From the NCBI GenBank assembly GCA_026014725.1, contig JAOZHV010000044.1:278272-342271 (forward strand): DNA of 64,000 nucleotides, in the 5' to 3' direction. Below, one piece after another: positions 1 through 64,000 of this stretch. Made by a program: the position numbers and the translations under genes. This DNA is from Candidatus Bathyarchaeota archaeon. GTDB taxonomy: Archaea > Thermoproteota > Bathyarchaeia > Bathyarchaeales > Bathycorpusculaceae. Positions within the stretch are counted from its first letter, which is position 1; each line of letters starts with the position of its first letter. The notes beneath the pieces were generated by a model, which did not search any database, was not told the DNA's origin, and was given only the letters and a program-made list of their open reading frames with translations.

Positions 1-423
1 GAGTACGGCTTTGTCCCCCAAACCCTCTCTGCGGATGGCGACCCTTTAGATATCATGGCATTAAGTTATGAGCCATTAGAGGTGGGTGCAATAGCTAGAG
101 TTAGAGTAATAGGCGCATTGATAATTGAAGATGAAGAAGGCATTGACCCCAAAATCCTCTCAGTGCTCGTTGACGATGCAAGATTCAAAGGAATTGAGGA
201 TGCATCCCAAATACAAAAAAACAAGTTGATTGAGATTCAAGAATTCTTCGAGACCTACAAAAGACTTGAGCCGCACAAATGGACTAAGATAAAGGAATGG
301 AAAAACGCTGAAGAAGCCGTGAAAATAGTGGTAAAAGCAATAGAAACTTATCAAAAGTCCGAGTTTGCACATAACACCAAAGATATAAACAAAGATAAGG
401 TGACGGAGGCGACCAAAAGCTGA
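1..423 (+). CDS. ppa: Inorganic pyrophosphatase, 5' end cut by window edge
   Basis: Soluble family I inorganic pyrophosphatase hydrolyses PPi to two phosphates in the cytoplasm and so drives biosynthetic reactions forward. The frame is open from base 1, beginning EYGFVPQT, followed by the signature DGDPLDIM (D12, D14 and D17 of the visible part), whose acidic residues bind catalytic metal. A second acidic stretch, VDDARFKG, follows, then a helical C-terminus (WKNAEEAVKIV) that is usual for the family. About 141 residues are visible; roughly 30-50 N-terminal residues, including the start, lie outside the window. A start at the internal ATG (base 55) would remove the DxDPxD motif, so it is rejected. 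The Nudix gene follows 14 nt later and may be co-transcribed. Confidence 0.95.
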   Translation, partial: EYGFVPQTLSADGDPLDIMALSYEPLEVGAIARVRVIGALIIEDEEGIDPKILSVLVDDARFKGIEDASQIQKNKLIEIQEFFETYKRLEPHKWTKIKEWKNAEEAVKIVVKAIETYQKSEFAHNTKDINKDKVTEATKS

Positions 424-437
424 TCTCGCAACGAGAT

Positions 438-884
438 GTGCCCAAAGGCAAGGTCTTGGTTAGCGCCTATGCTGTAATTGAGGGAAAAGAAGAAGGAATC
501 TTGTTCATAATTGAAGGCGATGCGCCTTACCATAAAATGGTTGTCCTTCCCGGAGGATACGTTAAGCCAAATGAAACAATAGAGCAAACAGTTGTCCGTG
601 AAGTTGAAGAAGAAACAGGCTTACATGTTGCTACAACTAAATTTCTCGGTCTCTATCAGGATTTCTTAACTGAAAACGGTGACGACCCTGTCAATCACAT
701 CATCGCCGTCTACAAAGTTGACGTTGTTGGAGGCAGATTAATCTTCTCTAAAGAAGCAACCGCGTACAAGTGGCTAACTGCGCAAGAAGCACTGGCTTCT
801 GCAGAATTGCCTAACATATTCAAACAAATCATCGCAGATGTTGGAAAAGAACACAAAAGACGTTTCAAAATAGGGAACCCTTAG
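438..884 (+). CDS. Nudix hydrolase
   Basis: A 148-residue protein made of one Nudix domain. The full Nudix box is visible at about residues 40-62: G40, E46, then REVEEETGL at 54-62, with the metal-binding glutamates at 55, 58 and 59. Nudix enzymes split nucleoside diphosphates linked to another group X; the substrate cannot be told from the sequence. The strand preceding the box (VVLPGGYV) and the C-terminal YKWLTAQEAL resemble ADP-ribose/8-oxo-dGTP type members. The start is a GTG; an overlapping ATG two bases earlier is in another frame. It lies 14 nt after the pyrophosphatase gene and 18 nt before the next gene, so the three probably form one transcript concerned with phosphate-bond housekeeping. 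Confidence 0.9.
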   Translation: MPKGKVLVSAYAVIEGKEEGILFIIEGDAPYHKMVVLPGGYVKPNETIEQTVVREVEEETGLHVATTKFLGLYQDFLTENGDDPVNHIIAVYKVDVVGGRLIFSKEATAYKWLTAQEALASAELPNIFKQIIADVGKEHKRRFKIGNP

Positions 885-902
885 CTTTTTCCAGGGCGTG
901 GT

Positions 903-1322
903 TTGGTGACAAAGTTAAGCGAAAGTCACGAGCGAGCCTTGAGCAGCAGCCTCTACATTATAGAAGATAATTTGCAACGGATAAAGGCGCTTCTAAAGCA
1001 AACAGGCGAAAATGAACAAACCATCACATACCGCAGGGTAGGCAAGATAAGCCCTGAATCAAAATGCAAAGCGCTTGAGGCTATAGTTGAAATGCTAAAT
1101 GAAATCAAGCAGATCAAGGAAACATTCGAGTTAGAAACTGAAAAAATCAACTTAAGAGCAGAAATTTCAGCCGCTCTAGACGAAGTTTGGATTATCCTTG
1201 TCGATTTGGCGCCTGACAGGTTGAAAGCCTATGGAGAGCTTTCCGAGACTGAGAAGGCTTTGATTGCGTCTTATGCTTCATCGCTGGCGGATAAACTGAA
1301 GAAAATACAGGAATCCCTATAA
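903..1322 (+). CDS. Hypothetical helical protein
   Basis: I do not recognise this 139-residue protein. It is strongly charged and mostly helical, with heptad-like runs such as LKALLKQTGENEQ and ALEAIVEMLNEIKQIKETF that could form a coiled coil at about residues 15-85. It has no signal peptide, membrane segment or cysteine cluster (one Cys only), so it is probably cytoplasmic. The frame opens with TTG immediately followed by GTG; either could be the start, and the GG-rich stretch just upstream (cagggcgtgg) suits the GTG at 906. It is 18 nt after the Nudix gene and probably the last gene of that transcript, since about 110 AT-rich bases separate it from the next gene. Confidence 0.6.
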   Translation: MVTKLSESHERALSSSLYIIEDNLQRIKALLKQTGENEQTITYRRVGKISPESKCKALEAIVEMLNEIKQIKETFELETEKINLRAEISAALDEVWIILVDLAPDRLKAYGELSETEKALIASYASSLADKLKKIQESL

Positions 1323-1433
1323 ATAAAGAGAAACAGTTTGCGAATTTTTGTGTTTAAGGCATTAGGTAAACATTAAGAATAAGACTGCGTATTAATCAAG
1401 CAATCAACTATTAATTATAGAAGGTTTTATCTG

Positions 1434-3884
1434 TTGTCTTCTCAAGATGCTGAAAAAACTTCTAGCCCTTTGGACTTTAACTTAAAAACGGGTCTCTCTT
1501 CCGAAGAAGCACAGAGAAGATACCAGAAATTTGGCTATAACGAAATTCCAGAGAAAAAAATTAGTCCCTTTCGAAAATTTCTAAGCTACTTCTGGGGACC
1601 TATCCCTTGGATGATAGAGGCAGCCGCGGTTTTGTCTTTGGTGATTCAGCATTGGGAAGACTTCGGCATTATCTTGACCCTATTGATGGTTAACTCGATT
1701 GTGGGCTTTTGGCAGGAACGCAAAGCTGAAAGCGCAATTGGGATGCTAAAGAAAAGATTGGCGCCTACAGCACGTGTGCTACGGGATGGAGTTTGGCGTG
1801 AGATGCCGTCAAGAGACCTTGTGCCTGGCGACGTAGTTAGAGTACGTTTAGGCGACATTGTTCCAGCTGACGTTAAGCTCATGAAGGGCGATGATTTATT
1901 GCTTGATGAATCAGCGCTTACAGGCGAATCCTTACCCGTGGAAAAACGTGTTTCGGACTTGGCATACTCAGGGACAATTGTAAGGCAAGGAGAGATGGAT
2001 GCTTGCGTTGTTGCAACAGGTATAGCGAGCTTTTTAGGAAAAACGACAAAGCTAGTCGAAGAGGCAAAGACAGGAAGCCACTTCCAAAAAGCTGTCATAA
2101 AAATCGGAAATTACCTGATTGCCCTCGCCGCTATCATGGTTACAGCAGTGGTAATCACGGCTGTTTTCCGCGCGGAAAACTTGCTTGAAATTGTCCAGTT
2201 TGCGTTGGTCTTAACTGTTGCAGCCATACCTGTGGCGTTGCCCGCTGTTTTAACGGTAACTTTGGCTGTTGGCGCTATGGCGCTTGCCAAAAAAGAAGCC
2301 ATCGTAAGCAAACTCGTCTCCATTGAGGAAATGGCTGGCGTTGATGTATTATGTTGTGACAAGACTGGAACGATAACCAAGAACGAATTAACCGTAGCCG
2401 AAGCAAAGACGTTTAATGGCTTCCAAATAGGTGATGTGCTCTTATTTGCGTCACTGGCTTCCCGAGAAGAAAACCATGACCCCATTGACGATGCAGTGTT
2501 AAACAAAGCAAAGTCTATTCAAGCTGTCAAGCAAGAACTCAGTCAATACGCTGTAGTGGACTTCAAACCCTTTGACCCTGTTTCGAAACGTACAGAAGCA
2601 ACAATTGAGGATAAGGATGGTAGCCGCTTTAAAGTTTCTAAGGGTGCTCCACAGGTCGTTCTCTCCTTGGCCTCTAATACTATTGAATTTGCTAACCAAG
2701 TGGATGAAGCTGTAACAAGTTTTGCTAATCGCGGTTACCGTGCGCTTGGAGTTGTGAAAGGCAATGAAAAAGGCGACTGGCAATTTGCTGGCTTATTAGC
2801 CATTTATGACCCACCGCGCGAGGATTCTGCTGAAACAATCAAGACCGCCCAGAAAATGGGTGTAACTGTCAAGATGGTTACTGGTGACCATATTGCTATT
2901 GCTAAAGAAATTTCCAGAGAAGTCAATCTTGGAAGCAACGTTTTGACTGCTTCATCATTTGTAGACAAGCCTGACACTGAAGTAAAGGGTATAGTGGATA
3001 ACGCGGATGGCTTTGCTCAAGTTTTTCCAGAGCACAAATACCGTATTGTTCAGATTCTGCAGGACCGTGGTCACATTGTTGGAATGACTGGTGACGGTGT
3101 CAATGATGCGCCAGCGTTAAAGAAGGCAGATGCGGGCATAGCGGTGGCAGGTGCAACTGATGTAGCAAAATCAGCGGCTGATGTGGTACTTACCAAACCA
3201 GGGCTTTCGGTGATAATCGATGCTTTTAAGGAGAGTCGCAAGATTTTTCAGCGCATGCAAAACTATGCTATCTACCGCATGGCAGAGACAATCAGGGTAT
3301 TAATTTTCTTGACTTTTGCTATTATTGTGTTTAATTTTTATCCGTTAACAGCTGTGATGATTGTCATTTTGGCGTTGCTTAATGATTTGCCTATTATGAT
3401 GATTGCTTACGATAAAGTGAAAGTTCAAGAGAATCCCGTGAGATGGAACATGCGTGATGTGCTGATTGTTGCTTCTTTGCTGGGTGCCGTTGGGGTATTC
3501 AGCAGTTTTGGGCTTTTCTTAATCGGCATACAAGTATTACACTTACCTGCGGATATTTTGCAAACGCTTATTTTCTTAAAGATGACAGTGGCTGGGCACT
3601 TGACAATCTACTTAGCAAGAACTGGCGTACACCATTTTTGGACCCGCCCGTTGCCTTCAAATCAGCTATTCTTTACGACTGAAATCACGCAGGTTTTCGC
3701 TACATTATTAGCGGTTTACGGTGTTTTCATGAGTCCCATCGGCTGGTGGCTTGCCGCTTTTGTTTGGGGGTACGCACTGCTGGCTTTTCTGGTCACTGAC
3801 CTGCTTAAAATTCACTTTTTTAAGTTGCTAAGGCATAGCGAAGTGAACCTGATGTACACACCCATGGTTTCTCAAATTAAATGA
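1434..3884 (+). CDS. Plasma-membrane proton-efflux P-type ATPase (P3A type)
   Basis: An 816-residue ion pump that should export protons across the cytoplasmic membrane at the cost of ATP. In order: a cation-ATPase N domain (GLSSEEAQRRYQKFGYNE), two membrane segments near 60-110, actuator domain with TGES at 163-166, two membrane segments, phosphorylation motif DKTGT with Asp309, nucleotide domain, hinge GDGVNDAP near 553, and about six C-terminal membrane helices. The hydrophobic stretch around PVALPAVLTV is typical of P3A pumps of plants, fungi and some archaea, and it lacks the CPx of heavy-metal pumps. Start is TTG with gaagg about 10 nt upstream. The long C-terminal autoinhibitory tail of plant pumps is absent. 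Calcium or magnesium transport is a less likely alternative. Confidence 0.92.
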   Translation: MSSQDAEKTSSPLDFNLKTGLSSEEAQRRYQKFGYNEIPEKKISPFRKFLSYFWGPIPWMIEAAAVLSLVIQHWEDFGIILTLLMVNSIVGFWQERKAESAIGMLKKRLAPTARVLRDGVWREMPSRDLVPGDVVRVRLGDIVPADVKLMKGDDLLLDESALTGESLPVEKRVSDLAYSGTIVRQGEMDACVVATGIASFLGKTTKLVEEAKTGSHFQKAVIKIGNYLIALAAIMVTAVVITAVFRAENLLEIVQFALVLTVAAIPVALPAVLTVTLAVGAMALAKKEAIVSKLVSIEEMAGVDVLCCDKTGTITKNELTVAEAKTFNGFQIGDVLLFASLASREENHDPIDDAVLNKAKSIQAVKQELSQYAVVDFKPFDPVSKRTEATIEDKDGSRFKVSKGAPQVVLSLASNTIEFANQVDEAVTSFANRGYRALGVVKGNEKGDWQFAGLLAIYDPPREDSAETIKTAQKMGVTVKMVTGDHIAIAKEISREVNLGSNVLTASSFVDKPDTEVKGIVDNADGFAQVFPEHKYRIVQILQDRGHIVGMTGDGVNDAPALKKADAGIAVAGATDVAKSAADVVLTKPGLSVIIDAFKESRKIFQRMQNYAIYRMAETIRVLIFLTFAIIVFNFYPLTAVMIVILALLNDLPIMMIAYDKVKVQENPVRWNMRDVLIVASLLGAVGVFSSFGLFLIGIQVLHLPADILQTLIFLKMTVAGHLTIYLARTGVHHFWTRPLPSNQLFFTTEITQVFATLLAVYGVFMSPIGWWLAAFVWGYALLAFLVTDLLKIHFFKLLRHSEVNLMYTPMVSQIK

Positions 3885-3944
3885 CGACAACCCTGATTTA
3901 TGAAATGCCATTAGAAACTCGGCTGTCTGCTGTAATTTGCAAAA

Positions 3945-3952
3945 ATTTATAA
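3945..3952 (+). promoter_or_regulatory. TATA box of the surface-protein gene
   Basis: The sequence aatttataa lies about 65 nt before the ATG at 4016. This fits an archaeal TATA box placed about 25 nt before a transcript start near 3975 with a leader of roughly 40 nt. Assigned by sequence and spacing only. Confidence 0.4.
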
Positions 3953-4015
3953 CCATGCCGTCCAATATCACCGCTCGGAATATCATAAGAAAACAAGTGT
4001 TAGGTTGGTGCCTCC

Positions 4016-4978
4016 ATGATACGTATCTATATGTTACTTGGAATAGCCCTTGTAATGCTTTTTAGTTGTGGCTCTTTCGCAGGTTCTCTTGCGTTTCCCA
4101 TAACCCATGATGAGGGTCTTGCCTATATATCACTGGTCTATCAAGCGTTCAATCCTTTTCCGACGCCAACCCCGACCCCCCCACCTGAACCGACCCCTAC
4201 TCCTGTCCCAACGCCTAGACCTGAACCTTCAGCTAAACCCACAATAACAATAGACTGCAAAACCACCGCTTCTGCAAGCAACCCCAAAGTGCAAGTAACA
4301 GGTACCCTTACTTACAACAACACAGGCATTAGCGGTGCCGCCATATACGTTAGCTACAGCGTTGACGACGGAAACAATTGGGAGAACTTCTCGCTGGTTC
4401 AAACTCACGCTGACGGTGGCTATGAAGCTGTTTGGATTCCCAATGCAACAGGCAATTACTTGATTAGTGCCCAATGGGACGGAAACGATACGCTACACTG
4501 GATGAACGCCACCGCAAATTTAGCGACGATGCCTGATTTAGCAGGCAACCAGTTCTCGGTAGTGTCAAACTCAACCATATCCAACCTTGCATATAATGAT
4601 GCAAAACAAGAACTCAGCTTCAATACGAACGGAACCTCAAGCACAACAGGATACTTTCATGTTTGTATTCCAAAAACCCTCGTTGTCGATATCCAAACGG
4701 TAGAAGTAAACGTAGACGGCACCCCCGTTACATTTACCAGTAAATCTCACACTGATGTATGGGTTATCTCCTGCGTGTACACTCAGAGCCAACATGCCTT
4801 CACCGTGAAAATACCCTTCATGCAGACGATAACTCCAGCCACGATACCTTGGTTAGCCATAGTCATCGTCATAGTTGTATTGATCGCTGTTTTAGCTATC
4901 GCAGTAGTTATTAGACGCAGACGCAGAACAGCTGCAACCGTTGCAGCAATCCTTAAACAAGATCGACCAACATACTAA
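4016..4978 (+). CDS. Cell-surface protein with Pro/Thr linker and C-terminal anchor
   Basis: A 320-residue exported protein of unknown role. Residues 1-22 form a signal peptide or N-terminal anchor (MLLGIALVMLFSCGSFAGS). A Pro/Thr-rich linker (PTPTPPPEPTPTPVPTP) spans about 48-72. A beta-rich Ig-like domain with repeated N-x-S/T sites follows (VQVTGTLTYNNTGISGAAIYV). A hydrophobic helix (WLAIVIVIVVLIAVLAIAVVI) precedes an Arg-rich tail RRRRR near residue 300, the usual design of an archaeal membrane-anchored, N-glycosylated surface protein. The Ig-like part resembles the adhesive and transport-associated beta-sandwich modules of many Bathyarchaeia surface proteins, but no specific ligand can be named. 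It stands alone, flanked by a TATA-like promoter and an AT-rich gap. Confidence 0.8.
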   Translation: MIRIYMLLGIALVMLFSCGSFAGSLAFPITHDEGLAYISLVYQAFNPFPTPTPTPPPEPTPTPVPTPRPEPSAKPTITIDCKTTASASNPKVQVTGTLTYNNTGISGAAIYVSYSVDDGNNWENFSLVQTHADGGYEAVWIPNATGNYLISAQWDGNDTLHWMNATANLATMPDLAGNQFSVVSNSTISNLAYNDAKQELSFNTNGTSSTTGYFHVCIPKTLVVDIQTVEVNVDGTPVTFTSKSHTDVWVISCVYTQSQHAFTVKIPFMQTITPATIPWLAIVIVIVVLIAVLAIAVVIRRRRRTAATVAAILKQDRPTY

Positions 4979-5182
4979 ATACATGGGCTAAAATAGCGCT
5001 ATCCGACATGCTCTACTGTACTTTCCGGTTCTCTATTTTGGCGTTTTCTTTCGAAGTGCGATTGACTTAGCTCAGAATAAAGCCTTTCTTGGAATCTTCT
5101 CTCTTCCATTAGTTGTAAGAATGCATATTCTTAGGAATCGAGTACTAAGGAAGAACAAAAAAAGGGGAATTTTAAATGTTGT

Positions 5183-6064
5183 CTAAGAAAGAGGTTTGTA
5201 CAAGTCGATTGGGTGGAAAGCGTCTGTTTGTGACATAGCTTCTTTAGGTATACTGTTATATAGGAATCCTTGACCTGATTTGGTTAGGCTGATTTCTACA
5301 ATGTCTTTCGAGCTTGCTTGTATGCTAGAAGTAACCGTTCCAGTCAATGTTAACCACCCTATTCTTTGAAGTCTTACAGTAATTGAATGGGGTTCGCCAG
5401 CCTTCCACAAACCAAGTCCACTGGGCTGGCTTATTTGGGTATCAAGCGTTCCAACTTTGAACCAGCATGATTCATTTATGACCATGTTGGGATAGAACAA
5501 ACCCGTCTTTTTAAGCACTGTTTCTGTATCAATTAAGCTATCGATTTTATCAGTTGAAGGTGGGTGAATAGAGTTTGTAGCTCCAAAATCTGGATTATAG
5601 TTTGTTCCGAAGAATATTACGAACCTTTCAGTTATCCCTGTATCGGATGATATCTCAACGAGGTAAACTTCAGTTTTAGCATCCACGCTTTCCTTTTCAG
5701 CACCGGCTCTATGCGTGAAATTGAAATAGATTATATCTGGATAAAGGCTCGCAGGCTGCATTTTAATCTTTGTTCCATTCACCATCATTGTACCATTGAG
5801 AAAATTGCTTGGGTACTCATAGGGGCCTGCATAAGCGTAGATTACATCGACATCAAACTGTGGACCTAACTGTGCACTTGTTCTAGGTTCATTCGATTGC
5901 GGCGACGCTACTATTGCTGGAAAGTTTGGAAGAAGGAATGTAGCAATCAGTATACCTATTAAAAGCGTTGATATTGAAAAGATGGAATAGAGTAGTTTAT
6001 GATTTTTAACCTTCGTTATCGGTCTGTCTGATTTCTGACATGGTATGCATCTGACTATTGCCAT
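5183..6064 (-). CDS. Membrane-anchored exported protein of unknown function
   Basis: I do not recognise this 293-residue protein. A short cytoplasmic head with a CxxC pair (CIPC, residues 6-9) and basic residues is followed by one membrane helix at about 27-50 (LLYSIFSISTLLIGILIATF). The rest is a beta-rich extracellular domain with N-x-S/T sites (NGTM, NFTH, NESC), ending without a C-terminal anchor, so topology is N-in, C-out. The ATG is preceded by taggagagttgat, a good Shine-Dalgarno. It starts 12 nt after the stop of the 139-residue gene upstream and is very likely in its operon. Downstream (4979-5182) I see no gene. Confidence 0.7.
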   Translation of the reverse strand: MAIVRCIPCQKSDRPITKVKNHKLLYSIFSISTLLIGILIATFLLPNFPAIVASPQSNEPRTSAQLGPQFDVDVIYAYAGPYEYPSNFLNGTMMVNGTKIKMQPASLYPDIIYFNFTHRAGAEKESVDAKTEVYLVEISSDTGITERFVIFFGTNYNPDFGATNSIHPPSTDKIDSLIDTETVLKKTGLFYPNMVINESCWFKVGTLDTQISQPSGLGLWKAGEPHSITVRLQRIGWLTLTGTVTSSIQASSKDIVEISLTKSGQGFLYNSIPKEAMSQTDAFHPIDLYKPLS

Positions 6065-6076
6065 ATATCAACTCTC

Positions 6077-6496
6077 CTACTGATAAGAGTAAACTTGGGC
6101 TAGAGACCCCTCGCAGAACCACATAATGTACGGAGCGGGTGGCCACGGGAAATACGAGTCAGTTGTGCCTCCTCCATATAGCCCCACCGCTGTATATATA
6201 ATGTCGTTACTAGTCTGCACTTCATATTCAAAACCTACGCCGAAAGGGTCGTCTGTATCCCAAGGGACTGGCTCGTTGTAATCATACCAAATTCTATATC
6301 CCATATAGTGGTCATACCATTCATCCATGCAATCCATCATATGAACCAATGGGGGAGCCGGATCGTAGTATCCGCCTAAACCTCGTTGATGAGTAATGTA
6401 AATTTCTTCGAAATACCCGAATTCGTCTTGTCCCCATGCTGCAAGGGAGGTACCTGTTCTCTTTTTGCCCTTCGCTTGGGGGCTGGGCGGTGACAC
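6077..6496 (-). CDS. Aromatic-rich small protein, possibly an N-truncated exported protein
   Basis: A 139-residue protein opening with GTG and very rich in Tyr, Trp, Phe, Asp and Gly (WYDHYMGYRIWYDYNEPVPW; YFPWPPAPYIMWF). I do not recognise it. The composition resembles the end of an extracellular carbohydrate-binding or beta-sandwich domain rather than a cytoplasmic enzyme. There is no signal peptide in this frame, and a stop lies 12 codons upstream, so it may be a leaderless short gene or the remains of a longer one. A TATA-like tttataa on the minus strand near 6540-6548 would start the transcript only about 20-30 nt before the GTG, favouring a real, nearly leaderless gene. The next gene follows 12 nt after its stop. 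Confidence 0.45.
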   Translation of the reverse strand: MSPPSPQAKGKKRTGTSLAAWGQDEFGYFEEIYITHQRGLGGYYDPAPPLVHMMDCMDEWYDHYMGYRIWYDYNEPVPWDTDDPFGVGFEYEVQTSNDIIYTAVGLYGGGTTDSYFPWPPAPYIMWFCEGSLAQVYSYQ

Positions 6497-6591
6497 GCCC
6501 GCAATGCATTTAGCACAGCAATATGATAATCACATATTTTTGTTTATAAATTTTGTCATTTTCAATATATGGGCTAAAAAGCGCGCTAGAA

Positions 6592-7431
6592 TTATTTCAA
6601 TTTTTTGCGATTAATAATTATACCTGCACCTATGCCTATGCAAGCAATCGCTGTTACCGTAATAATAGCGACCGTTATATCAACAGTATTCGAGCTTAGC
6701 ACCATAAAAATCACTGTTTGTGAAGTGCCAACATTACCATATTTGTCCTCCGCATAAATCGTTGTTATGTAGCCCATTGGGTAAGTCTCTAAGAGTCGTA
6801 TTGCCGTAGATGGTCACGTTTTCTTTTCCATCAAGAGTATATGCTATCCATTCTGCAGGCTTATCAATTGAGAAATTCAAAGGGATATTCATTGTATTGT
6901 ATGTTCTATTATCTATCGATAACATAGTTATGTTAAATACAGAATCACTTGAATCAACCGTAAAATGAACAGTGTTTACCCAGGAAGCGACATAATTGGG
7001 GTATAAGAAACCTTCAGTCGTATATCGCTGAAAGGGTATATCTGAAGGTGGCTCACCTGAATAATTATAGAGTCGTTCTTCAATTCCAAAGTCTATTGAG
7101 TGTTTACCAGCCGGAAGTTCGGGCAAAAAAAATGATGCTAGTAGGACATAATTTTTATCAAATGCTAAAACTGCTGGGAAATGCATACGAATGATATCTT
7201 GGTATTCACCATCAATGCTGTAATTTAAAGAGCATTGTACACCTAACCCACAATAGAAGCTAATATTGCAGAGTATAGGGTTAGAATAGGTTTTGTCGAT
7301 TGGTGAGTATACGTTTAGTCCCAAAGGAAACGTTATTTTTTCAGGCGATTTTGCTTCGATCTTATAGTTCGTTGCAATGCAAAAAAAAGTATACAAATCA
7401 AGAAAACTGAAGTTACAATTTTCTTATTCAA
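6592..7431 (-). pseudogene. Surface protein gene with two apparent frameshifts
   Basis: Three reading-frame pieces join into one surface protein of a design common in this kind of archaeon. A TTG start at 7431, 7 nt after the Shine-Dalgarno AAGAAGG (7439-7445), opens a signal peptide MNKKIVTSVFLICILFF. At the run of eight A (plus strand 7381-7388) the frame must gain one base to continue as CIATNYKIEAKSPEK. The body (IPLNFSIDKPAEWIAYTLDG, then NVTIYGNTTL) is the Ig-like module usually followed by GLHNITVYAEDTFGNVG. Here the frame breaks after LPNGLHN, near 6761-6769, within a gttgtt repeat; dropping one base restores TIYAEDKYGNVGTSQTVIF and the C-terminal anchor with RKK tail. Both breaks are in short repeats, so assembly error and true pseudogene are both possible. 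Confidence 0.75.
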
Positions 7432-7564
7432 TTGGTAACCTTCTTACTTGAACCTAACAAGGGTTTTATATTAATAATTTTTGTTATAAAGTTTGTTATT
7501 AATTAGAAGAAACCCCATAGAGCGTAATAGTAAGCATTTACTCAGTTTTACCTATGGCATTTAA

Positions 7565-8638
7565 CTATTTTCGTAAAGCGGTTGGGATGTAGGCGCATCG
7601 TAGGTCAGACCCCAAAATGTCACCAGTATAATATAGTGCTGCTGAGCGGCATCCTCCGCAGATGTCGAGGAATTCGCAGACTCCGCATTTTCCGTTGAAT
7701 TTTTTTTCTCTGATTTTTTGGAACATGTCTGAGTTTTGCATGTCCTCCCAAATCTGCTTGAGTGTTTTGTCTTTTATGTTGCCGATTCGGTAAGCGTCAT
7801 TGTAGCTGCAGGGGATGGCGTCGCCGTTTTCTGCAACGCTAAAGAATTTGCCCATGAAGCATCTGCCAAGGAAGAAGTGGTTGTACCAGTTGTCAAAGTC
7901 GGGCATGCCTCGCTGTTTTGCCACGCGGGCGTAGAAGGGAATGTAAACGTTGATTGCTGGTTTGCCATTGTATTCTTGGGCTAAGTCGTAGAGTTTGTTG
8001 CATACCGATTCGTACTGTTGGGGTGTCAGGTCTGCTTTGAGGCTTTCTTTATCGCTACTATAGGGGATGAAGCCGTGAAATACGACCCAACGTGCGTCGT
8101 ATTTTTTGGCTAAGTCAAGCACGTGCCTGATGTCTTGTTCGTTTGCGTTTGTTATTTTGCCTTTGTTGGCAAACGTGTAGACGAGAACGTTGAGTAATTT
8201 TTCTTTGGAGAGTTTCTCTATCGCTGAGACCGCGGCGTCGTAAGCGCCTTCTCCACGGATGGCATCGTTTGTTTTTTTGCCGCCGTCAATGCTGACTGAG
8301 ATTTTGGTCTTGTTTTTTACAATCTGTTGAAAGGCTTGCTCATCCATGAGGCGACCATCAGTGATAATGCTGGTGCCTAAACCCAGACTTGTAGCATAAC
8401 TAAGCATTTCGAAGAGGTCTTTGCGGAGAAACGGTTGCCCCCCAGTGATGCCGAAAAAGGATGCGCCGAACTCGTTGACTTGGTCAACAATCTTTTTGGC
8501 ATCCGCAGTGTCAAGCTCGTCTGGAACAGCCATTTTCCCAGCTGAAACACAATGCACACAGTTGCTGTCGCATGCGTAGGTGCATCGCCAAGGAATAATG
8601 AATACTGGACCCTTCTTTTTCAAAGCCAAACTCTCCAA
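7565..8638 (-). CDS. Radical SAM/SPASM protein
   Basis: A 357-residue iron-sulfur enzyme that cleaves S-adenosylmethionine to start radical chemistry in the cytoplasm. The SAM-cluster motif CxxxCxxC is at C23, C27 and C30, followed by the GITGGQPFLRKDLF motif, which is the SAM-binding GGEP equivalent. A SPASM domain for extra clusters ends the protein (CSYNDAYRIGNI, then CGVCEFLDICGGCR). The family includes AhbD-like haem synthases, PqqE-type and peptide-maturing enzymes; no precursor peptide or haem genes are adjacent, so the substrate is open. The longest frame begins TTG at 8638, but a GGAG lies inside it, so the TTG at 8623 (LKKKGPVF) is the more likely start. It stands divergent to the OsmC gene. 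Confidence 0.88.
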   Translation of the reverse strand: MESLALKKKGPVFIIPWRCTYACDSNCVHCVSAGKMAVPDELDTADAKKIVDQVNEFGASFFGITGGQPFLRKDLFEMLSYATSLGLGTSIITDGRLMDEQAFQQIVKNKTKISVSIDGGKKTNDAIRGEGAYDAAVSAIEKLSKEKLLNVLVYTFANKGKITNANEQDIRHVLDLAKKYDARWVVFHGFIPYSSDKESLKADLTPQQYESVCNKLYDLAQEYNGKPAINVYIPFYARVAKQRGMPDFDNWYNHFFLGRCFMGKFFSVAENGDAIPCSYNDAYRIGNIKDKTLKQIWEDMQNSDMFQKIREKKFNGKCGVCEFLDICGGCRSAALYYTGDILGSDLRCAYIPTALRK

Positions 8639-8769
8639 GAGTTAATGGGTTATCAGAGCAGTTTTTTGGTATTTAACGCTTCATGTTTGATACCTAAATT
8701 ATTAAGATAGTCGTGGACAGCAGAATTCTTAAATCGAAAGTAGCGCTTCCTTTGTTAGTGGTGATTTTA

Positions 8770-9189
8770 ATGGCAAAAATAAAAGCCAGTGCAAAATTGT
8801 TGGAAAACACTCGTTTAGTAGCGGAAAATAGCCGAGGGCACAGCGTTATCTGCGACCTGCCGAAAGCCTCAGGCGGTGATGACACAGGACCAACCCCTCT
8901 AGAGTTGGCTTTGATGTCCTTGGCGGGCTGTGGCGTAATAATTTATGCGGATGTGTGCAAAAACAGCAAGATTGAAGCCGGCGATATTCAAATTGAAGTT
9001 GAAGCAGAAAAATCGCCAGACGTGCCCACACTAAACTCTGTGACAATGAAAGTCAACATTTCCTCGAAGGCACGCAAGGCTCTGGCGGAAGCGGCTTGGC
9101 GCAGGACTGAAGCTAATTGCCCAGTAATCTACATCTACAAGGAATCAGTTCCAGTTAAGGTTGAAGCAGACATCAAAGCCGCGCCCTAA
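8770..9189 (+). CDS. OsmC/Ohr-family protein
   Basis: A 139-residue OsmC-like protein. These are dimeric thiol peroxidases that reduce organic hydroperoxides. The two redox cysteines of the family are visible: one in the helix after LMSLAGCGVIIYADV and one in EANCPVIYIY near the end. The helix motif GPTPLELALMSLAGC is diagnostic. An upstream in-frame extension of 19 hydrophobic residues exists, but the ATG at 8770 fits the family N-terminus (MAKIKASAKLLENTR) and has a GTG-rich stretch before it. A TATA-like taaattattaag lies near 8694-8705. Activity on organic peroxides is inferred from the family; some members bind lipids or sulfur species instead. Confidence 0.88.
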   Translation: MAKIKASAKLLENTRLVAENSRGHSVICDLPKASGGDDTGPTPLELALMSLAGCGVIIYADVCKNSKIEAGDIQIEVEAEKSPDVPTLNSVTMKVNISSKARKALAEAAWRRTEANCPVIYIYKESVPVKVEADIKAAP

Positions 9190-9260
9190 AACGCCTCAGG
9201 CACCCTTTTTTGCAAAGTCTTTTTAATGATTAAATCGAAAGGGTTAGTGGGGAGAAGGCA

Positions 9261-9434
9261 ATGGAAGAAAAAAGACAAGTCTACACTATACAACCCAACT
9301 GCCAACATGACAAACAGCAAACTTATACACAAAAACGCTACGACATCCTAAACGGTTTTGAATTAACGTTCACGCGTTGTTTTAGTTGCCACAAAATTTT
9401 GGAGATACAAGCAAGAAAATTCACTAAGCACTAG
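9261..9434 (+). CDS. 57-residue Cys/His protein
   Basis: A short gene with an unusually clear Shine-Dalgarno, ggggagaagg, ending 2 nt before the ATG, and a TATA-like tttttaatgattaaat about 40 nt upstream. The product, which begins MEEKRQVYTIQPNCQHD and ends QARKFTKH, carries C14-x-H16 and C41-x-x-C44-H45, a spacing able to bind one zinc ion. It is basic and soluble. I do not recognise a family. Its signals for transcription and translation are better than those of many larger genes here, so I consider it real. It could be a small zinc-binding regulator or an accessory subunit; nothing in the sequence decides between these. It lies 71 nt after the OsmC gene on the same strand. Confidence 0.65.
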   Translation: MEEKRQVYTIQPNCQHDKQQTYTQKRYDILNGFELTFTRCFSCHKILEIQARKFTKH

Positions 9435-9538
9435 CTAACGATGTCAATTATGGCATGTTACCGTTCGCAAGAGTAACGTCTAATTGCATGTAGCAACAGC
9501 GCCAATTTCGGTACTGTTGTTTTAGCCCATTAATGTGT

Positions 9539-10027
9539 CTATGTGTAACCATAGATGTCTATGACTTCAACTTGAGGTGAAACGTCCCACTCCACACCAC
9601 CCATATCTCCTATACCCTTAAGCGACGAAGAAGCAGAGATTATGTGTTGAGGTATTCCGAAATTAAGAGTGGGAATCATCCCCGGACTAATTATATCGCC
9701 ATTCCAACAGGGAGTGTAACTTCCATAATCAATACTCTCAGTAAGCACTGTGCCGTTAAGACAAGTATATTGATAAACAATGGTCAGATTGTCGACAGCT
9801 TTGGCAATAGCAACTATGACATAATCAGGACCTGTTGCATCAAGAATTATTTCCCGTGTCTGAAGCTCGATTCTTTTCCCGTCTGGACTTTGAATTCCTG
9901 AGGCTTGCTGGTTTTCTAAACCTTTCGCACCAGTAGAGTAACTTATTATATAACTAGTAGTCGCACTAACTAGCATTGCTAGAAGAAGTATGGCTAAATA
10001 TTTCGCTTTTTCATTCATTTTTACCAT
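9539..10027 (-). CDS. Membrane-anchored exported protein, unknown
   Basis: A 162-residue protein with an N-terminal membrane anchor or signal peptide at about residues 8-30 (YLAILLLAMLVSATTSYIISY) and a soluble beta-rich domain outside (REIILDATGPDYVIVAIAKAV). Two cysteines (YTCLNG, TPCWNG) could form a disulfide in the exported part. I do not recognise a family. The ATG at 10027 has another ATG three codons in; both keep the anchor. It is monocistronic: an AT-rich gap separates it from the divergent aspartate kinase gene, and the downstream neighbour is on the other strand. Confidence 0.65.
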   Translation of the reverse strand: MVKMNEKAKYLAILLLAMLVSATTSYIISYSTGAKGLENQQASGIQSPDGKRIELQTREIILDATGPDYVIVAIAKAVDNLTIVYQYTCLNGTVLTESIDYGSYTPCWNGDIISPGMIPTLNFGIPQHIISASSSLKGIGDMGGVEWDVSPQVEVIDIYGYT

Positions 10028-10152
10028 CTTTTACTAAGTTCAGGCTGTTATGCTATATAATTTACTAATACTTCGAGAATACAACTGTCGTTTGACTAGA
10101 AAATTATTAAAGCTAGATTCTGTCTGCTAACTCCTAATAGGGTGGAATCGGC

Positions 10153-11532
10153 ATCAAAGCGCTTTCAATAGCAAAATTCGGCGGCAGCCTCCTAGACACA
10201 GAAGGCAAAAGAATCCCCAAAATCATAAAACGCATAAAGGAAATTAACCGAAAAGACGGTTTTGGACCAGTCGTCGTGTTTTCCGCGCCCATAGGCTGCA
10301 CAGATACGCTCATAAGAATCGGCGAATCATACGCACAGGGAACTCCGCTTTCTCTGGAGCCTGTTTTTGAAGTTTACCAAAGATTAGCAAAAAGCCACGT
10401 TAAAGGGGAATGGCAAAGGCAAGCCGCAGACGACTTGGAAAAGTACAAGGCACAAACACAGGCGGCTCTTGAGGACGTTAACAAGCGTTTCAGCGGCAAC
10501 ATCAAAGCACGCATCCTCACGCTCGGCGGAGAACTCGCCATGTCCAAGCTGGCAGACTATATTTTGAAGAGCAACGGTTTAGACTCATGCGCCCTCTCAA
10601 CTCAGGATTGGCCTGTTGTTACTGACGACAATTTTGAGGATGCCATACCCAATTATGAGTTAAGCAAGAAAAGAATCCACTCACTAATTGAACCGCTTGA
10701 AGAAGGCAAGATTGTTTGTATGGCAGGTTTCTTGGGTGTCACTGCAGATGGGCTTGAAACGATTTTGGGCAGAGGCGGCTCAGATTTGACTGCGGTTTTT
10801 GTTTCATGTATTCTTAAGGATGTTTACGCAACCCAGACACTCCTCTACAAGGATGTGCCAGTGCAAAGCGCTGACCCCAAAGTGGTCAAGGGACAAAAAA
10901 CCGAACATGTTAAAGCACTAACCTATAACGAGGCGCATAAGGCTTCGATGATGGGGATGAAAATTGTGCAGAGCCCCGCCATTGCCATGGCAAGACGCTT
11001 CAGCCAACCATTGATTGTGGTGCCCATTGACGAGCCCAAAATGAGCTCAGTAATCCAAGCTGAAGAGAGCGGGGGCGAAGTCGTAAAGTGCCTAGCAGGC
11101 AAATCAGGCTGTGCCATCGTCTCAATGAATGATGAAAAAAGCCACTCGCTGGAAGATTCCTTGCGGATTTGGGAGCGCAGAAACGACTTCATGGACTTGG
11201 GCGCTGAAACCTTGGAAACAGGGGAGCGCATCCGCGACTTTCTCTTCTTAGACTCAGACTTTCTCAAGAAGAATGAGGAGAAACTCAAGGGCTTTGACGA
11301 GGACATGAAAATCGAATACGGCTTAGGCGTAGTCACACTCATCGGTGACAAGATGAAGGATTCTCCGGGCGTGGCATCAGTGGCGATTGGCGCTATCTCA
11401 GGCATCAACATCAAACGCGGCATTTTCGCACCGCACACATCGCAGATTATCTTGGTGGTTGAGGAAAAGAACGTTAAACCCACAGTGGCGGCTATTCACT
11501 TAAAAAAGCAAGAGATGAATCAGGCGCACTAA
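10153..11532 (+). CDS. lysC: Aspartate kinase (no canonical start codon)
   Basis: Phosphorylates aspartate to aspartyl-4-phosphate, the first step to lysine, threonine, methionine and diaminopimelate. The amino-acid kinase motif AKFGGSLLD is present near the N-terminus, then helices, a catalytic region (GRGGSDLTAVFVSCIL), and two ACT domains at the end (VVTLIGDKMKDSPGV; GIFAPHTSQIILVVEE), which bind feedback inhibitors. The frame upstream has TAATAG at 10135-10140 and no ATG, GTG or TTG before the GTG at 10276, which lies after the KFGGS motif and so cannot be the real start. An ATC at 10153 giving MKALSIAKFGGS lies 7 nt after GGGTGG (10140-10145). Either a rare AUC start or a one-base error explains it. 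From 10153 it is 459 residues, normal for the family. Confidence 0.85.
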   Translation: MKALSIAKFGGSLLDTEGKRIPKIIKRIKEINRKDGFGPVVVFSAPIGCTDTLIRIGESYAQGTPLSLEPVFEVYQRLAKSHVKGEWQRQAADDLEKYKAQTQAALEDVNKRFSGNIKARILTLGGELAMSKLADYILKSNGLDSCALSTQDWPVVTDDNFEDAIPNYELSKKRIHSLIEPLEEGKIVCMAGFLGVTADGLETILGRGGSDLTAVFVSCILKDVYATQTLLYKDVPVQSADPKVVKGQKTEHVKALTYNEAHKASMMGMKIVQSPAIAMARRFSQPLIVVPIDEPKMSSVIQAEESGGEVVKCLAGKSGCAIVSMNDEKSHSLEDSLRIWERRNDFMDLGAETLETGERIRDFLFLDSDFLKKNEEKLKGFDEDMKIEYGLGVVTLIGDKMKDSPGVASVAIGAISGINIKRGIFAPHTSQIILVVEEKNVKPTVAAIHLKKQEMNQAH

Positions 11533-11536
11533 ATCA

Positions 11537-12319
11537 CTATCCGCTTGCTTGGTAACTAACCGTGAAGCTTGAGCCATCACCGCCAAGAGATGAAACAGAA
11601 GCTAACTTGAAATTCTGCTGGTTAATCATATCCACCTTAGAGTAGCTAAAGTTGCCTATGCGACCTGTTGCATTATTTATGGTCACAAAACAGTCCTTGA
11701 AGGTGACGTTTCCAAAATCTGACAGAGAGCTGATCTGCCGGTTCACCGTCGGTCTTTCTGTAATCCAGTCACCTGATGAGCGCGAGGAATTGTAAATGAC
11801 GTTTTTGCCGAACCCCTGGCCGTTCGTAACATCCCTTATCTGTATGCTCCATTCGTCAGTATCTGGGTTAATCAAAGTAAGCGAAGCCATAACAGTATCT
11901 TGTGGGCGAATACTCATATCTTCTATTTTTATTGCAAAGTCAGGCAGCATCTCATACCAAGCATTATACGTCACTTGGCCGTTTACGACGTTGTGTTCTG
12001 TTCCCACCTGAATCAGCGTTGTATCTAATTGTCCACCAATTCCTATCCAAGCTGAAGAATAACCCGCCCCATTGGAATTGTTTACCGTGGGTACAACCCA
12101 CGAAGCGTTTATGGCAACCACCTCAAACTCTGGAGTAATAAAATCATTTGCAACAACATACCCAGCCCAACTTAGGCTTGAAATATTATGTCTCTCAGGA
12201 TTATTACTAAACAAGGATGAAAGATATGTCAACGAAGACATTGCAAGCATTAGTAACAGTACCCAAACTGCTCCAAGAGTAACAACACGCATTACAAAGT
12301 AGTTTCCTTTTGCCTGCAA
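11537..12319 (-). CDS. Glutamic peptidase, family G1 (eqolisin-like), membrane-anchored
   Basis: A 260-residue protein with an N-terminal membrane anchor at about 10-33 and an exported beta-sandwich domain that follows the eqolisin (scytalidoglutamic peptidase, Peptidase_A4/G1) pattern from end to end. The landmarks in order are SWAGYVV (50-56), ASWVVPTV (72-79), SSAWIGIGG (88-96), IQVGTE with Q104, TYNAWYEMLPDF, DWITERP with E188, and DFGNVTFKD. Gln and Glu at these two places are the catalytic dyad of the family, and both are kept. These peptidases work outside the cell at acid pH in fungi. The TTG start has aggag upstream at about 12333-12337. The gene is convergent with aspartate kinase. 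Confidence 0.82.
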   Translation of the reverse strand: MQAKGNYFVMRVVTLGAVWVLLLMLAMSSLTYLSSLFSNNPERHNISSLSWAGYVVANDFITPEFEVVAINASWVVPTVNNSNGAGYSSAWIGIGGQLDTTLIQVGTEHNVVNGQVTYNAWYEMLPDFAIKIEDMSIRPQDTVMASLTLINPDTDEWSIQIRDVTNGQGFGKNVIYNSSRSSGDWITERPTVNRQISSLSDFGNVTFKDCFVTINNATGRIGNFSYSKVDMINQQNFKLASVSSLGGDGSSFTVSYQASG

Positions 12320-12497
12320 AAATATTCACTCCTTTCTGTTTTGTTTAGAGAATAATTCTTGGATCAAAACTGCTGAAGATTATCTTCTTATTTTTATATA
12401 CTGCTGAAAGCATAAAGGTGTTTGTTGCAACAACCTGTTACATTAAATCGCAAAAATAAGAATCAAGCTTAATTGTTAGTTTTATTTCGTTTATTTT

Positions 12498-13334
12498 ATG
12501 TTTCAAGTTAAAGTGATGAGCGTTGAAGACTATCCCTTCGCGGTGCGGCTTGCAAATACCATGAACTGGAACATGACCAGACAAGACCTTGAGTTCATCG
12601 CTTCGCTTGAACCAGAAGGTTGCTTTGTGCTCGTTAAGGGCGCGGAACGGGTGGGTATGGTTACCTGTATCAGCTATGGCCTCGTAGGCTGGTTTGGCAA
12701 CCTTATCGTCAAAGAAGGAGAACGTAACAAGGGTGCAGGAACCCTATTGGTGAAGCATGCGATTGATTATTTTCATGGCAAAGGCATAGAAACCGTAGGG
12801 CTTTACGCTTATCCCCAGCTTACAAAATTTTATACCAACATTGGGTTCAAACATTATGAAGACTTTGCTGTTATGCAAGCAACACCCACTCAGAGTATAG
12901 AGAAAAATCTGCTCAATGTAACACCGCAGAATTTGCAAGCAGTGGCAGAATTTGATAGGTGCTGTTTTGGTTGGGACAGGCACAAACTACTGGAAGCAAT
13001 TGTTTTAGCCAAGGGCAATTTTGGCTACTTTTACTCAGAAAAAGGCAAGGTTGTGGGGTATGTATTAGCTAAAAATTACGGAAATATGGCTGAGGTTGGA
13101 CCCTTAGTGTGTCAACCTGGCCGTTTAGATGAAGCCAAACAACTTCTCGAATGCGTCCTCGGTAAACTGGTGGGTTTGAGCGTTTATCTTTGTGTGTCGA
13201 AGAATGAAAACGTCTTTATCTCTAAACTTGTGAATATTGGATTTACAGAGAAATTCTCGGTGGCACGAATGTTTTTAGGACATGTTGCAACGAAAGATTG
13301 TATATATTTAGCAGAGTCTCTTGAAAGAGGATAA
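12498..13334 (+). CDS. GNAT N-acetyltransferase, two-domain (YitH/HolE4-like)
   Basis: A 278-residue acetyltransferase. The N-terminal GNAT domain (1-130) has the acetyl-CoA loop VKEGERNKGAGTLLVKHAIDYF and the C-terminal LYAYPQLTKFYTNIGFKHYED. The second half (about 150-270: FDRCCFGWDRHKLLEAIV; YVLAKNYGNMAEVGPLVC) fits the Acetyltransf_18 type found after such a domain in YitH-like proteins. It transfers an acetyl group from acetyl-CoA to an unknown amine. The ATG is the first start, with little Shine-Dalgarno, so it may be leaderless. Its last bases overlap the next gene by 14 nt, indicating co-translation with the orphan 461-residue protein. Confidence 0.8.
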   Translation: MFQVKVMSVEDYPFAVRLANTMNWNMTRQDLEFIASLEPEGCFVLVKGAERVGMVTCISYGLVGWFGNLIVKEGERNKGAGTLLVKHAIDYFHGKGIETVGLYAYPQLTKFYTNIGFKHYEDFAVMQATPTQSIEKNLLNVTPQNLQAVAEFDRCCFGWDRHKLLEAIVLAKGNFGYFYSEKGKVVGYVLAKNYGNMAEVGPLVCQPGRLDEAKQLLECVLGKLVGLSVYLCVSKNENVFISKLVNIGFTEKFSVARMFLGHVATKDCIYLAESLERG

Positions 13335-14706
13335 AACCTTGATACATGACGATTACTGTACTTGTCTGCTTAAAGATTTCCTTGATAATTCATGGTCAAC
13401 CATAAAGGTACTGGCAGAAGCAATTTCGAGCCCCACGCAAGAAAAGACTCGAAGAAAAATAATGTTATTCCAATGCGACGAGGGGCAAAAGAAACTTGTT
13501 GAGTTTGATGATGACCGCTTTTTTTTGAGAGGCTCAATTGAGTATTCGAACCCCCAGTTAACTGTCGAGGAAGTTCAGGGCGTCATTGGCACACGTATGC
13601 TTGAAGTTTGCGCCAACTACTTTGCCAAGTGTGGTCTACACCAACCAGATGCAAATGACATCGTTCAGCTTTGTGAGGCATTAAAGAAACCTCCTGAAGG
13701 CTACATCGTGCCCTTCCTGCTAAACACTGACGATGTTGAACTTGACAGGTACTCAATGAACCCGCTAAAAAACTCCATAGTGGAGAGTGGGCAAAGTGCT
13801 TTTCCCGCCGCTTACGTAAACACTGACCAGCTAAAGGTTGATTGGGATTTTGTGAAAAAGTATGAGGGTACCTTAATCACAAAAAAAGAGGCTGAGTTCA
13901 TAAGCGAAAACCTTGAAAGCACTAAGGGTAACTATCTTGATTTTGTTGACTGCGTGAAGCACAAGCAACTTGAAGACCTCTCCAAGCTTTTCGGCATGGA
14001 CTTATCACTGTATTCTCTTCGTATGCCCCTCTCCACCCTGCAAACGGAAGGCAAAGACGGCTTGTTGCACTATATTATTAGTGAGAGCCACCGCGACTAC
14101 AACGCCATCAAAGAAGCATACTCCTGCATGGGAAGAAGCATGTCAAAACGAACAACGCTGTTAACGGTGCCGCATTCAAAAAAAGGCTACGGCTCCAAAC
14201 GGGCAGCACGAGGCAAAATCCACTTTGACGACAGCAAACTGCGAGATGTCAACGTCAAATATCAGAACACTGAACTCTACCCCAACGACATTGATCCCAA
14301 AGACGTAGCTGTTGCAAAAGCCAGCGACGACTTTACAGTGCCAGGCGAAAAACTCGCAAACTACAACTTCGAGGAGACCCCCTCTTCACCGCAGTTCTTC
14401 CTCTACTCTTTAGGTTCACCTGAAGACGCTGCGGTTTGGCATGGCGTAGGCTTGTATGCCTCCCCTCAGCTTTTGCAAAGTTACGCTTCCGCTAGAAAAG
14501 TTTGCAGAAAGGGCACACTAATGGCAAACATAAGCCAAAAATACAACATAAAACTCGACGTTCCACTGCAGTTTAATCTTACGCCAAACAGCATGTGGAG
14601 CCACCCTGTTCACCGAAACATAGATGCCAGCATCGGCACCGTAGAAAATATTAAGCAACTAGTACGACAGGGAATGAGGCTCGAGTACCTATCAGCTTTC
14701 AAATAG
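13321..14706 (+). CDS. Orphan 461-residue protein
   Basis: I do not recognise this protein. It is soluble, with no signal peptide or membrane helix, mixed alpha/beta in character, and contains scattered cysteines without a metal-binding pattern. The first third (RKIMLFQCDEGQKKLVEFDDDRFF) looks like a beta-rich domain, the middle is helical, and a basic stretch near 295-312 (KKGYGSKRAARGK) could bind nucleic acid. The end (WSHPVHRNIDASIGTVENIKQLVRQGMRLEYLS) is compact and conserved-looking. The TTG start overlaps the GNAT gene by 14 nt. It is followed after 16 nt, with a GGAGGAG ribosome-binding site, by the HExxH protein, so the three genes form an operon. A joint role as an acetyltransferase, substrate and protease group is only a guess. 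Confidence 0.65.
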   Translation: MKEDKTLIHDDYCTCLLKDFLDNSWSTIKVLAEAISSPTQEKTRRKIMLFQCDEGQKKLVEFDDDRFFLRGSIEYSNPQLTVEEVQGVIGTRMLEVCANYFAKCGLHQPDANDIVQLCEALKKPPEGYIVPFLLNTDDVELDRYSMNPLKNSIVESGQSAFPAAYVNTDQLKVDWDFVKKYEGTLITKKEAEFISENLESTKGNYLDFVDCVKHKQLEDLSKLFGMDLSLYSLRMPLSTLQTEGKDGLLHYIISESHRDYNAIKEAYSCMGRSMSKRTTLLTVPHSKKGYGSKRAARGKIHFDDSKLRDVNVKYQNTELYPNDIDPKDVAVAKASDDFTVPGEKLANYNFEETPSSPQFFLYSLGSPEDAAVWHGVGLYASPQLLQSYASARKVCRKGTLMANISQKYNIKLDVPLQFNLTPNSMWSHPVHRNIDASIGTVENIKQLVRQGMRLEYLSAFK

Positions 14707-14722
14707 GAGGAGCATCAGTGCT

Positions 14723-15247
14723 GTGTCGCCAGTAGAATACATGCTGTTTCGAATCCTGCGCCAGCTCAGAAAACTACCTGTTAACATATTGGGCATCGGA
14801 AACCCCAAGGTCATTTTTACGGATTATTTTAAAGGCTTTGAAAACATTCCCGCTGTGCAGGGGATTTTCGGAGAAAAAACCAGCGAGGTTCTTCGCAATC
14901 TTGTGGTAGAGCTTAGCTGGGTGAGCGGCTACATGTACGTAGACGGCTCAGATGGTCACTTGGTTATTAGCAAAAACTACTTAACAACAGGCAACAAAAC
15001 AGACATCTACTTAGATTTAATTCACGAACTCTACCATGTTAAACAATTTTTAGAAGGCAGAGAACTCTTCGACACAAGATACGATTATGTAGAACGACCC
15101 ACAGAAATAGAAGCTTACCGCTACGTCGTACAAGAGGCAAGACGGCTGGGTTTGAGCGAGGAACGAATCTGCTCATACTTAAGGACTGAGTGGATGAGCG
15201 AGTACGATTTAAAAAAGCTGGCAAAATCAGTTAACCTCTCATGTTGA
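14723..15247 (+). CDS. Small HExxH metalloprotease-like protein
   Basis: A 174-residue protein with the zinc-protease motif HELYH (H101, E102, H105) and, about 27 residues on, RPTEIEAY, whose glutamate fits the third zinc ligand of a gluzincin. The arrangement resembles ImmA/IrrE-like minimal peptidases and SprT-like proteins, but I cannot place it in either. Start is GTG at 14723, 10 nt after GGAGGAG (14706-14712), one of the best ribosome-binding sites in the window. No signal peptide; cytoplasmic. Third gene of the GNAT/orphan operon. Its end overlaps the convergent glycosyltransferase gene by 9 nt. Confidence 0.7.
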   Translation: MSPVEYMLFRILRQLRKLPVNILGIGNPKVIFTDYFKGFENIPAVQGIFGEKTSEVLRNLVVELSWVSGYMYVDGSDGHLVISKNYLTTGNKTDIYLDLIHELYHVKQFLEGRELFDTRYDYVERPTEIEAYRYVVQEARRLGLSEERICSYLRTEWMSEYDLKKLAKSVNLSC

Positions 15248-16438
15248 CAGCACTTCTCTGTAAACGTTGAGCACTTTTTGGGCGCAAATGTCCCAAGTAA
15301 AGTTTTCAGAGACAAACTTGCGACCGCTAGCACCCATCTTTTCTCTCAGAGTTTTGTCTGAAAGAAGCTTAAGCAAGGCATCCGTTAACGCATCAACACT
15401 TCCTTGCTTAGCTAAAAAGCCAGTTTCTCCGTCGCGGACAGCTTCTTTGACGCCGCCTACATCAAAAGCAACAACAGGCTTACCTGACGCCTGCGCTTCA
15501 AGCAACACTATGCCTTGCCCCTCCTGAATCGATGGCAAAACAAACACGTCAGCGCAGTTGTAGAGTGCACCAAGCAAATCTTCTTTCACGTTACCAATAA
15601 ACATGAAGTTACCCAAAAGATTAGCAGCCTGCAGAGTGGCTGTCAACTCTTTTTTTTGGGAACCTTCACCGACAACTAAAAACTTCGTTACAGGATATTC
15701 GGCTACAATCTTTTTAGCAGCCTCAACCAGAAAAGACAAGCCTTTCCGCGGAATTAAACTTCCGACAAAAAGCACACATGGCTCATTGCCTAAGCCGAAC
15801 TGCTCTTTTACTGCCTCAACATTCGATATGGGCTTAAATTTCTCTACGTCAACACCGTTTGGGACAATCCGAACCTTACTTGGCTCAACACGGTAATGGC
15901 GCTGAATTTTTTCCAGTGAATACTTGCTTATTGTAATGATAAGCGTTGCATCCTTAGCTGTTTGTGCTTCTAAGTTGGCAAGCCTTCGCATAAATCGATT
16001 AGCAACCCTGCTACGGAAGGTTTGGTAACCGTTTTTCTTTGCTTGCTCATACTCATCAGCCAGAACCCCATGGATTGTATGTATGAATGGCTTGTTGATG
16101 CCCAGTTTATGGAGTGCTTTGGGAAAACCATAGCCGCTTACCGCATGAGCTTCATAAACATCAGCGTCTATCTCGCTGGCTTTTTTGGTTAAGCTGCGGT
16201 TGAAATACCAGTTGTCTATGGGATAAAGCTTGTCGGTGGAAGGGCAGGGAACTATTTTGACTCCATTTATTGTTGTTGGCGTTGTGAAGCCTGCTTTTGT
16301 GCCGCTGTAAACGGTGATGTCAGCTTGGTTTTGCAACCGCTTGGCAGTTTCGATTATGCGACGCTCTACGCCTCCAAAGTACAGGTGAGGCGGTTGGGTG
16401 TTGAAGACAGCTAACCGAAACTTTTCCATACAGCGCAC
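15239..16438 (-). CDS. Glycosyltransferase family 4
   Basis: A 399-residue GT-B fold retaining glycosyltransferase. The N-terminal acceptor domain begins LAVFNTQPPHLYFGGVERRI, with the Gly-rich GGVE loop. The C-terminal donor domain has VLFVGSLIPRKGLSFLVEA and the EX7E region EGQGIVLLEAQASGKPVVAF, where the glutamates hold the nucleotide sugar. It transfers a sugar from a nucleotide donor to a lipid or glycan; the substrate is unknown. The longest start is GTG at 16438, but the ATG at 16429 (MEKFRLAVFN) fits family N-termini better. It is isolated from other glycan genes. The region upstream holds a large repeat cluster instead of an obvious operon partner. Confidence 0.88.
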   Translation of the reverse strand: MRCMEKFRLAVFNTQPPHLYFGGVERRIIETAKRLQNQADITVYSGTKAGFTTPTTINGVKIVPCPSTDKLYPIDNWYFNRSLTKKASEIDADVYEAHAVSGYGFPKALHKLGINKPFIHTIHGVLADEYEQAKKNGYQTFRSRVANRFMRRLANLEAQTAKDATLIITISKYSLEKIQRHYRVEPSKVRIVPNGVDVEKFKPISNVEAVKEQFGLGNEPCVLFVGSLIPRKGLSFLVEAAKKIVAEYPVTKFLVVGEGSQKKELTATLQAANLLGNFMFIGNVKEDLLGALYNCADVFVLPSIQEGQGIVLLEAQASGKPVVAFDVGGVKEAVRDGETGFLAKQGSVDALTDALLKLLSDKTLREKMGASGRKFVSENFTWDICAQKVLNVYREVLST

Positions 16439-16524
16439 TTCTGGCTTATTGTTAAGCGTGGTTTAGATATAAGTTCAACCTATAACTTTTGACTTTGCTT
16501 ACATTCAGGTTGCTGACGCAGTGA

Positions 16525-16970
16525 ACATATTTTGCATCCTAATATTAAATTTATGCACCTAAACCTATAGGGTCTGTTACCATTGATTTAACTACAAACA
16601 ATTGAATGCTGCTTGTTACTGCGTACAACCAAGACCCTTAATGTACGTGGTAAACCTGCCGCAAGCCATGTACGTAGTAAAACGAACGCTCACCAACATA
16701 TTTGGAGCATATTAGAAACTCATTGCAGAAACCTATAGAGGGGTAGGTTGGTGTTTTGGAATTTTTTAGTTGTTGGTTTTGTTGTTTTTACTGCGACCAT
16801 CCGTTACTACGACCATTGCGGTTGCTGTTGCTCTCATGGGTTGGTCGTAGTAAAACTCCCAAGTACCGCGATAGCTAACTCCTTGATAGTCGTAGTAAAA
16901 CCGCCACAGCAACCCAGCACCTAAACTTGCTTTATATAGGGGGATAGGGTCTATGGCAGAGCAACATAAA
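16525..16970 (+). repeat. Modular intergenic repeat cluster 1 (A-B-A-B-C)
   Basis: This 560-base gap holds a modular repeat seen again at 24.25, 25.8-26.25, 36.15-36.47, 41.85-41.97 (reversed) and 59.3-59.45 kb. Module A, about 52 bases (16696-16748, starting acatatttggagc and ending gaggggtaggt), has a worn copy at 16525-16573. Module B is a short motif GTCGTAGTAAAA or GTACGTAGTAAA at 16641, 16668, 16841 and 16888, with reverse complements TACTGCGACCAT and TTACTACGACCAT at 16788-16816, so stem-loops are possible. Module C (16926-16970) contains ctttatataggggg and ends gcagagcaacataaa. A short frame on the minus strand within it is not convincing. No transposase, and no target-site duplication that I could see. 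Confidence 0.7.
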
Positions 16971-16998
16971 TCCAAAATCATCGTTAAAATGTTGCAGT

Positions 16999-18270
16999 TT
17001 ATTGTTTTTTGGTTAGTTGGTCGAGGATTTCTTTAGCGCGGTCAACGCGGACTTTCCGTTCCTGAACCATTTGTGCAGCTACTAAATCTATCAGTTCATC
17101 TTTTGCGCCAGCGGTGATGGCGATATTTCTTGCATGAAGCGACATGTGACCCCGCTGAATACCCTCGTTCGCTAACGCACGCAAAGCGGCAAGGTTCTGA
17201 GCCAAGCCAACAGCCGCCAAAACCTCCGCAAACTCATTAGCAGATGTGACACCTAAAATTTTCATGGCAATCCGCGCGATAGGATGCGTTTTCACAGCAC
17301 CGCCAATTAAGCCAACAGCCATCGGCAACTCAATAACCCCCTCCAAATCACCGCTTGCATTCTTCGTCCATTTCGATAAGGTGGTGTAGGCACCGTTTAA
17401 TGCTGCGTAAGCGTGCGCTCCTGCCTCAATTGCGCGGTGGTCGTTTCCCGTCGCTAAAACCACAGCGATTATGCCGTTCATTGCACCTTTGTTATGTGTA
17501 GCTGCTCGATATGGGTCAGCCTCAGCAAAAGCTGAAGCATAAGCAATGCCGTCTACGACTGCTTCTCCGCCTAATGATTCCTTGGGCACGGTGCACCATG
17601 CTTTCGCCAGCCGTTTCGTAGCTAAATTGGAGATTATCCGCAAATACACCTGCCCGCCTGTAAGTCCCTCAATCATCGGCGCAACTGCCTCAGCCATAGT
17701 GTTAACAGCGTTCGCACCCATTGCATCTCGACAGTCCACAAACAAGTGTACAATCAACATTTGACCCATCCTCGTATCGATAATTCTTGCCTCCAAGTCT
17801 TTAGCGCCGCCGCCAAAAGAGTTGAGAACTGGGTCTTGGTCGTTTGCCTTCTTTAAAATTGCCTCTTTAGCCTCCAAAACCAACTGTTTTGCCAGTTGGG
17901 CATCTTCAAGTTTAACCACTTGAATTTGTCCAATCATAACAGGTGTGGTACTACTTGTGCGGAAGCCTCCGCCATCACGAACCATCTTTGCTGCATAGCT
18001 GGCTGCGGCAATAACGCTTGGCTCTTCAGTAGCCATTGGAATAAGGTAGTCTTTACCGTTGATTAGGAAGTTAACGGCGACACCTAACGGTTCAGGGAAA
18101 ACACCGATGACATTTTCAACCATGTGGTCCGCGTTTTCCATCGACAAGGAACCAGTGTTCTCCAGCAAACAGACTTCCTCGTCCGTTAAGCCTGCGAAAG
18201 CCTTAACAATTGCTAATCGCTCTTTGGGTGAGAGTTTGTAGAAGCCCGAGATTACTGACGACTTGACCAT
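16999..18270 (-). CDS. hmgA: HMG-CoA reductase, class II
   Basis: Reduces 3-hydroxy-3-methylglutaryl-CoA to mevalonate, the committed step to archaeal isoprenoid lipids. The 423-residue protein shows class II features: ENVIGVFPEPLGVAVNF near the start, the substrate glutamate in ATEEPSVIAAASYAAK, the DAMGANAVNTM motif of the cofactor domain, and the late catalytic His in GHMSLHARN. Class II enzymes often prefer NADH and occur in bacteria, Archaeoglobus, Thermoplasmatales and Bathyarchaeia; most other archaea have class I. ATG start. It is the last gene of a minus-strand run with the nuclease and UPF genes, but an 89-nt gap makes co-transcription uncertain. An HMG-CoA synthase gene lies about 11 kb away at 29.2 kb. 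Confidence 0.95.
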   Translation of the reverse strand: MVKSSVISGFYKLSPKERLAIVKAFAGLTDEEVCLLENTGSLSMENADHMVENVIGVFPEPLGVAVNFLINGKDYLIPMATEEPSVIAAASYAAKMVRDGGGFRTSSTTPVMIGQIQVVKLEDAQLAKQLVLEAKEAILKKANDQDPVLNSFGGGAKDLEARIIDTRMGQMLIVHLFVDCRDAMGANAVNTMAEAVAPMIEGLTGGQVYLRIISNLATKRLAKAWCTVPKESLGGEAVVDGIAYASAFAEADPYRAATHNKGAMNGIIAVVLATGNDHRAIEAGAHAYAALNGAYTTLSKWTKNASGDLEGVIELPMAVGLIGGAVKTHPIARIAMKILGVTSANEFAEVLAAVGLAQNLAALRALANEGIQRGHMSLHARNIAITAGAKDELIDLVAAQMVQERKVRVDRAKEILDQLTKKQ

Positions 18271-18359
18271 TCTCCATTACATCTTCCTTTGAGGTGTGTG
18301 AGTAGTTTTGATTTTTCGCTTTTAAGCTTTAACTAATCCACAGTCAGAAACACTATTGC

Positions 18360-19376
18360 CTATAAAGTTGTTTGCCCCGAACTTCTTGGCATGGCAACTG
18401 CAGAAACACCTAACCGCTTGTTAATCTCTTTCGCCAACGCATCACCGTTGCTTCGGTAATTGTCAGTTATAACCTGTTTAGCTTTTGAAAGCTTAACGTA
18501 TTCAACTAACCCATCAAAGTCCGAGTGGTCACTTAATGCGACAAGGTATTCGCGGTCACCGATTTGCCGACAAGGCTTGCTGAACTCCCAACCGCTTACG
18601 CAAATCCGTGCGTTCCGCAAACCCACGTGCTGACGCGAATTCATATGATAAAATGCTACGCACGGCAAGTTGCCGTCCAAAAGCTCATGCCCCTCTGCTG
18701 AAGAGGAAAGCGACACGTCACCAAGACGCATGCCATGTTTCTCGCAGACTTTGGTAACTTCATAAACTCGTTCTGGCATGACAAACGGCACTGCAACGTC
18801 TGCGTCACGTAAAAGCTGCATAACTTCTTGTAGTTTGCCATGGTAGCCGAACACGTAAACTGCGCCGCCGCGCAAACGTCTCTCAATCATAGAAACCAAA
18901 AGTTTTCGCACATCAACGCCAAAGTTGCGCCTGCACGATGGGCTACCATACGTTGCCTCAACCACCAGCACGTCGCAGTCCACAACTGGCGTGTCGTCCA
19001 ATCTGAAGTCGCCTGTCCAAACGATACGTATGCCGCCAGCATCTTCAAGCAGCACTTGCGAGGCGCCTAAAATGTGGTCAGCCCTGACAAGTCTGATTCG
19101 TTCATCACGATACTTGAGGACTTTTCCGTACTCTAAACATTGCACTGGCATCTCTTTGAGCTTTAGCGAGCAGTCAAGTGTCATGGCAAGGTCACGTGTG
19201 GCTTTGGTCATCAAAACTTTCTCGCAGCACTTTAAACTCTTGCGTAAACCGCCAAGATGGTCTGCATGCGCATGCGTCACAACCCGCAGTGGTCTTGTGC
19301 CATCAAAAGCGTCGCAGGCTACACTGTCACCTAGCAGGACAGCGCCGCTTTTTGTTACCCGAGCCCTTTCAGCCAA
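18360..19376 (-). CDS. Metallo-beta-lactamase-fold RNA/DNA exonuclease-like protein
   Basis: A 338-residue protein of the CPSF/SNM1-like nuclease group. The metal motif THAHADHLGG (H35, H37, D39, H40) is near the N-terminus, followed by DHILGASQVLLE and VWTGDFRLDDTPVVDCDVLVVEATYG, and SDHSDFDGLVEYV late in the chain. There is no KH domain, and the beta-CASP insertion looks short. Related archaeal proteins are annotated as mRNA 3'-end processing factors or exonucleases. The exact substrate is not decided by sequence. Next to it, 11 nt upstream, is the UPF0201 RNA-binding-fold gene, consistent with an RNA role and a common transcript. Confidence 0.85.
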   Translation of the reverse strand: MAERARVTKSGAVLLGDSVACDAFDGTRPLRVVTHAHADHLGGLRKSLKCCEKVLMTKATRDLAMTLDCSLKLKEMPVQCLEYGKVLKYRDERIRLVRADHILGASQVLLEDAGGIRIVWTGDFRLDDTPVVDCDVLVVEATYGSPSCRRNFGVDVRKLLVSMIERRLRGGAVYVFGYHGKLQEVMQLLRDADVAVPFVMPERVYEVTKVCEKHGMRLGDVSLSSSAEGHELLDGNLPCVAFYHMNSRQHVGLRNARICVSGWEFSKPCRQIGDREYLVALSDHSDFDGLVEYVKLSKAKQVITDNYRSNGDALAKEINKRLGVSAVAMPRSSGQTTL

Positions 19377-19387
19377 GCATTATCCTT

Positions 19388-19792
19388 CTATTGTGTGGTT
19401 TTTTCTGCCAGCCACTCGACTAGCTGGCGTGGATTATCTGTTTGGATGGTGAACTTGAGTGGGCCAAGTGGGGATTCTGCGGTTTCTTCTGAGAACGAGA
19501 CGTGCCCAGCGAAAGCTACCTGCTTGTTTAGGTAAAAGTTAATCGTGTTTCCTCGAATGGATTTGAAGAGTAGTTTTCGTGCGGCGTCGCGGATTCTGTC
19601 TTGGCGAAGAAGATTGCGCAGGTTCGTGAGTGATTCTTGCCCTTTTGCTTCTGCGACAAGGACGCTGCCTTTGTGGGCAGGCTTGATTGTTATGGAGGCG
19701 TTGGCTAAAACATTGTTTACTGCCGCTTTGACTTTTTCTTCGTCTTCGGTTGGGTTGACCTCTGCCTCAACGGTTATTGTTACTTGAGCCAT
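19388..19792 (-). CDS. UPF0201 (DUF54) family protein, RNA-binding fold
   Basis: A 134-residue archaeal protein of the UPF0201 family. It shows the pattern of an N-terminal beta-alpha-beta unit (TITVEAEVNPTEDEEKVKAAVNNVL), the conserved stretch ESLTNLRNLLRQDRIRDAARKLL, and the end SPLGPLKFTIQTDNPRQLVEWLAE. The family has a ribosomal-protein-L5-like fold and is presumed to bind RNA; no function is proven. Its ATG overlaps the end of the UPF0200 gene by 13 nt, a pairing seen in many archaea, which indicates translational coupling and a shared task. Confidence 0.92.
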   Translation of the reverse strand: MAQVTITVEAEVNPTEDEEKVKAAVNNVLANASITIKPAHKGSVLVAEAKGQESLTNLRNLLRQDRIRDAARKLLFKSIRGNTINFYLNKQVAFAGHVSFSEETAESPLGPLKFTIQTDNPRQLVEWLAEKTTQ

Positions 19793-20346
19793 TTTTCCTC
19801 AATCCTCTCCAGTGCCTCTTTTACTTTAGCCTTAACTTGCTCGACATTATTATCGTTCACTATCATCACCTGTGCCATCGCTATGACGTTGCCCAAGCCA
19901 ACGCTGAGTTCGCGCATGTCTCGCTCGTGAAAAACGTTCCAGTCTGCTGAGTCGTCGCTTCTGCCTCGGTTGTAGAGGCGGTGGAATCGGGTTTCTGGCG
20001 CTGAGTGAACGGCTACGAGGATGAATTTTGAGAAGTGCTCTTTGAATATGTCGGCTTCGTAGAGGCTTCGCAGGCCGTCCACGAGGACTTTGTTGCTGGT
20101 TTGTTGTTGGATTTTTGGGATGCATTTTTGGGCGACAACGTAGTTTCCGCCTTCTTGGCGCAGTTGTAGCATGACTTTGCCCACGTTTTGGGGTGTTAAT
20201 TCTAAGCCGCGTTTTTGTGTTTCTTGCCTAATTACGTCGCCCATGACTACAATGTCGTAGCCCAGTTCGCGTGCGGTGTCAACGACTAGAGATTTTCCTG
20301 AGCCAGGCATGCCTGCTAATCCGATGACTAGTTTGTTAGCGTTCAT
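19780..20346 (-). CDS. UPF0200 family P-loop kinase (dephospho-CoA-kinase-like)
   Basis: An archaeal P-loop NTPase of the UPF0200 family related to dephospho-CoA and adenylate kinases. From the ATG at 20346 it is 188 residues with the Walker A motif GMPGSGKS near residues 12-19, GDVIRQE for the substrate side, and FHRLYNRGRSDDSADW as the lid region. The frame remains open upstream to 20394, but MNANKLVIGLAG from 20346 matches family N-termini and has aaagga about 8 nt before. Members are thought to phosphorylate a nucleotide or cofactor; archaeal dephospho-CoA kinase activity is assigned to another family, so the substrate is open. Coupled to the UPF0201 gene downstream and divergent from thpR. 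Confidence 0.88.
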   Translation of the reverse strand: MNANKLVIGLAGMPGSGKSLVVDTARELGYDIVVMGDVIRQETQKRGLELTPQNVGKVMLQLRQEGGNYVVAQKCIPKIQQQTSNKVLVDGLRSLYEADIFKEHFSKFILVAVHSAPETRFHRLYNRGRSDDSADWNVFHERDMRELSVGLGNVIAMAQVMIVNDNNVEQVKAKVKEALERIEEKWLK

Positions 20347-20436
20347 ACTGTTAATCCTTTTTTGGTTGTATATTGTTCTTGAATTAAAAAGCATTTATGC
20401 GGGTTACGTGTTAAAAATAGCTTTGAGGAAAAATGA

Positions 20437-21006
20437 ATGTCTGAGAGAATCAGAAGTTTCATCGCGTTTGATATGGAAAACGAAGCGGTTCTGGCTCGGC
20501 TAGGTGCTGTGCAGAAACAGCTGGTTGAAACGGGTGCAGACCTCAAAATGGTTGCGCCGCAGAACATTCATGTCACGTTGAGGTTTCTTGGCGACATCAG
20601 CCCCACTATGGTGGAAAAGGTCTATGAAGCAATGAAGCAGGTCAAGTTTTCGCCTTTCACGGTTCAATTGTGCGGTTTAGGTGTTTTTCCCAGCTTGAGT
20701 TATCCGCGTGTGGTTTGGGTTGGTATGACGCAGGGTGCGGAACAGCTCAAGAGCATTTTTAGTCAGTTGGAACCGCAAATTCAAAGTTTAGGTTTTCCAA
20801 AGGATGCGTACGGTTTCAGCCCACACTTAACGACTGCTCGTGTGCGGTCAGGAAAAAACAAGCAGCAACTTGCAGAGTTTGTGACGAAAAAGGCAAATTA
20901 TGATTTTGGAGCGATTAGTGCTGATTGTTTGCGGCTTAAAAAAAGTGTGCTCTCACCGCAAGGTCCAACTTACTCGACTCTTAGGGAATATTGTCCACAA
21001 AAATGA
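20437..21006 (+). CDS. thpR: RNA 2',3'-cyclic phosphodiesterase ThpR (2'-5' RNA ligase family)
   Basis: A 189-residue member of the 2H phosphoesterase family that opens 2',3'-cyclic phosphates on RNA, and in vitro joins tRNA halves through a 2'-5' bond. Both catalytic HxTx motifs are present: HVTL (H45, T47) and HLTT (H130, T132). The start MSERIRSFIAFDMEN and the end ENCPQK-like tail match the usual length. It overlaps the CCA-adding enzyme gene by 4 nt (ATGA), so the two are translated together, as in other archaea. The pairing suggests tRNA 3'-end or tRNA-fragment repair. The gap to the divergent UPF0200 gene is only about 90 nt and must hold both promoters. Confidence 0.95.
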   Translation: MSERIRSFIAFDMENEAVLARLGAVQKQLVETGADLKMVAPQNIHVTLRFLGDISPTMVEKVYEAMKQVKFSPFTVQLCGLGVFPSLSYPRVVWVGMTQGAEQLKSIFSQLEPQIQSLGFPKDAYGFSPHLTTARVRSGKNKQQLAEFVTKKANYDFGAISADCLRLKKSVLSPQGPTYSTLREYCPQK

Positions 21007-22433
21007 TTGCCATGCAAAAAATTGAAACAGTAACCAAGCGGGTTCTTGCGAAAATTACGCCTAAAAAAGAAGAACGCGCCAAAATTGAGGCGCTAAGCCG
21101 CAAGTTAGAGCAGAAAATTGCTGAGGCGTGCCAAAGTGAAGGCGTTTCTGCTGTTGTGCGTGTTGAGGGTTCAGTTGCGAAGGACACTTGGCTTAGCGAA
21201 AACCCAGACATTGACGTATTCATGCGCCTGCCAACTTCGATTCCAAGAGAAAACCTTGGCGATGTAGGCTTAAAGATTGCAAGGAAAGCCGCTGGCGGTG
21301 CTGTGCAGGTTGAACGTTTTGCTGAGCATCCTTACCTTGAAATTTTTGTTGACGGTTACCGCGTTGACATTGTGCCTTGTTATGATGCTAAGGCTGGTGA
21401 GTGGCAGAGTGCAACTGACCGAACACCCTACCACACTGACTACATCAAAGAGCATTTGGACAAGAAGTTGCTTGGTGACGTTCGGCTTCTGAAAGCGTTT
21501 ATGGCTGGTGTTGGTGTTTATGGTGCGGAGATTAAGGTTGGCGGCTTTAGCGGCTACCTGTGCGAGCTTTTAATCATGAAGTTTGGTTCGTTCGCGGGTG
21601 TTCTTGAAGCCTTTGCTGGTTACAATCGCCAAGTAGTAATTGACATTGAAGGTTTCTATGCCAAAAGAGAAAAAGAGTTGCCACTGCTTTTTCCAGAGCA
21701 ACTGGTTATTGTTGACCCTGTCGATAAGGGAAGAAACGTGGCTTCAGCAGTGCAGCCTCACAAACTCTACACGTTTATTGGTGCGGCAAGGGCGTTTCTG
21801 AAGAAGCCCGATGAAGCGTTTTTCTTCCCGCCTGAAGGGCAAAGCCTGTCGCCTGTAAAGGTCAGGCGTAATCTGAAGAATCGCGGTTCATCAACGGTTT
21901 TTTTGGTGATTAACCAGTTGAATGCTGTTCCAGACGTTTTGTGGGGGCAACTCTACCGCTCACAGCGTTCACTGCGCAAGTTAATTGAGTTAAATGATTA
22001 CAGGGTTCTCAGGGATGCAGTTTGGAGTAACGAGAAAAATCGTAGCATCTTTGTTTTTGAGCTGGAAGCGCAAGTTTTGCCGAACGTTAAGAAGCATTTG
22101 GGTCCACCGCTTGAGCGTGAAGAGGAATGCGAGAAGTTCTTGGCAAAGTATTCCGCCAGCAAGGGCGTGGTCTCTGGTCCATACGTTGAGGATGGTCGCT
22201 GGGTGGTCGTGGTGCCTCGGAAAAACGTGGATGTTGCGGCTCTTTTGCAAGAGAAGCTTGCGGATGGTGGGAAGAATGCTGGTGTTGCCGAGTTGATTGC
22301 AAAGTCTGTCCGTAAGAGTTTCAAGGTTCTGGTTAATGAGGAAGTGTTGCCTGTCTACAAGCGCGAGGAGGATTTCGCCGTGTTCTTGACTGAGTTTCTT
22401 GTGGGTAAGCCGTTTTGGCTAAAAACCCAGTAA
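21003..22433 (+). CDS. cca: CCA-adding enzyme (class I, archaeal tRNA nucleotidyltransferase)
   Basis: Adds or repairs the 3'-terminal CCA of tRNA without a nucleic-acid template. The nucleotidyltransferase signature GSVAKDTWLSENPDIDVF gives the catalytic GS and two Asp (69 and 71 with the chosen start), with the third in RVDIVPCYD. It is followed by the PAP-like helical domain (LLKAFMAGVGVYGAEIKVGG) and the C-terminal RNA-binding half, about 476 residues in all, the normal archaeal size. The ATG at 21003 overlaps the thpR stop as ATGA; a TTG four codons upstream is less likely. The C-terminus overlaps the convergent uppP gene by 15 nt. Confidence 0.96.
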   Translation: MIAMQKIETVTKRVLAKITPKKEERAKIEALSRKLEQKIAEACQSEGVSAVVRVEGSVAKDTWLSENPDIDVFMRLPTSIPRENLGDVGLKIARKAAGGAVQVERFAEHPYLEIFVDGYRVDIVPCYDAKAGEWQSATDRTPYHTDYIKEHLDKKLLGDVRLLKAFMAGVGVYGAEIKVGGFSGYLCELLIMKFGSFAGVLEAFAGYNRQVVIDIEGFYAKREKELPLLFPEQLVIVDPVDKGRNVASAVQPHKLYTFIGAARAFLKKPDEAFFFPPEGQSLSPVKVRRNLKNRGSSTVFLVINQLNAVPDVLWGQLYRSQRSLRKLIELNDYRVLRDAVWSNEKNRSIFVFELEAQVLPNVKKHLGPPLEREEECEKFLAKYSASKGVVSGPYVEDGRWVVVVPRKNVDVAALLQEKLADGGKNAGVAELIAKSVRKSFKVLVNEEVLPVYKREEDFAVFLTEFLVGKPFWLKTQ

Positions 22434-23210
22434 ACCTAAAACTACAAGTGCCGCTCCGATTATTAGGCAGTAGATGGAGAATAGGTAGAATTTCTTTGCT
22501 GCCAAACTCTTCCATAGCACCTTTAGAGCCAAAAAGCTAACTGCCACGGTTATGGCTACTGAAGCAACCAGTTCCAGTGCGCCGATGCCTGCAATTGACA
22601 GCGCGTTGTGTTCTTGGTATAGTGTCATGCCTAAGGCGCCGATGACTGCTGGAACCGAGAGTAAAAACGAGAATTTGAAAGCTACTTCCCTTCTTATGCC
22701 GAGTAGGAGGGCGACGGCGATGGTTAAGCCGCTTCTTGAAATGCTTGGGATGATGGATATGCCCTGCATTACGCCGATTAAAAACGCGACTGGGTAGCTT
22801 ATGGTGTCTTTTCGCTCAGTGGTGAATTTTGTTGTGAAGAGGATTATGCCGCCAGCGATTAATCCCGCGCCTAAAAGCGCAAGAGTGTTAAAGTAAGCGT
22901 CTAACTCGTTGCCCGCCAGCAGTGCTATGAGGGCTGTTGGGATTGTGCCGATGATTATAGGCATGATTAGTTTGCCGTCTTGCGAGTGAAAATCTCGTTT
23001 CCAAAGTGCTGAGAGTACGTTTTTGATGGTGCCCCTAAAGTAAACCAAAATCACAAACAACGTGGCGACATGCAGCACTACGTCAAAGAGCAATGGTACG
23101 GTTAAGCCAAAGAAGTGTTCGGCGATTCTTAGGTGACCTGTACTGGAGATGGGTAACCATTCTGTTATGCCTTGGATTAAGCCTAAACTTATTGATTGCA
23201 AGATATCCAT
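22419..23210 (-). CDS. uppP: Undecaprenyl-diphosphatase-like polyprenyl diphosphatase (BacA/UppP)
   Basis: An integral membrane phosphatase of 263 residues that recycles polyprenyl diphosphate to the monophosphate lipid carrier for glycan assembly. The two family motifs are seen: EWLPISSTGHL (17-27) and SIIPSISRSGL in the middle, where the Gly of the usual PGxSRSG is replaced by Ser. About eight membrane helices fill the chain. In archaea the substrate is probably a dolichyl- or similar polyprenyl diphosphate used in N-glycosylation, in keeping with the many N-x-S/T-rich surface proteins here. ATG start. Convergent with cca. Confidence 0.93.
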   Translation of the reverse strand: MDILQSISLGLIQGITEWLPISSTGHLRIAEHFFGLTVPLLFDVVLHVATLFVILVYFRGTIKNVLSALWKRDFHSQDGKLIMPIIIGTIPTALIALLAGNELDAYFNTLALLGAGLIAGGIILFTTKFTTERKDTISYPVAFLIGVMQGISIIPSISRSGLTIAVALLLGIRREVAFKFSFLLSVPAVIGALGMTLYQEHNALSIAGIGALELVASVAITVAVSFLALKVLWKSLAAKKFYLFSIYCLIIGAALVVLGLLGF

Positions 23211-23444
23211 GAGAGGTTCCGCTGTAAGTGGTTATTAAATAGTCTATTTAAATCACACGCGCCTACTCGGGTTCTAGATGTACAATTACTTGAAAGTAGC
23301 AAACTGCTGGTAATATTGTCGAAGTGTTGCCGTAATGAATGCCTATCAGAAAATAAAAATCTAAAAGGGCGAGGAGCGTTTTATTTACTACTAATAGGTG
23401 TTATTGAGATTTTCCCATCAACATAACAAACTACAAAGCATTGC

Positions 23445-23612
23445 TCAGAAAGCCCAAAGTTTTTTTTTGGTTCTGACGATAATAGGTTCCCCCTCTTTGA
23501 GGGTGTTTGGTACAAATTCCAATATCGTTCTTTCTTGGATTTTGATATTTTTTACGTCTATGTTTAGAGGCAATTTAAGCGAAATTTTCTTCTCATTATC
23601 GTCATTTGCCAT
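23445..23612 (-). CDS. 55-residue hypothetical protein
   Basis: A short frame starting at an ATG 3 nt after the stop of the 82-residue gene, giving a soluble basic product (begins MANDDNEKKISLKLPLNID and ends KKKLWAF). I do not recognise it. The tight spacing to the gene above and the plausible strand-rich sequence (NIKIQERTILEFVP) argue for translation. Codon use and AT content match its two small neighbours. It could be the last member of a three-gene set of small proteins; no function is visible. Confidence 0.4.
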   Translation of the reverse strand: MANDDNEKKISLKLPLNIDVKNIKIQERTILEFVPNTLKEGEPIIVRTKKKLWAF

Positions 23613-23615
23613 AGA

Positions 23616-23864
23616 TTATTTCTTCTCGTCAACTATTTTGAAAATCTTAATTGTTTTACCTTCTTTACAAATGGCAACTTTTTGAGGTTGTTTATCATCT
23701 TCAGTTGAACCTAATATGCATGAACCAGAGGTTAAATTCTTAAGCACTTCAGCATCAAAATTGAATGAGAAACGCTCAATAGTTATTGAATCGTTTACTT
23801 TACAGGTGTCTGTAACTTTTATTAAATGCGATTTGGCTTCCACTGCTTTCCTTTTCTCCGGCAT
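23616..23864 (-). CDS. 82-residue hypothetical protein
   Basis: A small soluble protein of unknown function, beginning MPEKRKAVEAKSHLIKVTD. Strand-rich (TITIERFSFNFDAEVLKNL; KIFKIVDEKK) with three cysteines not arranged as a metal site. The region is AT-rich compared with flanking genes. It may form an operon with the 55-residue frame 3 nt downstream and perhaps with the 79-residue frame 56 nt upstream. None has a recognised family, so this cluster may be lineage-specific. Confidence 0.45.
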   Translation of the reverse strand: MPEKRKAVEAKSHLIKVTDTCKVNDSITIERFSFNFDAEVLKNLTSGSCILGSTEDDKQPQKVAICKEGKTIKIFKIVDEKK

Positions 23865-23919
23865 TTTTTTACCTCAATGCTATTTCTACGCTATGTAGAT
23901 TTAAGGCTTGTTAGATTGA

Positions 23920-24192
23920 TTATGATTTGACTTTTCTTAAATATTTTGCAGCTCGGTTCGCCAATTTGAAGTCCTCTATTGACCTCAATAGAACCCCTTG
24001 CCCTGTATTCAGAGGAGCAAAAAGTAACATGAACTCAGTATACTTGGGATATTTTATAAAAGTTGTCTGTCGTGTTTCATTTGTTACATTATTGTATATA
24101 ATATTCAATTCGACTTCCACGGCTTTCAACTCATCACGTGATGTTTCCAATATATCCACAGAGTCTAGGAGCCAAAGTTCGGGCTTCTGAAT
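23920..24192 (-). CDS. Small hypothetical protein, start uncertain
   Basis: From the GTG at 24159 the product is 79 residues (IIYNNVTNETRQTTFIKYP, then MLLFAPLNTGQGVLL, then NRAAKYLRKVKS). The frame stays open 11 codons further, and the added PELWLLDSVDILETSRDEL reads like coding sequence, with the stop TAG at 24193-24195 just before an ATT at 24192. A GAGGA sits directly in front, only about 4 nt from ATT. I therefore leave the start open between ATT at 24192, which would be non-canonical, and GTG at 24159. No family recognised; soluble, mixed alpha/beta. Confidence 0.4.
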   Translation of the reverse strand: MQKPELWLLDSVDILETSRDELKAVEVELNIIYNNVTNETRQTTFIKYPKYTEFMLLFAPLNTGQGVLLRSIEDFKLANRAAKYLRKVKS

Positions 24193-24249
24193 CTATCCTC
24201 AGGTTTATTTCAATAGGCTTCCTTGTGGTTCTGTTTAGTAATCCAAGCA

Positions 24250-24345
24250 TTATGTTGTAGGCTACTACGTACATTGAACCCTCTTGGTTGCACGTAGTAA
24301 CAGAGCGCCACGACAAAACACTCATCCTGTACGTAGTAAAAGCGT
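24250..24345 (+). repeat. B-type repeat cluster (TACGTAGTA motifs)
   Basis: Three copies of the B motif of the modular repeat family stand here without clear A or C modules: ctactacgtacatt at about 24261-24274 (inverted), gcacgtagtaac at about 24289-24300 and tgtacgtagtaaaagcg at about 24330-24346. The first and third are inverted copies that could pair into a stem-loop (TACTACGTAC with GTACGTAGTA). It lies just upstream of the HNH endonuclease gene, whose TATA-like ctttttataatagg is at about 24371-24384. Confidence 0.55.
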
Positions 24346-24434
24346 AAGGCAACCCCCTCTTCCAAAAGCGCCTTTTTATAATAGGAAAACGCTAAAAGAT
24401 GAAACCTATAATTTGTTTTTGAGGGGTAAATGCT

Positions 24435-25019
24435 TTGCCGCCAGCAGCTGTGAAAAGTGTTAAAGACTTGATTTTTTGGCAGTATGCAAAAATTATTGCC
24501 CAATCAGCAGGGATCGGAAAGAAAGATTATGGTTTTGTCATGAACAGGTTTAAGGAGCTCAAGCAAGGGGAAATCTTTTGGAACGAAATCCGAGAATACG
24601 TTAAAGAAAGGGAGCATTCTGACCAATGCATCTTCTGCGGCGCAACAACAAACCTAACACTTGAACATTTACTGCCACAGAAATTCCACGGTCCAAACAC
24701 CGAAAAAAACCTCGTTTGGATATGCAAAAGTTGTAACTCCCAAAAAGGAGCCAGACGCCTCTACGAGCACTTCGCCATACAAGCAGGCGTTGAAGCAGCC
24801 AAATACGGCGTGCCACGTATAGCAGAAGGCAAATACCTAAAACTAGCCTTTGAAACCTTCAAAGAAAATAACCTCCTAGAAACCAGTCAAGACCAATTAG
24901 TCAGCCAGATTTGCCCAAAATGCAACATGAAAACACTCTGCATAAGACAAGGCACAGAAGGCAAACTTTCACCTTTCTGTATCGATGGCATGTTGACACT
25001 GTGCTTCATGAATTGCTAA
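24435..25019 (+). CDS. HNH endonuclease with zinc ribbon
   Basis: A 194-residue nuclease. The HNH core runs CIFCGATTNLTLEHLLPQKFHG then NLVWICKSCNSQKGARRLYEH, with two CxxC pairs (residues near 65-68 and 99-102) holding structural zinc, LEHLLP giving the catalytic His, and the N/H positions following. The first 55 residues are helical and may bind DNA. The C-terminus adds a second zinc-ribbon half (ICPKCNMKTLC). TTG start; no good Shine-Dalgarno but a TATA-like box about 50-60 nt upstream. No methylase, restriction partner or integrase is adjacent, so whether it is a homing, restriction or repair nuclease is unknown. It sits between a repeat cluster and a toxin-antitoxin-like pair, a typical accessory setting. 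Confidence 0.85.
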   Translation: MPPAAVKSVKDLIFWQYAKIIAQSAGIGKKDYGFVMNRFKELKQGEIFWNEIREYVKEREHSDQCIFCGATTNLTLEHLLPQKFHGPNTEKNLVWICKSCNSQKGARRLYEHFAIQAGVEAAKYGVPRIAEGKYLKLAFETFKENNLLETSQDQLVSQICPKCNMKTLCIRQGTEGKLSPFCIDGMLTLCFMNC

Positions 25020-25058
25020 ATATCTTTGACTTAAAATAGAAAAAAACCAACCACCGCA

Positions 25059-25457
25059 CTATGGTATCCATTTTGTTTTTATGTTTAATGTTTTGTAATG
25101 CGGGTCATCAGTTAACACATAGTCAGCTTCGCCATTTTTCACGTATGAAGCGATTATAGCATCAGCAAGCGGTATTTTTCGATTTGACAGCAACAGACCA
25201 CCAGTGATTAATGCATGCTCTTCATCTAACGGCACGACTTCCACCCCACGCTCTTTTAATAATCGTATTTTGTTTTCAGCAGCTTCCTGACCAATTCTCG
25301 CACCCGCAATTTCAACAAATTCAGCCAACACAACTGTAGGAACCAACAGATGCCCTCTGAGTTCTTTTTCCAAAAAATCTCTAGCTTTTCTACCCATTTC
25401 AGCAGTGGCGGGAACTTCCAAGAAAAACAAAAGACGAGTATCAGCGACACAGGTCAA
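25059..25457 (-). CDS. vapC: PIN-domain ribonuclease toxin, VapC type
   Basis: A 132-residue PIN domain. The expected acidic residues are visible: D6 in VADTRLL, E46 region in VLAEFVEIA, and D98 in IPLADAIIASYV with DDP later (YVLTDDPHYKTL). These hold Mg for RNA cleavage. Its start overlaps the stop of the upstream AbrB-type gene by 4 nt, the classic layout of VapBC. The toxin would cut RNA, often tRNA or rRNA, when the antitoxin is lost; the target is unknown. Start is ATG at 25457. Confidence 0.9.
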   Translation of the reverse strand: MTCVADTRLLFFLEVPATAEMGRKARDFLEKELRGHLLVPTVVLAEFVEIAGARIGQEAAENKIRLLKERGVEVVPLDEEHALITGGLLLSNRKIPLADAIIASYVKNGEADYVLTDDPHYKTLNIKTKWIP

Positions 25458-25675
25458 CGCCAGTTTCTCCGACGCTCATCAAGCTCAGCAAGAATTTTTT
25501 TAAATTCTTCTTCACCAACGGGTTCGCCAGGCTCTAAGGGCGGCAATGGTTTGAGCACAATTTTATCGTCTTCCGAACTAGCTTCTAGGATTGCTCCTTC
25601 TTCTATGCCGAATTTGGTGCGCAATTCTTGGGGGATGGTTACTTGACCTTTCCGTTTAACTCTAACACGGGACAA
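25454..25675 (-). CDS. vapB: AbrB/SpoVT-type antitoxin, VapB
   Basis: A 73-residue protein. Residues 1-45 form a swapped-hairpin AbrB DNA-binding domain (RVKRKGQVTIPQELRTKFGI then EEGAILEASSEDDKIVLKP). The acidic, helical tail (GEEEFKKILAELDERRRNWR) should wrap the PIN toxin. It precedes vapC and overlaps it by 4 nt, so the two are co-translated and the complex probably represses its own promoter just upstream. ATG start. Confidence 0.9.
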   Translation of the reverse strand: MSRVRVKRKGQVTIPQELRTKFGIEEGAILEASSEDDKIVLKPLPPLEPGEPVGEEEFKKILAELDERRRNWR

Positions 25676-25789
25676 CTAAACCACAGTCACACTAATGCAC
25701 AGTCCAACTTAAGAACCTTCTGCCACCAAAAAAACACAAATCACGCTTTAAAAATGGAGAGGTGCTAAAAGCCAACCCATCGGCTGGCT

Positions 25790-26252
25790 GTACAATTTTT
25801 GCGTGGCTCACCAACCTATTTGGCGTCTATTAGTATCCTATTTGGATGCTATTAGAACTTCTATGCAGAAACTATAGAGGGGTAGGTCAAAACGACGCTC
25901 CACAAGGCTACAGACCAAGCATATTTGGAGCCTAATAGAGGTTCTATGTATAAACCTATAGGGGGTAGGTGAAATCTGCTCCTTCACGGCTGTGGGGCAG
26001 GCATATTTGGATTCTAATACTTAACCATTGCACTACACCCTAATGGGGTATCTTATTGGCGCAAAATTGCTCCAAAAGCATGTTAATTTACTACGACCAT
26101 TGCTACTACGACCATTACGGAAGCCATTGCCCATCTGGAATGGTCGTGGTAAAATTTTCAAAGGCAACCATAGTCACCTATTTGTTGGTCGTAGTAAACC
26201 GCCCAAATTGCTTTTTATAGGGGGATAGGGGTAGGGTGCAGAGCAGCAAAAA
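25790..26252 (+). repeat. Modular intergenic repeat cluster 2 (A-A-A-B-C)
   Basis: The gap between vapB and the nicotinate phosphoribosyltransferase gene is filled by the largest copy of the repeat family. A-modules are at 25836-25887 (preceded by a half copy at 25814-25833), 25920-25970 and, worn, 26002-26051; all carry tatttgg.nnctatta and end near tatagaggggtaggt. Inverted B motifs tactacgaccatt occur twice at about 26090-26115 and direct B motifs tggtcgtggtaaaa and tggtcgtagtaaac at about 26138 and 26185, so a stem can form. Module C (26207-26252) has ctttttatagggggataggg and gcagagcagcaaa. The remaining 300 bases to the gene hold no convincing frame. Confidence 0.75.
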
Positions 26253-26559
26253 CACATTGCGGTTGATTGTTTGGCTTTTTTTAAATGGTTTTTTGAATGC
26301 CAAAATTGTTTATAGGGCTGGTTTGGGCTTGGCTTAGAGTTGACGGGCGAAAGAAAAATCCCACTGGGTCATGCTAGTGCCCAACTGCATTGCACCATTC
26401 ATTGCCACTCAACATTTCTTGTGGATTCTAAAACGCTCAAAACATGCACTCACACCAACAAAGAAAAACAAAAAAACCAAAACCTAGAAAGCAATAAATC
26501 AACCAAACCGCCACTACTAGCGCATGAACCATTTTCTAGACTACCTAAAAGAGGAAAAC

Positions 26560-27921
26560 ATGAGCCTCTTCACCGACTACTACGAACTAACCATGTGCGC
26601 AAGCTACTACGACAACAACAACTTCCAACCAGCAACATTCGACCTCTTCATAAGACGCCTACCACAAAACCGCTCATACTTCCTCTTCGCAGGACTAGAA
26701 CAAGCACTCCAATACCTACAAACCATCAAATTCACACAACAACACCTCACATACCTCAAAAAACAAGGCTTCAACCAAAACTTCCTAAACTACCTAAAAA
26801 ACTTCAAATTCACAGGAGACGTACACGCCATCCCAGAAGGCACAATAGCCTTCCCAAACGAACCCCTAATCCGCATCACCGCACCCATCATAGAAGCCCA
26901 ACTAATCGAAACCTTCCTCCTAAACACCATAAACCTCCAAACCACCATAGCAACCAAAGCCTCAAGAGTAATCCACGCAGCCAACGGCAAAACAATCATC
27001 GAATTCGGCCTACGACGCGAACCAGGCATCGACGCAGGCATGAAAGTAGCACGCTCAACATACATCGCAGGATGCCAAGGCACAAGCAACGTCCTAGCAG
27101 GCATGACATACAACATCCCCGTCTTCGGAACCATGGCACACTCCTTCATCATGTCATACCTCAAAGAAATCGACGCCTTCCGCGCCTTCGCCAAAACCTT
27201 CCCAAACAAATCCACACTCCTCATCGACACCTACAACGACATCACAGGCGCAGAAAAAGCCACCATAATAGCCAAAGAACTCGAAGCAAAAGGCCACAAA
27301 CTCGGCGGAGTCAGACTAGACAGCGGCGACATGCTCAAAAACAGCAAAAAAATCAGAAAAATCCTCGACGAACAAGGATTAAATTACGTCAAAATCTTTG
27401 CAAGCGGCGACTTAGACGAATTCAAAATCGCACAACTACTCAAAGGAGGCGCAAAAATCGACGCCTTCGGCGTCGGCACAAAGATGGGCACATCAGCCGA
27501 CCGACCCTACCTTGACGTCATCTACAAACTATGCGAAACCATGACAACAGACGGCATCTACGCACCCATCATGAAATTAAGCAAAGACAAAATTACCCTC
27601 CCAGGCAGAAAACAAGTCTACAGATTCACCAACCACGACAGCACTTTCAAAAAAGACATCATCGCCTTAGCCGACGAAAAGATAGACGGAGAACCACTAT
27701 TGATTAAAGTAATGGAAAAAGGCAAACTAACCTACAAATTACCATCACTAACCCAAATCCGCGAAACAGCCGCAAAAAACCTTGCTAAATTACCAAAGAA
27801 ATACAAGACGCTAACCAACGCTTCTATTTATCCTGTCGAATTAAGCGTCAAACTGCAAAACCTAATTGAAACGCTCAAGCAACAATTAACAACAAACGAA
27901 ATTAACTTCCATAACCATTAG
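26560..27921 (+). CDS. pncB: Nicotinate phosphoribosyltransferase
   Basis: Makes nicotinate mononucleotide from nicotinate and PRPP with ATP, in NAD salvage. The product begins MSLFTDYYELTMCASYY, a signature of the family, and has FDLFIRRLPQNRSYFLFAGLEQ, EFGLRREPGIDAGM (active-site region), and the phosphate-binding SGDLDEFKIAQLL and GVGTKMGTSADRPYL. From the ATG at 26560 it is 453 residues. An ATG 12 codons earlier exists, but agagga sits 5-10 nt before 26560, which also fits the family N-terminus. The plus strand here is strikingly poor in G and T and rich in A and C through about 27480, unlike its neighbours, and gives a long artefactual frame in another phase. Confidence 0.95.
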   Translation: MSLFTDYYELTMCASYYDNNNFQPATFDLFIRRLPQNRSYFLFAGLEQALQYLQTIKFTQQHLTYLKKQGFNQNFLNYLKNFKFTGDVHAIPEGTIAFPNEPLIRITAPIIEAQLIETFLLNTINLQTTIATKASRVIHAANGKTIIEFGLRREPGIDAGMKVARSTYIAGCQGTSNVLAGMTYNIPVFGTMAHSFIMSYLKEIDAFRAFAKTFPNKSTLLIDTYNDITGAEKATIIAKELEAKGHKLGGVRLDSGDMLKNSKKIRKILDEQGLNYVKIFASGDLDEFKIAQLLKGGAKIDAFGVGTKMGTSADRPYLDVIYKLCETMTTDGIYAPIMKLSKDKITLPGRKQVYRFTNHDSTFKKDIIALADEKIDGEPLLIKVMEKGKLTYKLPSLTQIRETAAKNLAKLPKKYKTLTNASIYPVELSVKLQNLIETLKQQLTTNEINFHNH

Positions 27922-28028
27922 CGGTCGCCTACCACATGGACATTTTATTGTTATTTTGGCTGAAATGGCAAACACTTAATAATCTTCTTGAAAAAGGTAA
28001 AATGCTATCACAAAAAGAGAGGACATGA

Positions 28029-29228
28029 ATGCAACCAGCCATAGTTGCTGTCGGCAGAACCAAGTTTGGAGAACACTACGGCAAAGAGCCAGAAAAACTA
28101 ATAGAGGAAGCCTGGCTTGCCGCTTCAAACGAATGCAACATAGAACGCAAAGACCTTGAAGCCTGTTACATGTCAGACTGCTTTCTCCCAATCACCAACA
28201 AACTAGGTCTAGAAGAGGGCTTTCTCTCAGAACTAACCGAACTCCATGTACCCATGGAAGTAATGCGCTCCTTTAGCGCTGCCCTGCAAACAGCATGCTA
28301 CGCCATTCAGGCAGGAGTTTACAAAACTGTACTCGTGGGCGGCATTGAGAAAATGACTGACCGGTGGGACAAGATTCGCGATGACCTTATGCTTCTTGAT
28401 GACCCATGGAGCTTTTACGCCGGTGGAACACCCGAATCAAACCATGAACTCATGCTAAGAGCATACATCAAACGGTATGGCATAGAGGGCGAACCGCTCG
28501 ACCAGTTCAACACCGCTTTAGCTCAGATTAGCGTCAAAAATCATGATAACGCAAGCAAAAACAAATACGCACAATACCAAAAAAGAATCACCATTGACCA
28601 AGTCCTAAACGCAAGAAAAACATCCCATAAACCATTAGGACTTCTCGATTTTGCCCCAATCTCAGATGGCGCATCAGCCCTAATCCTAACCAGCGAATCA
28701 GTTGCCAAGACCTTAACTGAAAACCCACTCTACGTTTTAGGCTACGGTTCAGCCACCGATTACCTCTACTATCCAGGACGAGAAGACCTCTCACATTTTG
28801 TAGCCGCTGAGCTTGCAATGAAGAACGCATCCAAAACAACCAAGATATTGCCGTCTGATTTGCAGGTCATCGAAGTCTATGACCAATCCACCATGATGGA
28901 GATGGTCTCGCTTGAGGACTTGGGCTTTTATTCACCAGGGACTGCTTGGAAAAACATTTTTGACAGCTTCCCAAATAATCAAAACTACTACAAAATTGGT
29001 GATAAGAAACTATTCGTGAACACGAACGGCGGCTTAAAAGCTGACGGCAACCCGTTGGGCGCAACTGGTGGCGCGCAAATTTTTGAGATTTATCGACAGT
29101 TACGTGGAGAAGCAGGAGAGAGACAAGTTAAAATCGATGATAGTTTACCAAAGAAGGGATGCACCCTTGAGTTTGAAGGCTTTGGCACAAAAGCGTACGT
29201 TACAATTTTCGGAGGGCATAACGCTTGA
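28029..29228 (+). CDS. Thiolase-fold protein lacking the usual catalytic residues
   Basis: A 399-residue thiolase/SCP2-thiolase-like protein placed, as in archaea generally, directly before DUF35 and HMG-CoA synthase sequences. In archaea these form a complex in which acetoacetyl-CoA is made and passed on to HMG-CoA synthase. Compared with family sequences from memory, all three catalytic places are changed: the nucleophilic Cys of the ACASG motif aligns with M79 (VMRSFSAAL), the His of HDAF with Y284 (EVYDQST), and the His of GHP with N341 (ADGNPLGATGG). Non-Cys and YD variants are known in Ltp2-type retro-aldolases, which also work with DUF35 partners. So it may be an aldolase-like enzyme or a structural partner. 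ATG start with gagagga 7 nt upstream. The fold is sure, the reaction is not. Confidence 0.85.
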   Translation: MQPAIVAVGRTKFGEHYGKEPEKLIEEAWLAASNECNIERKDLEACYMSDCFLPITNKLGLEEGFLSELTELHVPMEVMRSFSAALQTACYAIQAGVYKTVLVGGIEKMTDRWDKIRDDLMLLDDPWSFYAGGTPESNHELMLRAYIKRYGIEGEPLDQFNTALAQISVKNHDNASKNKYAQYQKRITIDQVLNARKTSHKPLGLLDFAPISDGASALILTSESVAKTLTENPLYVLGYGSATDYLYYPGREDLSHFVAAELAMKNASKTTKILPSDLQVIEVYDQSTMMEMVSLEDLGFYSPGTAWKNIFDSFPNNQNYYKIGDKKLFVNTNGGLKADGNPLGATGGAQIFEIYRQLRGEAGERQVKIDDSLPKKGCTLEFEGFGTKAYVTIFGGHNA

Positions 29229-30733
29229 GCAGTGAACCCATAGAGCGTCGTGTCTCTTACTTAGGCGATAGATTGAGAGCTAGTCGTTGCCAGATTTGCG
29301 GTAAAGAGTATTTTGAAGTACGTGATTACTGTAGCAACTGTGGCAGAAAAAGCTACGGAAAAATGGACAGTGCAGACCTTTTCTACGACAAGGGCACGCT
29401 GGAACTTTGCACCCTAATCAACGAGCCTACAAATAAGTTCACCAAACTTGAAAAATTCGTTTACGGTATCGTAGCTTTCCGTGACGGCAAAATCCGCGTG
29501 CCCGCTCGACTAACTGACCAGTTAATTTGCGATGAACAAGAAGTTGACCTCTCAAAGCTTGAAGGCAGAGAAGTTATTCCTCGGTTTAGGCGGCGCTATT
29601 CTGTTGGGCGCGGGGATGTTGTTCCAACGATTTCTTTGGCTTTCACATTAACCGATGAATACTACCCACACCAAGAGTACACAATAGTTGAGCCCAAAAA
29701 GGAATATGAATTCCCAGGCATCGTGGGCTATGGCGCTTATACTTCTAGGTTCCGTATAAAAGAGACTGGGATGGAGCGGTCTGTACCCTTCATTGATGAA
29801 GATGCTGTAACTGCCGCGGTGGAAGCTGGAAAGTTGGCGCTCATTCATTCAGGACTAGACAGTTCTCGAGTTGGGAAGGTTTATGTTGGTTCAGAATCAA
29901 ACCCGTATGCCGTTAAGCCAATTGCTTCGAAAGTAGCGCAGGTTCTCCAACTAGGCGAAGAAGACGGTGACATTCAAGGGGTTGATGCTGTGGACACCGA
30001 GTTTGCCTGTAAAGCTGCGACAAGTATGTTCAAAGACGCAGTAGCGCTTGTGAGCTACCAACGTTCAGGCATAAACTACGCTATGGTTATCGGTGCAGAT
30101 AACTCTCAGGCGGCACCAAGAGGTTGCCCAGGCGGAGAATTAGATACTTTCGTGGGGTACGGTGGTGCAGCGTTCCTTTTTGGCAAACATGATGTTATTG
30201 CTGAAGTTGAGGGCTGGTACTCATGCACATCAGATACGCCTGATTTTTGGCGTCGCGACGGAGAACCGTTCCCTATGCATGGCGGAAGATTCACAGGTGA
30301 CCCAGCCTACTTTAAACATGTACGCAAGGCAGCCTCAAAACTTATGGAGCGATTAAACCTTAAAGCAAGTGATTTGAATTATTTTGTGCCTCATCAACCT
30401 AACCCGCAGTTTCCAGCCCGCATCGCCAAAGAACTTGGTTTTAGAGATGACCAGATTTTGCCATCGCTTTTGATAAGTAAGTTTGGCAACACTTATTCTG
30501 GTTGCTCGCCTGTGGGTTTAGCGGCTGTTCTTGATATTGCTAAACCTGATGAGCGTATTTTAGTTGCCAGTTACGGTTCAGGTGCAGGAAGTGATGCATA
30601 TGTGCTCAGGACAACCAACCAACTTATTGATAAGCGGAAACGACAGAAAATCACGGTGAAGTTTCAAGCAGAAAATCCATTTATTGAATACCTTGATTAC
30701 ACTACCTACCGACGGCTCAAGCTCGGCATGTAG
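29225..30733 (+). CDS. DUF35 protein fused to HMG-CoA synthase
   Basis: A 502-residue fusion. Residues 1-155 are a DUF35 unit: a rubredoxin-like zinc ribbon (C22, C25, C36, C39) and an OB fold (LFYDKGTLELCTLIN; FVYGIVAFRDG). Residues 160-470 are archaeal HMG-CoA synthase: GIVGYGAYTSRFRIK, YVGSESNPYAVKP, the nucleophile C262 in TEFACKAATSM, DTPDFWRRDGEPFP, and H390 in VPHQPNPQFP. It joins acetyl-CoA to acetoacetyl-CoA to make HMG-CoA for isoprenoid lipids. About 15-20 residues usual after FRIK are missing. In most archaea I know, DUF35 and the synthase are separate chains. The TTG start overlaps the thiolase-like stop (TTGA), so the two are co-translated. A run of T (30748-30754) after the stop may end the transcript. 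Confidence 0.92.
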   Translation: MSSEPIERRVSYLGDRLRASRCQICGKEYFEVRDYCSNCGRKSYGKMDSADLFYDKGTLELCTLINEPTNKFTKLEKFVYGIVAFRDGKIRVPARLTDQLICDEQEVDLSKLEGREVIPRFRRRYSVGRGDVVPTISLAFTLTDEYYPHQEYTIVEPKKEYEFPGIVGYGAYTSRFRIKETGMERSVPFIDEDAVTAAVEAGKLALIHSGLDSSRVGKVYVGSESNPYAVKPIASKVAQVLQLGEEDGDIQGVDAVDTEFACKAATSMFKDAVALVSYQRSGINYAMVIGADNSQAAPRGCPGGELDTFVGYGGAAFLFGKHDVIAEVEGWYSCTSDTPDFWRRDGEPFPMHGGRFTGDPAYFKHVRKAASKLMERLNLKASDLNYFVPHQPNPQFPARIAKELGFRDDQILPSLLISKFGNTYSGCSPVGLAAVLDIAKPDERILVASYGSGAGSDAYVLRTTNQLIDKRKRQKITVKFQAENPFIEYLDYTTYRRLKLGM

Positions 30734-30747
30734 TGTAACATAAGAAC

Positions 30748-30754
30748 TTTTTTT
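30748..30754 (+). terminator. Poly-T transcription end after the HMG-CoA synthase gene
   Basis: An uninterrupted run of T about 15 nt after the stop, in an AT-rich stretch, resembles archaeal intrinsic termination sites. The 270-base gap that follows holds a weak inverted repeat (tgcctaaccatagtgataggca, about 30797-30818) and no gene that I can support. Confidence 0.35.
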
Positions 30755-31004
30755 AATCTTACAATCCTGCTTTTAACAAAGCCGCTTATTTACTGCCTAA
30801 CCATAGTGATAGGCAAATATCAATCACATACGCTTAAAAAGTCATTTTCGTGTCTTACTGATAGTTGTTTCTTGAAAATCAAGATACTGACAGGAACGTG
30901 CTTTAGTACTGTGCAGTAAATTGTATAGTTCGGTAAAACGGAACAAGAAAGGGAACTCGAGATTTTAGGCAGAAATAGTCAACGGGAAAGGCAGGTATTG
31001 GTTT

Positions 31005-31904
31005 TTGAAAATTTCGATTATTGGTTCAGGTATTGTTGGACAAGCTACTGGTATAGGATTTACCACCAATGGCAACAGAGTAAAATTTTACGACATTGAT
31101 AAGGGCAAGTTGTTAGCTCTGAAAAGTAAAGGCTACGATACAACCGATAATTTGGTTGACGCTGTTAATTTTTCGGATATACTTTTTGTTTGTGTGCCGA
31201 CGCCAACAGTTGGCAGAAAGATTGATTACAGGTACATTTATGACTGCACAAAAACAATAGCTAATGCACTCGAAGAAGCACAAAAATACACAGTGGTTAC
31301 TTATCGTAGTACCATTCCTCCTCAGACAACAAGAACTAACTTAATTCCGTTGCTTGAAACTTATTCTAATCTAAAAGCAGGCGCTGATTTTGGCGTCTGT
31401 ATGAACCCAGAATTTCTCAGAGAAAAAAGCGCTCAAGAAGACTTTCTCAATCCTAACAGGATAGTCGTGGGCGCCTTAGATGAAAGGTCAGGTGTTCCTC
31501 TACGGAAAATTTATTCTTCTTTTAAATGCCCCATCATTTTCACGGATTTAGATACAGCTGAGATGATAAAATATGCTTCCAACACGTTTCTCGCAGCTAA
31601 AATTTCTTTCTTTAACGAGATTTACCTAATTTGCCAGAAATTAAATATAAACCCCAAAATTGTGGCAACCGCGGCTGCCCTTGACCCGAGAATAGGTAGC
31701 TATGGTGTGGATGGAGGAAAACCGTTTGGTGGAATGTGTTTACCCAAGGACCTCTATGCTTTCATTTACTTTACTAAGTCTATGGGGCTCAATCCAGCTA
31801 TGTTACAAGCTATCGCTAAAGTTAACGAGGAAATTGGTCTTTACTGTTCAACCAAACAGGAACCGCAAATAGAAGTGAGGCTACCGCAAACTTGCTCGTC
31901 TTAG
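31005..31904 (+). CDS. UDP-sugar 6-dehydrogenase-like protein without the C-terminal domain
   Basis: A UDP-glucose/GDP-mannose dehydrogenase family protein that would oxidise the C6 hydroxyl of a nucleotide sugar to a uronic acid with NAD. The Rossmann start KISIIGSGIVGQATG, the VCVPTPTV and STIPPQTTR strands, NPEFLREKSA, and the catalytic Cys245 in GGMCLPKDL are all present. At 299 residues it stops just after the central helix and has no UDP-binding C-terminal domain (usual length about 420-440). The next gene begins inside its last codons, so the shortness is not due to a sequence gap. The tail after EEIGLY is low in similarity. TTG start. First gene of a four-gene glycan operon. Confidence 0.85.
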   Translation: MKISIIGSGIVGQATGIGFTTNGNRVKFYDIDKGKLLALKSKGYDTTDNLVDAVNFSDILFVCVPTPTVGRKIDYRYIYDCTKTIANALEEAQKYTVVTYRSTIPPQTTRTNLIPLLETYSNLKAGADFGVCMNPEFLREKSAQEDFLNPNRIVVGALDERSGVPLRKIYSSFKCPIIFTDLDTAEMIKYASNTFLAAKISFFNEIYLICQKLNINPKIVATAAALDPRIGSYGVDGGKPFGGMCLPKDLYAFIYFTKSMGLNPAMLQAIAKVNEEIGLYCSTKQEPQIEVRLPQTCSS

Positions 31905-33082
31905 GCTTGATTGGTTTCTCAATGTTGAGTATAGTCATTATAGTTTACGTTTTTTATTATTATTTAGTATTAAGGAAGGCGTCAATTACCTCATTCACTG
32001 ATTCATTAATAGCTCATCAAAAGAGAGGTAGCTTTGTTAATAATTTGGCGAATGTTTCGATAATAGTCTCAACTTTCAATGAAGCCAAAGTGATTGAAAG
32101 AAAAATCAAAAACATTTCTCAACTTAACTATCCAAAAGATTTGCTTGAAGTAGTTGTTTATGATGATAATTCGACGGATGACACTAGTACAATCGCAGAA
32201 ATAACCTTAAAAGAAACGAGGCTTCACGGAACTGTAATCCACAGCCCCAGCAGGTTGGGCTTAAACAGGTCACTTAATACTGCTATAGACAAAGCCAAAA
32301 ACAACATAATTTGTATTACAGACTCCGATGTTTTGCTTGACAAGGATGCGCTAATTAACGCGGTGAACGTTCTGCAGGAGTGTGAAAATGCTGGGGGCGT
32401 TACTGGTCATATTCAACCAGTGTTTGAGGGCAGAGGTGTCGCTCAAACCTCTGAATCTTCGTACAGAGACTTTTATCATATTTCGATGCTGGCGGAAAGC
32501 TCGTTGCATTCTGCTTTTCCAGGCAATGGTCCATTAATTGTTTATGATAAGTCAAAAGTTCCCTCAAAAATCCCGAATGATTACGGCAGCACTGATGCTA
32601 ACATCGCGATGAACATTATAAGACATGGGTTAAGATTCCTCTATGTTCCGAATTCAATAGTTTATGAGCCCTCGCCTGAGAATCTTGGGGACCATCAACT
32701 GCAAAAGATTCGACGTGCTAAGAGGTTGTTACAGGTATTCTTGAGGAATTACGATGTAGCTTTGACTATCAAGTATGGTAGTTTTGGGCACACAATTTTT
32801 CCGTTAAAACTGTTGATGCACGCCCTATGTCCTCTGTTATTACTTACAGGCTTAGTACTAATCGGTCTCTATGTTGCTTTAGCCCAAAACATTTTCCTTT
32901 ACGCTTTAGCTGGCGCAATCTTAACTGGCACTTTAGTTCTATCGATAGCCTTTAAACGCTTTGGCAGTTTACTCTCAAGCTTTATACTTCACCAGTGCTA
33001 TCTAGTAATTGGACTGCTTTCGTCACATAGAAAAAGTGTCTATTGGAAGACCATAGACCGAAAGACGAAAATTAAGTTTTAA
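31892..33082 (+). CDS. Membrane glycosyltransferase family 2
   Basis: A 396-residue processive-type GT2. One membrane helix at 5-27, then the GT-A domain: VSIIVSTFNEAKVIERKI, the nucleotide Asp pair in VVYDDNSTDDT, and ICITDSDVLLDKDAL with the DxD-type motif. Acceptor motifs follow, and three membrane helices close the chain (LLLTGLVLIGLYVALA onward). It builds or extends a surface polysaccharide from a nucleotide sugar, plausibly using the uronic acid product of the neighbour. The frame starts with ATG 13 nt inside the preceding gene. Confidence 0.9.
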   Translation: MLVLGLIGFSMLSIVIIVYVFYYYLVLRKASITSFTDSLIAHQKRGSFVNNLANVSIIVSTFNEAKVIERKIKNISQLNYPKDLLEVVVYDDNSTDDTSTIAEITLKETRLHGTVIHSPSRLGLNRSLNTAIDKAKNNIICITDSDVLLDKDALINAVNVLQECENAGGVTGHIQPVFEGRGVAQTSESSYRDFYHISMLAESSLHSAFPGNGPLIVYDKSKVPSKIPNDYGSTDANIAMNIIRHGLRFLYVPNSIVYEPSPENLGDHQLQKIRRAKRLLQVFLRNYDVALTIKYGSFGHTIFPLKLLMHALCPLLLLTGLVLIGLYVALAQNIFLYALAGAILTGTLVLSIAFKRFGSLLSSFILHQCYLVIGLLSSHRKSVYWKTIDRKTKIKF

Positions 33083-33100
33083 TCAGGACAGATGACCTGA

Positions 33101-34411
33101 ATGGTGAATGTACTAAAAATACTGTATTTTCTCAGGCAGGCGAATAAGCGACTTTACTGGGACGGCGACAAGCTCAAGCGTTATCAAGATAAACGCTTTC
33201 GCAGCGTAGTAAAATATGCATACGAAAACGTGCCGTTTTACCATGAATACTACAAGAAGTATAATATTGATATTAACAGTATTCAACGACTTGAAGACCT
33301 ATCTAAACTGCCGATTGTTAAGAAAGCTGAGTTTAAGAGGCAGAGCCTTAAACAAATTGTATCTGGTGAATATGATCTCTCCAAGCTCAAGATAGTTCGA
33401 ACAAGTGGGTCAACTGGAACCCCCTTTGAAGTTTACATTAACCAGACCGAGAATGCTTGGAGAAAAGCAATTTACATGCGAGCAAACATTGCTTGTGGGC
33501 AGAAACCAAGAGACCGTTGGGTCGTATTAACATCGCCTACTCATTTTCATGATACTACTAATTTTCAGCGCAGAATAGGTATTTTCGCTCAAAACTGCAT
33601 TTCGCTCTTTGAACCAACAGATCAGAAAATTCAACAAGTAAGCGAGGCAAAACCCGATGTTTTGGATGGGTATTCAAGTTCGCTTGTTATGTTAGCTAAA
33701 GAAGTGCAGAAAAAAAATATTTCATCAATAAAACCACATATTGTATTCGGTAATGCTGAATTTATAGACCAAAACTCTAGGCAATGCATCGAAGATGCTT
33801 TTGGCGCACCTTATTGTGATCAGTTTGGCTGCGCAGAGATCGACAGGAGCGCTTGGCAATGCCTTGAGCGGCAAGGTTACCACATGGATGTTGACAGCGT
33901 CATAACAGAATTTTTGGATAAAGATGGCGCGGCAGTTTCAGCTGGAGAACGAGGCGAGGTGGCTTACACTAGCCTGTTTAATTATGTTATGCCTTTCATC
34001 AGGTACGCAATAGGTGACATCGGTGTACCTTCAGATGACATTTGCACATGCAGACGAAAGCTACCATTAATGAAGTTGGTTGAAGGTCGGCTGGATTCAT
34101 TCCTCAAATTTCCCAACAACAGAGTGTTGTCTCCTATGATTTTCAACTATGCTATCAGCACGTTTAATCATTACAAAGACATTGACCAATTTCAAATACA
34201 TCAAAAGAAAACTGACCTCATTAACGTTAACTTGAAGGTAAAAGAATTCTCCATAAACAAGGATGCGTTTGCTGTAGAATTTGGCCGTCACCTCAAGAAG
34301 TTCTTTGATTTACCCGACGATGTACAATTTAACATTTCTTTTGTGGATGAAATACCGCTGTCAAAAACTGGAAAATTGCGGTCAATTTGGTCTGATATAC
34401 CAAATGGTTAG
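33101..34411 (+). CDS. CapK/phenylacetate-CoA-ligase-like adenylate-forming enzyme
   Basis: A 436-residue member of the PaaK/CapK branch of the acyl-adenylate superfamily. It has the ATP-binding loop RTSGSTGTPFEVYIN near 108-122, the A4-A5 region FGCAEIDRSAWQC, and the C-terminal hinge MKLVEGRLDSFLKF then SKTGKLRSIW with the late catalytic Lys. CapK-like members inside polysaccharide clusters are of uncertain function; coenzyme F390 synthetase also belongs here. Its place between GT2 and a membrane protein argues for activation of an acyl or amino-acid decoration of the glycan, not aromatic catabolism. ATG start, 18 nt after the GT2 gene. Confidence 0.85.
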   Translation: MVNVLKILYFLRQANKRLYWDGDKLKRYQDKRFRSVVKYAYENVPFYHEYYKKYNIDINSIQRLEDLSKLPIVKKAEFKRQSLKQIVSGEYDLSKLKIVRTSGSTGTPFEVYINQTENAWRKAIYMRANIACGQKPRDRWVVLTSPTHFHDTTNFQRRIGIFAQNCISLFEPTDQKIQQVSEAKPDVLDGYSSSLVMLAKEVQKKNISSIKPHIVFGNAEFIDQNSRQCIEDAFGAPYCDQFGCAEIDRSAWQCLERQGYHMDVDSVITEFLDKDGAAVSAGERGEVAYTSLFNYVMPFIRYAIGDIGVPSDDICTCRRKLPLMKLVEGRLDSFLKFPNNRVLSPMIFNYAISTFNHYKDIDQFQIHQKKTDLINVNLKVKEFSINKDAFAVEFGRHLKKFFDLPDDVQFNISFVDEIPLSKTGKLRSIWSDIPNG

Positions 34412-34423
34412 GAGCGCTGAACT

Positions 34424-36145
34424 ATGGAGCCTAACTGTCTTTTACAACCAAAACGCTTGCTCTTTTTGTCTTTTCTACCGTTTTTTATATGGCTGATAAT
34501 GGTTCTGAAGTTACAGGCGACTTATGTTTCTGCGGTTGAATCTGATGCGCTTGCCATGATTAACATTCTTTTTCCGTATTTTTGGATTATACTCGCCTTA
34601 TTGATAAGCATTTGTTTATATGCTTTTTACAGGAAAGACAGCCCCTCTTGGTTGCACGTGATTTTGTTAGTCCAACTTTCGTTGATGCTTTATTACACGC
34701 CTTTTTTGCTTGGTGGTTTTTCTTGGAGCCCTGACAGCCTCTGGCATGGTGGGGTCGCCGAATATATTCCAGCTCTGCTCACAGGTTCAAAATATGTGCT
34801 AACGGATTACGGGCAAAGCTACCCGCTCTCTTTCCTAGTCACCTATGGAGTTGAAAAGCTCCTTCGAGTCAATATTCAAACTTACAGTCTGTACATTTTT
34901 CCGCCACTCTGCATTGCTTTATTCTCAAGTTTAGCGTATTTGTTTCTTTCAAGAATTTCAAATAAATCAACAGCTTTTATAGCGATGTTACTTGCGTTGC
35001 CCGCATTGCACTACTTCGAGCCTCACGTCTCGCCTTTTGCCACTGGAACAGTTCTGTTGTTAGTATCACTGCTCCTCTTGACATACACGGGCACTAAAGC
35101 AGCTATCTTGAATTTGCTTGTTATTGCCGCCCTCGTTTTGACACATCCAGTCTCACCAATCTTTTTAGGACTTTATGTGTCTTCAGTTTTACTCGTAAGC
35201 TTGACGCAAGTAAGGAGGGATTTTTTAAAAAGTAAGGCTACTCGAAGTTTTGTAAGGGTAAATGTTGTTTTACTGTTTGTGTTTCTAATTATTTTTTGGT
35301 CGTATTGGACATTTTATAAAGTTGCACCAAATTATGTGGGCGTAAAAACTCCTGTGGCAAATATCCTTAATCTAAACTTTATAACCAATCTAGTGAATGC
35401 TGTTGAATGGACTGCAGGAGGGCAGGGATTTATTTATCCACTGATCAGTCACCTTAGCCTTTTCATATACGCCCTTTTTATGGTTGGAGTTTTGGCCGTC
35501 TTTGTCTTTAACCTCTTTAAAATTATCAAGAAAAAGGATACACTAACTACAGTACGAATAGAACTAGCGCTGACAGCAATTCTTTCTGCCGCAATGAGTT
35601 ATCTGCTTTTTTCTTCTTCTGGGGAGCGCTTCTTGCTTGGCAGGGGGTTGATATTTTTCCTTCTGCTAGGTTCTGCTTGCATTGCAACGTATATTTCGCG
35701 AGATAGACCCAAGAGATTTAGGGTACAAACGGCGGCTTCGTTTGTGTTTATTCTTTTTTTGGTTTGTACATTTCCAATTATTGCTTATAGTAAAGAAGCC
35801 TACAATACTTTCACTCCCCCAGCAGAAACAGGTCTTGTCTTTATTTCAACGAAGGTGGACCTTTCAAATAAAACGATAAGTATGACCAGCGACCAGCAAC
35901 TGGCATCATACGCCGACCTTACCAAAGGGTTAAATCTTGTAGACTTTCCACCCAACTTGACACGACAAAAACCAGACCTTGTAGTGATGCGAATTAACTC
36001 TTACTATTTTATCGCCATGAGATACGACTTGTCCTTTTTCAACAACAGCTACACTGCTTTATACGACAAGCTTGCCGATGATACGAGTTATAACAGAATT
36101 TACTCTAATTCTCAATTTGAAGTGTACATTAGACCTGAAAATTAA
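34424..36145 (+). CDS. Polytopic membrane protein, glycan cluster
   Basis: A 573-residue protein with about twelve hydrophobic helices between 14 and 470 and a 90-residue soluble, C-terminal outer domain (LSNKTISMTSDQQLASYADL). The loop after helix 3 (FSWSPDSLWHGGVAEYIPALL) has the acidic/aromatic look of lipid-linked glycosyltransferases of the GT-C type (PMT_2/DUF2206-like), but I do not see a full family signature. It could transfer a sugar or export the glycan made by the genes before it. ATG with ggagc upstream, 12 nt after the CapK gene. Last gene of the cluster. Confidence 0.7.
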   Translation: MEPNCLLQPKRLLFLSFLPFFIWLIMVLKLQATYVSAVESDALAMINILFPYFWIILALLISICLYAFYRKDSPSWLHVILLVQLSLMLYYTPFLLGGFSWSPDSLWHGGVAEYIPALLTGSKYVLTDYGQSYPLSFLVTYGVEKLLRVNIQTYSLYIFPPLCIALFSSLAYLFLSRISNKSTAFIAMLLALPALHYFEPHVSPFATGTVLLLVSLLLLTYTGTKAAILNLLVIAALVLTHPVSPIFLGLYVSSVLLVSLTQVRRDFLKSKATRSFVRVNVVLLFVFLIIFWSYWTFYKVAPNYVGVKTPVANILNLNFITNLVNAVEWTAGGQGFIYPLISHLSLFIYALFMVGVLAVFVFNLFKIIKKKDTLTTVRIELALTAILSAAMSYLLFSSSGERFLLGRGLIFFLLLGSACIATYISRDRPKRFRVQTAASFVFILFLVCTFPIIAYSKEAYNTFTPPAETGLVFISTKVDLSNKTISMTSDQQLASYADLTKGLNLVDFPPNLTRQKPDLVVMRINSYYFIAMRYDLSFFNNSYTALYDKLADDTSYNRIYSNSQFEVYIRPEN

Positions 36146-36470
36146 CATACAAAAGATGTTGCCTACTAGAAACTCATCGCAGAAACCTAAGTGATCAGGC
36201 ACTTTGGCTTGAAATAAGCCCATTAGCATACTGAAATAGGCGCTTTATCAGTAGATCCAAAAAATAGCCGCTTTGCTTAGTACAATCCGCCACAACCAGC
36301 CAGCAGCCCGAAACAGACGCAAAAACAACAACAAACTGCACTGCCAAGCCCAAAAGAAGATGAAGAAACAAAGCCAAGTGATTCTTCTTCTTTTAATAGA
36401 AAAACAAAACCAAACAAAAATCTTGATTCCTGTTATATAGGGGATAGGGGTCTTTAGCAGAGCAACAAAC
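36145..36470 (+). repeat. Modular intergenic repeat cluster 3 (A-C)
   Basis: The 330-base gap between two convergent genes holds a worn A module (36145-36195, cctactagaaactcatcgc and agaaacctaa) and a well-kept C module (36430-36470: tgttatataggggatagggg then gcagagcaacaaac). The 230 bases between them have no B motif and no convincing frame. Because both flanking genes point toward it, C here cannot be a promoter for either. Confidence 0.65.
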
Positions 36471-36477
36471 GTTTCTC

Positions 36478-36750
36478 CTATTTCTTATTCTCGTCATCTT
36501 CAACCATTCGCTTCACGCGCCTCTCAAGTTGCCTCTCATAAACATGCTCAGGAATCGGCGGAGCCAGCACCTTTTTCTTATGCAGTTCACTTGGCTGAAC
36601 AATGCGTCTTTCACCAGCCTTAACGGTTACCCGCATCCCATCAAGCTGATCCTCAAAATCTTCCTGTGCCTCCACAATCCAGTAACCTTCACTTTCCGTA
36701 ACAACCTTAACCTTATGTAAACCCTTGTAGAAACAAATTTCCTGACTCAT
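36478..36750 (-). CDS. Small hypothetical protein, basic C-terminus
   Basis: From the ATG at 36750 this is 90 residues (MSQEICFYKGLHKVKVVTE). A beta-rich N-terminal half (GYWIVEAQEDFEDQLDGMRVTV, VKAGERRIVQPSELH) resembles a small barrel, followed by a charged helix rich in Arg, Glu and Lys (ERQLERRVKRMVEDDE). An ATG four codons upstream exists. I do not recognise the family; the barrel plus basic helix could bind RNA or protein. It stands 42 nt before the RNase J gene's end on the same strand and may share its transcript. Confidence 0.6.
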   Translation of the reverse strand: MSQEICFYKGLHKVKVVTESEGYWIVEAQEDFEDQLDGMRVTVKAGERRIVQPSELHKKKVLAPPIPEHVYERQLERRVKRMVEDDENKK

Positions 36751-36804
36751 AAAAATCAACAAATATTATTGTCTTCAAAACTAAATAACTCTTACTCGCA
36801 AATT

Positions 36805-38148
36805 CTAAAGCCTGTACTCAACACCTTTATCCACAAGAGTCACCAAACCGACACCTTCACCCACAAACTTCCTAAACAACCCAGCATTCTCAGTATGTAC
36901 AGGAAAAACACGCTTCGCACTCATGTACTTGAGCGCCTTCTTGAGTTGCAGCGGCATCATATGACCAGAAACATGAACATGATATTGCGGCAAACCATAA
37001 TGACTAAGCCAATTAATCAAACGCTCATAATCAAGCTCCATCTCCTCATTAAACGGCTCAGATGCCGACAAAACATAACAACTTCCAGACGCAGGCTGAA
37101 TCGCATTTAACTCCTCAAAATCATAAAAACTAACAGCCAAAACAACCTTGCACTGCTGCTTCGAAACATCGAACACATCTAAAACCTTACCTCCACCACC
37201 AAAACGCTCCATCAAAGCGCTCTCCCATTTCTCATAACGCTTCTTCGACTTTCGAAAAATCAACAATCCATCATCATCAAGCGCTGGAACATGCAAGTGC
37301 TTGTCCGCGTGAAGCGCATCAAGCAAATACGCTTGTCTAAGTGAAACAGCAAGACACCGCCCATTCTCCTTTGCAACCTCAAAGAATGTGTTGAGGCGAT
37401 CAACATCCGAATAACCAAACTCAGCCAACAAAATACCGTCCACTTGTCCCGCAATAGTGTTAAGCTTCGACTCAACCTCAACCTCATCTGACACCGATGC
37501 ACCAATCATATTCGTAGCTTCAGTCACAACCGCAACAGGTTCAGTCTCACGTGCCTTCTCCACAAACTCCCAAGTCATCTGGGGCTTTGCGCCGTGGTCA
37601 CGAAAATCGCCCGTATACACGACTGTGCCGCTGGATGTATGAATTAAAAACCCGTAAGCACCCGGAACAGAATGATCCACATGAAACGGCTCAACAACTA
37701 TACCTCCAACCTGAATCTTGTCGCCAGTACGAAACGATCTAAAGCTGATATCCGCAACATTGAACTCTAAATCAGCCCGCCGAATGTCGCCTAACGTTTT
37801 AAGAATTGTCTTAGTTGTCTCACCACAATATACCGGGACCTCACGTTTGATAAAAGACAAATAAGCCGAATGATCCAGATGCCCATGTGACAAAAACACG
37901 GCATCAACCTGTGGCTCAGACCCGTCAAAACGGTAAACACCATTAAGTTTGGGTAAAATTCCTAACTCTTGCAAACTTTGCTCATTTCTTGGTGATAAAA
38001 ATGGCGGTGAATAATATTGTTTCTTAGCACTAAATGACATGCCAAAATCAAAGAAAACCCTTGTATCATGGTCTTGAAGTAGAATCTTGTTGCCGCCAAT
38101 CTCGTTAACGCCACCATAAAACGTTAGAGATGTTTTAGCCTCAACCAT
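36805..38148 (-). CDS. Archaeal RNase J-type beta-CASP nuclease
   Basis: A 447-residue metallo-beta-lactamase-fold ribonuclease with RNase J architecture. The motifs are SHGHLDHSAYLSF (H88, H90, D92, H93), FHVDHSVPGAYGFLI, YTGDFRDHG (third metal group), and the beta-CASP motifs HVSGHM and VFPVHTENA near the end. Archaeal RNase J is a 5'-3' exoribonuclease that degrades or trims RNA. The first residues SLTFYGGVNEIGGNKILL are typical of the family. ATG start. It is 11 nt downstream of a RIO/Bud32-like kinase gene on the same strand, so the two are probably one operon, an unusual pairing. Confidence 0.92.
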   Translation of the reverse strand: MVEAKTSLTFYGGVNEIGGNKILLQDHDTRVFFDFGMSFSAKKQYYSPPFLSPRNEQSLQELGILPKLNGVYRFDGSEPQVDAVFLSHGHLDHSAYLSFIKREVPVYCGETTKTILKTLGDIRRADLEFNVADISFRSFRTGDKIQVGGIVVEPFHVDHSVPGAYGFLIHTSSGTVVYTGDFRDHGAKPQMTWEFVEKARETEPVAVVTEATNMIGASVSDEVEVESKLNTIAGQVDGILLAEFGYSDVDRLNTFFEVAKENGRCLAVSLRQAYLLDALHADKHLHVPALDDDGLLIFRKSKKRYEKWESALMERFGGGGKVLDVFDVSKQQCKVVLAVSFYDFEELNAIQPASGSCYVLSASEPFNEEMELDYERLINWLSHYGLPQYHVHVSGHMMPLQLKKALKYMSAKRVFPVHTENAGLFRKFVGEGVGLVTLVDKGVEYRL

Positions 38149-38159
38149 TCATAACACAC

Positions 38160-39860
38160 TCAACCTTTTACATCACAGCAAACATTTGCAATAGCCTTAA
38201 TCGTGGACGGCATCGTAAAAATACTGAACACACGCGTGTACTTGGTCAAAGCAATCTTTCGAATGACCTTCGAATCTCCGCCGCCACGTAAATAACCATC
38301 GATAAAGGCTCTAGTAATTAATTCCGCTTTTCCATTACTGTTGCTATTGAACGGCTGGAGATAATGCCCACAATAATAAAGGAAAACAGCTAGGTCCCAA
38401 GCCTTGTCACCGCCTTCCATGGCTTGCTCGAAATCAATCAAAAAAACCTTACCGTCTTTTCTAATCAAGACGTTCTCAGGCTTAGTATCACCAAGCGTAA
38501 TGTTTCGTGCGTGAACCTTCGCATATATTTCGCCCACCTTACGCACCTTCGCAAGTTCATCGTCTAAAACGTCTAACCTCTCAGTCACAGATATCCGCTT
38601 GATTGCTTCACTTAGGTTTTTGCCGTCAATAAAATCCATAAAAACCAGTCGCTCGGCGTTGCTCACATGCAAAATTCTAGGTACATCAAAACCTTCCTGT
38701 CGTAAAACTTCGCTTATTACGCATTCTCTTGATAGTCTATCTTGACTGGCTACCGCAAACGCGCGCGCTCCAAAAGACCATAGACTTAAAGGAAACCATT
38801 TAAATCCTGTCCAATCACGAAAACGCTTAGCTAAAACCTTTCTTTCACCATTTTTACCTCGCGCTTTAATTAAGTACACATCATTCAGCATACTACCGAT
38901 AGCATAAATCTCAATGTCTGCACTTTGATCTTTCAGCAACATCTTTTGCGCAAAGCCTCTAATGTCAACTTTATCGGCAAGCGAAACCAACCCTTCTGAA
39001 GTAGAAAAGAAGGCAAACTTCTGTGGATCAACAAATGTGCAAGTTGGCTCTGATTGAATTCGCCAGTTAATTCTTTGTGTATTTACAAACGCCTCTGTAT
39101 TTTGCGAAACGACCTTAATCAATTGCGGGAAAATCCCCAAAAAAGATGTGAAAAGAGTTCGCGGAGCGTTTCTTGCGAGATTGATAAGCCTTGTCTTTGG
39201 GTTTTGACACTGGGAAACAAACTTTTTAGACATCACTATAAAGCCATTTGAATAGCTAATCTTGCCCTCACGTTCAAGTTGCCTTAAGGCTATCTGATAA
39301 CACTCAAGTGCAGAATCTTCATTTTGAATAAGGAACCCCATTAAGTCAGGTAAATTATATGCTAAGAGAGGAAAAACACGCATACGATTCAACAGAACCT
39401 CATACAGAAAGTATTGCGGCTGAATCAAAATGCGGTTTGCGAGTTCAGGAAAACTTAACGCTATATTTTCCATCGTTTCTAAAACTAGACGCTTCTTGAG
39501 ATCAATTTCCCGTTGGTGTAAATAGCTTTCCCCACAAAGCGCTAAATACGGAAAGACGAGTTTACTGGCAATAGCTTCGCCGAGAAAACCTCTGTCTATG
39601 TCTCGTTCAAAAACCCATTGGTCAACTGCAAAAACAAAAACCGCTTTTTCGTCAACGTTTTTAATGTAACTCATCAGTCTTGGCTGATAATCATGAATGA
39701 TCAGTAGTACCTCTTGAATTTGACGCTCGTTGCAGCCTTTGATTGAATAGCTATCAAGATAAGCTATAGCTGTGGTTTCTGATGACCCAGCAATATGTCT
39801 ACAGAACTCTAAAATTTGACAGCTTAACGTGTTGTTAACGAGGGATTTTTCCTGTTTCAA
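38160..39860 (-). CDS. RIO/Bud32-like protein kinase with a large N-terminal domain
   Basis: A 566-residue protein. The last 240 residues are an atypical kinase: an ATP-binding Lys in KVLAKRF, ECVISEVLRQEGFDVPRIL as the C-helix, LVFMDFIDGKNLSEAI as the hinge, catalytic GDTKPENVLI (D458) and metal-binding DFE at 476-478 in place of DFG. The first 330 residues are unlike any kinase that I know; they are helical (LALCGESYLHQREIDLKKRLVLETMENIALSFPELANRIL) and may be a sensor or substrate domain. Similar kinases act on small molecules or proteins. The TTG start has ggtga just upstream. It is coupled to RNase J at 11 nt, which suggests a link between phosphorylation and RNA decay, but this is inference. 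Confidence 0.78.
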   Translation of the reverse strand: MKQEKSLVNNTLSCQILEFCRHIAGSSETTAIAYLDSYSIKGCNERQIQEVLLIIHDYQPRLMSYIKNVDEKAVFVFAVDQWVFERDIDRGFLGEAIASKLVFPYLALCGESYLHQREIDLKKRLVLETMENIALSFPELANRILIQPQYFLYEVLLNRMRVFPLLAYNLPDLMGFLIQNEDSALECYQIALRQLEREGKISYSNGFIVMSKKFVSQCQNPKTRLINLARNAPRTLFTSFLGIFPQLIKVVSQNTEAFVNTQRINWRIQSEPTCTFVDPQKFAFFSTSEGLVSLADKVDIRGFAQKMLLKDQSADIEIYAIGSMLNDVYLIKARGKNGERKVLAKRFRDWTGFKWFPLSLWSFGARAFAVASQDRLSRECVISEVLRQEGFDVPRILHVSNAERLVFMDFIDGKNLSEAIKRISVTERLDVLDDELAKVRKVGEIYAKVHARNITLGDTKPENVLIRKDGKVFLIDFEQAMEGGDKAWDLAVFLYYCGHYLQPFNSNSNGKAELITRAFIDGYLRGGGDSKVIRKIALTKYTRVFSIFTMPSTIKAIANVCCDVKG

Positions 39861-39945
39861 TCGGTCACCATGTTATGCTAATATAGAAAAGCCTATATGT
39901 TTAAAAAAGGCTTTGCAAAATAATTGCACAGTAAAAAAAGAGATT

Positions 39946-40365
39946 TTAGTGAATCTGTAACGCTATCGGTTTCATGCTTTTTCTACTGAATATGCCTACT
40001 GAGGGTTCGTTTTGTGCCTGAATGGGGGCTTCAGGGCTTGTTAGAGTTATTTTCTTGCAGATTAGGTTGAGTGATTCTTCAGTGAAACTCAGCATGCTTT
40101 GTCCCTCGCTTGTTAGCTTGTATACTTTTCTGGGTCGTTCGTAGTTCATGTTCCATTCGCTGCCGACGTAGCCTTTCTTTTCAAGTGTACCTAAGAGCGG
40201 GTAGATAGTGCTTGGACCGAAGTAGACGCCGAAGTTCTTGCGGATTTTTGTTATTACTTGGTAACCATGCATGGGTTCAGTGCTTAGGAATTGCAGTATT
40301 ATGAGGTCTAGTAGGCCTTTCATTAGCTTAGTTGAAACCTCTTTTTGTGAGCTTGCTTTAAACAT
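39946..40365 (-). CDS. PadR-family transcriptional regulator
   Basis: A 139-residue winged-helix regulator. The PadR core is clear: LLDLIILQFLSTEPMHGYQVIT, then GPSTIYPLLGTLEKKGYV and YKLTSEGQSMLSF as the wing and start of the dimer helix. Such proteins bind palindromes near ATGT-N8-10-ACAT. It sits about 60 nt from such a palindrome and points away from a second PadR gene. The C-terminus after residue 115 is short and partly disordered. ATG start. Its ligand or signal is unknown. Confidence 0.88.
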   Translation of the reverse strand: MFKASSQKEVSTKLMKGLLDLIILQFLSTEPMHGYQVITKIRKNFGVYFGPSTIYPLLGTLEKKGYVGSEWNMNYERPRKVYKLTSEGQSMLSFTEESLNLICKKITLTSPEAPIQAQNEPSVGIFSRKSMKPIALQIH

Positions 40366-40426
40366 TTTTCTTTTTCTCCTTCTTGTATATTTGTGTTGAA
40401 CAGTTTTTCTGTTATACCTGTATACA

Positions 40427-40448
40427 ATATGTCTTTATTCAGACATAT
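40427..40448. promoter_or_regulatory. Palindromic operator candidate between two PadR genes
   Basis: A perfect inverted repeat: atatgtct, then a six-base spacer ttattc, then agacatat. The inner form ATGT-N10-ACAT is close to the ATGT/ACAT sites bound by PadR-family repressors. It lies in the divergent gap, nearer the minus-strand gene, where it could control both promoters. Related half-sites (ggtatgtctg, aacatattg, aacatatctt) recur downstream as far as 40610. Assigned by pattern only. Confidence 0.55.
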
Positions 40449-40608
40449 CTTGATTGTTTAATTATGCTATAGGTCGATATAAATCTTGACACATAATAGA
40501 AGCATAATTGGAACATATTGTGGCATATTTACCGTCAGGATTATTAACATATCTTGAATAATAACAATCATGTAAGCGCAAGCATTTGGCGATTGGTTGG
40601 ATAGAGGT

Positions 40609-40938
40609 ATGTCTGAAACTTTCAAAAAGGAAATTGTTGAACACATCATCAAGAATTTGCTTGATGTGCAGCTTTTACGTATCGTTCAGTCGCAGCCGAC
40701 ATGGGGTTATAGGATAAAAAAGCAGGTGGAAGAGGATTTTAACATCGTATTGCGGCATGGTGCGCTCTATCCGGCGCTGAATGGTCTTGAGGCAAAGGGT
40801 TTGCTTGCGAGTACTCGAGAGCGTAAGAATGGTCGTTCACGTAAAGTGTATACGATAACTGACAGCGGGCGAGTGTATTTGCGGACGTTTTATAGTGTGA
40901 TGCAGGGTCAGATGGATTGCGCTGAGCGTGGCGTTTAG
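40609..40938 (+). CDS. PadR-family transcriptional regulator
   Basis: A second PadR protein, 109 residues from the ATG at 40609 (MSETFKKEIVEHIIKNLLD), with agagg 5 nt upstream; a TTG four codons earlier is less likely. The motif LLRIVQSQPTWGYRIKKQVEEDFN then RHGALYPALNGLEAKGLL and the wing GRSRKVYTITDSGRVYLRT are diagnostic. It lacks the long C-terminal dimerisation helix of larger PadR proteins. It is 133 nt before a DUF996 membrane protein, which it may control. Confidence 0.9.
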   Translation: MSETFKKEIVEHIIKNLLDVQLLRIVQSQPTWGYRIKKQVEEDFNIVLRHGALYPALNGLEAKGLLASTRERKNGRSRKVYTITDSGRVYLRTFYSVMQGQMDCAERGV

Positions 40939-41071
40939 GAGTTTATTGTGAAAGATTGCCGGTTTGTTTTTGATATGGTTTGATCATGTTAAAGTTATAA
41001 TGGCTTATTGCAGTCATGAAAAAGCTTTTATTCTGATTTCAATGACAAAGGGAATTTAGGAGAAATCTAAA

Positions 41072-41722
41072 ATGACCATTGAGTCTAGTAAGAATTTGGG
41101 CGGCATAGGCGCGATATTGCTATTCATTGGTGCGATTCCGTTAGTTTCATACTTGTGGATCGTTAGTTTTGTTGGCGCAGTTTTGGTTCTGGTTGCTTTG
41201 CATGGCTTTGCCAATTTCTATCGGGAGCGGGGGATTTTTAACAATGCGCTCTACGGAGTTATCGCTGGTATTGTGGGTGGTGTGGCTGCGGTCACAGTTG
41301 CATTTACTGTAATCTTGGCGAACATTGAAGATTTAATGTATGAGTTGTTCCCTGGGTGGAACGGCGATTGGTCTTCAATTCAGGGCATGACTCCTGATCC
41401 CAGTAATATTGATGTGACAAAGCTAATTCCGTTTCTGATAGGAATCTTAGCTGTGGTTGCTATTGTGTGGATCTTTAGTATTATCGCTGCGTTCTTTGTT
41501 AGGCGTTCGCTAAAGCAGGTTTCAGATAAAACAAAGACGGGCTTGTTTGGTACTGCTGGCTTACTATTGTTGATTGGTGCAGCTTTGATAATTGTGTTTG
41601 GCTTAGGTTTCATTTTAATGTGGATTGCGGCGCTGATACTGGCAATTGCTTTCTTCAACATGAAGATTGTGGAAACTGCACCTGATACAACAGGTTATAC
41701 TCCACCACCAACACCTGTTTAA
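41072..41722 (+). CDS. DUF996 membrane protein
   Basis: A 216-residue archaeal membrane protein of the DUF996 family. Its N-terminus MTIESSKNLGGIGAILLFIGAI is family-typical, with five or so hydrophobic helices (20-40, 42-62, 70-98, 125-150, 160-185) and a short, Pro/Thr-rich tail. The function of the family is unknown. It follows a PadR regulator on the same strand, an arrangement often seen for membrane stress or transport proteins. ATG with aggag upstream. A T-rich run (about 41735-41745) after the stop may end the transcript. Confidence 0.85.
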   Translation: MTIESSKNLGGIGAILLFIGAIPLVSYLWIVSFVGAVLVLVALHGFANFYRERGIFNNALYGVIAGIVGGVAAVTVAFTVILANIEDLMYELFPGWNGDWSSIQGMTPDPSNIDVTKLIPFLIGILAVVAIVWIFSIIAAFFVRRSLKQVSDKTKTGLFGTAGLLLLIGAALIIVFGLGFILMWIAALILAIAFFNMKIVETAPDTTGYTPPPTPV

Positions 41723-41852
41723 AACGCCCATTTTCCCTTTTTTATTCTTTCACTTCGTGAATGTTATTTGATTTGTTATTGTAGGAGGCGCAACCACCTA
41801 TGAATCTGCTCAAGTCACATGATTTTAGGTGTATAAGTACTCTGTTGGCAAG

Positions 41853-41975
41853 GTTTGTTGTTCTGCGGCTACCCCTATCCCCCTATATAAAGCAAGGTTG
41901 GTTTTCAGCACGTACATGGATTATGCGACGTTACTAGTACAGCCATTCCCAATGTACGCGGTAGCCAGAGTTGCC
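41853..41975 (-). repeat. Modular intergenic repeat cluster 4 (B-C, reversed)
   Basis: In the 410-base gap after DUF996, a C module stands on the minus strand (41853-41897; reading that strand: gctttatataggggg, gataggggt, then gcagaacaacaaac) and B-like motifs lie beside it (cacgtacatgg near 41919, tgtacgcggtagcc near 41953). The pair again can form a short stem. This copy is reversed relative to the others and lies between convergent genes. The rest of the gap shows nothing that I can support. Confidence 0.65.
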
Positions 41976-42133
41976 GACGAGGAGAAGAATCATTAATTGT
42001 TAGCCGACCGGTACCATATTCATAGGCAGATTAGTGAAACGCTTTTTAGTTCTTGTCGTTGAAACATTGTGGCAAACAATTAATCTGACTTGGCAAGCAT
42101 TAAAGAGGGATAAACTAAATAATGTAAAGTCGG

Positions 42134-42664
42134 TTAGCTTTCCAAAGCAAGTTCTGGGTGTTTTTGATGGTATATTCTGCTGTGGAGGTACAGTGACGTG
42201 CCGCCGATTACAAACGCAAGAAAGCTTAGCGCGTAGAGTGCCCCTGAGAGGGTGGCTCCGTTTTGTATGATTTGTTTTTGCCATTCCCATGGAAAATCCA
42301 CCAAGTTGCCCAGCGGCCAAGCGCCAATAACTTGGTAGGCAAAACCAGCGGCTGTCAACAATATGGCAACATGTTCTTTGTGGTTGGTAGCATCGGCGCT
42401 GATTCCTCTAATGCTGTAAATGCACAATGCAACGGTGCCGATGAATAGGGCAGGTATACTTGTGACAAAAAACATTGGGTTGATATAACTGCGCGGCAAC
42501 AAAGCACTGACAGATGATGGAGGGTAAATTGTGATGTCTTTCCCCCAGTCAGACAGCGTCCATCCGCCAAGTATCACTGAGGACAAGTATACTGCACCGT
42601 AAGTTGCTAAAAGCAAGCTAATTGCGACCCTGTGACTTCTTAAATAGTCCGTTATGTTGTCCAT
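42134..42664 (-). CDS. DUF998-like membrane protein
   Basis: A 176-residue protein with five hydrophobic helices (residues 14-36, 62-84, 97-112, 118-134, 140-160). The pattern YPPSSVSALLPRSYINP in the first outer loop and AGFAYQVIGAWPLGN resemble the DUF998/archaeal five-helix family; the match is moderate. Function unknown. ATG start. It faces the divergent oxidoreductase gene 150 nt away and has no close partner. Confidence 0.6.
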   Translation of the reverse strand: MDNITDYLRSHRVAISLLLATYGAVYLSSVILGGWTLSDWGKDITIYPPSSVSALLPRSYINPMFFVTSIPALFIGTVALCIYSIRGISADATNHKEHVAILLTAAGFAYQVIGAWPLGNLVDFPWEWQKQIIQNGATLSGALYALSFLAFVIGGTSLYLHSRIYHQKHPELALES

Positions 42665-42816
42665 TAACAGCCCTGACTTATACGTTGTACTTGGTTAAAA
42701 CGCTATATTAGTTTTTTAGCGAGTCCAATTTCAAAAGGGTTGCCATCAGCAACTTAAGAGCCGCAAAGTACTAAAGATTAAAATCAAATAATAAAACTGT
42801 CTGAGGTGCCCCTTTT

Positions 42817-43518
42817 ATGAAGTATGAAACAGCAATCAAAGAAATTAAACGACGTACATACAACGTTACAAGCTTACGCTTTCCCCGTCCAGAAGGGCTC
42901 GATTACAAGCCGGGACAATTCTTTTTCGTAACCCTAAAACACAATGATAAGGAATTGCGTAAACACTTCAGTTTCAGCAGTAGCCCAACAGAGAATGATC
43001 ACATAGAATTCACCAAAAAACTAAGCGACAGCGAATTTTCACAAACCATGAAAGATGCGAAAGTGGGGGATTGGGCAAGAATTGACGCACCTTATGGAAG
43101 CTTCACGTTCGAAGGCGAAACTCCAAAAATTGCCCTGCTTGGCGGAGGCATTGGAATAACGCCGTTCATAAGCATCTGCAAATACGCTACAGACAAAGGC
43201 TTGAATAATAAAATTACACTTTTTTATGGTTGCCGAACAGAACAAGACATAGTTTTCCGAAAAGAGTTTGAAGAACTGGCACAAAAAAACAAGAACCTCA
43301 AATTGATTTTTAGCCTAAATGAACCAACTCCTGACTGGAGAGGCGCAACAGGCAATATTAATGCTGAAATGGTAAAAAGAGAACTGCCTGATTACGAAGA
43401 GACTGTTTTTTATGCTTGTGGTCCACCGCCGATGGTTAAAGCGATGGAAGCACTCGTTGGAGCCTTAGGGCTATCCAAAGAAAAATTAAAGTTGGAATAC
43501 TTCACGGGCTACGCATAG
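42817..43518 (+). CDS. FAD/NAD(P)-dependent oxidoreductase, ferredoxin reductase-like
   Basis: A 233-residue flavoprotein of the ferredoxin-NADP reductase superfamily without a ferredoxin domain. The FAD part has YKPGQFFFVTL and KHFSFSSSP; the NAD(P) part has LLGGGIGITPFISI and FYACGPPPMVKAM, with the aromatic end YFTGYA stacking on the flavin. It should pass electrons between NAD(P)H and a small redox partner. No partner gene is adjacent. Bacterial homologues act with oxygenases or flavohaemoglobins, and archaeal ones are mostly uncharacterised. ATG start; TATA-like region upstream at about 42785. Confidence 0.9.
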   Translation: MKYETAIKEIKRRTYNVTSLRFPRPEGLDYKPGQFFFVTLKHNDKELRKHFSFSSSPTENDHIEFTKKLSDSEFSQTMKDAKVGDWARIDAPYGSFTFEGETPKIALLGGGIGITPFISICKYATDKGLNNKITLFYGCRTEQDIVFRKEFEELAQKNKNLKLIFSLNEPTPDWRGATGNINAEMVKRELPDYEETVFYACGPPPMVKAMEALVGALGLSKEKLKLEYFTGYA

Positions 43519-43595
43519 ACATGCCCCGAAACTGTTGCCATTTTGTGTAAACCTTAAAACAGTTGCTTAACAAGAAAGTTATTGGCAACTGAAAA

Positions 43596-44717
43596 GTGAG
43601 CACCAAAGCACTGTTAGATAAGATTCCTAAGTCAGCAAAAATAGCGGTTATCATCGTTTTAATGGTTAAAATTATTGTTTTCACCATAGGTTACGTGGTA
43701 ACTTACATCAATAATGGTCCTGCCTCGCCATTAACTATAATGGGGGACATGTTTTACCGTTGGGATGCATCAAACTACGTTGACATTGCACAGAATTGGT
43801 ATGTTAACACTGGTAACCAAGCGAACTTTATCGTTTTTTTTCCTCTCTACCCGCTTATTATTCGGGCAGTCACGGTTGATTTAAGCTGCATCAAGCTCAC
43901 AGCACTTATAGTTTCAAACATCAGCAGTTTAGTCGCCTTCTTCTACCTTTACAAACTGGCAAAATTAGAATTCAACGAGAGCGTAGCCGTGAAAGCCATG
44001 CTATTTTTGAGCGTTTTTCCAACAGCATACTTTCTATCTGCGCCCTACACAGAAGGGCTCTTTTTCGCCTTAGTAATCGCTGCTTTTTACTATGCACGGC
44101 TCGGCAAATGGTATCTTACAGGGGCATTTAGTTTGTTTGCATCCTTAACAAGGCTAGCTGGGCTGCTGCTTTTGCCTGTGTTTCTAGTAGAGTATTTTCA
44201 TCAGAAAGGTTGGAAACCAAAGGCAGACTTGAAAATTCTTTGGGCGTTTTCACCGTTGGCTGGCTTTCTGATTTACCTTAACATCAACAATCAGGTTACC
44301 GGAAACCCCTTTACATTTATGACAGTAGAAGCAACGCACTGGTTTAACACGTTTGACCCATTGCTCGGTTTGAAGAGAGCGTTTGGTTTGGTAACGACCG
44401 CATCTTATCCAGACGTTATTACCATTGGTATTGCACCACTGTTTTTTGCTATCTTGGGACTTTTGATAGTTGGGTTTGCTGTTTGGCGGCGTCTGCGTCC
44501 CTCTTACATCGTTTACATGTTTCTCTCTTGGGGTCTTGCAGTTTCAACGTCATGGTGGATTAGTGTTCCCCGCTACATCATGGCAATGTTTCCAATGTTC
44601 TTGCTGCTTGGGCTACTTACTAACAGAAAAGAAGTAAATGCTGTAATAGTGCTTGCGTCAGGGGCAGCGTTGTGTTATTTTACAGTGTTCTTTGCGTTAG
44701 GTTGGTGGGCGTTTTAA
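43596..44717 (+). CDS. PIG-V-like mannosyltransferase
   Basis: A 373-residue polytopic GT-C protein. The first loop motif GDMFYRWDASNYVDIAQNW, followed by FIVFFPLYPLIIRAVT, is the hallmark of the PIG-V/archaeal mannosyltransferase family that uses a lipid-linked mannose donor. About nine membrane helices follow (AFFYLYKLA; GLLLLPVFLVEYF; FLSWGLAVSTSWW). It probably transfers mannose to a surface lipid or glycan on the outer face. The start is GTG at 43596, with no clear Shine-Dalgarno. Its stop overlaps the convergent asparaginyl-tRNA synthetase gene by 4 nt. Confidence 0.88.
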   Translation: MSTKALLDKIPKSAKIAVIIVLMVKIIVFTIGYVVTYINNGPASPLTIMGDMFYRWDASNYVDIAQNWYVNTGNQANFIVFFPLYPLIIRAVTVDLSCIKLTALIVSNISSLVAFFYLYKLAKLEFNESVAVKAMLFLSVFPTAYFLSAPYTEGLFFALVIAAFYYARLGKWYLTGAFSLFASLTRLAGLLLLPVFLVEYFHQKGWKPKADLKILWAFSPLAGFLIYLNINNQVTGNPFTFMTVEATHWFNTFDPLLGLKRAFGLVTTASYPDVITIGIAPLFFAILGLLIVGFAVWRRLRPSYIVYMFLSWGLAVSTSWWISVPRYIMAMFPMFLLLGLLTNRKEVNAVIVLASGAALCYFTVFFALGWWAF

Positions 44718-45997
44718 GGATAAAATCTTCTCGTAGTTCTTGGGAATGGTATGGCGTCAATTATGTTGTCTAAGTCAAGCATCCACACCAGCAAGCGCTC
44801 TAACCCCATTCCGAAACCGACATGCGGCACAGTGCCATATCGTCTGAGGTCAAGGTACCATTCGTAGTCTTCGGGTTTTAAGCCCTGTTGCTTCATGCGT
44901 TCGATAAGTGTGTCTTTGTTGTCTTCTCTTGCGCCGCCGGTGCTGATTTCGCCTATGCGTGGCACCATCATGTCAACGGACATGGCGACTTCTGGGTGGT
45001 CACGGTAGGTCTTGCAGTAAAAAGCTTTAATCTCAGTTGGGTAATCGTAGACAAAGAAGGGCTTGCCGAACTCGTCAGCTAGCGCCTTCTCATCCTCGTA
45101 GCCGAGGTCAGAGCCCCAAGACAACTGAGGATTCTTCGATTTAAGTTTCTCAATGGCTTCTTTGTAAGTTATTCTTGGAAACGGCGTCTTCACGGCTTGG
45201 AGTTTAGTGATATCAGCGCCTAATTCCTTGAATTCTTTTTGGCATGACGCGCCAACAGTGTGGCAAACATAAGTCATTAAGCCTTCCTCAAAATTCATTA
45301 AGTCATTCATGTCTGCGAAAGGCCACTCGCCCTCCATATGCCAATATTCGGTTAAGTGCCGAATAGTTCGACTTTTTTCCGCACGGAACGAAGGAGCAAT
45401 ACAGTAGACTTTCTCTAATGAGTAGATTAGGATTTCAAGGTAGAGTTGGCTACTCTGTGTTAAGTAGAGGTCCTGGTCGAAATATTTTAAGCCGAAAAGC
45501 GTGGAGCCGCCTTCTACAGCTGCTGAAATGAACATCGGCGGTGAAACTTCCGTGAAGTCTTGGGTTTTGAAGTATCGGCGTGATGCTTCTAACACTTCGG
45601 CTCGGACTTTCATAACCAAGTTCATTTTTCTGCTTCTTAACCACAAGTGGCGCATGTCGCGGATGAATTCTTCACTTTTATCCTTTGCAATCGGGAAAGT
45701 TTCAGCCAAACCAATAATACAGATGGCTTCAGCACCGATTTCATATCCGCCTGGAGCCCGCTTGTCTTCTTTAACGGTGCCTTCAAGTGAAAGTGAAGAT
45801 TCTATTGTTAATTTTTGCGCTTCAATCCAGCAAGGGCTGTTTTTCTTTACAGTGCACTGGATTACACCTGTGGAGTCACGAATTAGCAAGAAGATGAGTT
45901 CTTTTCCTTCACGCTTGCGGTAGACCCAACCGCGGACTGCTATTTTTTGATCCGTGTATTTGTCTTCTAGTATTTGGCTTATTTTCACAAGTGCCAT
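44714..45997 (-). CDS. asnS: Asparaginyl-tRNA synthetase
   Basis: A 427-residue class II aminoacyl-tRNA synthetase. It has an N-terminal OB fold (IAVRGWVYRKREGKELIFLLIRD), motif 2 in FRAEKSRTIRHLTEYWHMEGEW and motif 3 in GFGMGLERLLVW. The features that set AsnRS apart from AspRS are the ISAAVEGGSTLF region and the end YLDLRRYGTVPHVGFG. The chain charges tRNA-Asn directly, so the organism need not use the amidotransferase route for this tRNA. ATG start. Monocistronic, convergent with the mannosyltransferase. Confidence 0.93.
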   Translation of the reverse strand: MALVKISQILEDKYTDQKIAVRGWVYRKREGKELIFLLIRDSTGVIQCTVKKNSPCWIEAQKLTIESSLSLEGTVKEDKRAPGGYEIGAEAICIIGLAETFPIAKDKSEEFIRDMRHLWLRSRKMNLVMKVRAEVLEASRRYFKTQDFTEVSPPMFISAAVEGGSTLFGLKYFDQDLYLTQSSQLYLEILIYSLEKVYCIAPSFRAEKSRTIRHLTEYWHMEGEWPFADMNDLMNFEEGLMTYVCHTVGASCQKEFKELGADITKLQAVKTPFPRITYKEAIEKLKSKNPQLSWGSDLGYEDEKALADEFGKPFFVYDYPTEIKAFYCKTYRDHPEVAMSVDMMVPRIGEISTGGAREDNKDTLIERMKQQGLKPEDYEWYLDLRRYGTVPHVGFGMGLERLLVWMLDLDNIIDAIPFPRTTRRFYP

Positions 45998-46172
45998 GGT
46001 GCATCAACTGTTTGCAGATATACTTATCTTGTAACCTAAATGCCTATCGATAATTATATTCGTATAATTTGGAATGAGATATATTAGGAATCAAGGGGTA
46101 AAGCGCTACAAGACTACAAACTCGATGAATTCACATTATGTGCGCAAGTCTTATGTACAGTTCAAATAAACT

Positions 46173-47093
46173 ATGCCTTTTATTCGGATGGCATCCGAAA
46201 AGTTGGGCAGGCAGACGGGCTTTATGCAAGAAGACATTGTTGTAAAATTGACAGGTTTCGGCTTCACAGTCAACCAAGCCAAAGTATACTTAAGTATCGT
46301 CCAGTCTGGCAGAACAAGGGTAGAAAGGATATCCAAAAATACACAGCTCCATAGGCAGGACATTTACAAGCTTTTGCCTAAACTGGAAAAAATGGGTTTA
46401 ATTGTTAAATCACTCGAGAAACCCTTCACTGTTGAGGCTATTCCAGTAGAAGATGGTTTAGGAAACATCATTTTTAAAGAAAAAGAGAAAACTAAAAGAA
46501 TGATTTCACTTTTAGAACGGAACTTAAAAGAAATAGTTTCGTCTATTCAGTCCCAACCACAAATTCAGGATGAAGCACGCTTTACACTTTTAACAACAGA
46601 ACAAGCAATTCTAAACAAGAGCCGAATTACTTTTAGTGAACCAAGAAAAAAGATACAAATTGTATGCTCTATCAAATACATAACAAACGGAGTTTTGCAT
46701 GACCTCCGAATATATCTGCGAACAATCGCTGACGGCAATTCAAAAATATGGTTCATCATAGTCGGCTCACAAGACATAGATTCTGTTAAGCGTATCATCG
46801 AAAAGATAGCGCCCACTAAGGGGCAATTCAAAGCTAAGTGGATAAACAAGAGCATTTGCGAAAACTATCAGGTCATAGATGACAAGGAAGTATGGATTGC
46901 GACTCAACAGCACACAAAAAGGGGATATCCGTGTTTCCTATTGACTAACGACCAAAACATAATAGGCACCTTTAGTGAACACTTCAAAGAAACTTGGAGT
47001 AACCCAAAAGCTATCACAATCTATAGTAATAACAAAAAAGAATTAGCTACACAGTTGAATAATGGAAAAATAATTGCCAAAACAATCATTTAG
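46173..47093 (+). CDS. TrmB-family transcriptional regulator
   Basis: A 306-residue archaeal regulator. Residues 22-90 form the TrmB winged-helix (LTGFGFTVNQAKVYLSIVQSGRTRVERIS; IYKLLPKLEKMGLI). The rest is a coiled-coil (KEKTKRMISLLERNLKEIVSSI) and a phospholipase-D-like or ligand domain (EARFTLLTTEQAILNKSR; IWFIIVGSQDIDSVKRIIEK). Many TrmB proteins sense sugars; some, in other groups, sense different ligands. The start may be internal: an ATG at 46224 (MQEDIVVKLTG) fits the family better. It converges on the MFS gene. Confidence 0.85.
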   Translation: MPFIRMASEKLGRQTGFMQEDIVVKLTGFGFTVNQAKVYLSIVQSGRTRVERISKNTQLHRQDIYKLLPKLEKMGLIVKSLEKPFTVEAIPVEDGLGNIIFKEKEKTKRMISLLERNLKEIVSSIQSQPQIQDEARFTLLTTEQAILNKSRITFSEPRKKIQIVCSIKYITNGVLHDLRIYLRTIADGNSKIWFIIVGSQDIDSVKRIIEKIAPTKGQFKAKWINKSICENYQVIDDKEVWIATQQHTKRGYPCFLLTNDQNIIGTFSEHFKETWSNPKAITIYSNNKKELATQLNNGKIIAKTII

Positions 47094-47100
47094 CTATTTT

Positions 47101-48345
47101 TTATACCTCTTTAACTGCTGGCTCGTAAACTTGCCAGAAAACAAAAACTGAGAGCGGTATTGCAGTTATTGCTAGCAAAAGAAACGGAAGCTGCGGCGAA
47201 ACAAAAGCGTACAGAAAGCCGATAAGCACCTGCAGGAGCGCTTGCGCTATAAACATGAAAAATTGCAAGCACCCCGTGACTGTCCCCCTCAAACCTCTGG
47301 GAATTAAATCACCCATCAAAACCTGATAGCTGTTCAGCTGCAAAAGGTTGCCTAATCCAAAGAAGAAAAATGCAAGCAACAACATGTTAAAATCGGCGTT
47401 TATGAAAAGGAGCATGCCTGGAACATAGAGTAAATAGCCCAGTATTAGGAACCGTTTTTTCCCCAAGACATCCATGCTTAAACCAGCGATGATGGCTGGG
47501 ATGGCGATGCTCAAATATCGGAACGCCACAACGATTGCCCATTGCGTCTCTGAGATTCCAAGCTCGTAGGTGGCGTAAACAACAAAGTAAGTTTGGCAGC
47601 TGACAACTAAGCCGTTGATGATTATGATTGCTAAAAAAAGGTTAAAGGCTGATTTGGGAACTTTTCGCCAGACGCTCAAGCCTTCTTTTACTGCTTTAGG
47701 GTATTGGCGTAAAACACTGATTAGATTAGGTCGTATTGTTCCGGCACTCGCAGGCAGGGTTTCTTTGAGCTTGAATCTTAGGATGGCTGCTGAAAAGTAA
47801 GCAACAGAAGCTATAGTGTAGGCTATCCGCATGCCTAAGTCGAAATTAAAAGTGGCAACCAAATATTGAGCGATAATTGGGGCAGGTAACAAAACTAGAG
47901 TTGAAACCACTGATTGGAAACTAAACCCAGCCCCCCTGTTCTGAGGCGGCAGTGAATCGATAACCATTGCCATCAGGGCTGGACCGTAAATGGAGCACAA
48001 GTTTTGGATAAGTAACCCTATCATTATGAAGTGCCATGATGGCGCAAAAATGAAAAACAAACTGCCGATGGCTATCCCAAAAGTCATAGAGACAATTAGC
48101 CATCTTCTGCCATGTTTATCCGCAAGGTATCCGCCTGGAAATTGCACAAGAGCGATTGCGATGGAGCCAACAAATCCTATTATTGAAATCAAAAACACGT
48201 CAGCGCCTAAATGCAGGTAGAAAAGACTAGCATACGTGTCTGGGATTGGCTGCGCAAAGAAGAATATTATCCAGCTAATAGTTATGATTAGAAAGTTGCC
48301 TCTCAGGACAGCGGATTCTCCGCGGAAAAGCGATGCCATCTTCAT
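47101..48345 (-). CDS. Major facilitator superfamily transporter
   Basis: A 414-residue membrane carrier with twelve predicted helices. The conserved loop 2-3 motif GGYLADKHGRRWLI is present, and the counterpart in the second half is MDVLGKKRFLILG. Substrate cannot be told; members move sugars, drugs, metabolites or ions with a proton or sodium gradient. The proton gradient could be fed by the P-type ATPase at the left end. The ATG is preceded by ctgagcaatgaag. Isolated, convergent with the TrmB gene. Confidence 0.88.
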   Translation of the reverse strand: MKMASLFRGESAVLRGNFLIITISWIIFFFAQPIPDTYASLFYLHLGADVFLISIIGFVGSIAIALVQFPGGYLADKHGRRWLIVSMTFGIAIGSLFFIFAPSWHFIMIGLLIQNLCSIYGPALMAMVIDSLPPQNRGAGFSFQSVVSTLVLLPAPIIAQYLVATFNFDLGMRIAYTIASVAYFSAAILRFKLKETLPASAGTIRPNLISVLRQYPKAVKEGLSVWRKVPKSAFNLFLAIIIINGLVVSCQTYFVVYATYELGISETQWAIVVAFRYLSIAIPAIIAGLSMDVLGKKRFLILGYLLYVPGMLLFINADFNMLLLAFFFFGLGNLLQLNSYQVLMGDLIPRGLRGTVTGCLQFFMFIAQALLQVLIGFLYAFVSPQLPFLLLAITAIPLSVFVFWQVYEPAVKEV

Positions 48346-48491
48346 TGCTCAGATGAATTCTGCATAAGCATTATTTAAATTGAGAGCAAACCGACCCTCT
48401 TCATCTCAGACAGTTATTTTATCAATATAGACACGTAATCTTACCCAAATTCTTAAATCGCCCTTACGATGAGCTAACTTAGATTGAAATC

Positions 48492-49862
48492 ATGCAAAGC
48501 GCCCAAGAAGGAAACCATAAACTTAAAGCGCTCAAAATTTCAGCTGTTGCAATCTTTAGTGTTGTAATCGTTGAGGTTATAATAGGCTTAATCGTTAACA
48601 GCCTTGCTATACTTAGCGACGGTTTACATGCACTTTTGGACGCCTTATCGATGGTTATGCTGTTTTTTGCTGTTCGCGCTTCAATTAAGCCTCCGGACGA
48701 GGAGCACACTTATGGGCACGAAAAATTTGAAACAATAGGCGGACTAATCGGGGGCATAGTCCTAATTGCTGTGGCTATTCTGATTTTCTATGAAGCCGCT
48801 ATTCGATTAATTGAAAACACTCAGATTACTGCTGGCGTGGAGTTTGCAGGTTTCATAGCTATTGGTTATGCGCTTTTCATCTCTTTGCTTAGGGTCACCG
48901 TTTTTAGAAAAGTCCAGCACCTTGAAAGCTCGTCAATGAAGGCGGGTCTATACGATGCTATCGCAGACTTAAGCTCAACTCTGATAGCTTTGCTTGGTTT
49001 TGGCTTAGCCACTGTGGGAATTTTTAATGCAGACGCCTTTGCCTCCATCTTTCTTGGCGTTATGCTTAGCTATTTGAGCATCAAACTTGTGAAATCAAGC
49101 GTTATGGAACTCAGTGACACTGCCTCAAGAGAACTGGTTCAAAAAACAAGGAAGGCTATTTCTTCTTGTGATGGTGTGGTGAAAACTGAAAATCTTAAGG
49201 TTCGTAAAGTAAGTTCCAAGATTTTCGTTGAGGCGTCAGTTCAAGTTCCAAAAGTGATGAGTCTAGAAGAAGCGCATTCTTTAGCGTCAAAGATTGAAAC
49301 TTGCCTGAAGGAGCAAATGGGCACTGTTGAAGCAACTATTCACATTGAACCTTTCGATAAGGGCACTAAACTGGATGAATTAGTAGAGAAGCTGGCGACC
49401 GCTGACGGTGTAAAAGAAGTGCACGAGATATCCACAATTTATGCTGGCGGCAAGCTATACATCACCCTGCATGCCTATGTTAACCCTGAATTGTCAGTTG
49501 AAGAAGCGCACAAAATTGCAGAGACCATTGAACAAAGAATGCATGCAGGCATAAAGCCTCTAGAAAACGTTACAGTGCACATAGAGCCTTCAGGCGTTGC
49601 TATTCCAACTGCAGAAATAGACAATGCGCAGCTCCGAAAAGTAATTGAGAAAACAGCTAAAGGTATTGCAACAAACCTGCGTATTAAACGAGTCGTAACT
49701 TATGTTTCTGAAGGCAAACGCTATATCAACATTGACTGCTGTTTTACCAAGCAAGTGCAGATAAAGGAAGCGCACAGGTTAGCTTCACAGGTTGAAAAGG
49801 AAACTAAGGAGCAGTTTGCAAACGCTGTGGTTACGGTGCACATAGAGCCAGAAGGCATATAG
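48492..49862 (+). CDS. Cation diffusion facilitator with three tandem C-terminal domains
   Basis: A 456-residue metal efflux protein. The first 200 residues are the six-helix CDF transport domain: metal residues H46xxxD50 (DGLHALLDAL) in the second helix and D155xxxD159 (YDAIADLSS) in the fifth, then HTYGHEKFE on the loop. The C-terminal dimerisation domain is repeated three times: about 205-275 (VRKVSSKIFVEASVQVP, ending TIHIEP), 285-365 (ISTIYAGGKLYITLHAYVN, ending TVHIEPSG) and 375-456 (VVTYVSEGKRYINIDCCF, ending VTVHIEPEG). Standard members have one. It exports Zn, Fe, Mn or similar in exchange for protons. ATG start after gattgaaatc. Confidence 0.9.
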   Translation: MQSAQEGNHKLKALKISAVAIFSVVIVEVIIGLIVNSLAILSDGLHALLDALSMVMLFFAVRASIKPPDEEHTYGHEKFETIGGLIGGIVLIAVAILIFYEAAIRLIENTQITAGVEFAGFIAIGYALFISLLRVTVFRKVQHLESSSMKAGLYDAIADLSSTLIALLGFGLATVGIFNADAFASIFLGVMLSYLSIKLVKSSVMELSDTASRELVQKTRKAISSCDGVVKTENLKVRKVSSKIFVEASVQVPKVMSLEEAHSLASKIETCLKEQMGTVEATIHIEPFDKGTKLDELVEKLATADGVKEVHEISTIYAGGKLYITLHAYVNPELSVEEAHKIAETIEQRMHAGIKPLENVTVHIEPSGVAIPTAEIDNAQLRKVIEKTAKGIATNLRIKRVVTYVSEGKRYINIDCCFTKQVQIKEAHRLASQVEKETKEQFANAVVTVHIEPEGI

Positions 49863-49983
49863 AAAGTAAAGTCATAAAACACGTCATTGTATGTTGGGGA
49901 CATGAAAGATAGTTTCTGGTAAAGCTTTTTAATACTCTTTGTTCACTACGATATTCAGAACGATAGAATTTGAGTGTGTAAGT

Positions 49984-52224
49984 ATGCTATCTCGGTCAGC
50001 AACAGTTAAACTAAAAGCTATCTTGGTAATCGACTTAATTATCATAGCCGTAGCAGCCGGCGTGTACTTTTATCTTCAAGACCAAGGTTTGGTGTCAGGC
50101 GCAGAAAAACCAGCCGAATATGTCTATACAGACCTTAAAATCAGCCCTCATGAAGTTTATGCTGGTGAAGCCGTGGTTATCTCGGTTAACGTAACCAATA
50201 TCGGTGACCGTGAAGGCAACTTAACGGTAAACCTTGAAATTAATGAGGTAATAAAAGACACTGCTAACATTACGCTTTCCGGGAATTATACTTCTGAAAT
50301 TGTTGAGTTTACCTACATTGAAATGGTGGATGGTACTTACAACGTTAAAGTTGGCGATTTAACTGGCGAATTCGTTGTAAAAGAGGCACCGCCTGAATTC
50401 AGCAAAATCATTCTTTCAGGCTTGAAACTTAATCCCTATGAAGCGTGGCCTGATGACCCAGTTACGGTCACTGTGAATGCTCAAAATCCAACGTCAGAAG
50501 TAGACACGATGATGATAAAGATATCGGTCGATGAGGTGGTGGTGCAATCACAAGTTATTTCAATGGCTGGAGGAGCAACCCAAACATTTGAGTTCATAGT
50601 TAATGTGACCTCTGAAGGAAAACATACAATAAAAGTAAACACTCTGAGTGCAACATTAACTATAGTTCCAAAAGGATACCATACTTTAACCATCAACAGG
50701 TCGGGCGGCGGCTCGAAATCGTTGCCTTTCACGTTAAACGGTGAGCAGTTACAAACGCCCTATACTGCGGTCTTACCTGAGGGGCAATACACTTTATCTG
50801 TTCCAAACCCCTTCGATGTTGGAACAGGAGTGTTAGAGTTCTCATATTGGAGTGACGGAGTAACAACTGCAACTAGAACGTTCACTTTAGATAAAAAACT
50901 GATTATAGTTGCAACCTACACCTTAATAAGTGGCTACGCATCCTGCCCCTCACTGTACTATTGGGATGGAACAGACTACGTTTACGTCACAGAAGTTTCA
51001 AATGCTGGCTGGTTAGGATACATCGACTATATCACTCCCGACGGAGAAGTGGTATTCGGTGGCGGAAACCCATGGGACCACATAAAACTTGACAGCACTA
51101 AACTTGCGATAAAAGACGTTGACGGCGACGGTTACTTTGACCTGGTGCTTTTCCAGCAATGGGACGAAATCTTCTACTTAGACGCAGCTTACATGGTTGT
51201 GGTTGACCACCCGATAGGCACGGACGTTTATGCAACGATGCCTAACTACATCAACCAAGTCTTTAACGGACAAATCTACACCGTAAACAAAAACAACATA
51301 TTGACTCCAATTTCAGCTGTAAATGAAAAGGGAGAGAACGTTCTTGCAAACATCCTACAAATCGACGGCATCTTCACTCCGGGTCAAAATGGTATAGAAA
51401 GCCCGGCATGGAATAACATTACCTTAAACCAGTTGACTCTAAATCTAGGTGACCTATCTAACGCTGAACAAATAAAGCTTGTAATGCACGGCATGGTTGA
51501 TTGGGGCGCACCTGAACCTTACTACACCTTAATTGACCTCTTTAAAGAAGCAGCCACCCAAGGCTTAATCAAACAAAATACGCAAATTTACCCAGCGCCC
51601 TACATGGAAGTCAAAGATGCAAACGGTAACTGGATACGTGTTCCGCAAGACAAGCAGATGCCCCATCCCTCTGATTATGTTCCGCGAAGCTTTGTAGTTG
51701 ACCTGACAGGAGTGTTTCCTGAAGGAATAACTAATTATGAGTTACGGATAACCAACTTCTTCAACGTGACCTTCGATTACATTGGAATCGATGTGTCAAA
51801 ACAAGAGCCAATAATCATTCAAACAATCAAACCAACAGCCATTCTTGAACCCTTAGACTTCGGCATGACCGCCTCCACAGCTTCAGGAAGCTTCACCAGA
51901 TACGGCGATGTCACTGCTTTACTTGCGGAAGCTGACGACATGTACATTATAGGCATGCAAGGAGACAAAGTTTCAATGAAATTCAACGCTGACACCCTCG
52001 AACCAGTGCCCGAAGGCATGGAACGGGACTACTTCTTGTTCGTGGCATGCTGGTTTAAAGACCCGCCTGGAAACTGGGGCTACGAATTTGATTTTACTGT
52101 GAACCCGTTACCTTTCATAGCTATGAGCGGATTCCCCTACCCCAGCACGGAGAGTTACCCCTACGACGCAGTACACTTGGCATACCTGCAACAGTACAAC
52201 ACTCGCATAATAGCACCGCCATAA
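49984..52224 (+). CDS. Large membrane-anchored surface protein
   Basis: From the ATG at 49984 the product is 746 residues. The frame is open to 49939, but the shorter start follows a TATA-like ctttttaata (49923-49932) and gives a clean anchor (LKAILVIDLIIIAVAAGVYFYL). After the N-terminal helix come two CARDB/Ig-like modules (YTDLKISPHEVYAGEAVVI; GLKLNPYEAWPDDPVTV), a PEGA-like stretch (GYHTLTINRSGGG), and a FG-GAP-like repeat region (YYWDGTDYVYVTEVSNAGWLG; IKDVDGDGYFDLVLF, with Ca-binding DVDGDG). It lacks a C-terminal anchor. The form is that of an adhesin or S-layer-associated protein; no ligand is known. Confidence 0.8.
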   Translation: MLSRSATVKLKAILVIDLIIIAVAAGVYFYLQDQGLVSGAEKPAEYVYTDLKISPHEVYAGEAVVISVNVTNIGDREGNLTVNLEINEVIKDTANITLSGNYTSEIVEFTYIEMVDGTYNVKVGDLTGEFVVKEAPPEFSKIILSGLKLNPYEAWPDDPVTVTVNAQNPTSEVDTMMIKISVDEVVVQSQVISMAGGATQTFEFIVNVTSEGKHTIKVNTLSATLTIVPKGYHTLTINRSGGGSKSLPFTLNGEQLQTPYTAVLPEGQYTLSVPNPFDVGTGVLEFSYWSDGVTTATRTFTLDKKLIIVATYTLISGYASCPSLYYWDGTDYVYVTEVSNAGWLGYIDYITPDGEVVFGGGNPWDHIKLDSTKLAIKDVDGDGYFDLVLFQQWDEIFYLDAAYMVVVDHPIGTDVYATMPNYINQVFNGQIYTVNKNNILTPISAVNEKGENVLANILQIDGIFTPGQNGIESPAWNNITLNQLTLNLGDLSNAEQIKLVMHGMVDWGAPEPYYTLIDLFKEAATQGLIKQNTQIYPAPYMEVKDANGNWIRVPQDKQMPHPSDYVPRSFVVDLTGVFPEGITNYELRITNFFNVTFDYIGIDVSKQEPIIIQTIKPTAILEPLDFGMTASTASGSFTRYGDVTALLAEADDMYIIGMQGDKVSMKFNADTLEPVPEGMERDYFLFVACWFKDPPGNWGYEFDFTVNPLPFIAMSGFPYPSTESYPYDAVHLAYLQQYNTRIIAPP

Positions 52225-52316
52225 ACCGTTCTACTCTTCCTTTTATTCTGCAAAAATCAAAGGTTTAACTGTAAAACGCTAAGTTCTGTAAGCTTTAAAT
52301 GGTATAGCCTCATTAT

Positions 52317-53048
52317 TTGCTTAATCAAAATTTCAACGTGAACACTCGCATGTCGTGGATACCTCAAATCTCTAATCCGTATATTGGCGCTTTTGCAGGG
52401 GGCTTGCTGTATGGGTTAGCGGTTTGCACCTCAGCCTGTCTTCCCGTGGTGGCAAGTTACATCGCAGGCATCGGCTCTGGATTCCAAAAAAGCATGAAAG
52501 TAACCTTCATTTTTAACTCAGGAAGAATCCTTGCTTACGCGCTAATCGGTGGAGCAATAGGATTACTCAGCGGATTAATTCACCTGTCAGTTTCAGACAC
52601 CACCCTTGGACCGTTTCAAGTTTACTCTTCAGTTGCTTTTGGCATAGTAAGCATAGTAATCGGAACAAGCATCATACTGAAAGCAAAAAAAATATGCGAC
52701 TGCAACATGCAAGACAACAAAAACCTAACTGCGAGAAGCAGAATGAGCAGGTTCGAGGTAGATTTAGGCGCTTTTTCTCTTGGATTAAGCAGAGGGTTAA
52801 TCGTGTGTCCACCGTTGATTGCGTTACTGCTTTATTCAATACCTTTCTCTAATCCGCTTGGAACTGTAGCTATTGCGGTGTTGTTTGGTTTAGGAACCGC
52901 CCTATCGCCGATTTTGTTGCTGGGCGGGGTTACAGGTTGGCTTTTAAACAAGGCACCCTTATTTCGTAAGTGGATTTCAGTTGGTGGAGCGGCGATATTG
53001 ATAGTGCTCGGCGCTATCACAATAATAAGCTCGGTAGTGGGACTATGA
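52317..53048 (+). CDS. CcdA/DsbD-like transmembrane electron carrier
   Basis: A 243-residue protein with six helices, similar to the CcdA core of DsbD, which carries reducing power across the membrane through cysteines. The first helix has CTSACLPVVASYI, the GxF/NSGR loop FNSGRILAYALIGGAIG, and the fourth has GLSRGLIVCPPLIALLLY, giving the pair of cysteines (in CTSAC and VCPP) expected in this family. The frame begins with TTG at 52317; an ATG at 52350 (MSWIPQ) is a possible later start. It is the first gene of the six-gene redox operon, 13 nt before the membrane ferredoxin. Cytochrome c maturation is less likely because no haem-lyase genes are adjacent. Confidence 0.75.
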   Translation: MLNQNFNVNTRMSWIPQISNPYIGAFAGGLLYGLAVCTSACLPVVASYIAGIGSGFQKSMKVTFIFNSGRILAYALIGGAIGLLSGLIHLSVSDTTLGPFQVYSSVAFGIVSIVIGTSIILKAKKICDCNMQDNKNLTARSRMSRFEVDLGAFSLGLSRGLIVCPPLIALLLYSIPFSNPLGTVAIAVLFGLGTALSPILLLGGVTGWLLNKAPLFRKWISVGGAAILIVLGAITIISSVVGL

Positions 53049-53061
53049 AAGGTGACAAACG

Positions 53062-54045
53062 ATGATGATGTGGGACATAATCGGTGACATACTAAGATTA
53101 ACAGTACTTGCAGGCCTAGGCGTAGCAGGTGTTCTCGCAATTCTCATATGGAAGAAAAACCTAGCGTCACGAGTCACTTTTCTGAGGTTTGTTATTCAAG
53201 CAGTCTCTTTTGCAACTATATTTTATATTTTTAGCTATACCATTCCACTACTGTATGTTTTGATTTCCGTCTTCGTTATGTCCTTGTTTTTGGGCAGGTT
53301 TTTCTGCGGGTGGCTTTGCCCCTTTGCATTTGTCATGGACATTGTGAGTGTTGTTAGAAAAGCATTAAAAATACGGTATCGCCTTATTTCTGAAAAACTC
53401 AACAATAGCCTCAATAAATTGCGGTATGTTATCCTGCTGGTTTTCTTGCTTTTGCCTATTGGCTTGTGGTTGCTTGACCCTCCGCCAAACATGGATTTCG
53501 CAATAGTAATGATGCAGGTTTTAGCTGGACCTTTCCGTCCATACGGCATTCTGCTTGATCCCATGGTGCCGCTTATAGTGCCATGGTCAAGTGCGCCGTT
53601 AATAATTAATGAAATTAACTTTAGTTATCCCTATGTTCAAAACATTATCAATTACGCTGGGCAAAATATTGGTCAAATACTCGGCATAGCCTTTGTCGCT
53701 GTAACGCTTGTAGGTTCATTCTTTATTCGGCGTGTCTGGTGCCGCTTCTGCCCAACAGGTTGCTCTTTGGCGGCTGTGAATAAATTCAAGGGCTTTCAAA
53801 AGGTACCTGCACTTTACATTGAAAAGGATGAAGAGAAATGCACCAAATGCGGGGTTTGCAAGAGAGTCTGCCCAGCCCAAGTTACTGAAGTTTACGAGCA
53901 GAAAGGCGGAAAAATAATTACGTCTATGTGCATGCAATGCTTTCGCTGTGTGGAAATGTGCCCCTACCAAGACACATTGAAAGTAAAATTAGGTAAAAAA
54001 ACCGTATTCAAGTCAAGAGACTGGTTACAACCACCACCTGAATGA
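53062..54045 (+). CDS. NapH-like membrane polyferredoxin
   Basis: A 327-residue protein with about four membrane helices and iron-sulfur sites of the NapH/CcoG kind. FCGWLCPFAFVMD carries the CxxxCP motif after helix 2, and WCRFCPTGCSL a second, characteristic of quinol-oxidising NapH-type proteins. Then two ferredoxin-type motifs follow, CTKCGVCKRVCPAQ and CMQCFRCVEMCPYQ, for two [4Fe-4S] clusters on the cytoplasmic side. It could move electrons between a membrane carrier and the soluble reductase encoded next. ATG start, 13 nt after the CcdA-like gene and overlapping the HgdB-like gene by 4 nt. Confidence 0.85.
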   Translation: MMMWDIIGDILRLTVLAGLGVAGVLAILIWKKNLASRVTFLRFVIQAVSFATIFYIFSYTIPLLYVLISVFVMSLFLGRFFCGWLCPFAFVMDIVSVVRKALKIRYRLISEKLNNSLNKLRYVILLVFLLLPIGLWLLDPPPNMDFAIVMMQVLAGPFRPYGILLDPMVPLIVPWSSAPLIINEINFSYPYVQNIINYAGQNIGQILGIAFVAVTLVGSFFIRRVWCRFCPTGCSLAAVNKFKGFQKVPALYIEKDEEKCTKCGVCKRVCPAQVTEVYEQKGGKIITSMCMQCFRCVEMCPYQDTLKVKLGKKTVFKSRDWLQPPPE

Positions 54046-55388
54046 GGAAAAAAGAAATGAAAAGTGAAACTGTTGAAAAAAAGTATATGCCTGAAGTCCC
54101 CCGAAAAGAAATCGATGAATTAAAAGCCACCGTTAAGGCTGCATCCCAGAAAATAATGGCTGACAACATCGAGCGCATGAAGAAAGCTGACCCGCACAGA
54201 CCCGAGGCTATGAAATACTTTGATAATATCGCTGACCTGTTTGGTCAACGCCAAAAAGAAATAGCAGCTGAAAAAGAGAAAGGAAAGAAAGTTATTGGTT
54301 ACATGTGCCTGTTTGCCCCCACCGAGCTGATTATGGCGGCAGACGCCATTCCAGTGAGGGTGAATTCAGGTTGGTATGATACTTCAAAACTTGGCGACAG
54401 GGTTGTTCCTGTTGAGGTCTGCCCAGTTCTCCGCTCAACCATAGGCGCAAAAATGATAGAACTCTCACCTTACCTTGAAATGAGTGACGCTTTAATCAGC
54501 GTTCTAACCTGCGATGGCATGACTAAGCTGAGCGAAATCTTGAGCGATTACAAGACAATTTGGGGCATGAACATACCGCGAGTTAAAGATTCCCCACAAT
54601 CACTGCGTTTCTGGACAGACGAATTAAAGCACATGAAAACACAACTTGAAAAGTTCACAGGCAATAAAATCACGCGCAGCGCCCTCAAAGCGGCCATTGA
54701 ACAGAATCAAAAGGCGACAAAAGCATTCCGCCGACTACAAGAGTTGCGTAAAGGGCCACCAGTGATTATGGGCAGAGACGCCATGCTGGTCAACCAAGCC
54801 TACCTGTGGGATGACAAAAAAAGATGGACAGAGAAAACCGAGGCACTCTGCGATGAACTCGAAAAGAGAGCCCAACGGAAAGATTGGGTTTGCCCACCTG
54901 ACACACCAAGAGTCATGGTCACAGGCACCCCGATGTTTTGGCCAGACAACTGGAAACTGCCTACACTTGTCGAAGAAGCTAATCCGCAAGGCATCATAGT
55001 TGCTGACGAGCTCTGCTCAGGCGAGAGAATTCTAAACGACCCTGTTGGAGTGGACGAGTGGTCAATGGATGACATGCTTCACGCCATCGGCGACCGCTAC
55101 TTGATGGCTTCCACATGCCCATGCTTCACATCCAAGGACGGCAACGAAGACAGAATCAACTGGCTACTAAACAAAGTTAAAGAATGGAACATTCAAGGCG
55201 TCATTTACTACGTGGTGCGCGGTTGCATGCTCTACGCCATGGAGTACACGCGGGTCAAAAAAGCTCTAGACAAGATAAATGTACCCGTTTACTATCTTGA
55301 TACAGAGTACACTAGAGAAGATGTCGGGCAGATGAAAACTCGTGTGGAAGCGTTCCTTGAAATGTTGACGGCGAGAGTGGACCTCTAA
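54042..55388 (+). CDS. HgdB/BcrB-like iron-sulfur reductase subunit
   Basis: A 448-residue member of the 2-hydroxyacyl-CoA dehydratase/benzoyl-CoA reductase family, where a low-potential [4Fe-4S] centre, or an [8Fe-9S] double cubane in the DCCP branch, is driven by ATP-dependent activators. Family cysteines are visible at C127 (VEVCPVLRS) and C157 (LTCDGM), and a third in VVRGCMLYAME near 396. Extra ones occur in ELCSGER and STCPCF. Length equals single-chain BcrB/BzdO-type subunits. Only one such subunit is present, whereas HgdA/B and BcrB/C need two unlike chains; it may form a homodimer as DCCP does. Substrate unknown: benzoyl-CoA, hydroxyacyl-CoA or another small molecule. Operon position and 4-nt overlap tie it to the ferredoxin. 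Confidence 0.85.
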   Translation: MRKKEMKSETVEKKYMPEVPRKEIDELKATVKAASQKIMADNIERMKKADPHRPEAMKYFDNIADLFGQRQKEIAAEKEKGKKVIGYMCLFAPTELIMAADAIPVRVNSGWYDTSKLGDRVVPVEVCPVLRSTIGAKMIELSPYLEMSDALISVLTCDGMTKLSEILSDYKTIWGMNIPRVKDSPQSLRFWTDELKHMKTQLEKFTGNKITRSALKAAIEQNQKATKAFRRLQELRKGPPVIMGRDAMLVNQAYLWDDKKRWTEKTEALCDELEKRAQRKDWVCPPDTPRVMVTGTPMFWPDNWKLPTLVEEANPQGIIVADELCSGERILNDPVGVDEWSMDDMLHAIGDRYLMASTCPCFTSKDGNEDRINWLLNKVKEWNIQGVIYYVVRGCMLYAMEYTRVKKALDKINVPVYYLDTEYTREDVGQMKTRVEAFLEMLTARVDL

Positions 55389-55390
55389 AG

Positions 55391-56176
55391 ATGATTACAG
55401 TTGGAATGGACCTTGGCACTCAACGCGTCAAAGCAGTAATCCTAAAAGACGGCGCTGTCATAGCACGTGGGCAAGCGTTCGCAGGATTCGACCCTACAAA
55501 AGCCGCTGAACAAGCAGTTGCAGACGCACTAAAACAAGCAAAACTCAAACAATCAGACATCGCTTACTTTGTCGCAACTGGCTCAGCTATGGACATGGCA
55601 CCCTACGCAAACAGCACCATAAGCATGATGGGTGCAGATGCAAAAGCAGGAGTCTACCTTATTCCCAGCGCAAGAACAATCATAGACGTAGGCGCAGAAG
55701 AAGCCAGAGCAGTAAAATGCGACGAAAAAGGTGTCATGGTTGACTTTGTCGTCAACGAACGTTGCGCCGCAGGTGCAGGAGCATTCATAGAAGCCATGGC
55801 AAGAGCCTTAGAAGTCAAACTTGAAGAAATGGGCCCCCTCTCGCTTAAAGCAGAACGGGCAAGTCCAATTAATGCTTCATGCGTAATCTTTGGCGAATCT
55901 GACGTTGTTTCGCTGATTCATCGCCAAGAATCCAAGCCAGAAATCGCGCGGGCTGTTTTTGATGCCATGGCAGACAGAATCTCATCTATGATTCACAGGC
56001 TTGGCATTACCCCTGATGTGGTTTTGGTTGGCGGTGTGGCTAAAGATGAAGGCTTTGTCGCTTCACTAAACCGCAAACTCGGCGTCAACGTACTTATACC
56101 AGAGAATCCCGATTATGTTGGTGCTTTAGGAGCAGCGCTTACCGCCGCATCTCGGGCAAAGGAGGCACAGAAATGA
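55391..56176 (+). CDS. BcrD/BadG-like ATPase activator subunit
   Basis: A 261-residue ASKHA-fold ATPase. The phosphate loop MDLGTQRVKAVI opens the chain. DVGAEEARAVK is the D/G-type signature that separates BcrD/BadG from BcrA/BadF. The cluster cysteines are C125 in NERCAAGAGAF and C164 in NASCVIFGES; in a dimer four such cysteines hold one [4Fe-4S] that is pushed to low potential by ATP hydrolysis. Residues 200-245 have VVLVGGVAKDEGFVASL for ATP. Two nt after the HgdB-like stop, overlapping the next ATPase gene by 4 nt. ATG start. Confidence 0.92.
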   Translation: MITVGMDLGTQRVKAVILKDGAVIARGQAFAGFDPTKAAEQAVADALKQAKLKQSDIAYFVATGSAMDMAPYANSTISMMGADAKAGVYLIPSARTIIDVGAEEARAVKCDEKGVMVDFVVNERCAAGAGAFIEAMARALEVKLEEMGPLSLKAERASPINASCVIFGESDVVSLIHRQESKPEIARAVFDAMADRISSMIHRLGITPDVVLVGGVAKDEGFVASLNRKLGVNVLIPENPDYVGALGAALTAASRAKEAQK

Positions 56177-57081
56177 AGGAACCGAGCACCGTGAAAGACC
56201 TTGAGTATTGGCGTTGGCAAGAATACCACCGTGTAATCGAAGGCATGAAGTGGACAAACAAAGACATAATCACCGCAGGCGTAGACGTTGGCTCAGTTGG
56301 CTCAAAAGCCGCCATAATGATAAACGGCAAAGCCTACTCGTGGGCAGTAACACGCACAGGCTCAAACAGTCCTGAAAGCGCAAACAAAGCGCTCAGTTAC
56401 GCTCTGGAAGGAACAGGGCTCAAGGTTAGCGACCTCAAATACATCGTTGGTACAGGTTACGGGCGTGTAAACGTGCCGATGGCAAACAAAGCCATAACCG
56501 AAATCGCCTGCCACGGCAAAGGCGCAAACTACATTTGGGGTCCAAGCGTCCGCACCGTGCTCGACGTTGGTGGACAGGATATTAAGGCTATTAAAATTGA
56601 TGAGACAGGAAGAGTTGTCTCGTTCTTGATGAATGATAAGTGTGCTGCTGGAACAGGCAGAGGCATGGAAGTATTCGCTGATTTACTACAGATTCCCATT
56701 GAAGAAATCGGTGACATTTCTCTAAAAGTGGAAAAGGAACCCGACCCGGTGAGTTGCACATGCGTTGCCTTCGCAAAAACCGAAGCAATGGGACTACTGC
56801 GAAAAGGCTGGTCCAAAGAGAAGGTTCTGGCAGCTTACACGAGAGCTATGGCTGTGCGCATGGCTAACCTGATTAATCGAGTGGGCTTAGAAAAAGAACT
56901 TGTAATCACTGGTGGGCAATCAAAAAACATTGGAATAGTAAGCCGAATCGAAGTTATCCTCGGCACAAAGACGCTCCCCATGCCACGCTGGCGCGAGAAC
57001 GGTCTTGATCCCATGGTTGCAGGCGCATTAGGCGCAGCTCTTTTCGCTAAGGCCTTGTATGAAAAAGCCCAAAAGACGTAG
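56173..57081 (+). CDS. BcrA/BadF-like ATPase activator subunit
   Basis: A 302-residue paralogue of the neighbour with the BcrA/BadF-type signature DVGGQDIKAIK (131-141). Its cluster cysteines are C157 in NDKCAAGTGRGM and C197 in SCTCVAFAKTE. The N-terminus has an extra 35 residues before the phosphate loop VDVGSVGSKAAI. BcrA and BcrD form a heterodimer with one bridging [4Fe-4S] cluster in class I benzoyl-CoA reductases, so the pair here should do the same. The ATP side VITGGQSKNIGIVSRIE is complete. The ATGA overlap gives tight coupling with the gene before. Confidence 0.93.
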   Translation: MKEPSTVKDLEYWRWQEYHRVIEGMKWTNKDIITAGVDVGSVGSKAAIMINGKAYSWAVTRTGSNSPESANKALSYALEGTGLKVSDLKYIVGTGYGRVNVPMANKAITEIACHGKGANYIWGPSVRTVLDVGGQDIKAIKIDETGRVVSFLMNDKCAAGTGRGMEVFADLLQIPIEEIGDISLKVEKEPDPVSCTCVAFAKTEAMGLLRKGWSKEKVLAAYTRAMAVRMANLINRVGLEKELVITGGQSKNIGIVSRIEVILGTKTLPMPRWRENGLDPMVAGALGAALFAKALYEKAQKT

Positions 57082-57091
57082 GTGATGGGCT

Positions 57092-57379
57092 ATAATAATA
57101 CATTATGGTTACACTGACGGCTCCGGCGAATACTATATCGTGATTGATTCGGACAAATGCACAGGTTGCGGTTTATGCGTTAAACAGTGCCCTCAAGGCG
57201 CGCTTCAATTAGAAGAAGAGTTCATTGACCTTGAAGATAAAACCGTGGCGGCAATAATAGAGGAACATCGGAAAAAAATAAAGTACACTTGTTCCGCTTG
57301 CAAGCCTGAAACCAACAATACACCCTGTGTTCTTGCCTGTGAGACTAAAGCCATCAAGTGCGTTTGGAACCCTCGCTAA
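57092..57379 (+). CDS. Ferredoxin of the reductase operon (start AUA, non-canonical)
   Basis: A ferredoxin-like protein that should bring electrons to the ATPase-activated reductase. Motif CTGCGLCVKQCPQGAL binds one [4Fe-4S], and a second site has CSACKPETNNTPCVLAC, an unusual spacing. The first usual start is GTG at 57140, but the coding sequence clearly extends upstream as HYGYTDGSGEYYIV, a sequence usual in ferredoxins linked to benzoyl-CoA reductases. Upstream of this only ATA codons stand (57092, 57095, 57098), after a stop at 57083 and a Shine-Dalgarno-like GGTGAT at 57081-57086. The AUA at 57092 or 57095 is thus the probable start. Ten nt after the BcrA-like gene; a T-run at about 57450 may end the operon. 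Confidence 0.8.
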   Translation: MIIHYGYTDGSGEYYIVIDSDKCTGCGLCVKQCPQGALQLEEEFIDLEDKTVAAIIEEHRKKIKYTCSACKPETNNTPCVLACETKAIKCVWNPR

Positions 57380-57484
57380 CCTCAAGCCATAACACCACAA
57401 TTTTTCAGACCCTTAATCTTTTGAGGAGTAGTTAAAACTGCTCTATGCTCATTTTTTTAGGAGTTCGCGCTTTTTTAGAGAAGC

Positions 57485-57494
57485 TTTAAATTTA
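57485..57494 (+). promoter_or_regulatory. TATA box of the molybdopterin-domain gene
   Basis: The AT-rich tttaaattta stands about 25 nt upstream of the likely transcript start near 57516, which would leave a short leader carrying GGGG (57522-57525) 5 nt before the ATA at 57531. It supports transcription from upstream of the non-canonical start. Confidence 0.4.
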
Positions 57495-57530
57495 TGACAC
57501 GTGTCATTTTAACATTATTTAGGGGAAGAA

Positions 57531-58343
57531 ATAACGAAAAAACTTCTAAAAACAATCGTATTTGCATTAACTCTATCAATTTTACTCATAATGCAAGCTA
57601 CCGCATTGGGCGAAACTACACCATTCCTAAAAGTGACAAATACCGATGGAACAACAATAACCCTGCCCCCAGATTATCTTCTCACGTTGCCCAAAACCAC
57701 CGTTTACGCTGAACTTTACTGCTATGGCAATCTTGTCACAGATGGCTACTGGGGCGGCGTTAAACTAACAGACTTAATCAGCCAAGCAGGTGGCTTAGAT
57801 GAAAATGTAGACTCAATTTATTTCGAAGCGCAAGATGGCTACAAAGTCCACATACCAATCAAAACAGCAGTTCGAGAAGATGTCCTTGTCGCTTACGAGA
57901 AAGACGGAGCGCCTCTGCCTGAAGGCCTTCGTTTGGTTATTCCAAACGCTAATGGTAACCTTTGGATAGCATTAATTACTTCGATGACCATGAGCACGCT
58001 GCAAATTCCCGAAGGGCGGTCGAGCGGCACGGATTCTTCGCCGTTGAGCATTCCTTTTACCCCCAGCCAGCAAGCGTCAACGCAGCCCCAGCCGCAAGTT
58101 CAGCCAACACCCACCATGCAACCAGACAACAATATTAACACTACACCAGTGAATCCTTCAGTAAATATTACGCAGCAAGAGCCTTTAACCGACAACGATA
58201 TTACTAAACAAGCTGATTCAGGGGTATCTTGGCGTTTCAGTGTTGAGTTAAGTTCTGCAATATTCGCATCAATTTTGATAGCATTAACTGTTATGTTTGT
58301 GGTTTTACAGCGAAGGACTCGAACGTCACTTAAGGGTACTTAG
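57531..58343 (+). CDS. Surface-anchored molybdopterin-binding-domain protein (start AUA)
   Basis: A 270-residue exported protein. The N-terminal signal peptide (TKKLLKTIVFALTLSILLI) is in frame only if translation begins at the ATA at 57531, after GGGG; no ATG, GTG or TTG lies between the in-frame stop at 57510 and the end of the signal sequence. The domain from 35 to 155 is a short form of the sulfite-oxidase-type molybdopterin fold: AELYCYGN places C64 at the Mo-ligand position, followed by GYWGGVKLTDLISQAGG, DGYKVHIP and RLVIPNANGNLWIA. A Pro/Gln/Thr-rich linker and a C-terminal helix with RRRTR anchor it outside. Whether it binds molybdenum is uncertain, since it is short; it may only use the fold. 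Confidence 0.75.
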   Translation: MTKKLLKTIVFALTLSILLIMQATALGETTPFLKVTNTDGTTITLPPDYLLTLPKTTVYAELYCYGNLVTDGYWGGVKLTDLISQAGGLDENVDSIYFEAQDGYKVHIPIKTAVREDVLVAYEKDGAPLPEGLRLVIPNANGNLWIALITSMTMSTLQIPEGRSSGTDSSPLSIPFTPSQQASTQPQPQVQPTPTMQPDNNINTTPVNPSVNITQQEPLTDNDITKQADSGVSWRFSVELSSAIFASILIALTVMFVVLQRRTRTSLKGT

Positions 58344-58456
58344 AATGTATCTTTAATCAGTATAGTTATACCGTTGCTGTGATATTACTTTGGGATTCGC
58401 TACCTTTATTTATACAATACGTATATTGAGTTGTCAGATAGTGGGGGTAGATATCA

Positions 58457-59023
58457 TTGGCGAAGAATCCGCAATCGAGAGATGATGCTCTTGAGGCACT
58501 CGATTTCATAGTAAACGTCTTAAAAGAACATGAAAAAGACTTAGATAAACTCATAAACGAGTTGGCAACGGTTACCGAGCAACTTGGTGACACTGGTGAA
58601 TTAAGCGGTAAAGTGGAGAAAGTTGAGGAAAAAATTAACAGTCTCCAAAAAGAAGTAACAACCTTGATTGGTTACATGTCACGTATGCCCAAGGAAACCA
58701 TAGTTGCACCTGCAAGACCACAACCAGTTGGCGTAGCACCCGCACCACCGTTAACACCTAACATGGTACACGGTAATCCATCGGTAATTTTGCGTTGCAC
58801 GCAATGGGAAGATTTCCAACCATTGGCTTTGAAGGCTCAGACGGTGTCCTTTAGCTATAAGGAAGATGAGAAAGTTTTTCAAGCTGACGCGCTTAAGGGA
58901 AACCAAATCATCACTTATAGTGGCGCCCTTCCCAAATTCTCGTCCCTTTTAAAGGGTTGGCTATCTAGGCAACTGGAAGTCCCAGAACAAAGTATTCTTG
59001 AAGGCGTTTTAACAATACGCTAA
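58457..59023 (+). CDS. Hypothetical protein with coiled-coil
   Basis: A 188-residue soluble protein without a recognised family. Residues 10-80 form a coiled-coil (VLKEHEKDLDKLINELATVTEQL; KVEKVEEKINSLQKEVTTLIGYM), a Pro/Ala-rich linker spans 85-105 (VAPARPQPVGVAPAPP), and a globular alpha/beta C-terminal domain follows (RCTQWEDFQPLALKAQTVSFSYKE; ILEGVLTIR). The start is TTG with ggggg about 11 nt upstream, and a TATA-like tttatttata lies near 58404. It could be a scaffolding or cytoskeletal partner; nothing tests this here. It stands alone. Confidence 0.6.
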   Translation: MAKNPQSRDDALEALDFIVNVLKEHEKDLDKLINELATVTEQLGDTGELSGKVEKVEEKINSLQKEVTTLIGYMSRMPKETIVAPARPQPVGVAPAPPLTPNMVHGNPSVILRCTQWEDFQPLALKAQTVSFSYKEDEKVFQADALKGNQIITYSGALPKFSSLLKGWLSRQLEVPEQSILEGVLTIR

Positions 59024-59310
59024 AAAACACTTTTAATATTAATTTCTAATTCATAACACTTATAAGTTTTTTAAAATATCTTGAGTCTTGTTAGTGATGG
59101 AGGACTGGTGAGGTTGAAGGCTAATCCACTATGCCAAAACAGATTTCCGTTTTCGAAGCCTTCTCCTTTCTCCTCGATGACGGATGGCTATTGGTCAGCC
59201 AACACACAAAACCAGTTTCAAAATCACTAACATTCTCCTGTTCTAGTTATCAGCAACTTACGAACATACTCGCATCCCCATATTTGACCTATGCAGCCAA
59301 CGGTCTTTGC

Positions 59311-59446
59311 ACATATATTTGTAGCATATTAGAAACTCGTTGCAGAATCCTAAGAGGGGTAGGTGCTATCGGCGGTTTCTCAAGCCAAAAATATGCCGGA
59401 AATAGGCGCTTTTTATGGGGGAGGGCTTCGTTGCAGAGCAAACAAG
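59311..59446 (+). repeat. Modular intergenic repeat cluster 5 (A-C)
   Basis: The 570-base gap after the coiled-coil gene holds A (59311-59364: acatatatttgtagc, attagaaactc, aggggtaggt) and C (59407-59446: gctttttatgggggaggg, then gcagagcaaacaag) modules 40 bases apart, without clear B motifs. This shows A and C travel together. A 152-residue frame crosses the whole region, but it lacks coding character and is not accepted. The remaining parts of the gap (59024-59310 and 59447-59595) show nothing that I can support. Confidence 0.7.
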
Positions 59447-59595
59447 ACTTTTTGCAACATTGCGTCAAACCGCCTATAAATAAGGGGGCTACTAGAAATC
59501 ACTCATCTATTTTTCAAGTGAACTTTGGTCGCAATTTGGACAAAGTATATAATCGCTTGCTTATACCCTCGTTATTTCAGGTGCAATAAACCGAC

Positions 59596-60678
59596 ATGCA
59601 AGCTCCTAAAGCAAAGATAACTTGGAAGACAGTGCTTTTTCCAATACTAGGTTTAGTCGGTTTCTTTCTTTACATTTACCTCTTCCAAGTCGACATTTTG
59701 GGCATAATAGTAACGGCGCAAAGAGCAAACCCGCTTATTTATTCGCTAGCAGTACTTTTCGGTTTACTGGAAATACTTTTCTTCACAGCTTCATGGCGCG
59801 CACTCACAAATCACCTTTGCATTAAAATGACACTGAAAAAGGCATACCTCTATGTTTGGTATGGCATCTACGTTGATATTGTTGTCCCAGCCGAATCAAT
59901 AAGCGGTGAAGCAGCCAGAGCATACTTGCTAACCAGAGACCAATGTGGCTCTTTCGGAAAAGTGTTAGCTTCACTCTTCACTCACCGCTTGCTAGGCATG
60001 GCCATGAATGTGATTATCCTAATTGCAGGCATGGTATTACTTTCAATAGAGGGCCAAGTCTCCATAGTTGTTTTTAATTTCATAATTTTCATCGGCGCAT
60101 CCATAACAGCCATAATAGCCATACTACTTATCCTATCATACAAGAAAGCATGGATGCTAAAAGCAATCAGCACAATAACAGGCTTCGCTGCAAAAATTAC
60201 CAAGGGAAGATGGAACCTCGACAAGCTCAAACACGACGCCATAGAAATCGCAGACCACTTTCACAATTCAATGATTGAATACCGACACAACCCTAAACCG
60301 CTTGCAATCTCCATGTTCTACCTAACAGTAACATGGTTGTTTAGCTTAAGCATACCTTACCTTGTTTTCCAAGCACTCAACTATCCAATTTCATGGGGCA
60401 TAATCTTAATCACCTCAGCCATAGTTTTAGCCGTCAAATCCATCCCCATCGGCATACCCTTCGAAGTCGGCATTCCAGAAGCAACCATGACCACGCTCTA
60501 CATTTCAATGGGTGTCCGCCCAGAAATAGCAGCAACCGTTACCATCCTAACAAGAGTAATAACACTATGGTTCCGCTTTTTCATCGGCTTTGCCGCGCAA
60601 CAATGGCTTGAATTAAAACCAGTCCTATCAGCCGCCAATGGAAAGACAGAAAAAACTAAAATCACACCTCAAACCTAA
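59596..60678 (+). CDS. Lysylphosphatidylglycerol-synthase-TM/flippase-like membrane protein
   Basis: A 360-residue polytopic protein of the UPF0104 / LPG_synthase_TM family with eight or nine helices. The motif YVDIVVPAESISGEAARAYLL, which follows helix 3, and GVRPEIAATVTILTRVITLWFRFFIG near the end are typical. Members flip lipid-linked sugars or synthesise modified lipids; in archaea some are near glycan genes. ATG start, with tgcaataa upstream. It overlaps nothing and is followed after 20 nt by the RimI gene. Confidence 0.85.
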   Translation: MQAPKAKITWKTVLFPILGLVGFFLYIYLFQVDILGIIVTAQRANPLIYSLAVLFGLLEILFFTASWRALTNHLCIKMTLKKAYLYVWYGIYVDIVVPAESISGEAARAYLLTRDQCGSFGKVLASLFTHRLLGMAMNVIILIAGMVLLSIEGQVSIVVFNFIIFIGASITAIIAILLILSYKKAWMLKAISTITGFAAKITKGRWNLDKLKHDAIEIADHFHNSMIEYRHNPKPLAISMFYLTVTWLFSLSIPYLVFQALNYPISWGIILITSAIVLAVKSIPIGIPFEVGIPEATMTTLYISMGVRPEIAATVTILTRVITLWFRFFIGFAAQQWLELKPVLSAANGKTEKTKITPQT

Positions 60679-60698
60679 TACAATTTAAGACCAGCAAA

Positions 60699-61148
60699 AT
60701 GGAATTAAAAATCGAAACAGCAACTATCACACATATAGACAAACTTTATCGAATCGAAGAAGCCTGTTTTGACCAAGAAGCTTTCACTAAACGGCAAATA
60801 GCATACCTTCTAACAGATTACAACAGCATTGCACTCTTAGCCAAAGCAAACAACGTCATTGCTGGGTTCATAATCACACAAATCGATATAGATGAATATA
60901 GCCAATTCGGGCACATAATAACCATAAACGTACCTCCAAACTATCGACGCCGACACGTTGCCACTGCGCTGATCCGCGAAACAGAGAGAATACTCAAAGA
61001 AAAAGGCATAAAAGAATGCCGCCTCGAAGTTCGAGAAGATAATCACGCAGCTCAAAAGCTATACCAAACTCTTGGATACCAAATCACAGGCAAACTAGAC
61101 AATTACTATGGGAAAAAACATGGTTTACACCTCAAAAAAAGCCTCTAA
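60699..61148 (+). CDS. rimI: N-terminal acetyltransferase, RimI-like
   Basis: A 149-residue GNAT protein. The acetyl-CoA loop NVPPNYRRRHVATALIRETERI (R/Q-x-x-G/A type) and ending YQTLGYQITGKLDNYY match archaeal RimI/Ard1, which acetylates protein N-termini. The first part, YRIEEACFDQEAFTKRQIAYLL, is a family signature. It follows the membrane protein by 20 nt and may share its transcript, although the functions look unrelated. ATG start. Confidence 0.9.
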   Translation: MELKIETATITHIDKLYRIEEACFDQEAFTKRQIAYLLTDYNSIALLAKANNVIAGFIITQIDIDEYSQFGHIITINVPPNYRRRHVATALIRETERILKEKGIKECRLEVREDNHAAQKLYQTLGYQITGKLDNYYGKKHGLHLKKSL

Positions 61149-61222
61149 ACTTACCAGCCGAATGTTAGGGCGGAGTAAAACTTTAAAAACGATGATGCTG
61201 TAAGCCATGTAGGTGGGGAGAG

Positions 61223-61507
61223 ATGGGAGACTCCAGAGGTAGGAAATCGAACGAACAAACCCTTGTCCGAACCATCGTGTTTTTGATACGCAATACAACT
61301 TGGAGATGCGGTAAGCTCGAAAAATCCATCGTTAAACATCTCTACAAGCGACATGAAAACTTCGGCAAACCAGGCGTTTCAGTGCGGGAAATAATGACAA
61401 ACCTCAACATTACTGGCGAGAAGAAAGATGAATGCCTCGATGCTCTGCGCAGGCTTGAAAAAAGAAATATAGTTAGAATAACACTACTGCCAGCACCAAA
61501 GCTGTAA
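61223..61507 (+). CDS. Small winged-helix-like protein
   Basis: A 94-residue soluble protein, beginning MGDSRGRKSNEQTL, whose ATG follows ggtggggagag, a strong ribosome-binding site. The region 45-90 (HENFGKPGVSVREIMTNLNITGEKKDECLDALRRLEKRNIVRI) looks like a winged helix, with the recognition helix at DECLDALRRLEKRN. No family name can be given. It could be a DNA-binding regulator. It stands alone between rimI and the convergent malic enzyme gene. Confidence 0.7.
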   Translation: MGDSRGRKSNEQTLVRTIVFLIRNTTWRCGKLEKSIVKHLYKRHENFGKPGVSVREIMTNLNITGEKKDECLDALRRLEKRNIVRITLLPAPKL

Positions 61508-61555
61508 CCTATTCATTTTTTATTTTAAATCACTTGCTATATACAAAAAAAGAGG

Positions 61556-62932
61556 TTACTTTAGGAGTTCGTCTTCGCTAGGAGGCTTTTTTATCAAGCC
61601 ATGTTTCATTAATAACTCAGTCGATTGTCTAGCGTTTTGTATAATAGCGCAAGCACGCTCGTACAGTTCCTGTTTGCTGGGTTTAATTCTGGCTACGCCT
61701 TGCTCGATGGATTTTAATGCGCATGCAACAGCTTCTCTTGGGAAAACTTCCCACTCATCCATTCTAGGCAAAAGGTCTTCTTCGCTAATTCCTCGCTCCT
61801 CGGCATAATTAGCCAGCTCTTGCGCTGCTGCAATGCACATGTCATCTGTAACAGTCTTTGCCTTGACATCCAACACGCCGCGGAAAATTGCAGGAAAACC
61901 AAGACTATTGTTAACTTGGTTTGGAAAATCGCTACGTCCTGTTGCGACAATCCGTGCTCCAGCATCTTTAGCGTCCCACGGCCAAATTTCTGGAATCGGG
62001 TTAGCACAAGCAAAAACGATTGCATTTGAAGCCATGGTTTTTATCCATTCCTTTTTTATCGTGTTTGGACCAGGCTTTGAAGCTGCAACAACAGCGTCCA
62101 CACCTTTGAACGCTTCGGCGATACCTCCTGTTCTTCCCTCAGTGTTGGTCTTCTGGGTAACATCATATTTCCATGGGTCATCTGCTTTGGTGATGTCTTC
62201 TCTTCCCCTGTGGATAACTCCTTTGCTGTCGGCTAGGATAATGTTGCCTGGCTTTACACCCCACTGCATAAGCACGTAAGCAGTTCTGATGTTGGCTGCG
62301 CCTGAACCAATCAGTGTGATTAGACTTTCTTTGGGTTTTTTACCGACCAATTTGAATGCATTAATCAAGCCTGCCAAGATAACTGTGGCTGTTCCCTGTT
62401 GGTCATCATGCCAAACTGGAATTTGCATCTGTTCACGTGCTTTTTCGAGAACGTGAAAACATTTGGGTTTTTCTATGTCCTCAAGGTTAATGCCGCCGAA
62501 TGATGGTTCCAATGCCTTACAAACCCTAACGATTTCATCTGGGTCTTTAGTGTTTAAGCAGATTGGAAACGCATCCACTCCTCCCAAGTACTTGAAGATA
62601 AGCGCTTTGCCTTCCATAACGGGCATTGCCGCTTGGGGGCCAATGTTGCCTAATCCTAAAACACGGGTGCCGTCAGAAACCACTGCAACGTAGTTCCAGC
62701 GGTTGGTTAGCTCGAAGGATTTTTCTGGGTTTGCTTGGATTTCTCTGCAGGCGGCTGCAACGCCTGGTGTGTACCATATTGCAAAGTCATCTATGCTTCT
62801 GATAGCGCATTTGGGGATAACTTGCATTTTTCCCTCGTAGAATTTGTGCATTGGTGGTGACAGTTGCGCTGGCTTTTTGGCTTTGGCAAGCAACTCGTCA
62901 ACAGTGGGTTTACTTTTTGGAGTGTGAGCCAT
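61556..62932 (-). CDS. maeB: Malic enzyme (malate dehydrogenase, decarboxylating)
   Basis: Oxidises malate to pyruvate and CO2 with NAD(P). The 458-residue protein, which begins MAHTPKSKPTVDELLAKAK, has the signatures WYTPGVAAACREI, SDGTRVLGLGNIGPQAAMPVMEGKALIF, and NTKDPDEIV; the catalytic Lys is in the second of these and the metal Asp in WHDDQQGTA. The Rossmann domain SLITLIGSGAANIRTAYVLMQWG follows. It resembles the bacterial short malic enzymes without the phosphotransacetylase tail. ATG start; T-rich region upstream. Monocistronic. Confidence 0.95.
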   Translation of the reverse strand: MAHTPKSKPTVDELLAKAKKPAQLSPPMHKFYEGKMQVIPKCAIRSIDDFAIWYTPGVAAACREIQANPEKSFELTNRWNYVAVVSDGTRVLGLGNIGPQAAMPVMEGKALIFKYLGGVDAFPICLNTKDPDEIVRVCKALEPSFGGINLEDIEKPKCFHVLEKAREQMQIPVWHDDQQGTATVILAGLINAFKLVGKKPKESLITLIGSGAANIRTAYVLMQWGVKPGNIILADSKGVIHRGREDITKADDPWKYDVTQKTNTEGRTGGIAEAFKGVDAVVAASKPGPNTIKKEWIKTMASNAIVFACANPIPEIWPWDAKDAGARIVATGRSDFPNQVNNSLGFPAIFRGVLDVKAKTVTDDMCIAAAQELANYAEERGISEEDLLPRMDEWEVFPREAVACALKSIEQGVARIKPSKQELYERACAIIQNARQSTELLMKHGLIKKPPSEDELLK

Positions 62933-63052
62933 AGAGAAGTCTCCTGTTCAAACGCTAAAAGTGCTGACTGATGGTTTTAAGGATTTCCAAGAAAACAAGC
63001 ATTCTTCTAATAAAACCAAAAAAAGAGAGGGGGTGATTTAGTGCCGTTTTAT

Positions 63053-64000
63053 TTACGGTCGTTTTCTCAAGATTAACACTGTGGCTATAGCTATTGCAAT
63101 TATTACGGCGATTACGCCACCGATGATGTACATATCAAGTGGCGGTAGAGTGCTTTGTTGCTGTGGTGATTGCGTTGGTGCAGGTTCACCAGCATAGAAC
63201 GATGTTTCAGCGTATGTTCCATAGTATGATTCAGAACCAGCAAAGGAAGCGACCACTCTGTAATCGCCAGGGATGTCAGGCGTCCAAGTCAGGGTGAACA
63301 TTCCACTGCCGTCGCTTGTTGTAGTTCCGATGTCTCTAAAGTTATTGTTAGAATCAAGAACACTGATAATAATTGGAACTCCAGTTATGTTATTGGGCAT
63401 TGGCTGCTGCATATAAACGGCTTCCATAAATGAACTCATGCTTTCTTCAGAAACAGCAGGCAAACCATTCGGGAAGTTTGCAGCCACTGCTTGTTGCTTT
63501 GAGCCAGCAGATATGTCGTAGATTGTACCGCGAATCACTATGGGCGTGTTGGTTGTTACTCCAACGCTGGGTGCGGTAACGCTCATTTTGGTGGGTCCTT
63601 TACCCCATGCGTATATCTGGTTGTCATAAGCATTCAAAGTTGTCATGATTCCATCAGCGACGGCAGGTGCACTAGTTACGTCAAATGCTTCTATGCTCCA
63701 CACAAGTTTGCCATTCGTTATGTTAATTGCTAGCTGATTCGCATTGTGGAATAGAGGTGGACTGTACATGTGCCCTTCTGGAACGAACAGTTTGCCGTCA
63801 GCAACGGTTCCCACCGAGAAAGTCCATAATGGTTCTACACCGTAAGGTGACTCGTAACCACCGCTCGGCGTATGATACTCCCAGCGAAGCGCTCCTGTTG
63901 TGATATTAAAAGCGTAAACGTCTCCACCGTAACACCAAATGTAAGCGACACCATCAGCGACAACGCAGTTTGCTCCCAATGAAGAATATGGACTAGCATT
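63053..64000 (-). CDS. Beta-propeller surface protein, N-terminus cut by window edge
   Basis: The frame is open to base 64000 (SPYSSLGANCVVADGVAYI...), so the start lies outside the window. The visible 315 residues begin in PQQ-like/WD-type propeller blades (DVYAFNITTGALRWEYHTPS; QLAINITNGKLVWSIEAFD; IYAWGKGP), pass into an Ig-like beta-sandwich (VGVTTNTPIVIRGTIYDI; SDGSGMFTLTWTPDIPGDYRVVASF), a Pro/Gln/Ser-rich linker and a C-terminal anchor helix (DMYIIGGVIAVIIAIAIATVLIL) with RKRP. This is a surface protein of unknown ligand, as found in many related genomes. A TTG at 63979 is in frame, but it is not the start because coding runs further. Confidence 0.85.
   Translation of the reverse strand, partial: NASPYSSLGANCVVADGVAYIWCYGGDVYAFNITTGALRWEYHTPSGGYESPYGVEPLWTFSVGTVADGKLFVPEGHMYSPPLFHNANQLAINITNGKLVWSIEAFDVTSAPAVADGIMTTLNAYDNQIYAWGKGPTKMSVTAPSVGVTTNTPIVIRGTIYDISAGSKQQAVAANFPNGLPAVSEESMSSFMEAVYMQQPMPNNITGVPIIISVLDSNNNFRDIGTTTSDGSGMFTLTWTPDIPGDYRVVASFAGSESYYGTYAETSFYAGEPAPTQSPQQQSTLPPLDMYIIGGVIAVIIAIAIATVLILRKRP

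Follow-up and report, generated by a model that had tools for sequence, protein, structure and literature searches.

Module C of a Bathyarchaeota archaeon resembles part of a miniature mobile element or of a protein-binding DNA repeat more than it does a gene promoter or small RNA

Within the 64,000-nt stretch of Bathyarchaeota DNA analyzed here (the window), a short sequence with a TATA-like core, module C, recurs between genes, raising the question of what a dispersed repeat with a promoter-like core might be; an earlier note on this DNA had listed a small RNA, a mobile element remnant, and a transcript boundary. A profile search of the window recovered exactly five copies, with E values from 7e-15 to 4e-7 against a best E value of 2 in the reversed window, which confirmed the positions given in that note (Table 1). 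The core, the G-run, and the GCAGAGCAACAAA box at near-constant distance also proved to be real, and the consensus reads TTTWWATA-GGGGG-ATAGGG-n-GGCAGAGCAACAAA. Approximately 94 copies are present in the whole genome (G000; 2.56 Mb, 63 contigs). In the six large contigs analyzed in detail, which comprise 1.59 of the 2.56 Mb, the profile identified approximately 80 good copies, compared with 0 matches at E < 0.1 in the reversed sequence of the same 1.59 Mb, and the pattern TTTATATAGGGGNNAGGG, with up to two mismatches allowed, matched 34 times genome-wide versus 0 times for the reversed pattern.

Composite elements have module C as their 3' block. Across 110 clusters, the module order is B (one to three copies), an optional A or P, C, and an optional D, with very few departures, and within a cluster all modules point in one direction, the symmetric palindromes apart; region 16525 to 16970 is a single composite element, B-P-B-A-C. 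Under a strict profile, 33 C copies and 20 B clusters are found without any other module, and some of the lone C copies retain a trace of the 3' end of B. Module B, with at least 100 copies in G000, has the sequence ATATTTGGATCCTATTAGAAATTCTATGCAGAAACCTATAGGGGGTAGGTGCTATTGGCGCTTTTTCAAGCCAAAAGCATG, and module D has CGCCTATAAATAAGGGGGCTATAGAAAAA; the palindromes A and P consist of four boxes each, their arms being TTTACTACGACCAT and TTTACTACGTACAT, and differ from each other by the exchange of AC/GT for TA/TA. The mosaic is extended by module E, which is approximately 200 nt long, stands before C, and has approximately 10 diverged copies in 1.59 Mb of G000 (e.g., C52:19644-19830, E = 7e-36) and 10 in 0.38 Mb of G018, and by module F, which follows C in several cases and has five copies in the 1.59 Mb examined.

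Table 1. Repeat modules and palindromes mapped in the 64,000-nt window
Feature	Position	Strand	E value	Remarks
Module B	16531-16584	+	8e-5 (profile)	Degenerate; 5' end of composite
Palindrome P	16587-16682	.	~1e-16 (both strands)	TTTACTACGTACA-type arms; four boxes
Module B	16698-16749	+	4e-12	Second copy; 5' half with G-box CCTATAGAGGGGTAGG
Palindrome A	16787-16901	.	3e-28	TTTACTACGACCAT / ATGGTCGTAGTAAA arms; four boxes; arms covary with P
Module C, copy 1	16926-16968	+	7e-15	
Palindrome P	24253-24341	.		Alone, beside HNH endonuclease gene 24435-25019
Module B	25839-25907	+	9e-14	First of three
Module B	25921-25986	+	4e-15	Second of three
Module B	26003-26082	+	1e-10	Third of three; full length
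Palindrome A	26087-26200	.	2e-25	
Module C, copy 2	26208-26251	+	1e-10	
Module F	26275-26392	+	1e-10	Directly after C; C44:304546-304663
Module B	36157-36229	+	2.5e-7	Degenerate
Module E	36235-36434	+		~200 nt; upstream of C; source of query
Module C, copy 3	36433-36474	+	5e-10	Convergent genes
Module C, copy 5	41850-41896	-	9e-15	Reversed; convergent genes
Palindrome P	41903-41973	.	6e-9	Degenerate; upstream of reversed C
Module B	59315-59395	+	7e-20	Full length
Module C, copy 4	59407-59451	+	4e-7	Tandem plus-strand genes
Module D	59471-59498	+	7e-8	CGCCTATAAATAAGGGGGCTA...

B, C, and D each contain a TATA-like stretch and then a G-run. In the genomes tested, the G-boxes of successive B and C modules are mostly 60 to 65 bp apart, with minor classes approximately 11 and 21 bp longer, and C-to-D spacing is 52 to 67 bp in most cases. 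The shifted spacings gave only weak phase statistics (B-B, P = 0.15; B-C, P = 0.009, n = 7), and helical phasing, being suggestive only on these statistics, is not claimed. CTAT-type words (CTATTTGGCGT, CTATTAGTATC, CTATTTGGATG, and CTATTAGAACT) recur every 11 to 12 nt or so within or before B in G000 and G007 (e.g., window positions 25805 to 25887), a spacing expected of iterons read by a binder arranged along the helix. The 5' border of the elements is sharp, with the base C preceding the ATATTTG/CTATTTG start in 50 of 54 cases; no precise 3' border was seen. The alignment of elements at different loci starts at the 5' end of B, in many pairs to within approximately 2 nt, and runs almost to the end of C, and near-identical C-D blocks occur behind different upstream modules.

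Nine syntenic gene pairs carry an element: in seven only one of the species has it, and the spacer there is mostly longer to match, in one the two species have different modules, and in one both have C. With only these nine informative pairs, the sample behind the case for mobility is small, and the relatives compared (protein identity to G000 of approximately 68 to 74%) are too diverged for exact empty sites. At C22:51114, the left flank and C are common to G000 and G029, and the ~200-nt B-A part is missing from G029; the right flank includes module F, which is itself repeated, so orthology at this site rests on the left flank and the neighboring genes. No direct repeat exceeding that of shuffled pairs was found at the borders as a target-site duplication, which old insertions could have lost, and no terminal inverted repeats were seen, as the 5' end of B and the 3' end of C or D are not complementary (consensus compared by eye) and the palindromic parts are the internal A and P only. 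Where B and C stand 0.5 to 5 kb apart, as an autonomous copy might have them, they enclose ordinary genes, among which no transposase was noticed, and no transposase or related autonomous insertion sequence was recognized among the multi-copy proteins of the 1.59 Mb.

The earlier note had proposed a search of related genomes, and copies are indeed found there. Module C is present in 8 of the 91 genomes of the family, all of them species of one genus, and was not found in other genera of the family at the threshold used. Module B has a wider range: it occurs in 13 of the 32 species of the genus, often in at least 60 to at least 150 copies (counts in this comparison are lower bounds), G000, G007, G013, G018, G022, G024, G025, and G029 being rich in it, and in 25 of the 109 genera of the class, the weakest of these belonging to another family. 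Its consensus is conserved across genera, and its positions are not. The 0.4 Mb of G007 examined has B but no C, and C is absent from that whole genome. Palindrome A is private to G000, and palindrome P is common, within the genus, only to G000 and G005, where it lies at C11:67392-67444 and C27:4707-4773 and where neither B nor C is present. The HNH endonuclease gene next to the lone P of the window might be linked to the spread of P. The copy number, the almost fixed module order, the copies in relatives, and the syntenic presence and absence together bear out the description of a modular intergenic repeat family and give good support to the mobile element remnant among the possibilities first listed for C; taken as a whole, the interpretation in the earlier note is upheld in part.

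The elements are intergenic, and apparent overlaps with genes are short, low-scoring open reading frames formed by the elements themselves (gene calls came from a simple codon-score script, so that starts and small genes may be misplaced). Convergent spacers hold 28 of 108 clusters, an approximately twofold enrichment (P = 2e-4 against spacer length), and divergent spacers hold 23 of 108, a depletion (P = 0.008); in tandem spacers, 40 of 57 elements are closer to the 3' end of the upstream gene (P = 0.003), and their strand relative to the genes is random (27/57). Because the strand is random and the elements lie near gene 3' ends and are rare near gene starts, C is not a promoter for neighboring genes, and that candidate is ruled out. 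The earlier note had excluded it for copies 3 and 4 on the ground that both stand between convergent genes; this is so for copy 3, and also for the reversed copy 5, whereas copy 4 is flanked by two plus-strand genes (58457-59023 and 59596-60678). Two further candidates were dropped: a regulon, rejected as the neighbors in the window have nothing in common (glycosyltransferase, HMG-CoA reductase, nicotinate phosphoribosyltransferase, metallo-beta-lactamase fold, and DUF996), and a KOPS-like oriented motif, suggested by GGGNAGGG, as the copies are mixed on both strands along each contig. Elsewhere in G000, a 4-kb region (C22:174887-179013; L093, L094) has several B and one C interleaved with small genes that, named by eye, resemble HicA/HicB-type toxin-antitoxin genes and a PIN-like gene. 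At C22:51539, a second HicB-like copy, likewise named by eye, also adjoins an element, and a lone B at C22:125781-125859 (L091) adjoins an archaeal-histone-like gene (125929-126150).

Among described repeats, the closest kind would be the BOX elements of pneumococcus (PMC3049150) or BIMEs (PMC2817692). BOX elements of Streptococcus pneumoniae have the structure boxA-boxB(n)-boxC (PMC3049150), and the elements described here share with them ordered modules, one of which occurs in variable number (here B), high copy number, absence of coding sequence, and clustering with or nesting in other repeats (PMC3049150); presence or absence at orthologous sites (7 of 9 pairs, a small sample) is also BOX-like. 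BOX elements are, however, reported with terminal inverted repeats and target duplications (PMC3049150), neither of which was seen in the Bathyarchaeon elements, the host is an archaeon, and a whole palindromic family lies inside the element; the likeness meant here is one of organization. Given the lack of terminal inverted repeats and target duplication, the element is best said to work like BOX rather than to be BOX. REP/BIME sequences offer a similar comparison, with approximately 100 copies, an extragenic location, composite structure, and palindromic parts (PMC2817692), but units here are direct and in one orientation instead of alternating, and a REP/RAYT system is excluded because no member of the RAYT family of Y1 (IS200) transposases (PF01797) is present in G000 or in the B-rich relatives G007, G013, G018, and G022. 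Archaeal miniature inverted-repeat elements (MITEs), e.g., the SM elements of Sulfolobus, are likewise short, non-coding, dispersed, and intergenic, with no transposase inside (PMC10969869). Modules A and P alone have MITE-like inverted arms; the B-C element, in contrast, has no detected terminal inverted repeats, target duplications, or partner insertion sequence, and because the first two were not found it falls outside the usual definition of a MITE (PMC10969869). A non-exhaustive search of the open literature found no account of interspersed modular repeats from Bathyarchaeia.

The dispersal with a sharp left border, the reuse of C-D blocks, the absence at orthologous sites, and the layered ranges argue for mobile, modular, non-autonomous repeats, and we put at roughly 60% the probability that C belongs, as the 3' block, to a family of modular repeats dispersed between genes that behave as BOX/BIME-type non-autonomous mobile DNA. 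RNAalifold predicted no pairs in aligned copies of C or of B, so what is conserved is sequence, as for a double-stranded binding site. We infer that a putative trans-acting enzyme would recognize the double-stranded G-boxes, namely CTATAGGGGG-TAGG in B, TTTWWATA-GGGGG-ATAGGG in C, and TATAAATAAGGGGG in D, which recur every ~62 bp, and that it would place copies of single modules or of whole composites at new intergenic sites. A and P would be separate repeats nested at the B-C joint, and selection would purge insertions in genes and promoters, so that copies would remain after gene 3' ends. That these G-boxes constitute the recognition array of a putative archaeal mobility enzyme that leaves neither inverted repeats nor target duplications, and that assembles elements from interchangeable modules, is a tentative proposal which we ourselves regard as unlikely in this specific form.

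In the main rival reading, the arrays serve the host at gene ends as DNA sites to which a chromosomal protein binds in register, and their spread is secondary; by analogy with protein binding at BIMEs, the candidate binder would be a topoisomerase, a nucleoid protein, or a domain-boundary protein. This reading would account for the strand-independent location close to gene 3' ends and in convergent spacers, although promoter avoidance accounts for this equally well, and for the ~62-bp register of similar G-boxes; the phase evidence for the shifted spacings, given above, is weak. A B consensus kept across genera although positions are not is also in its favor, as are the two variable columns of TTTWWATA, which are A or T only in 59 of 59 aligned C copies, as minor-groove readers would accept, and the slightly more even than random spacing of the elements (coefficient of variation [CV], 0.80 versus 0.97). 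The 19 of 32 genomes of the genus without B are nonetheless hard to square with a core chromosomal function, and we give this rival only a minor share of the probability.

Less probable still, and in our view doubtful, is that C is a promoter, with a TATA box at about -27 and a start at GCAGAGC, for short noncoding RNAs independent of the neighbors. The distance from TTTWWATA to GCAGAGC would be appropriate for a start site in archaea, the distance to GCAGAGCAACAAA is fixed, and the pure A/T degeneracy of the core fits TBP, but the flanks of the box (GC before, GGGGG after) are unlike the gene upstream regions of this genome, and beyond GCAGAGCAACAAA conservation stops within a few nucleotides. 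The palindromes, whose arms covary (27 cells changed on both sides versus 9.3 in shuffles, and at most 1 such change when the arms are slid out of register), give a hint of strand-specific folding, as deviations on the B-to-C strand are of the G-U type 31 times and of the A-C type 12 times, yet this excess comes mostly from two columns. A conserved secondary structure, the other check suggested in the earlier note, did not emerge: structured RNA for C or B was rejected for want of a consensus fold, and an Rfam search gave no family match. Together with the random orientation and the flanks of the box, these results leave the small-RNA reading of C weakened. That C marks transcript ends, signaling termination or processing after a gene, is very improbable even though the elements are enriched close to gene 3' ends and in convergent spacers: their strand is random with respect to the gene upstream, C has no T-run or hairpin, most genes have no C, and many relatives have none at all.

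On the reading of C as part of modular, non-autonomous mobile repeats, the class-wide B, the genus-limited C, and the species-private A are layers readable from living genomes, in which the assembly of a composite repeat could be watched, and the mobilizing enzyme could be sought by comparing the genes of species that carry B with those of species that do not.
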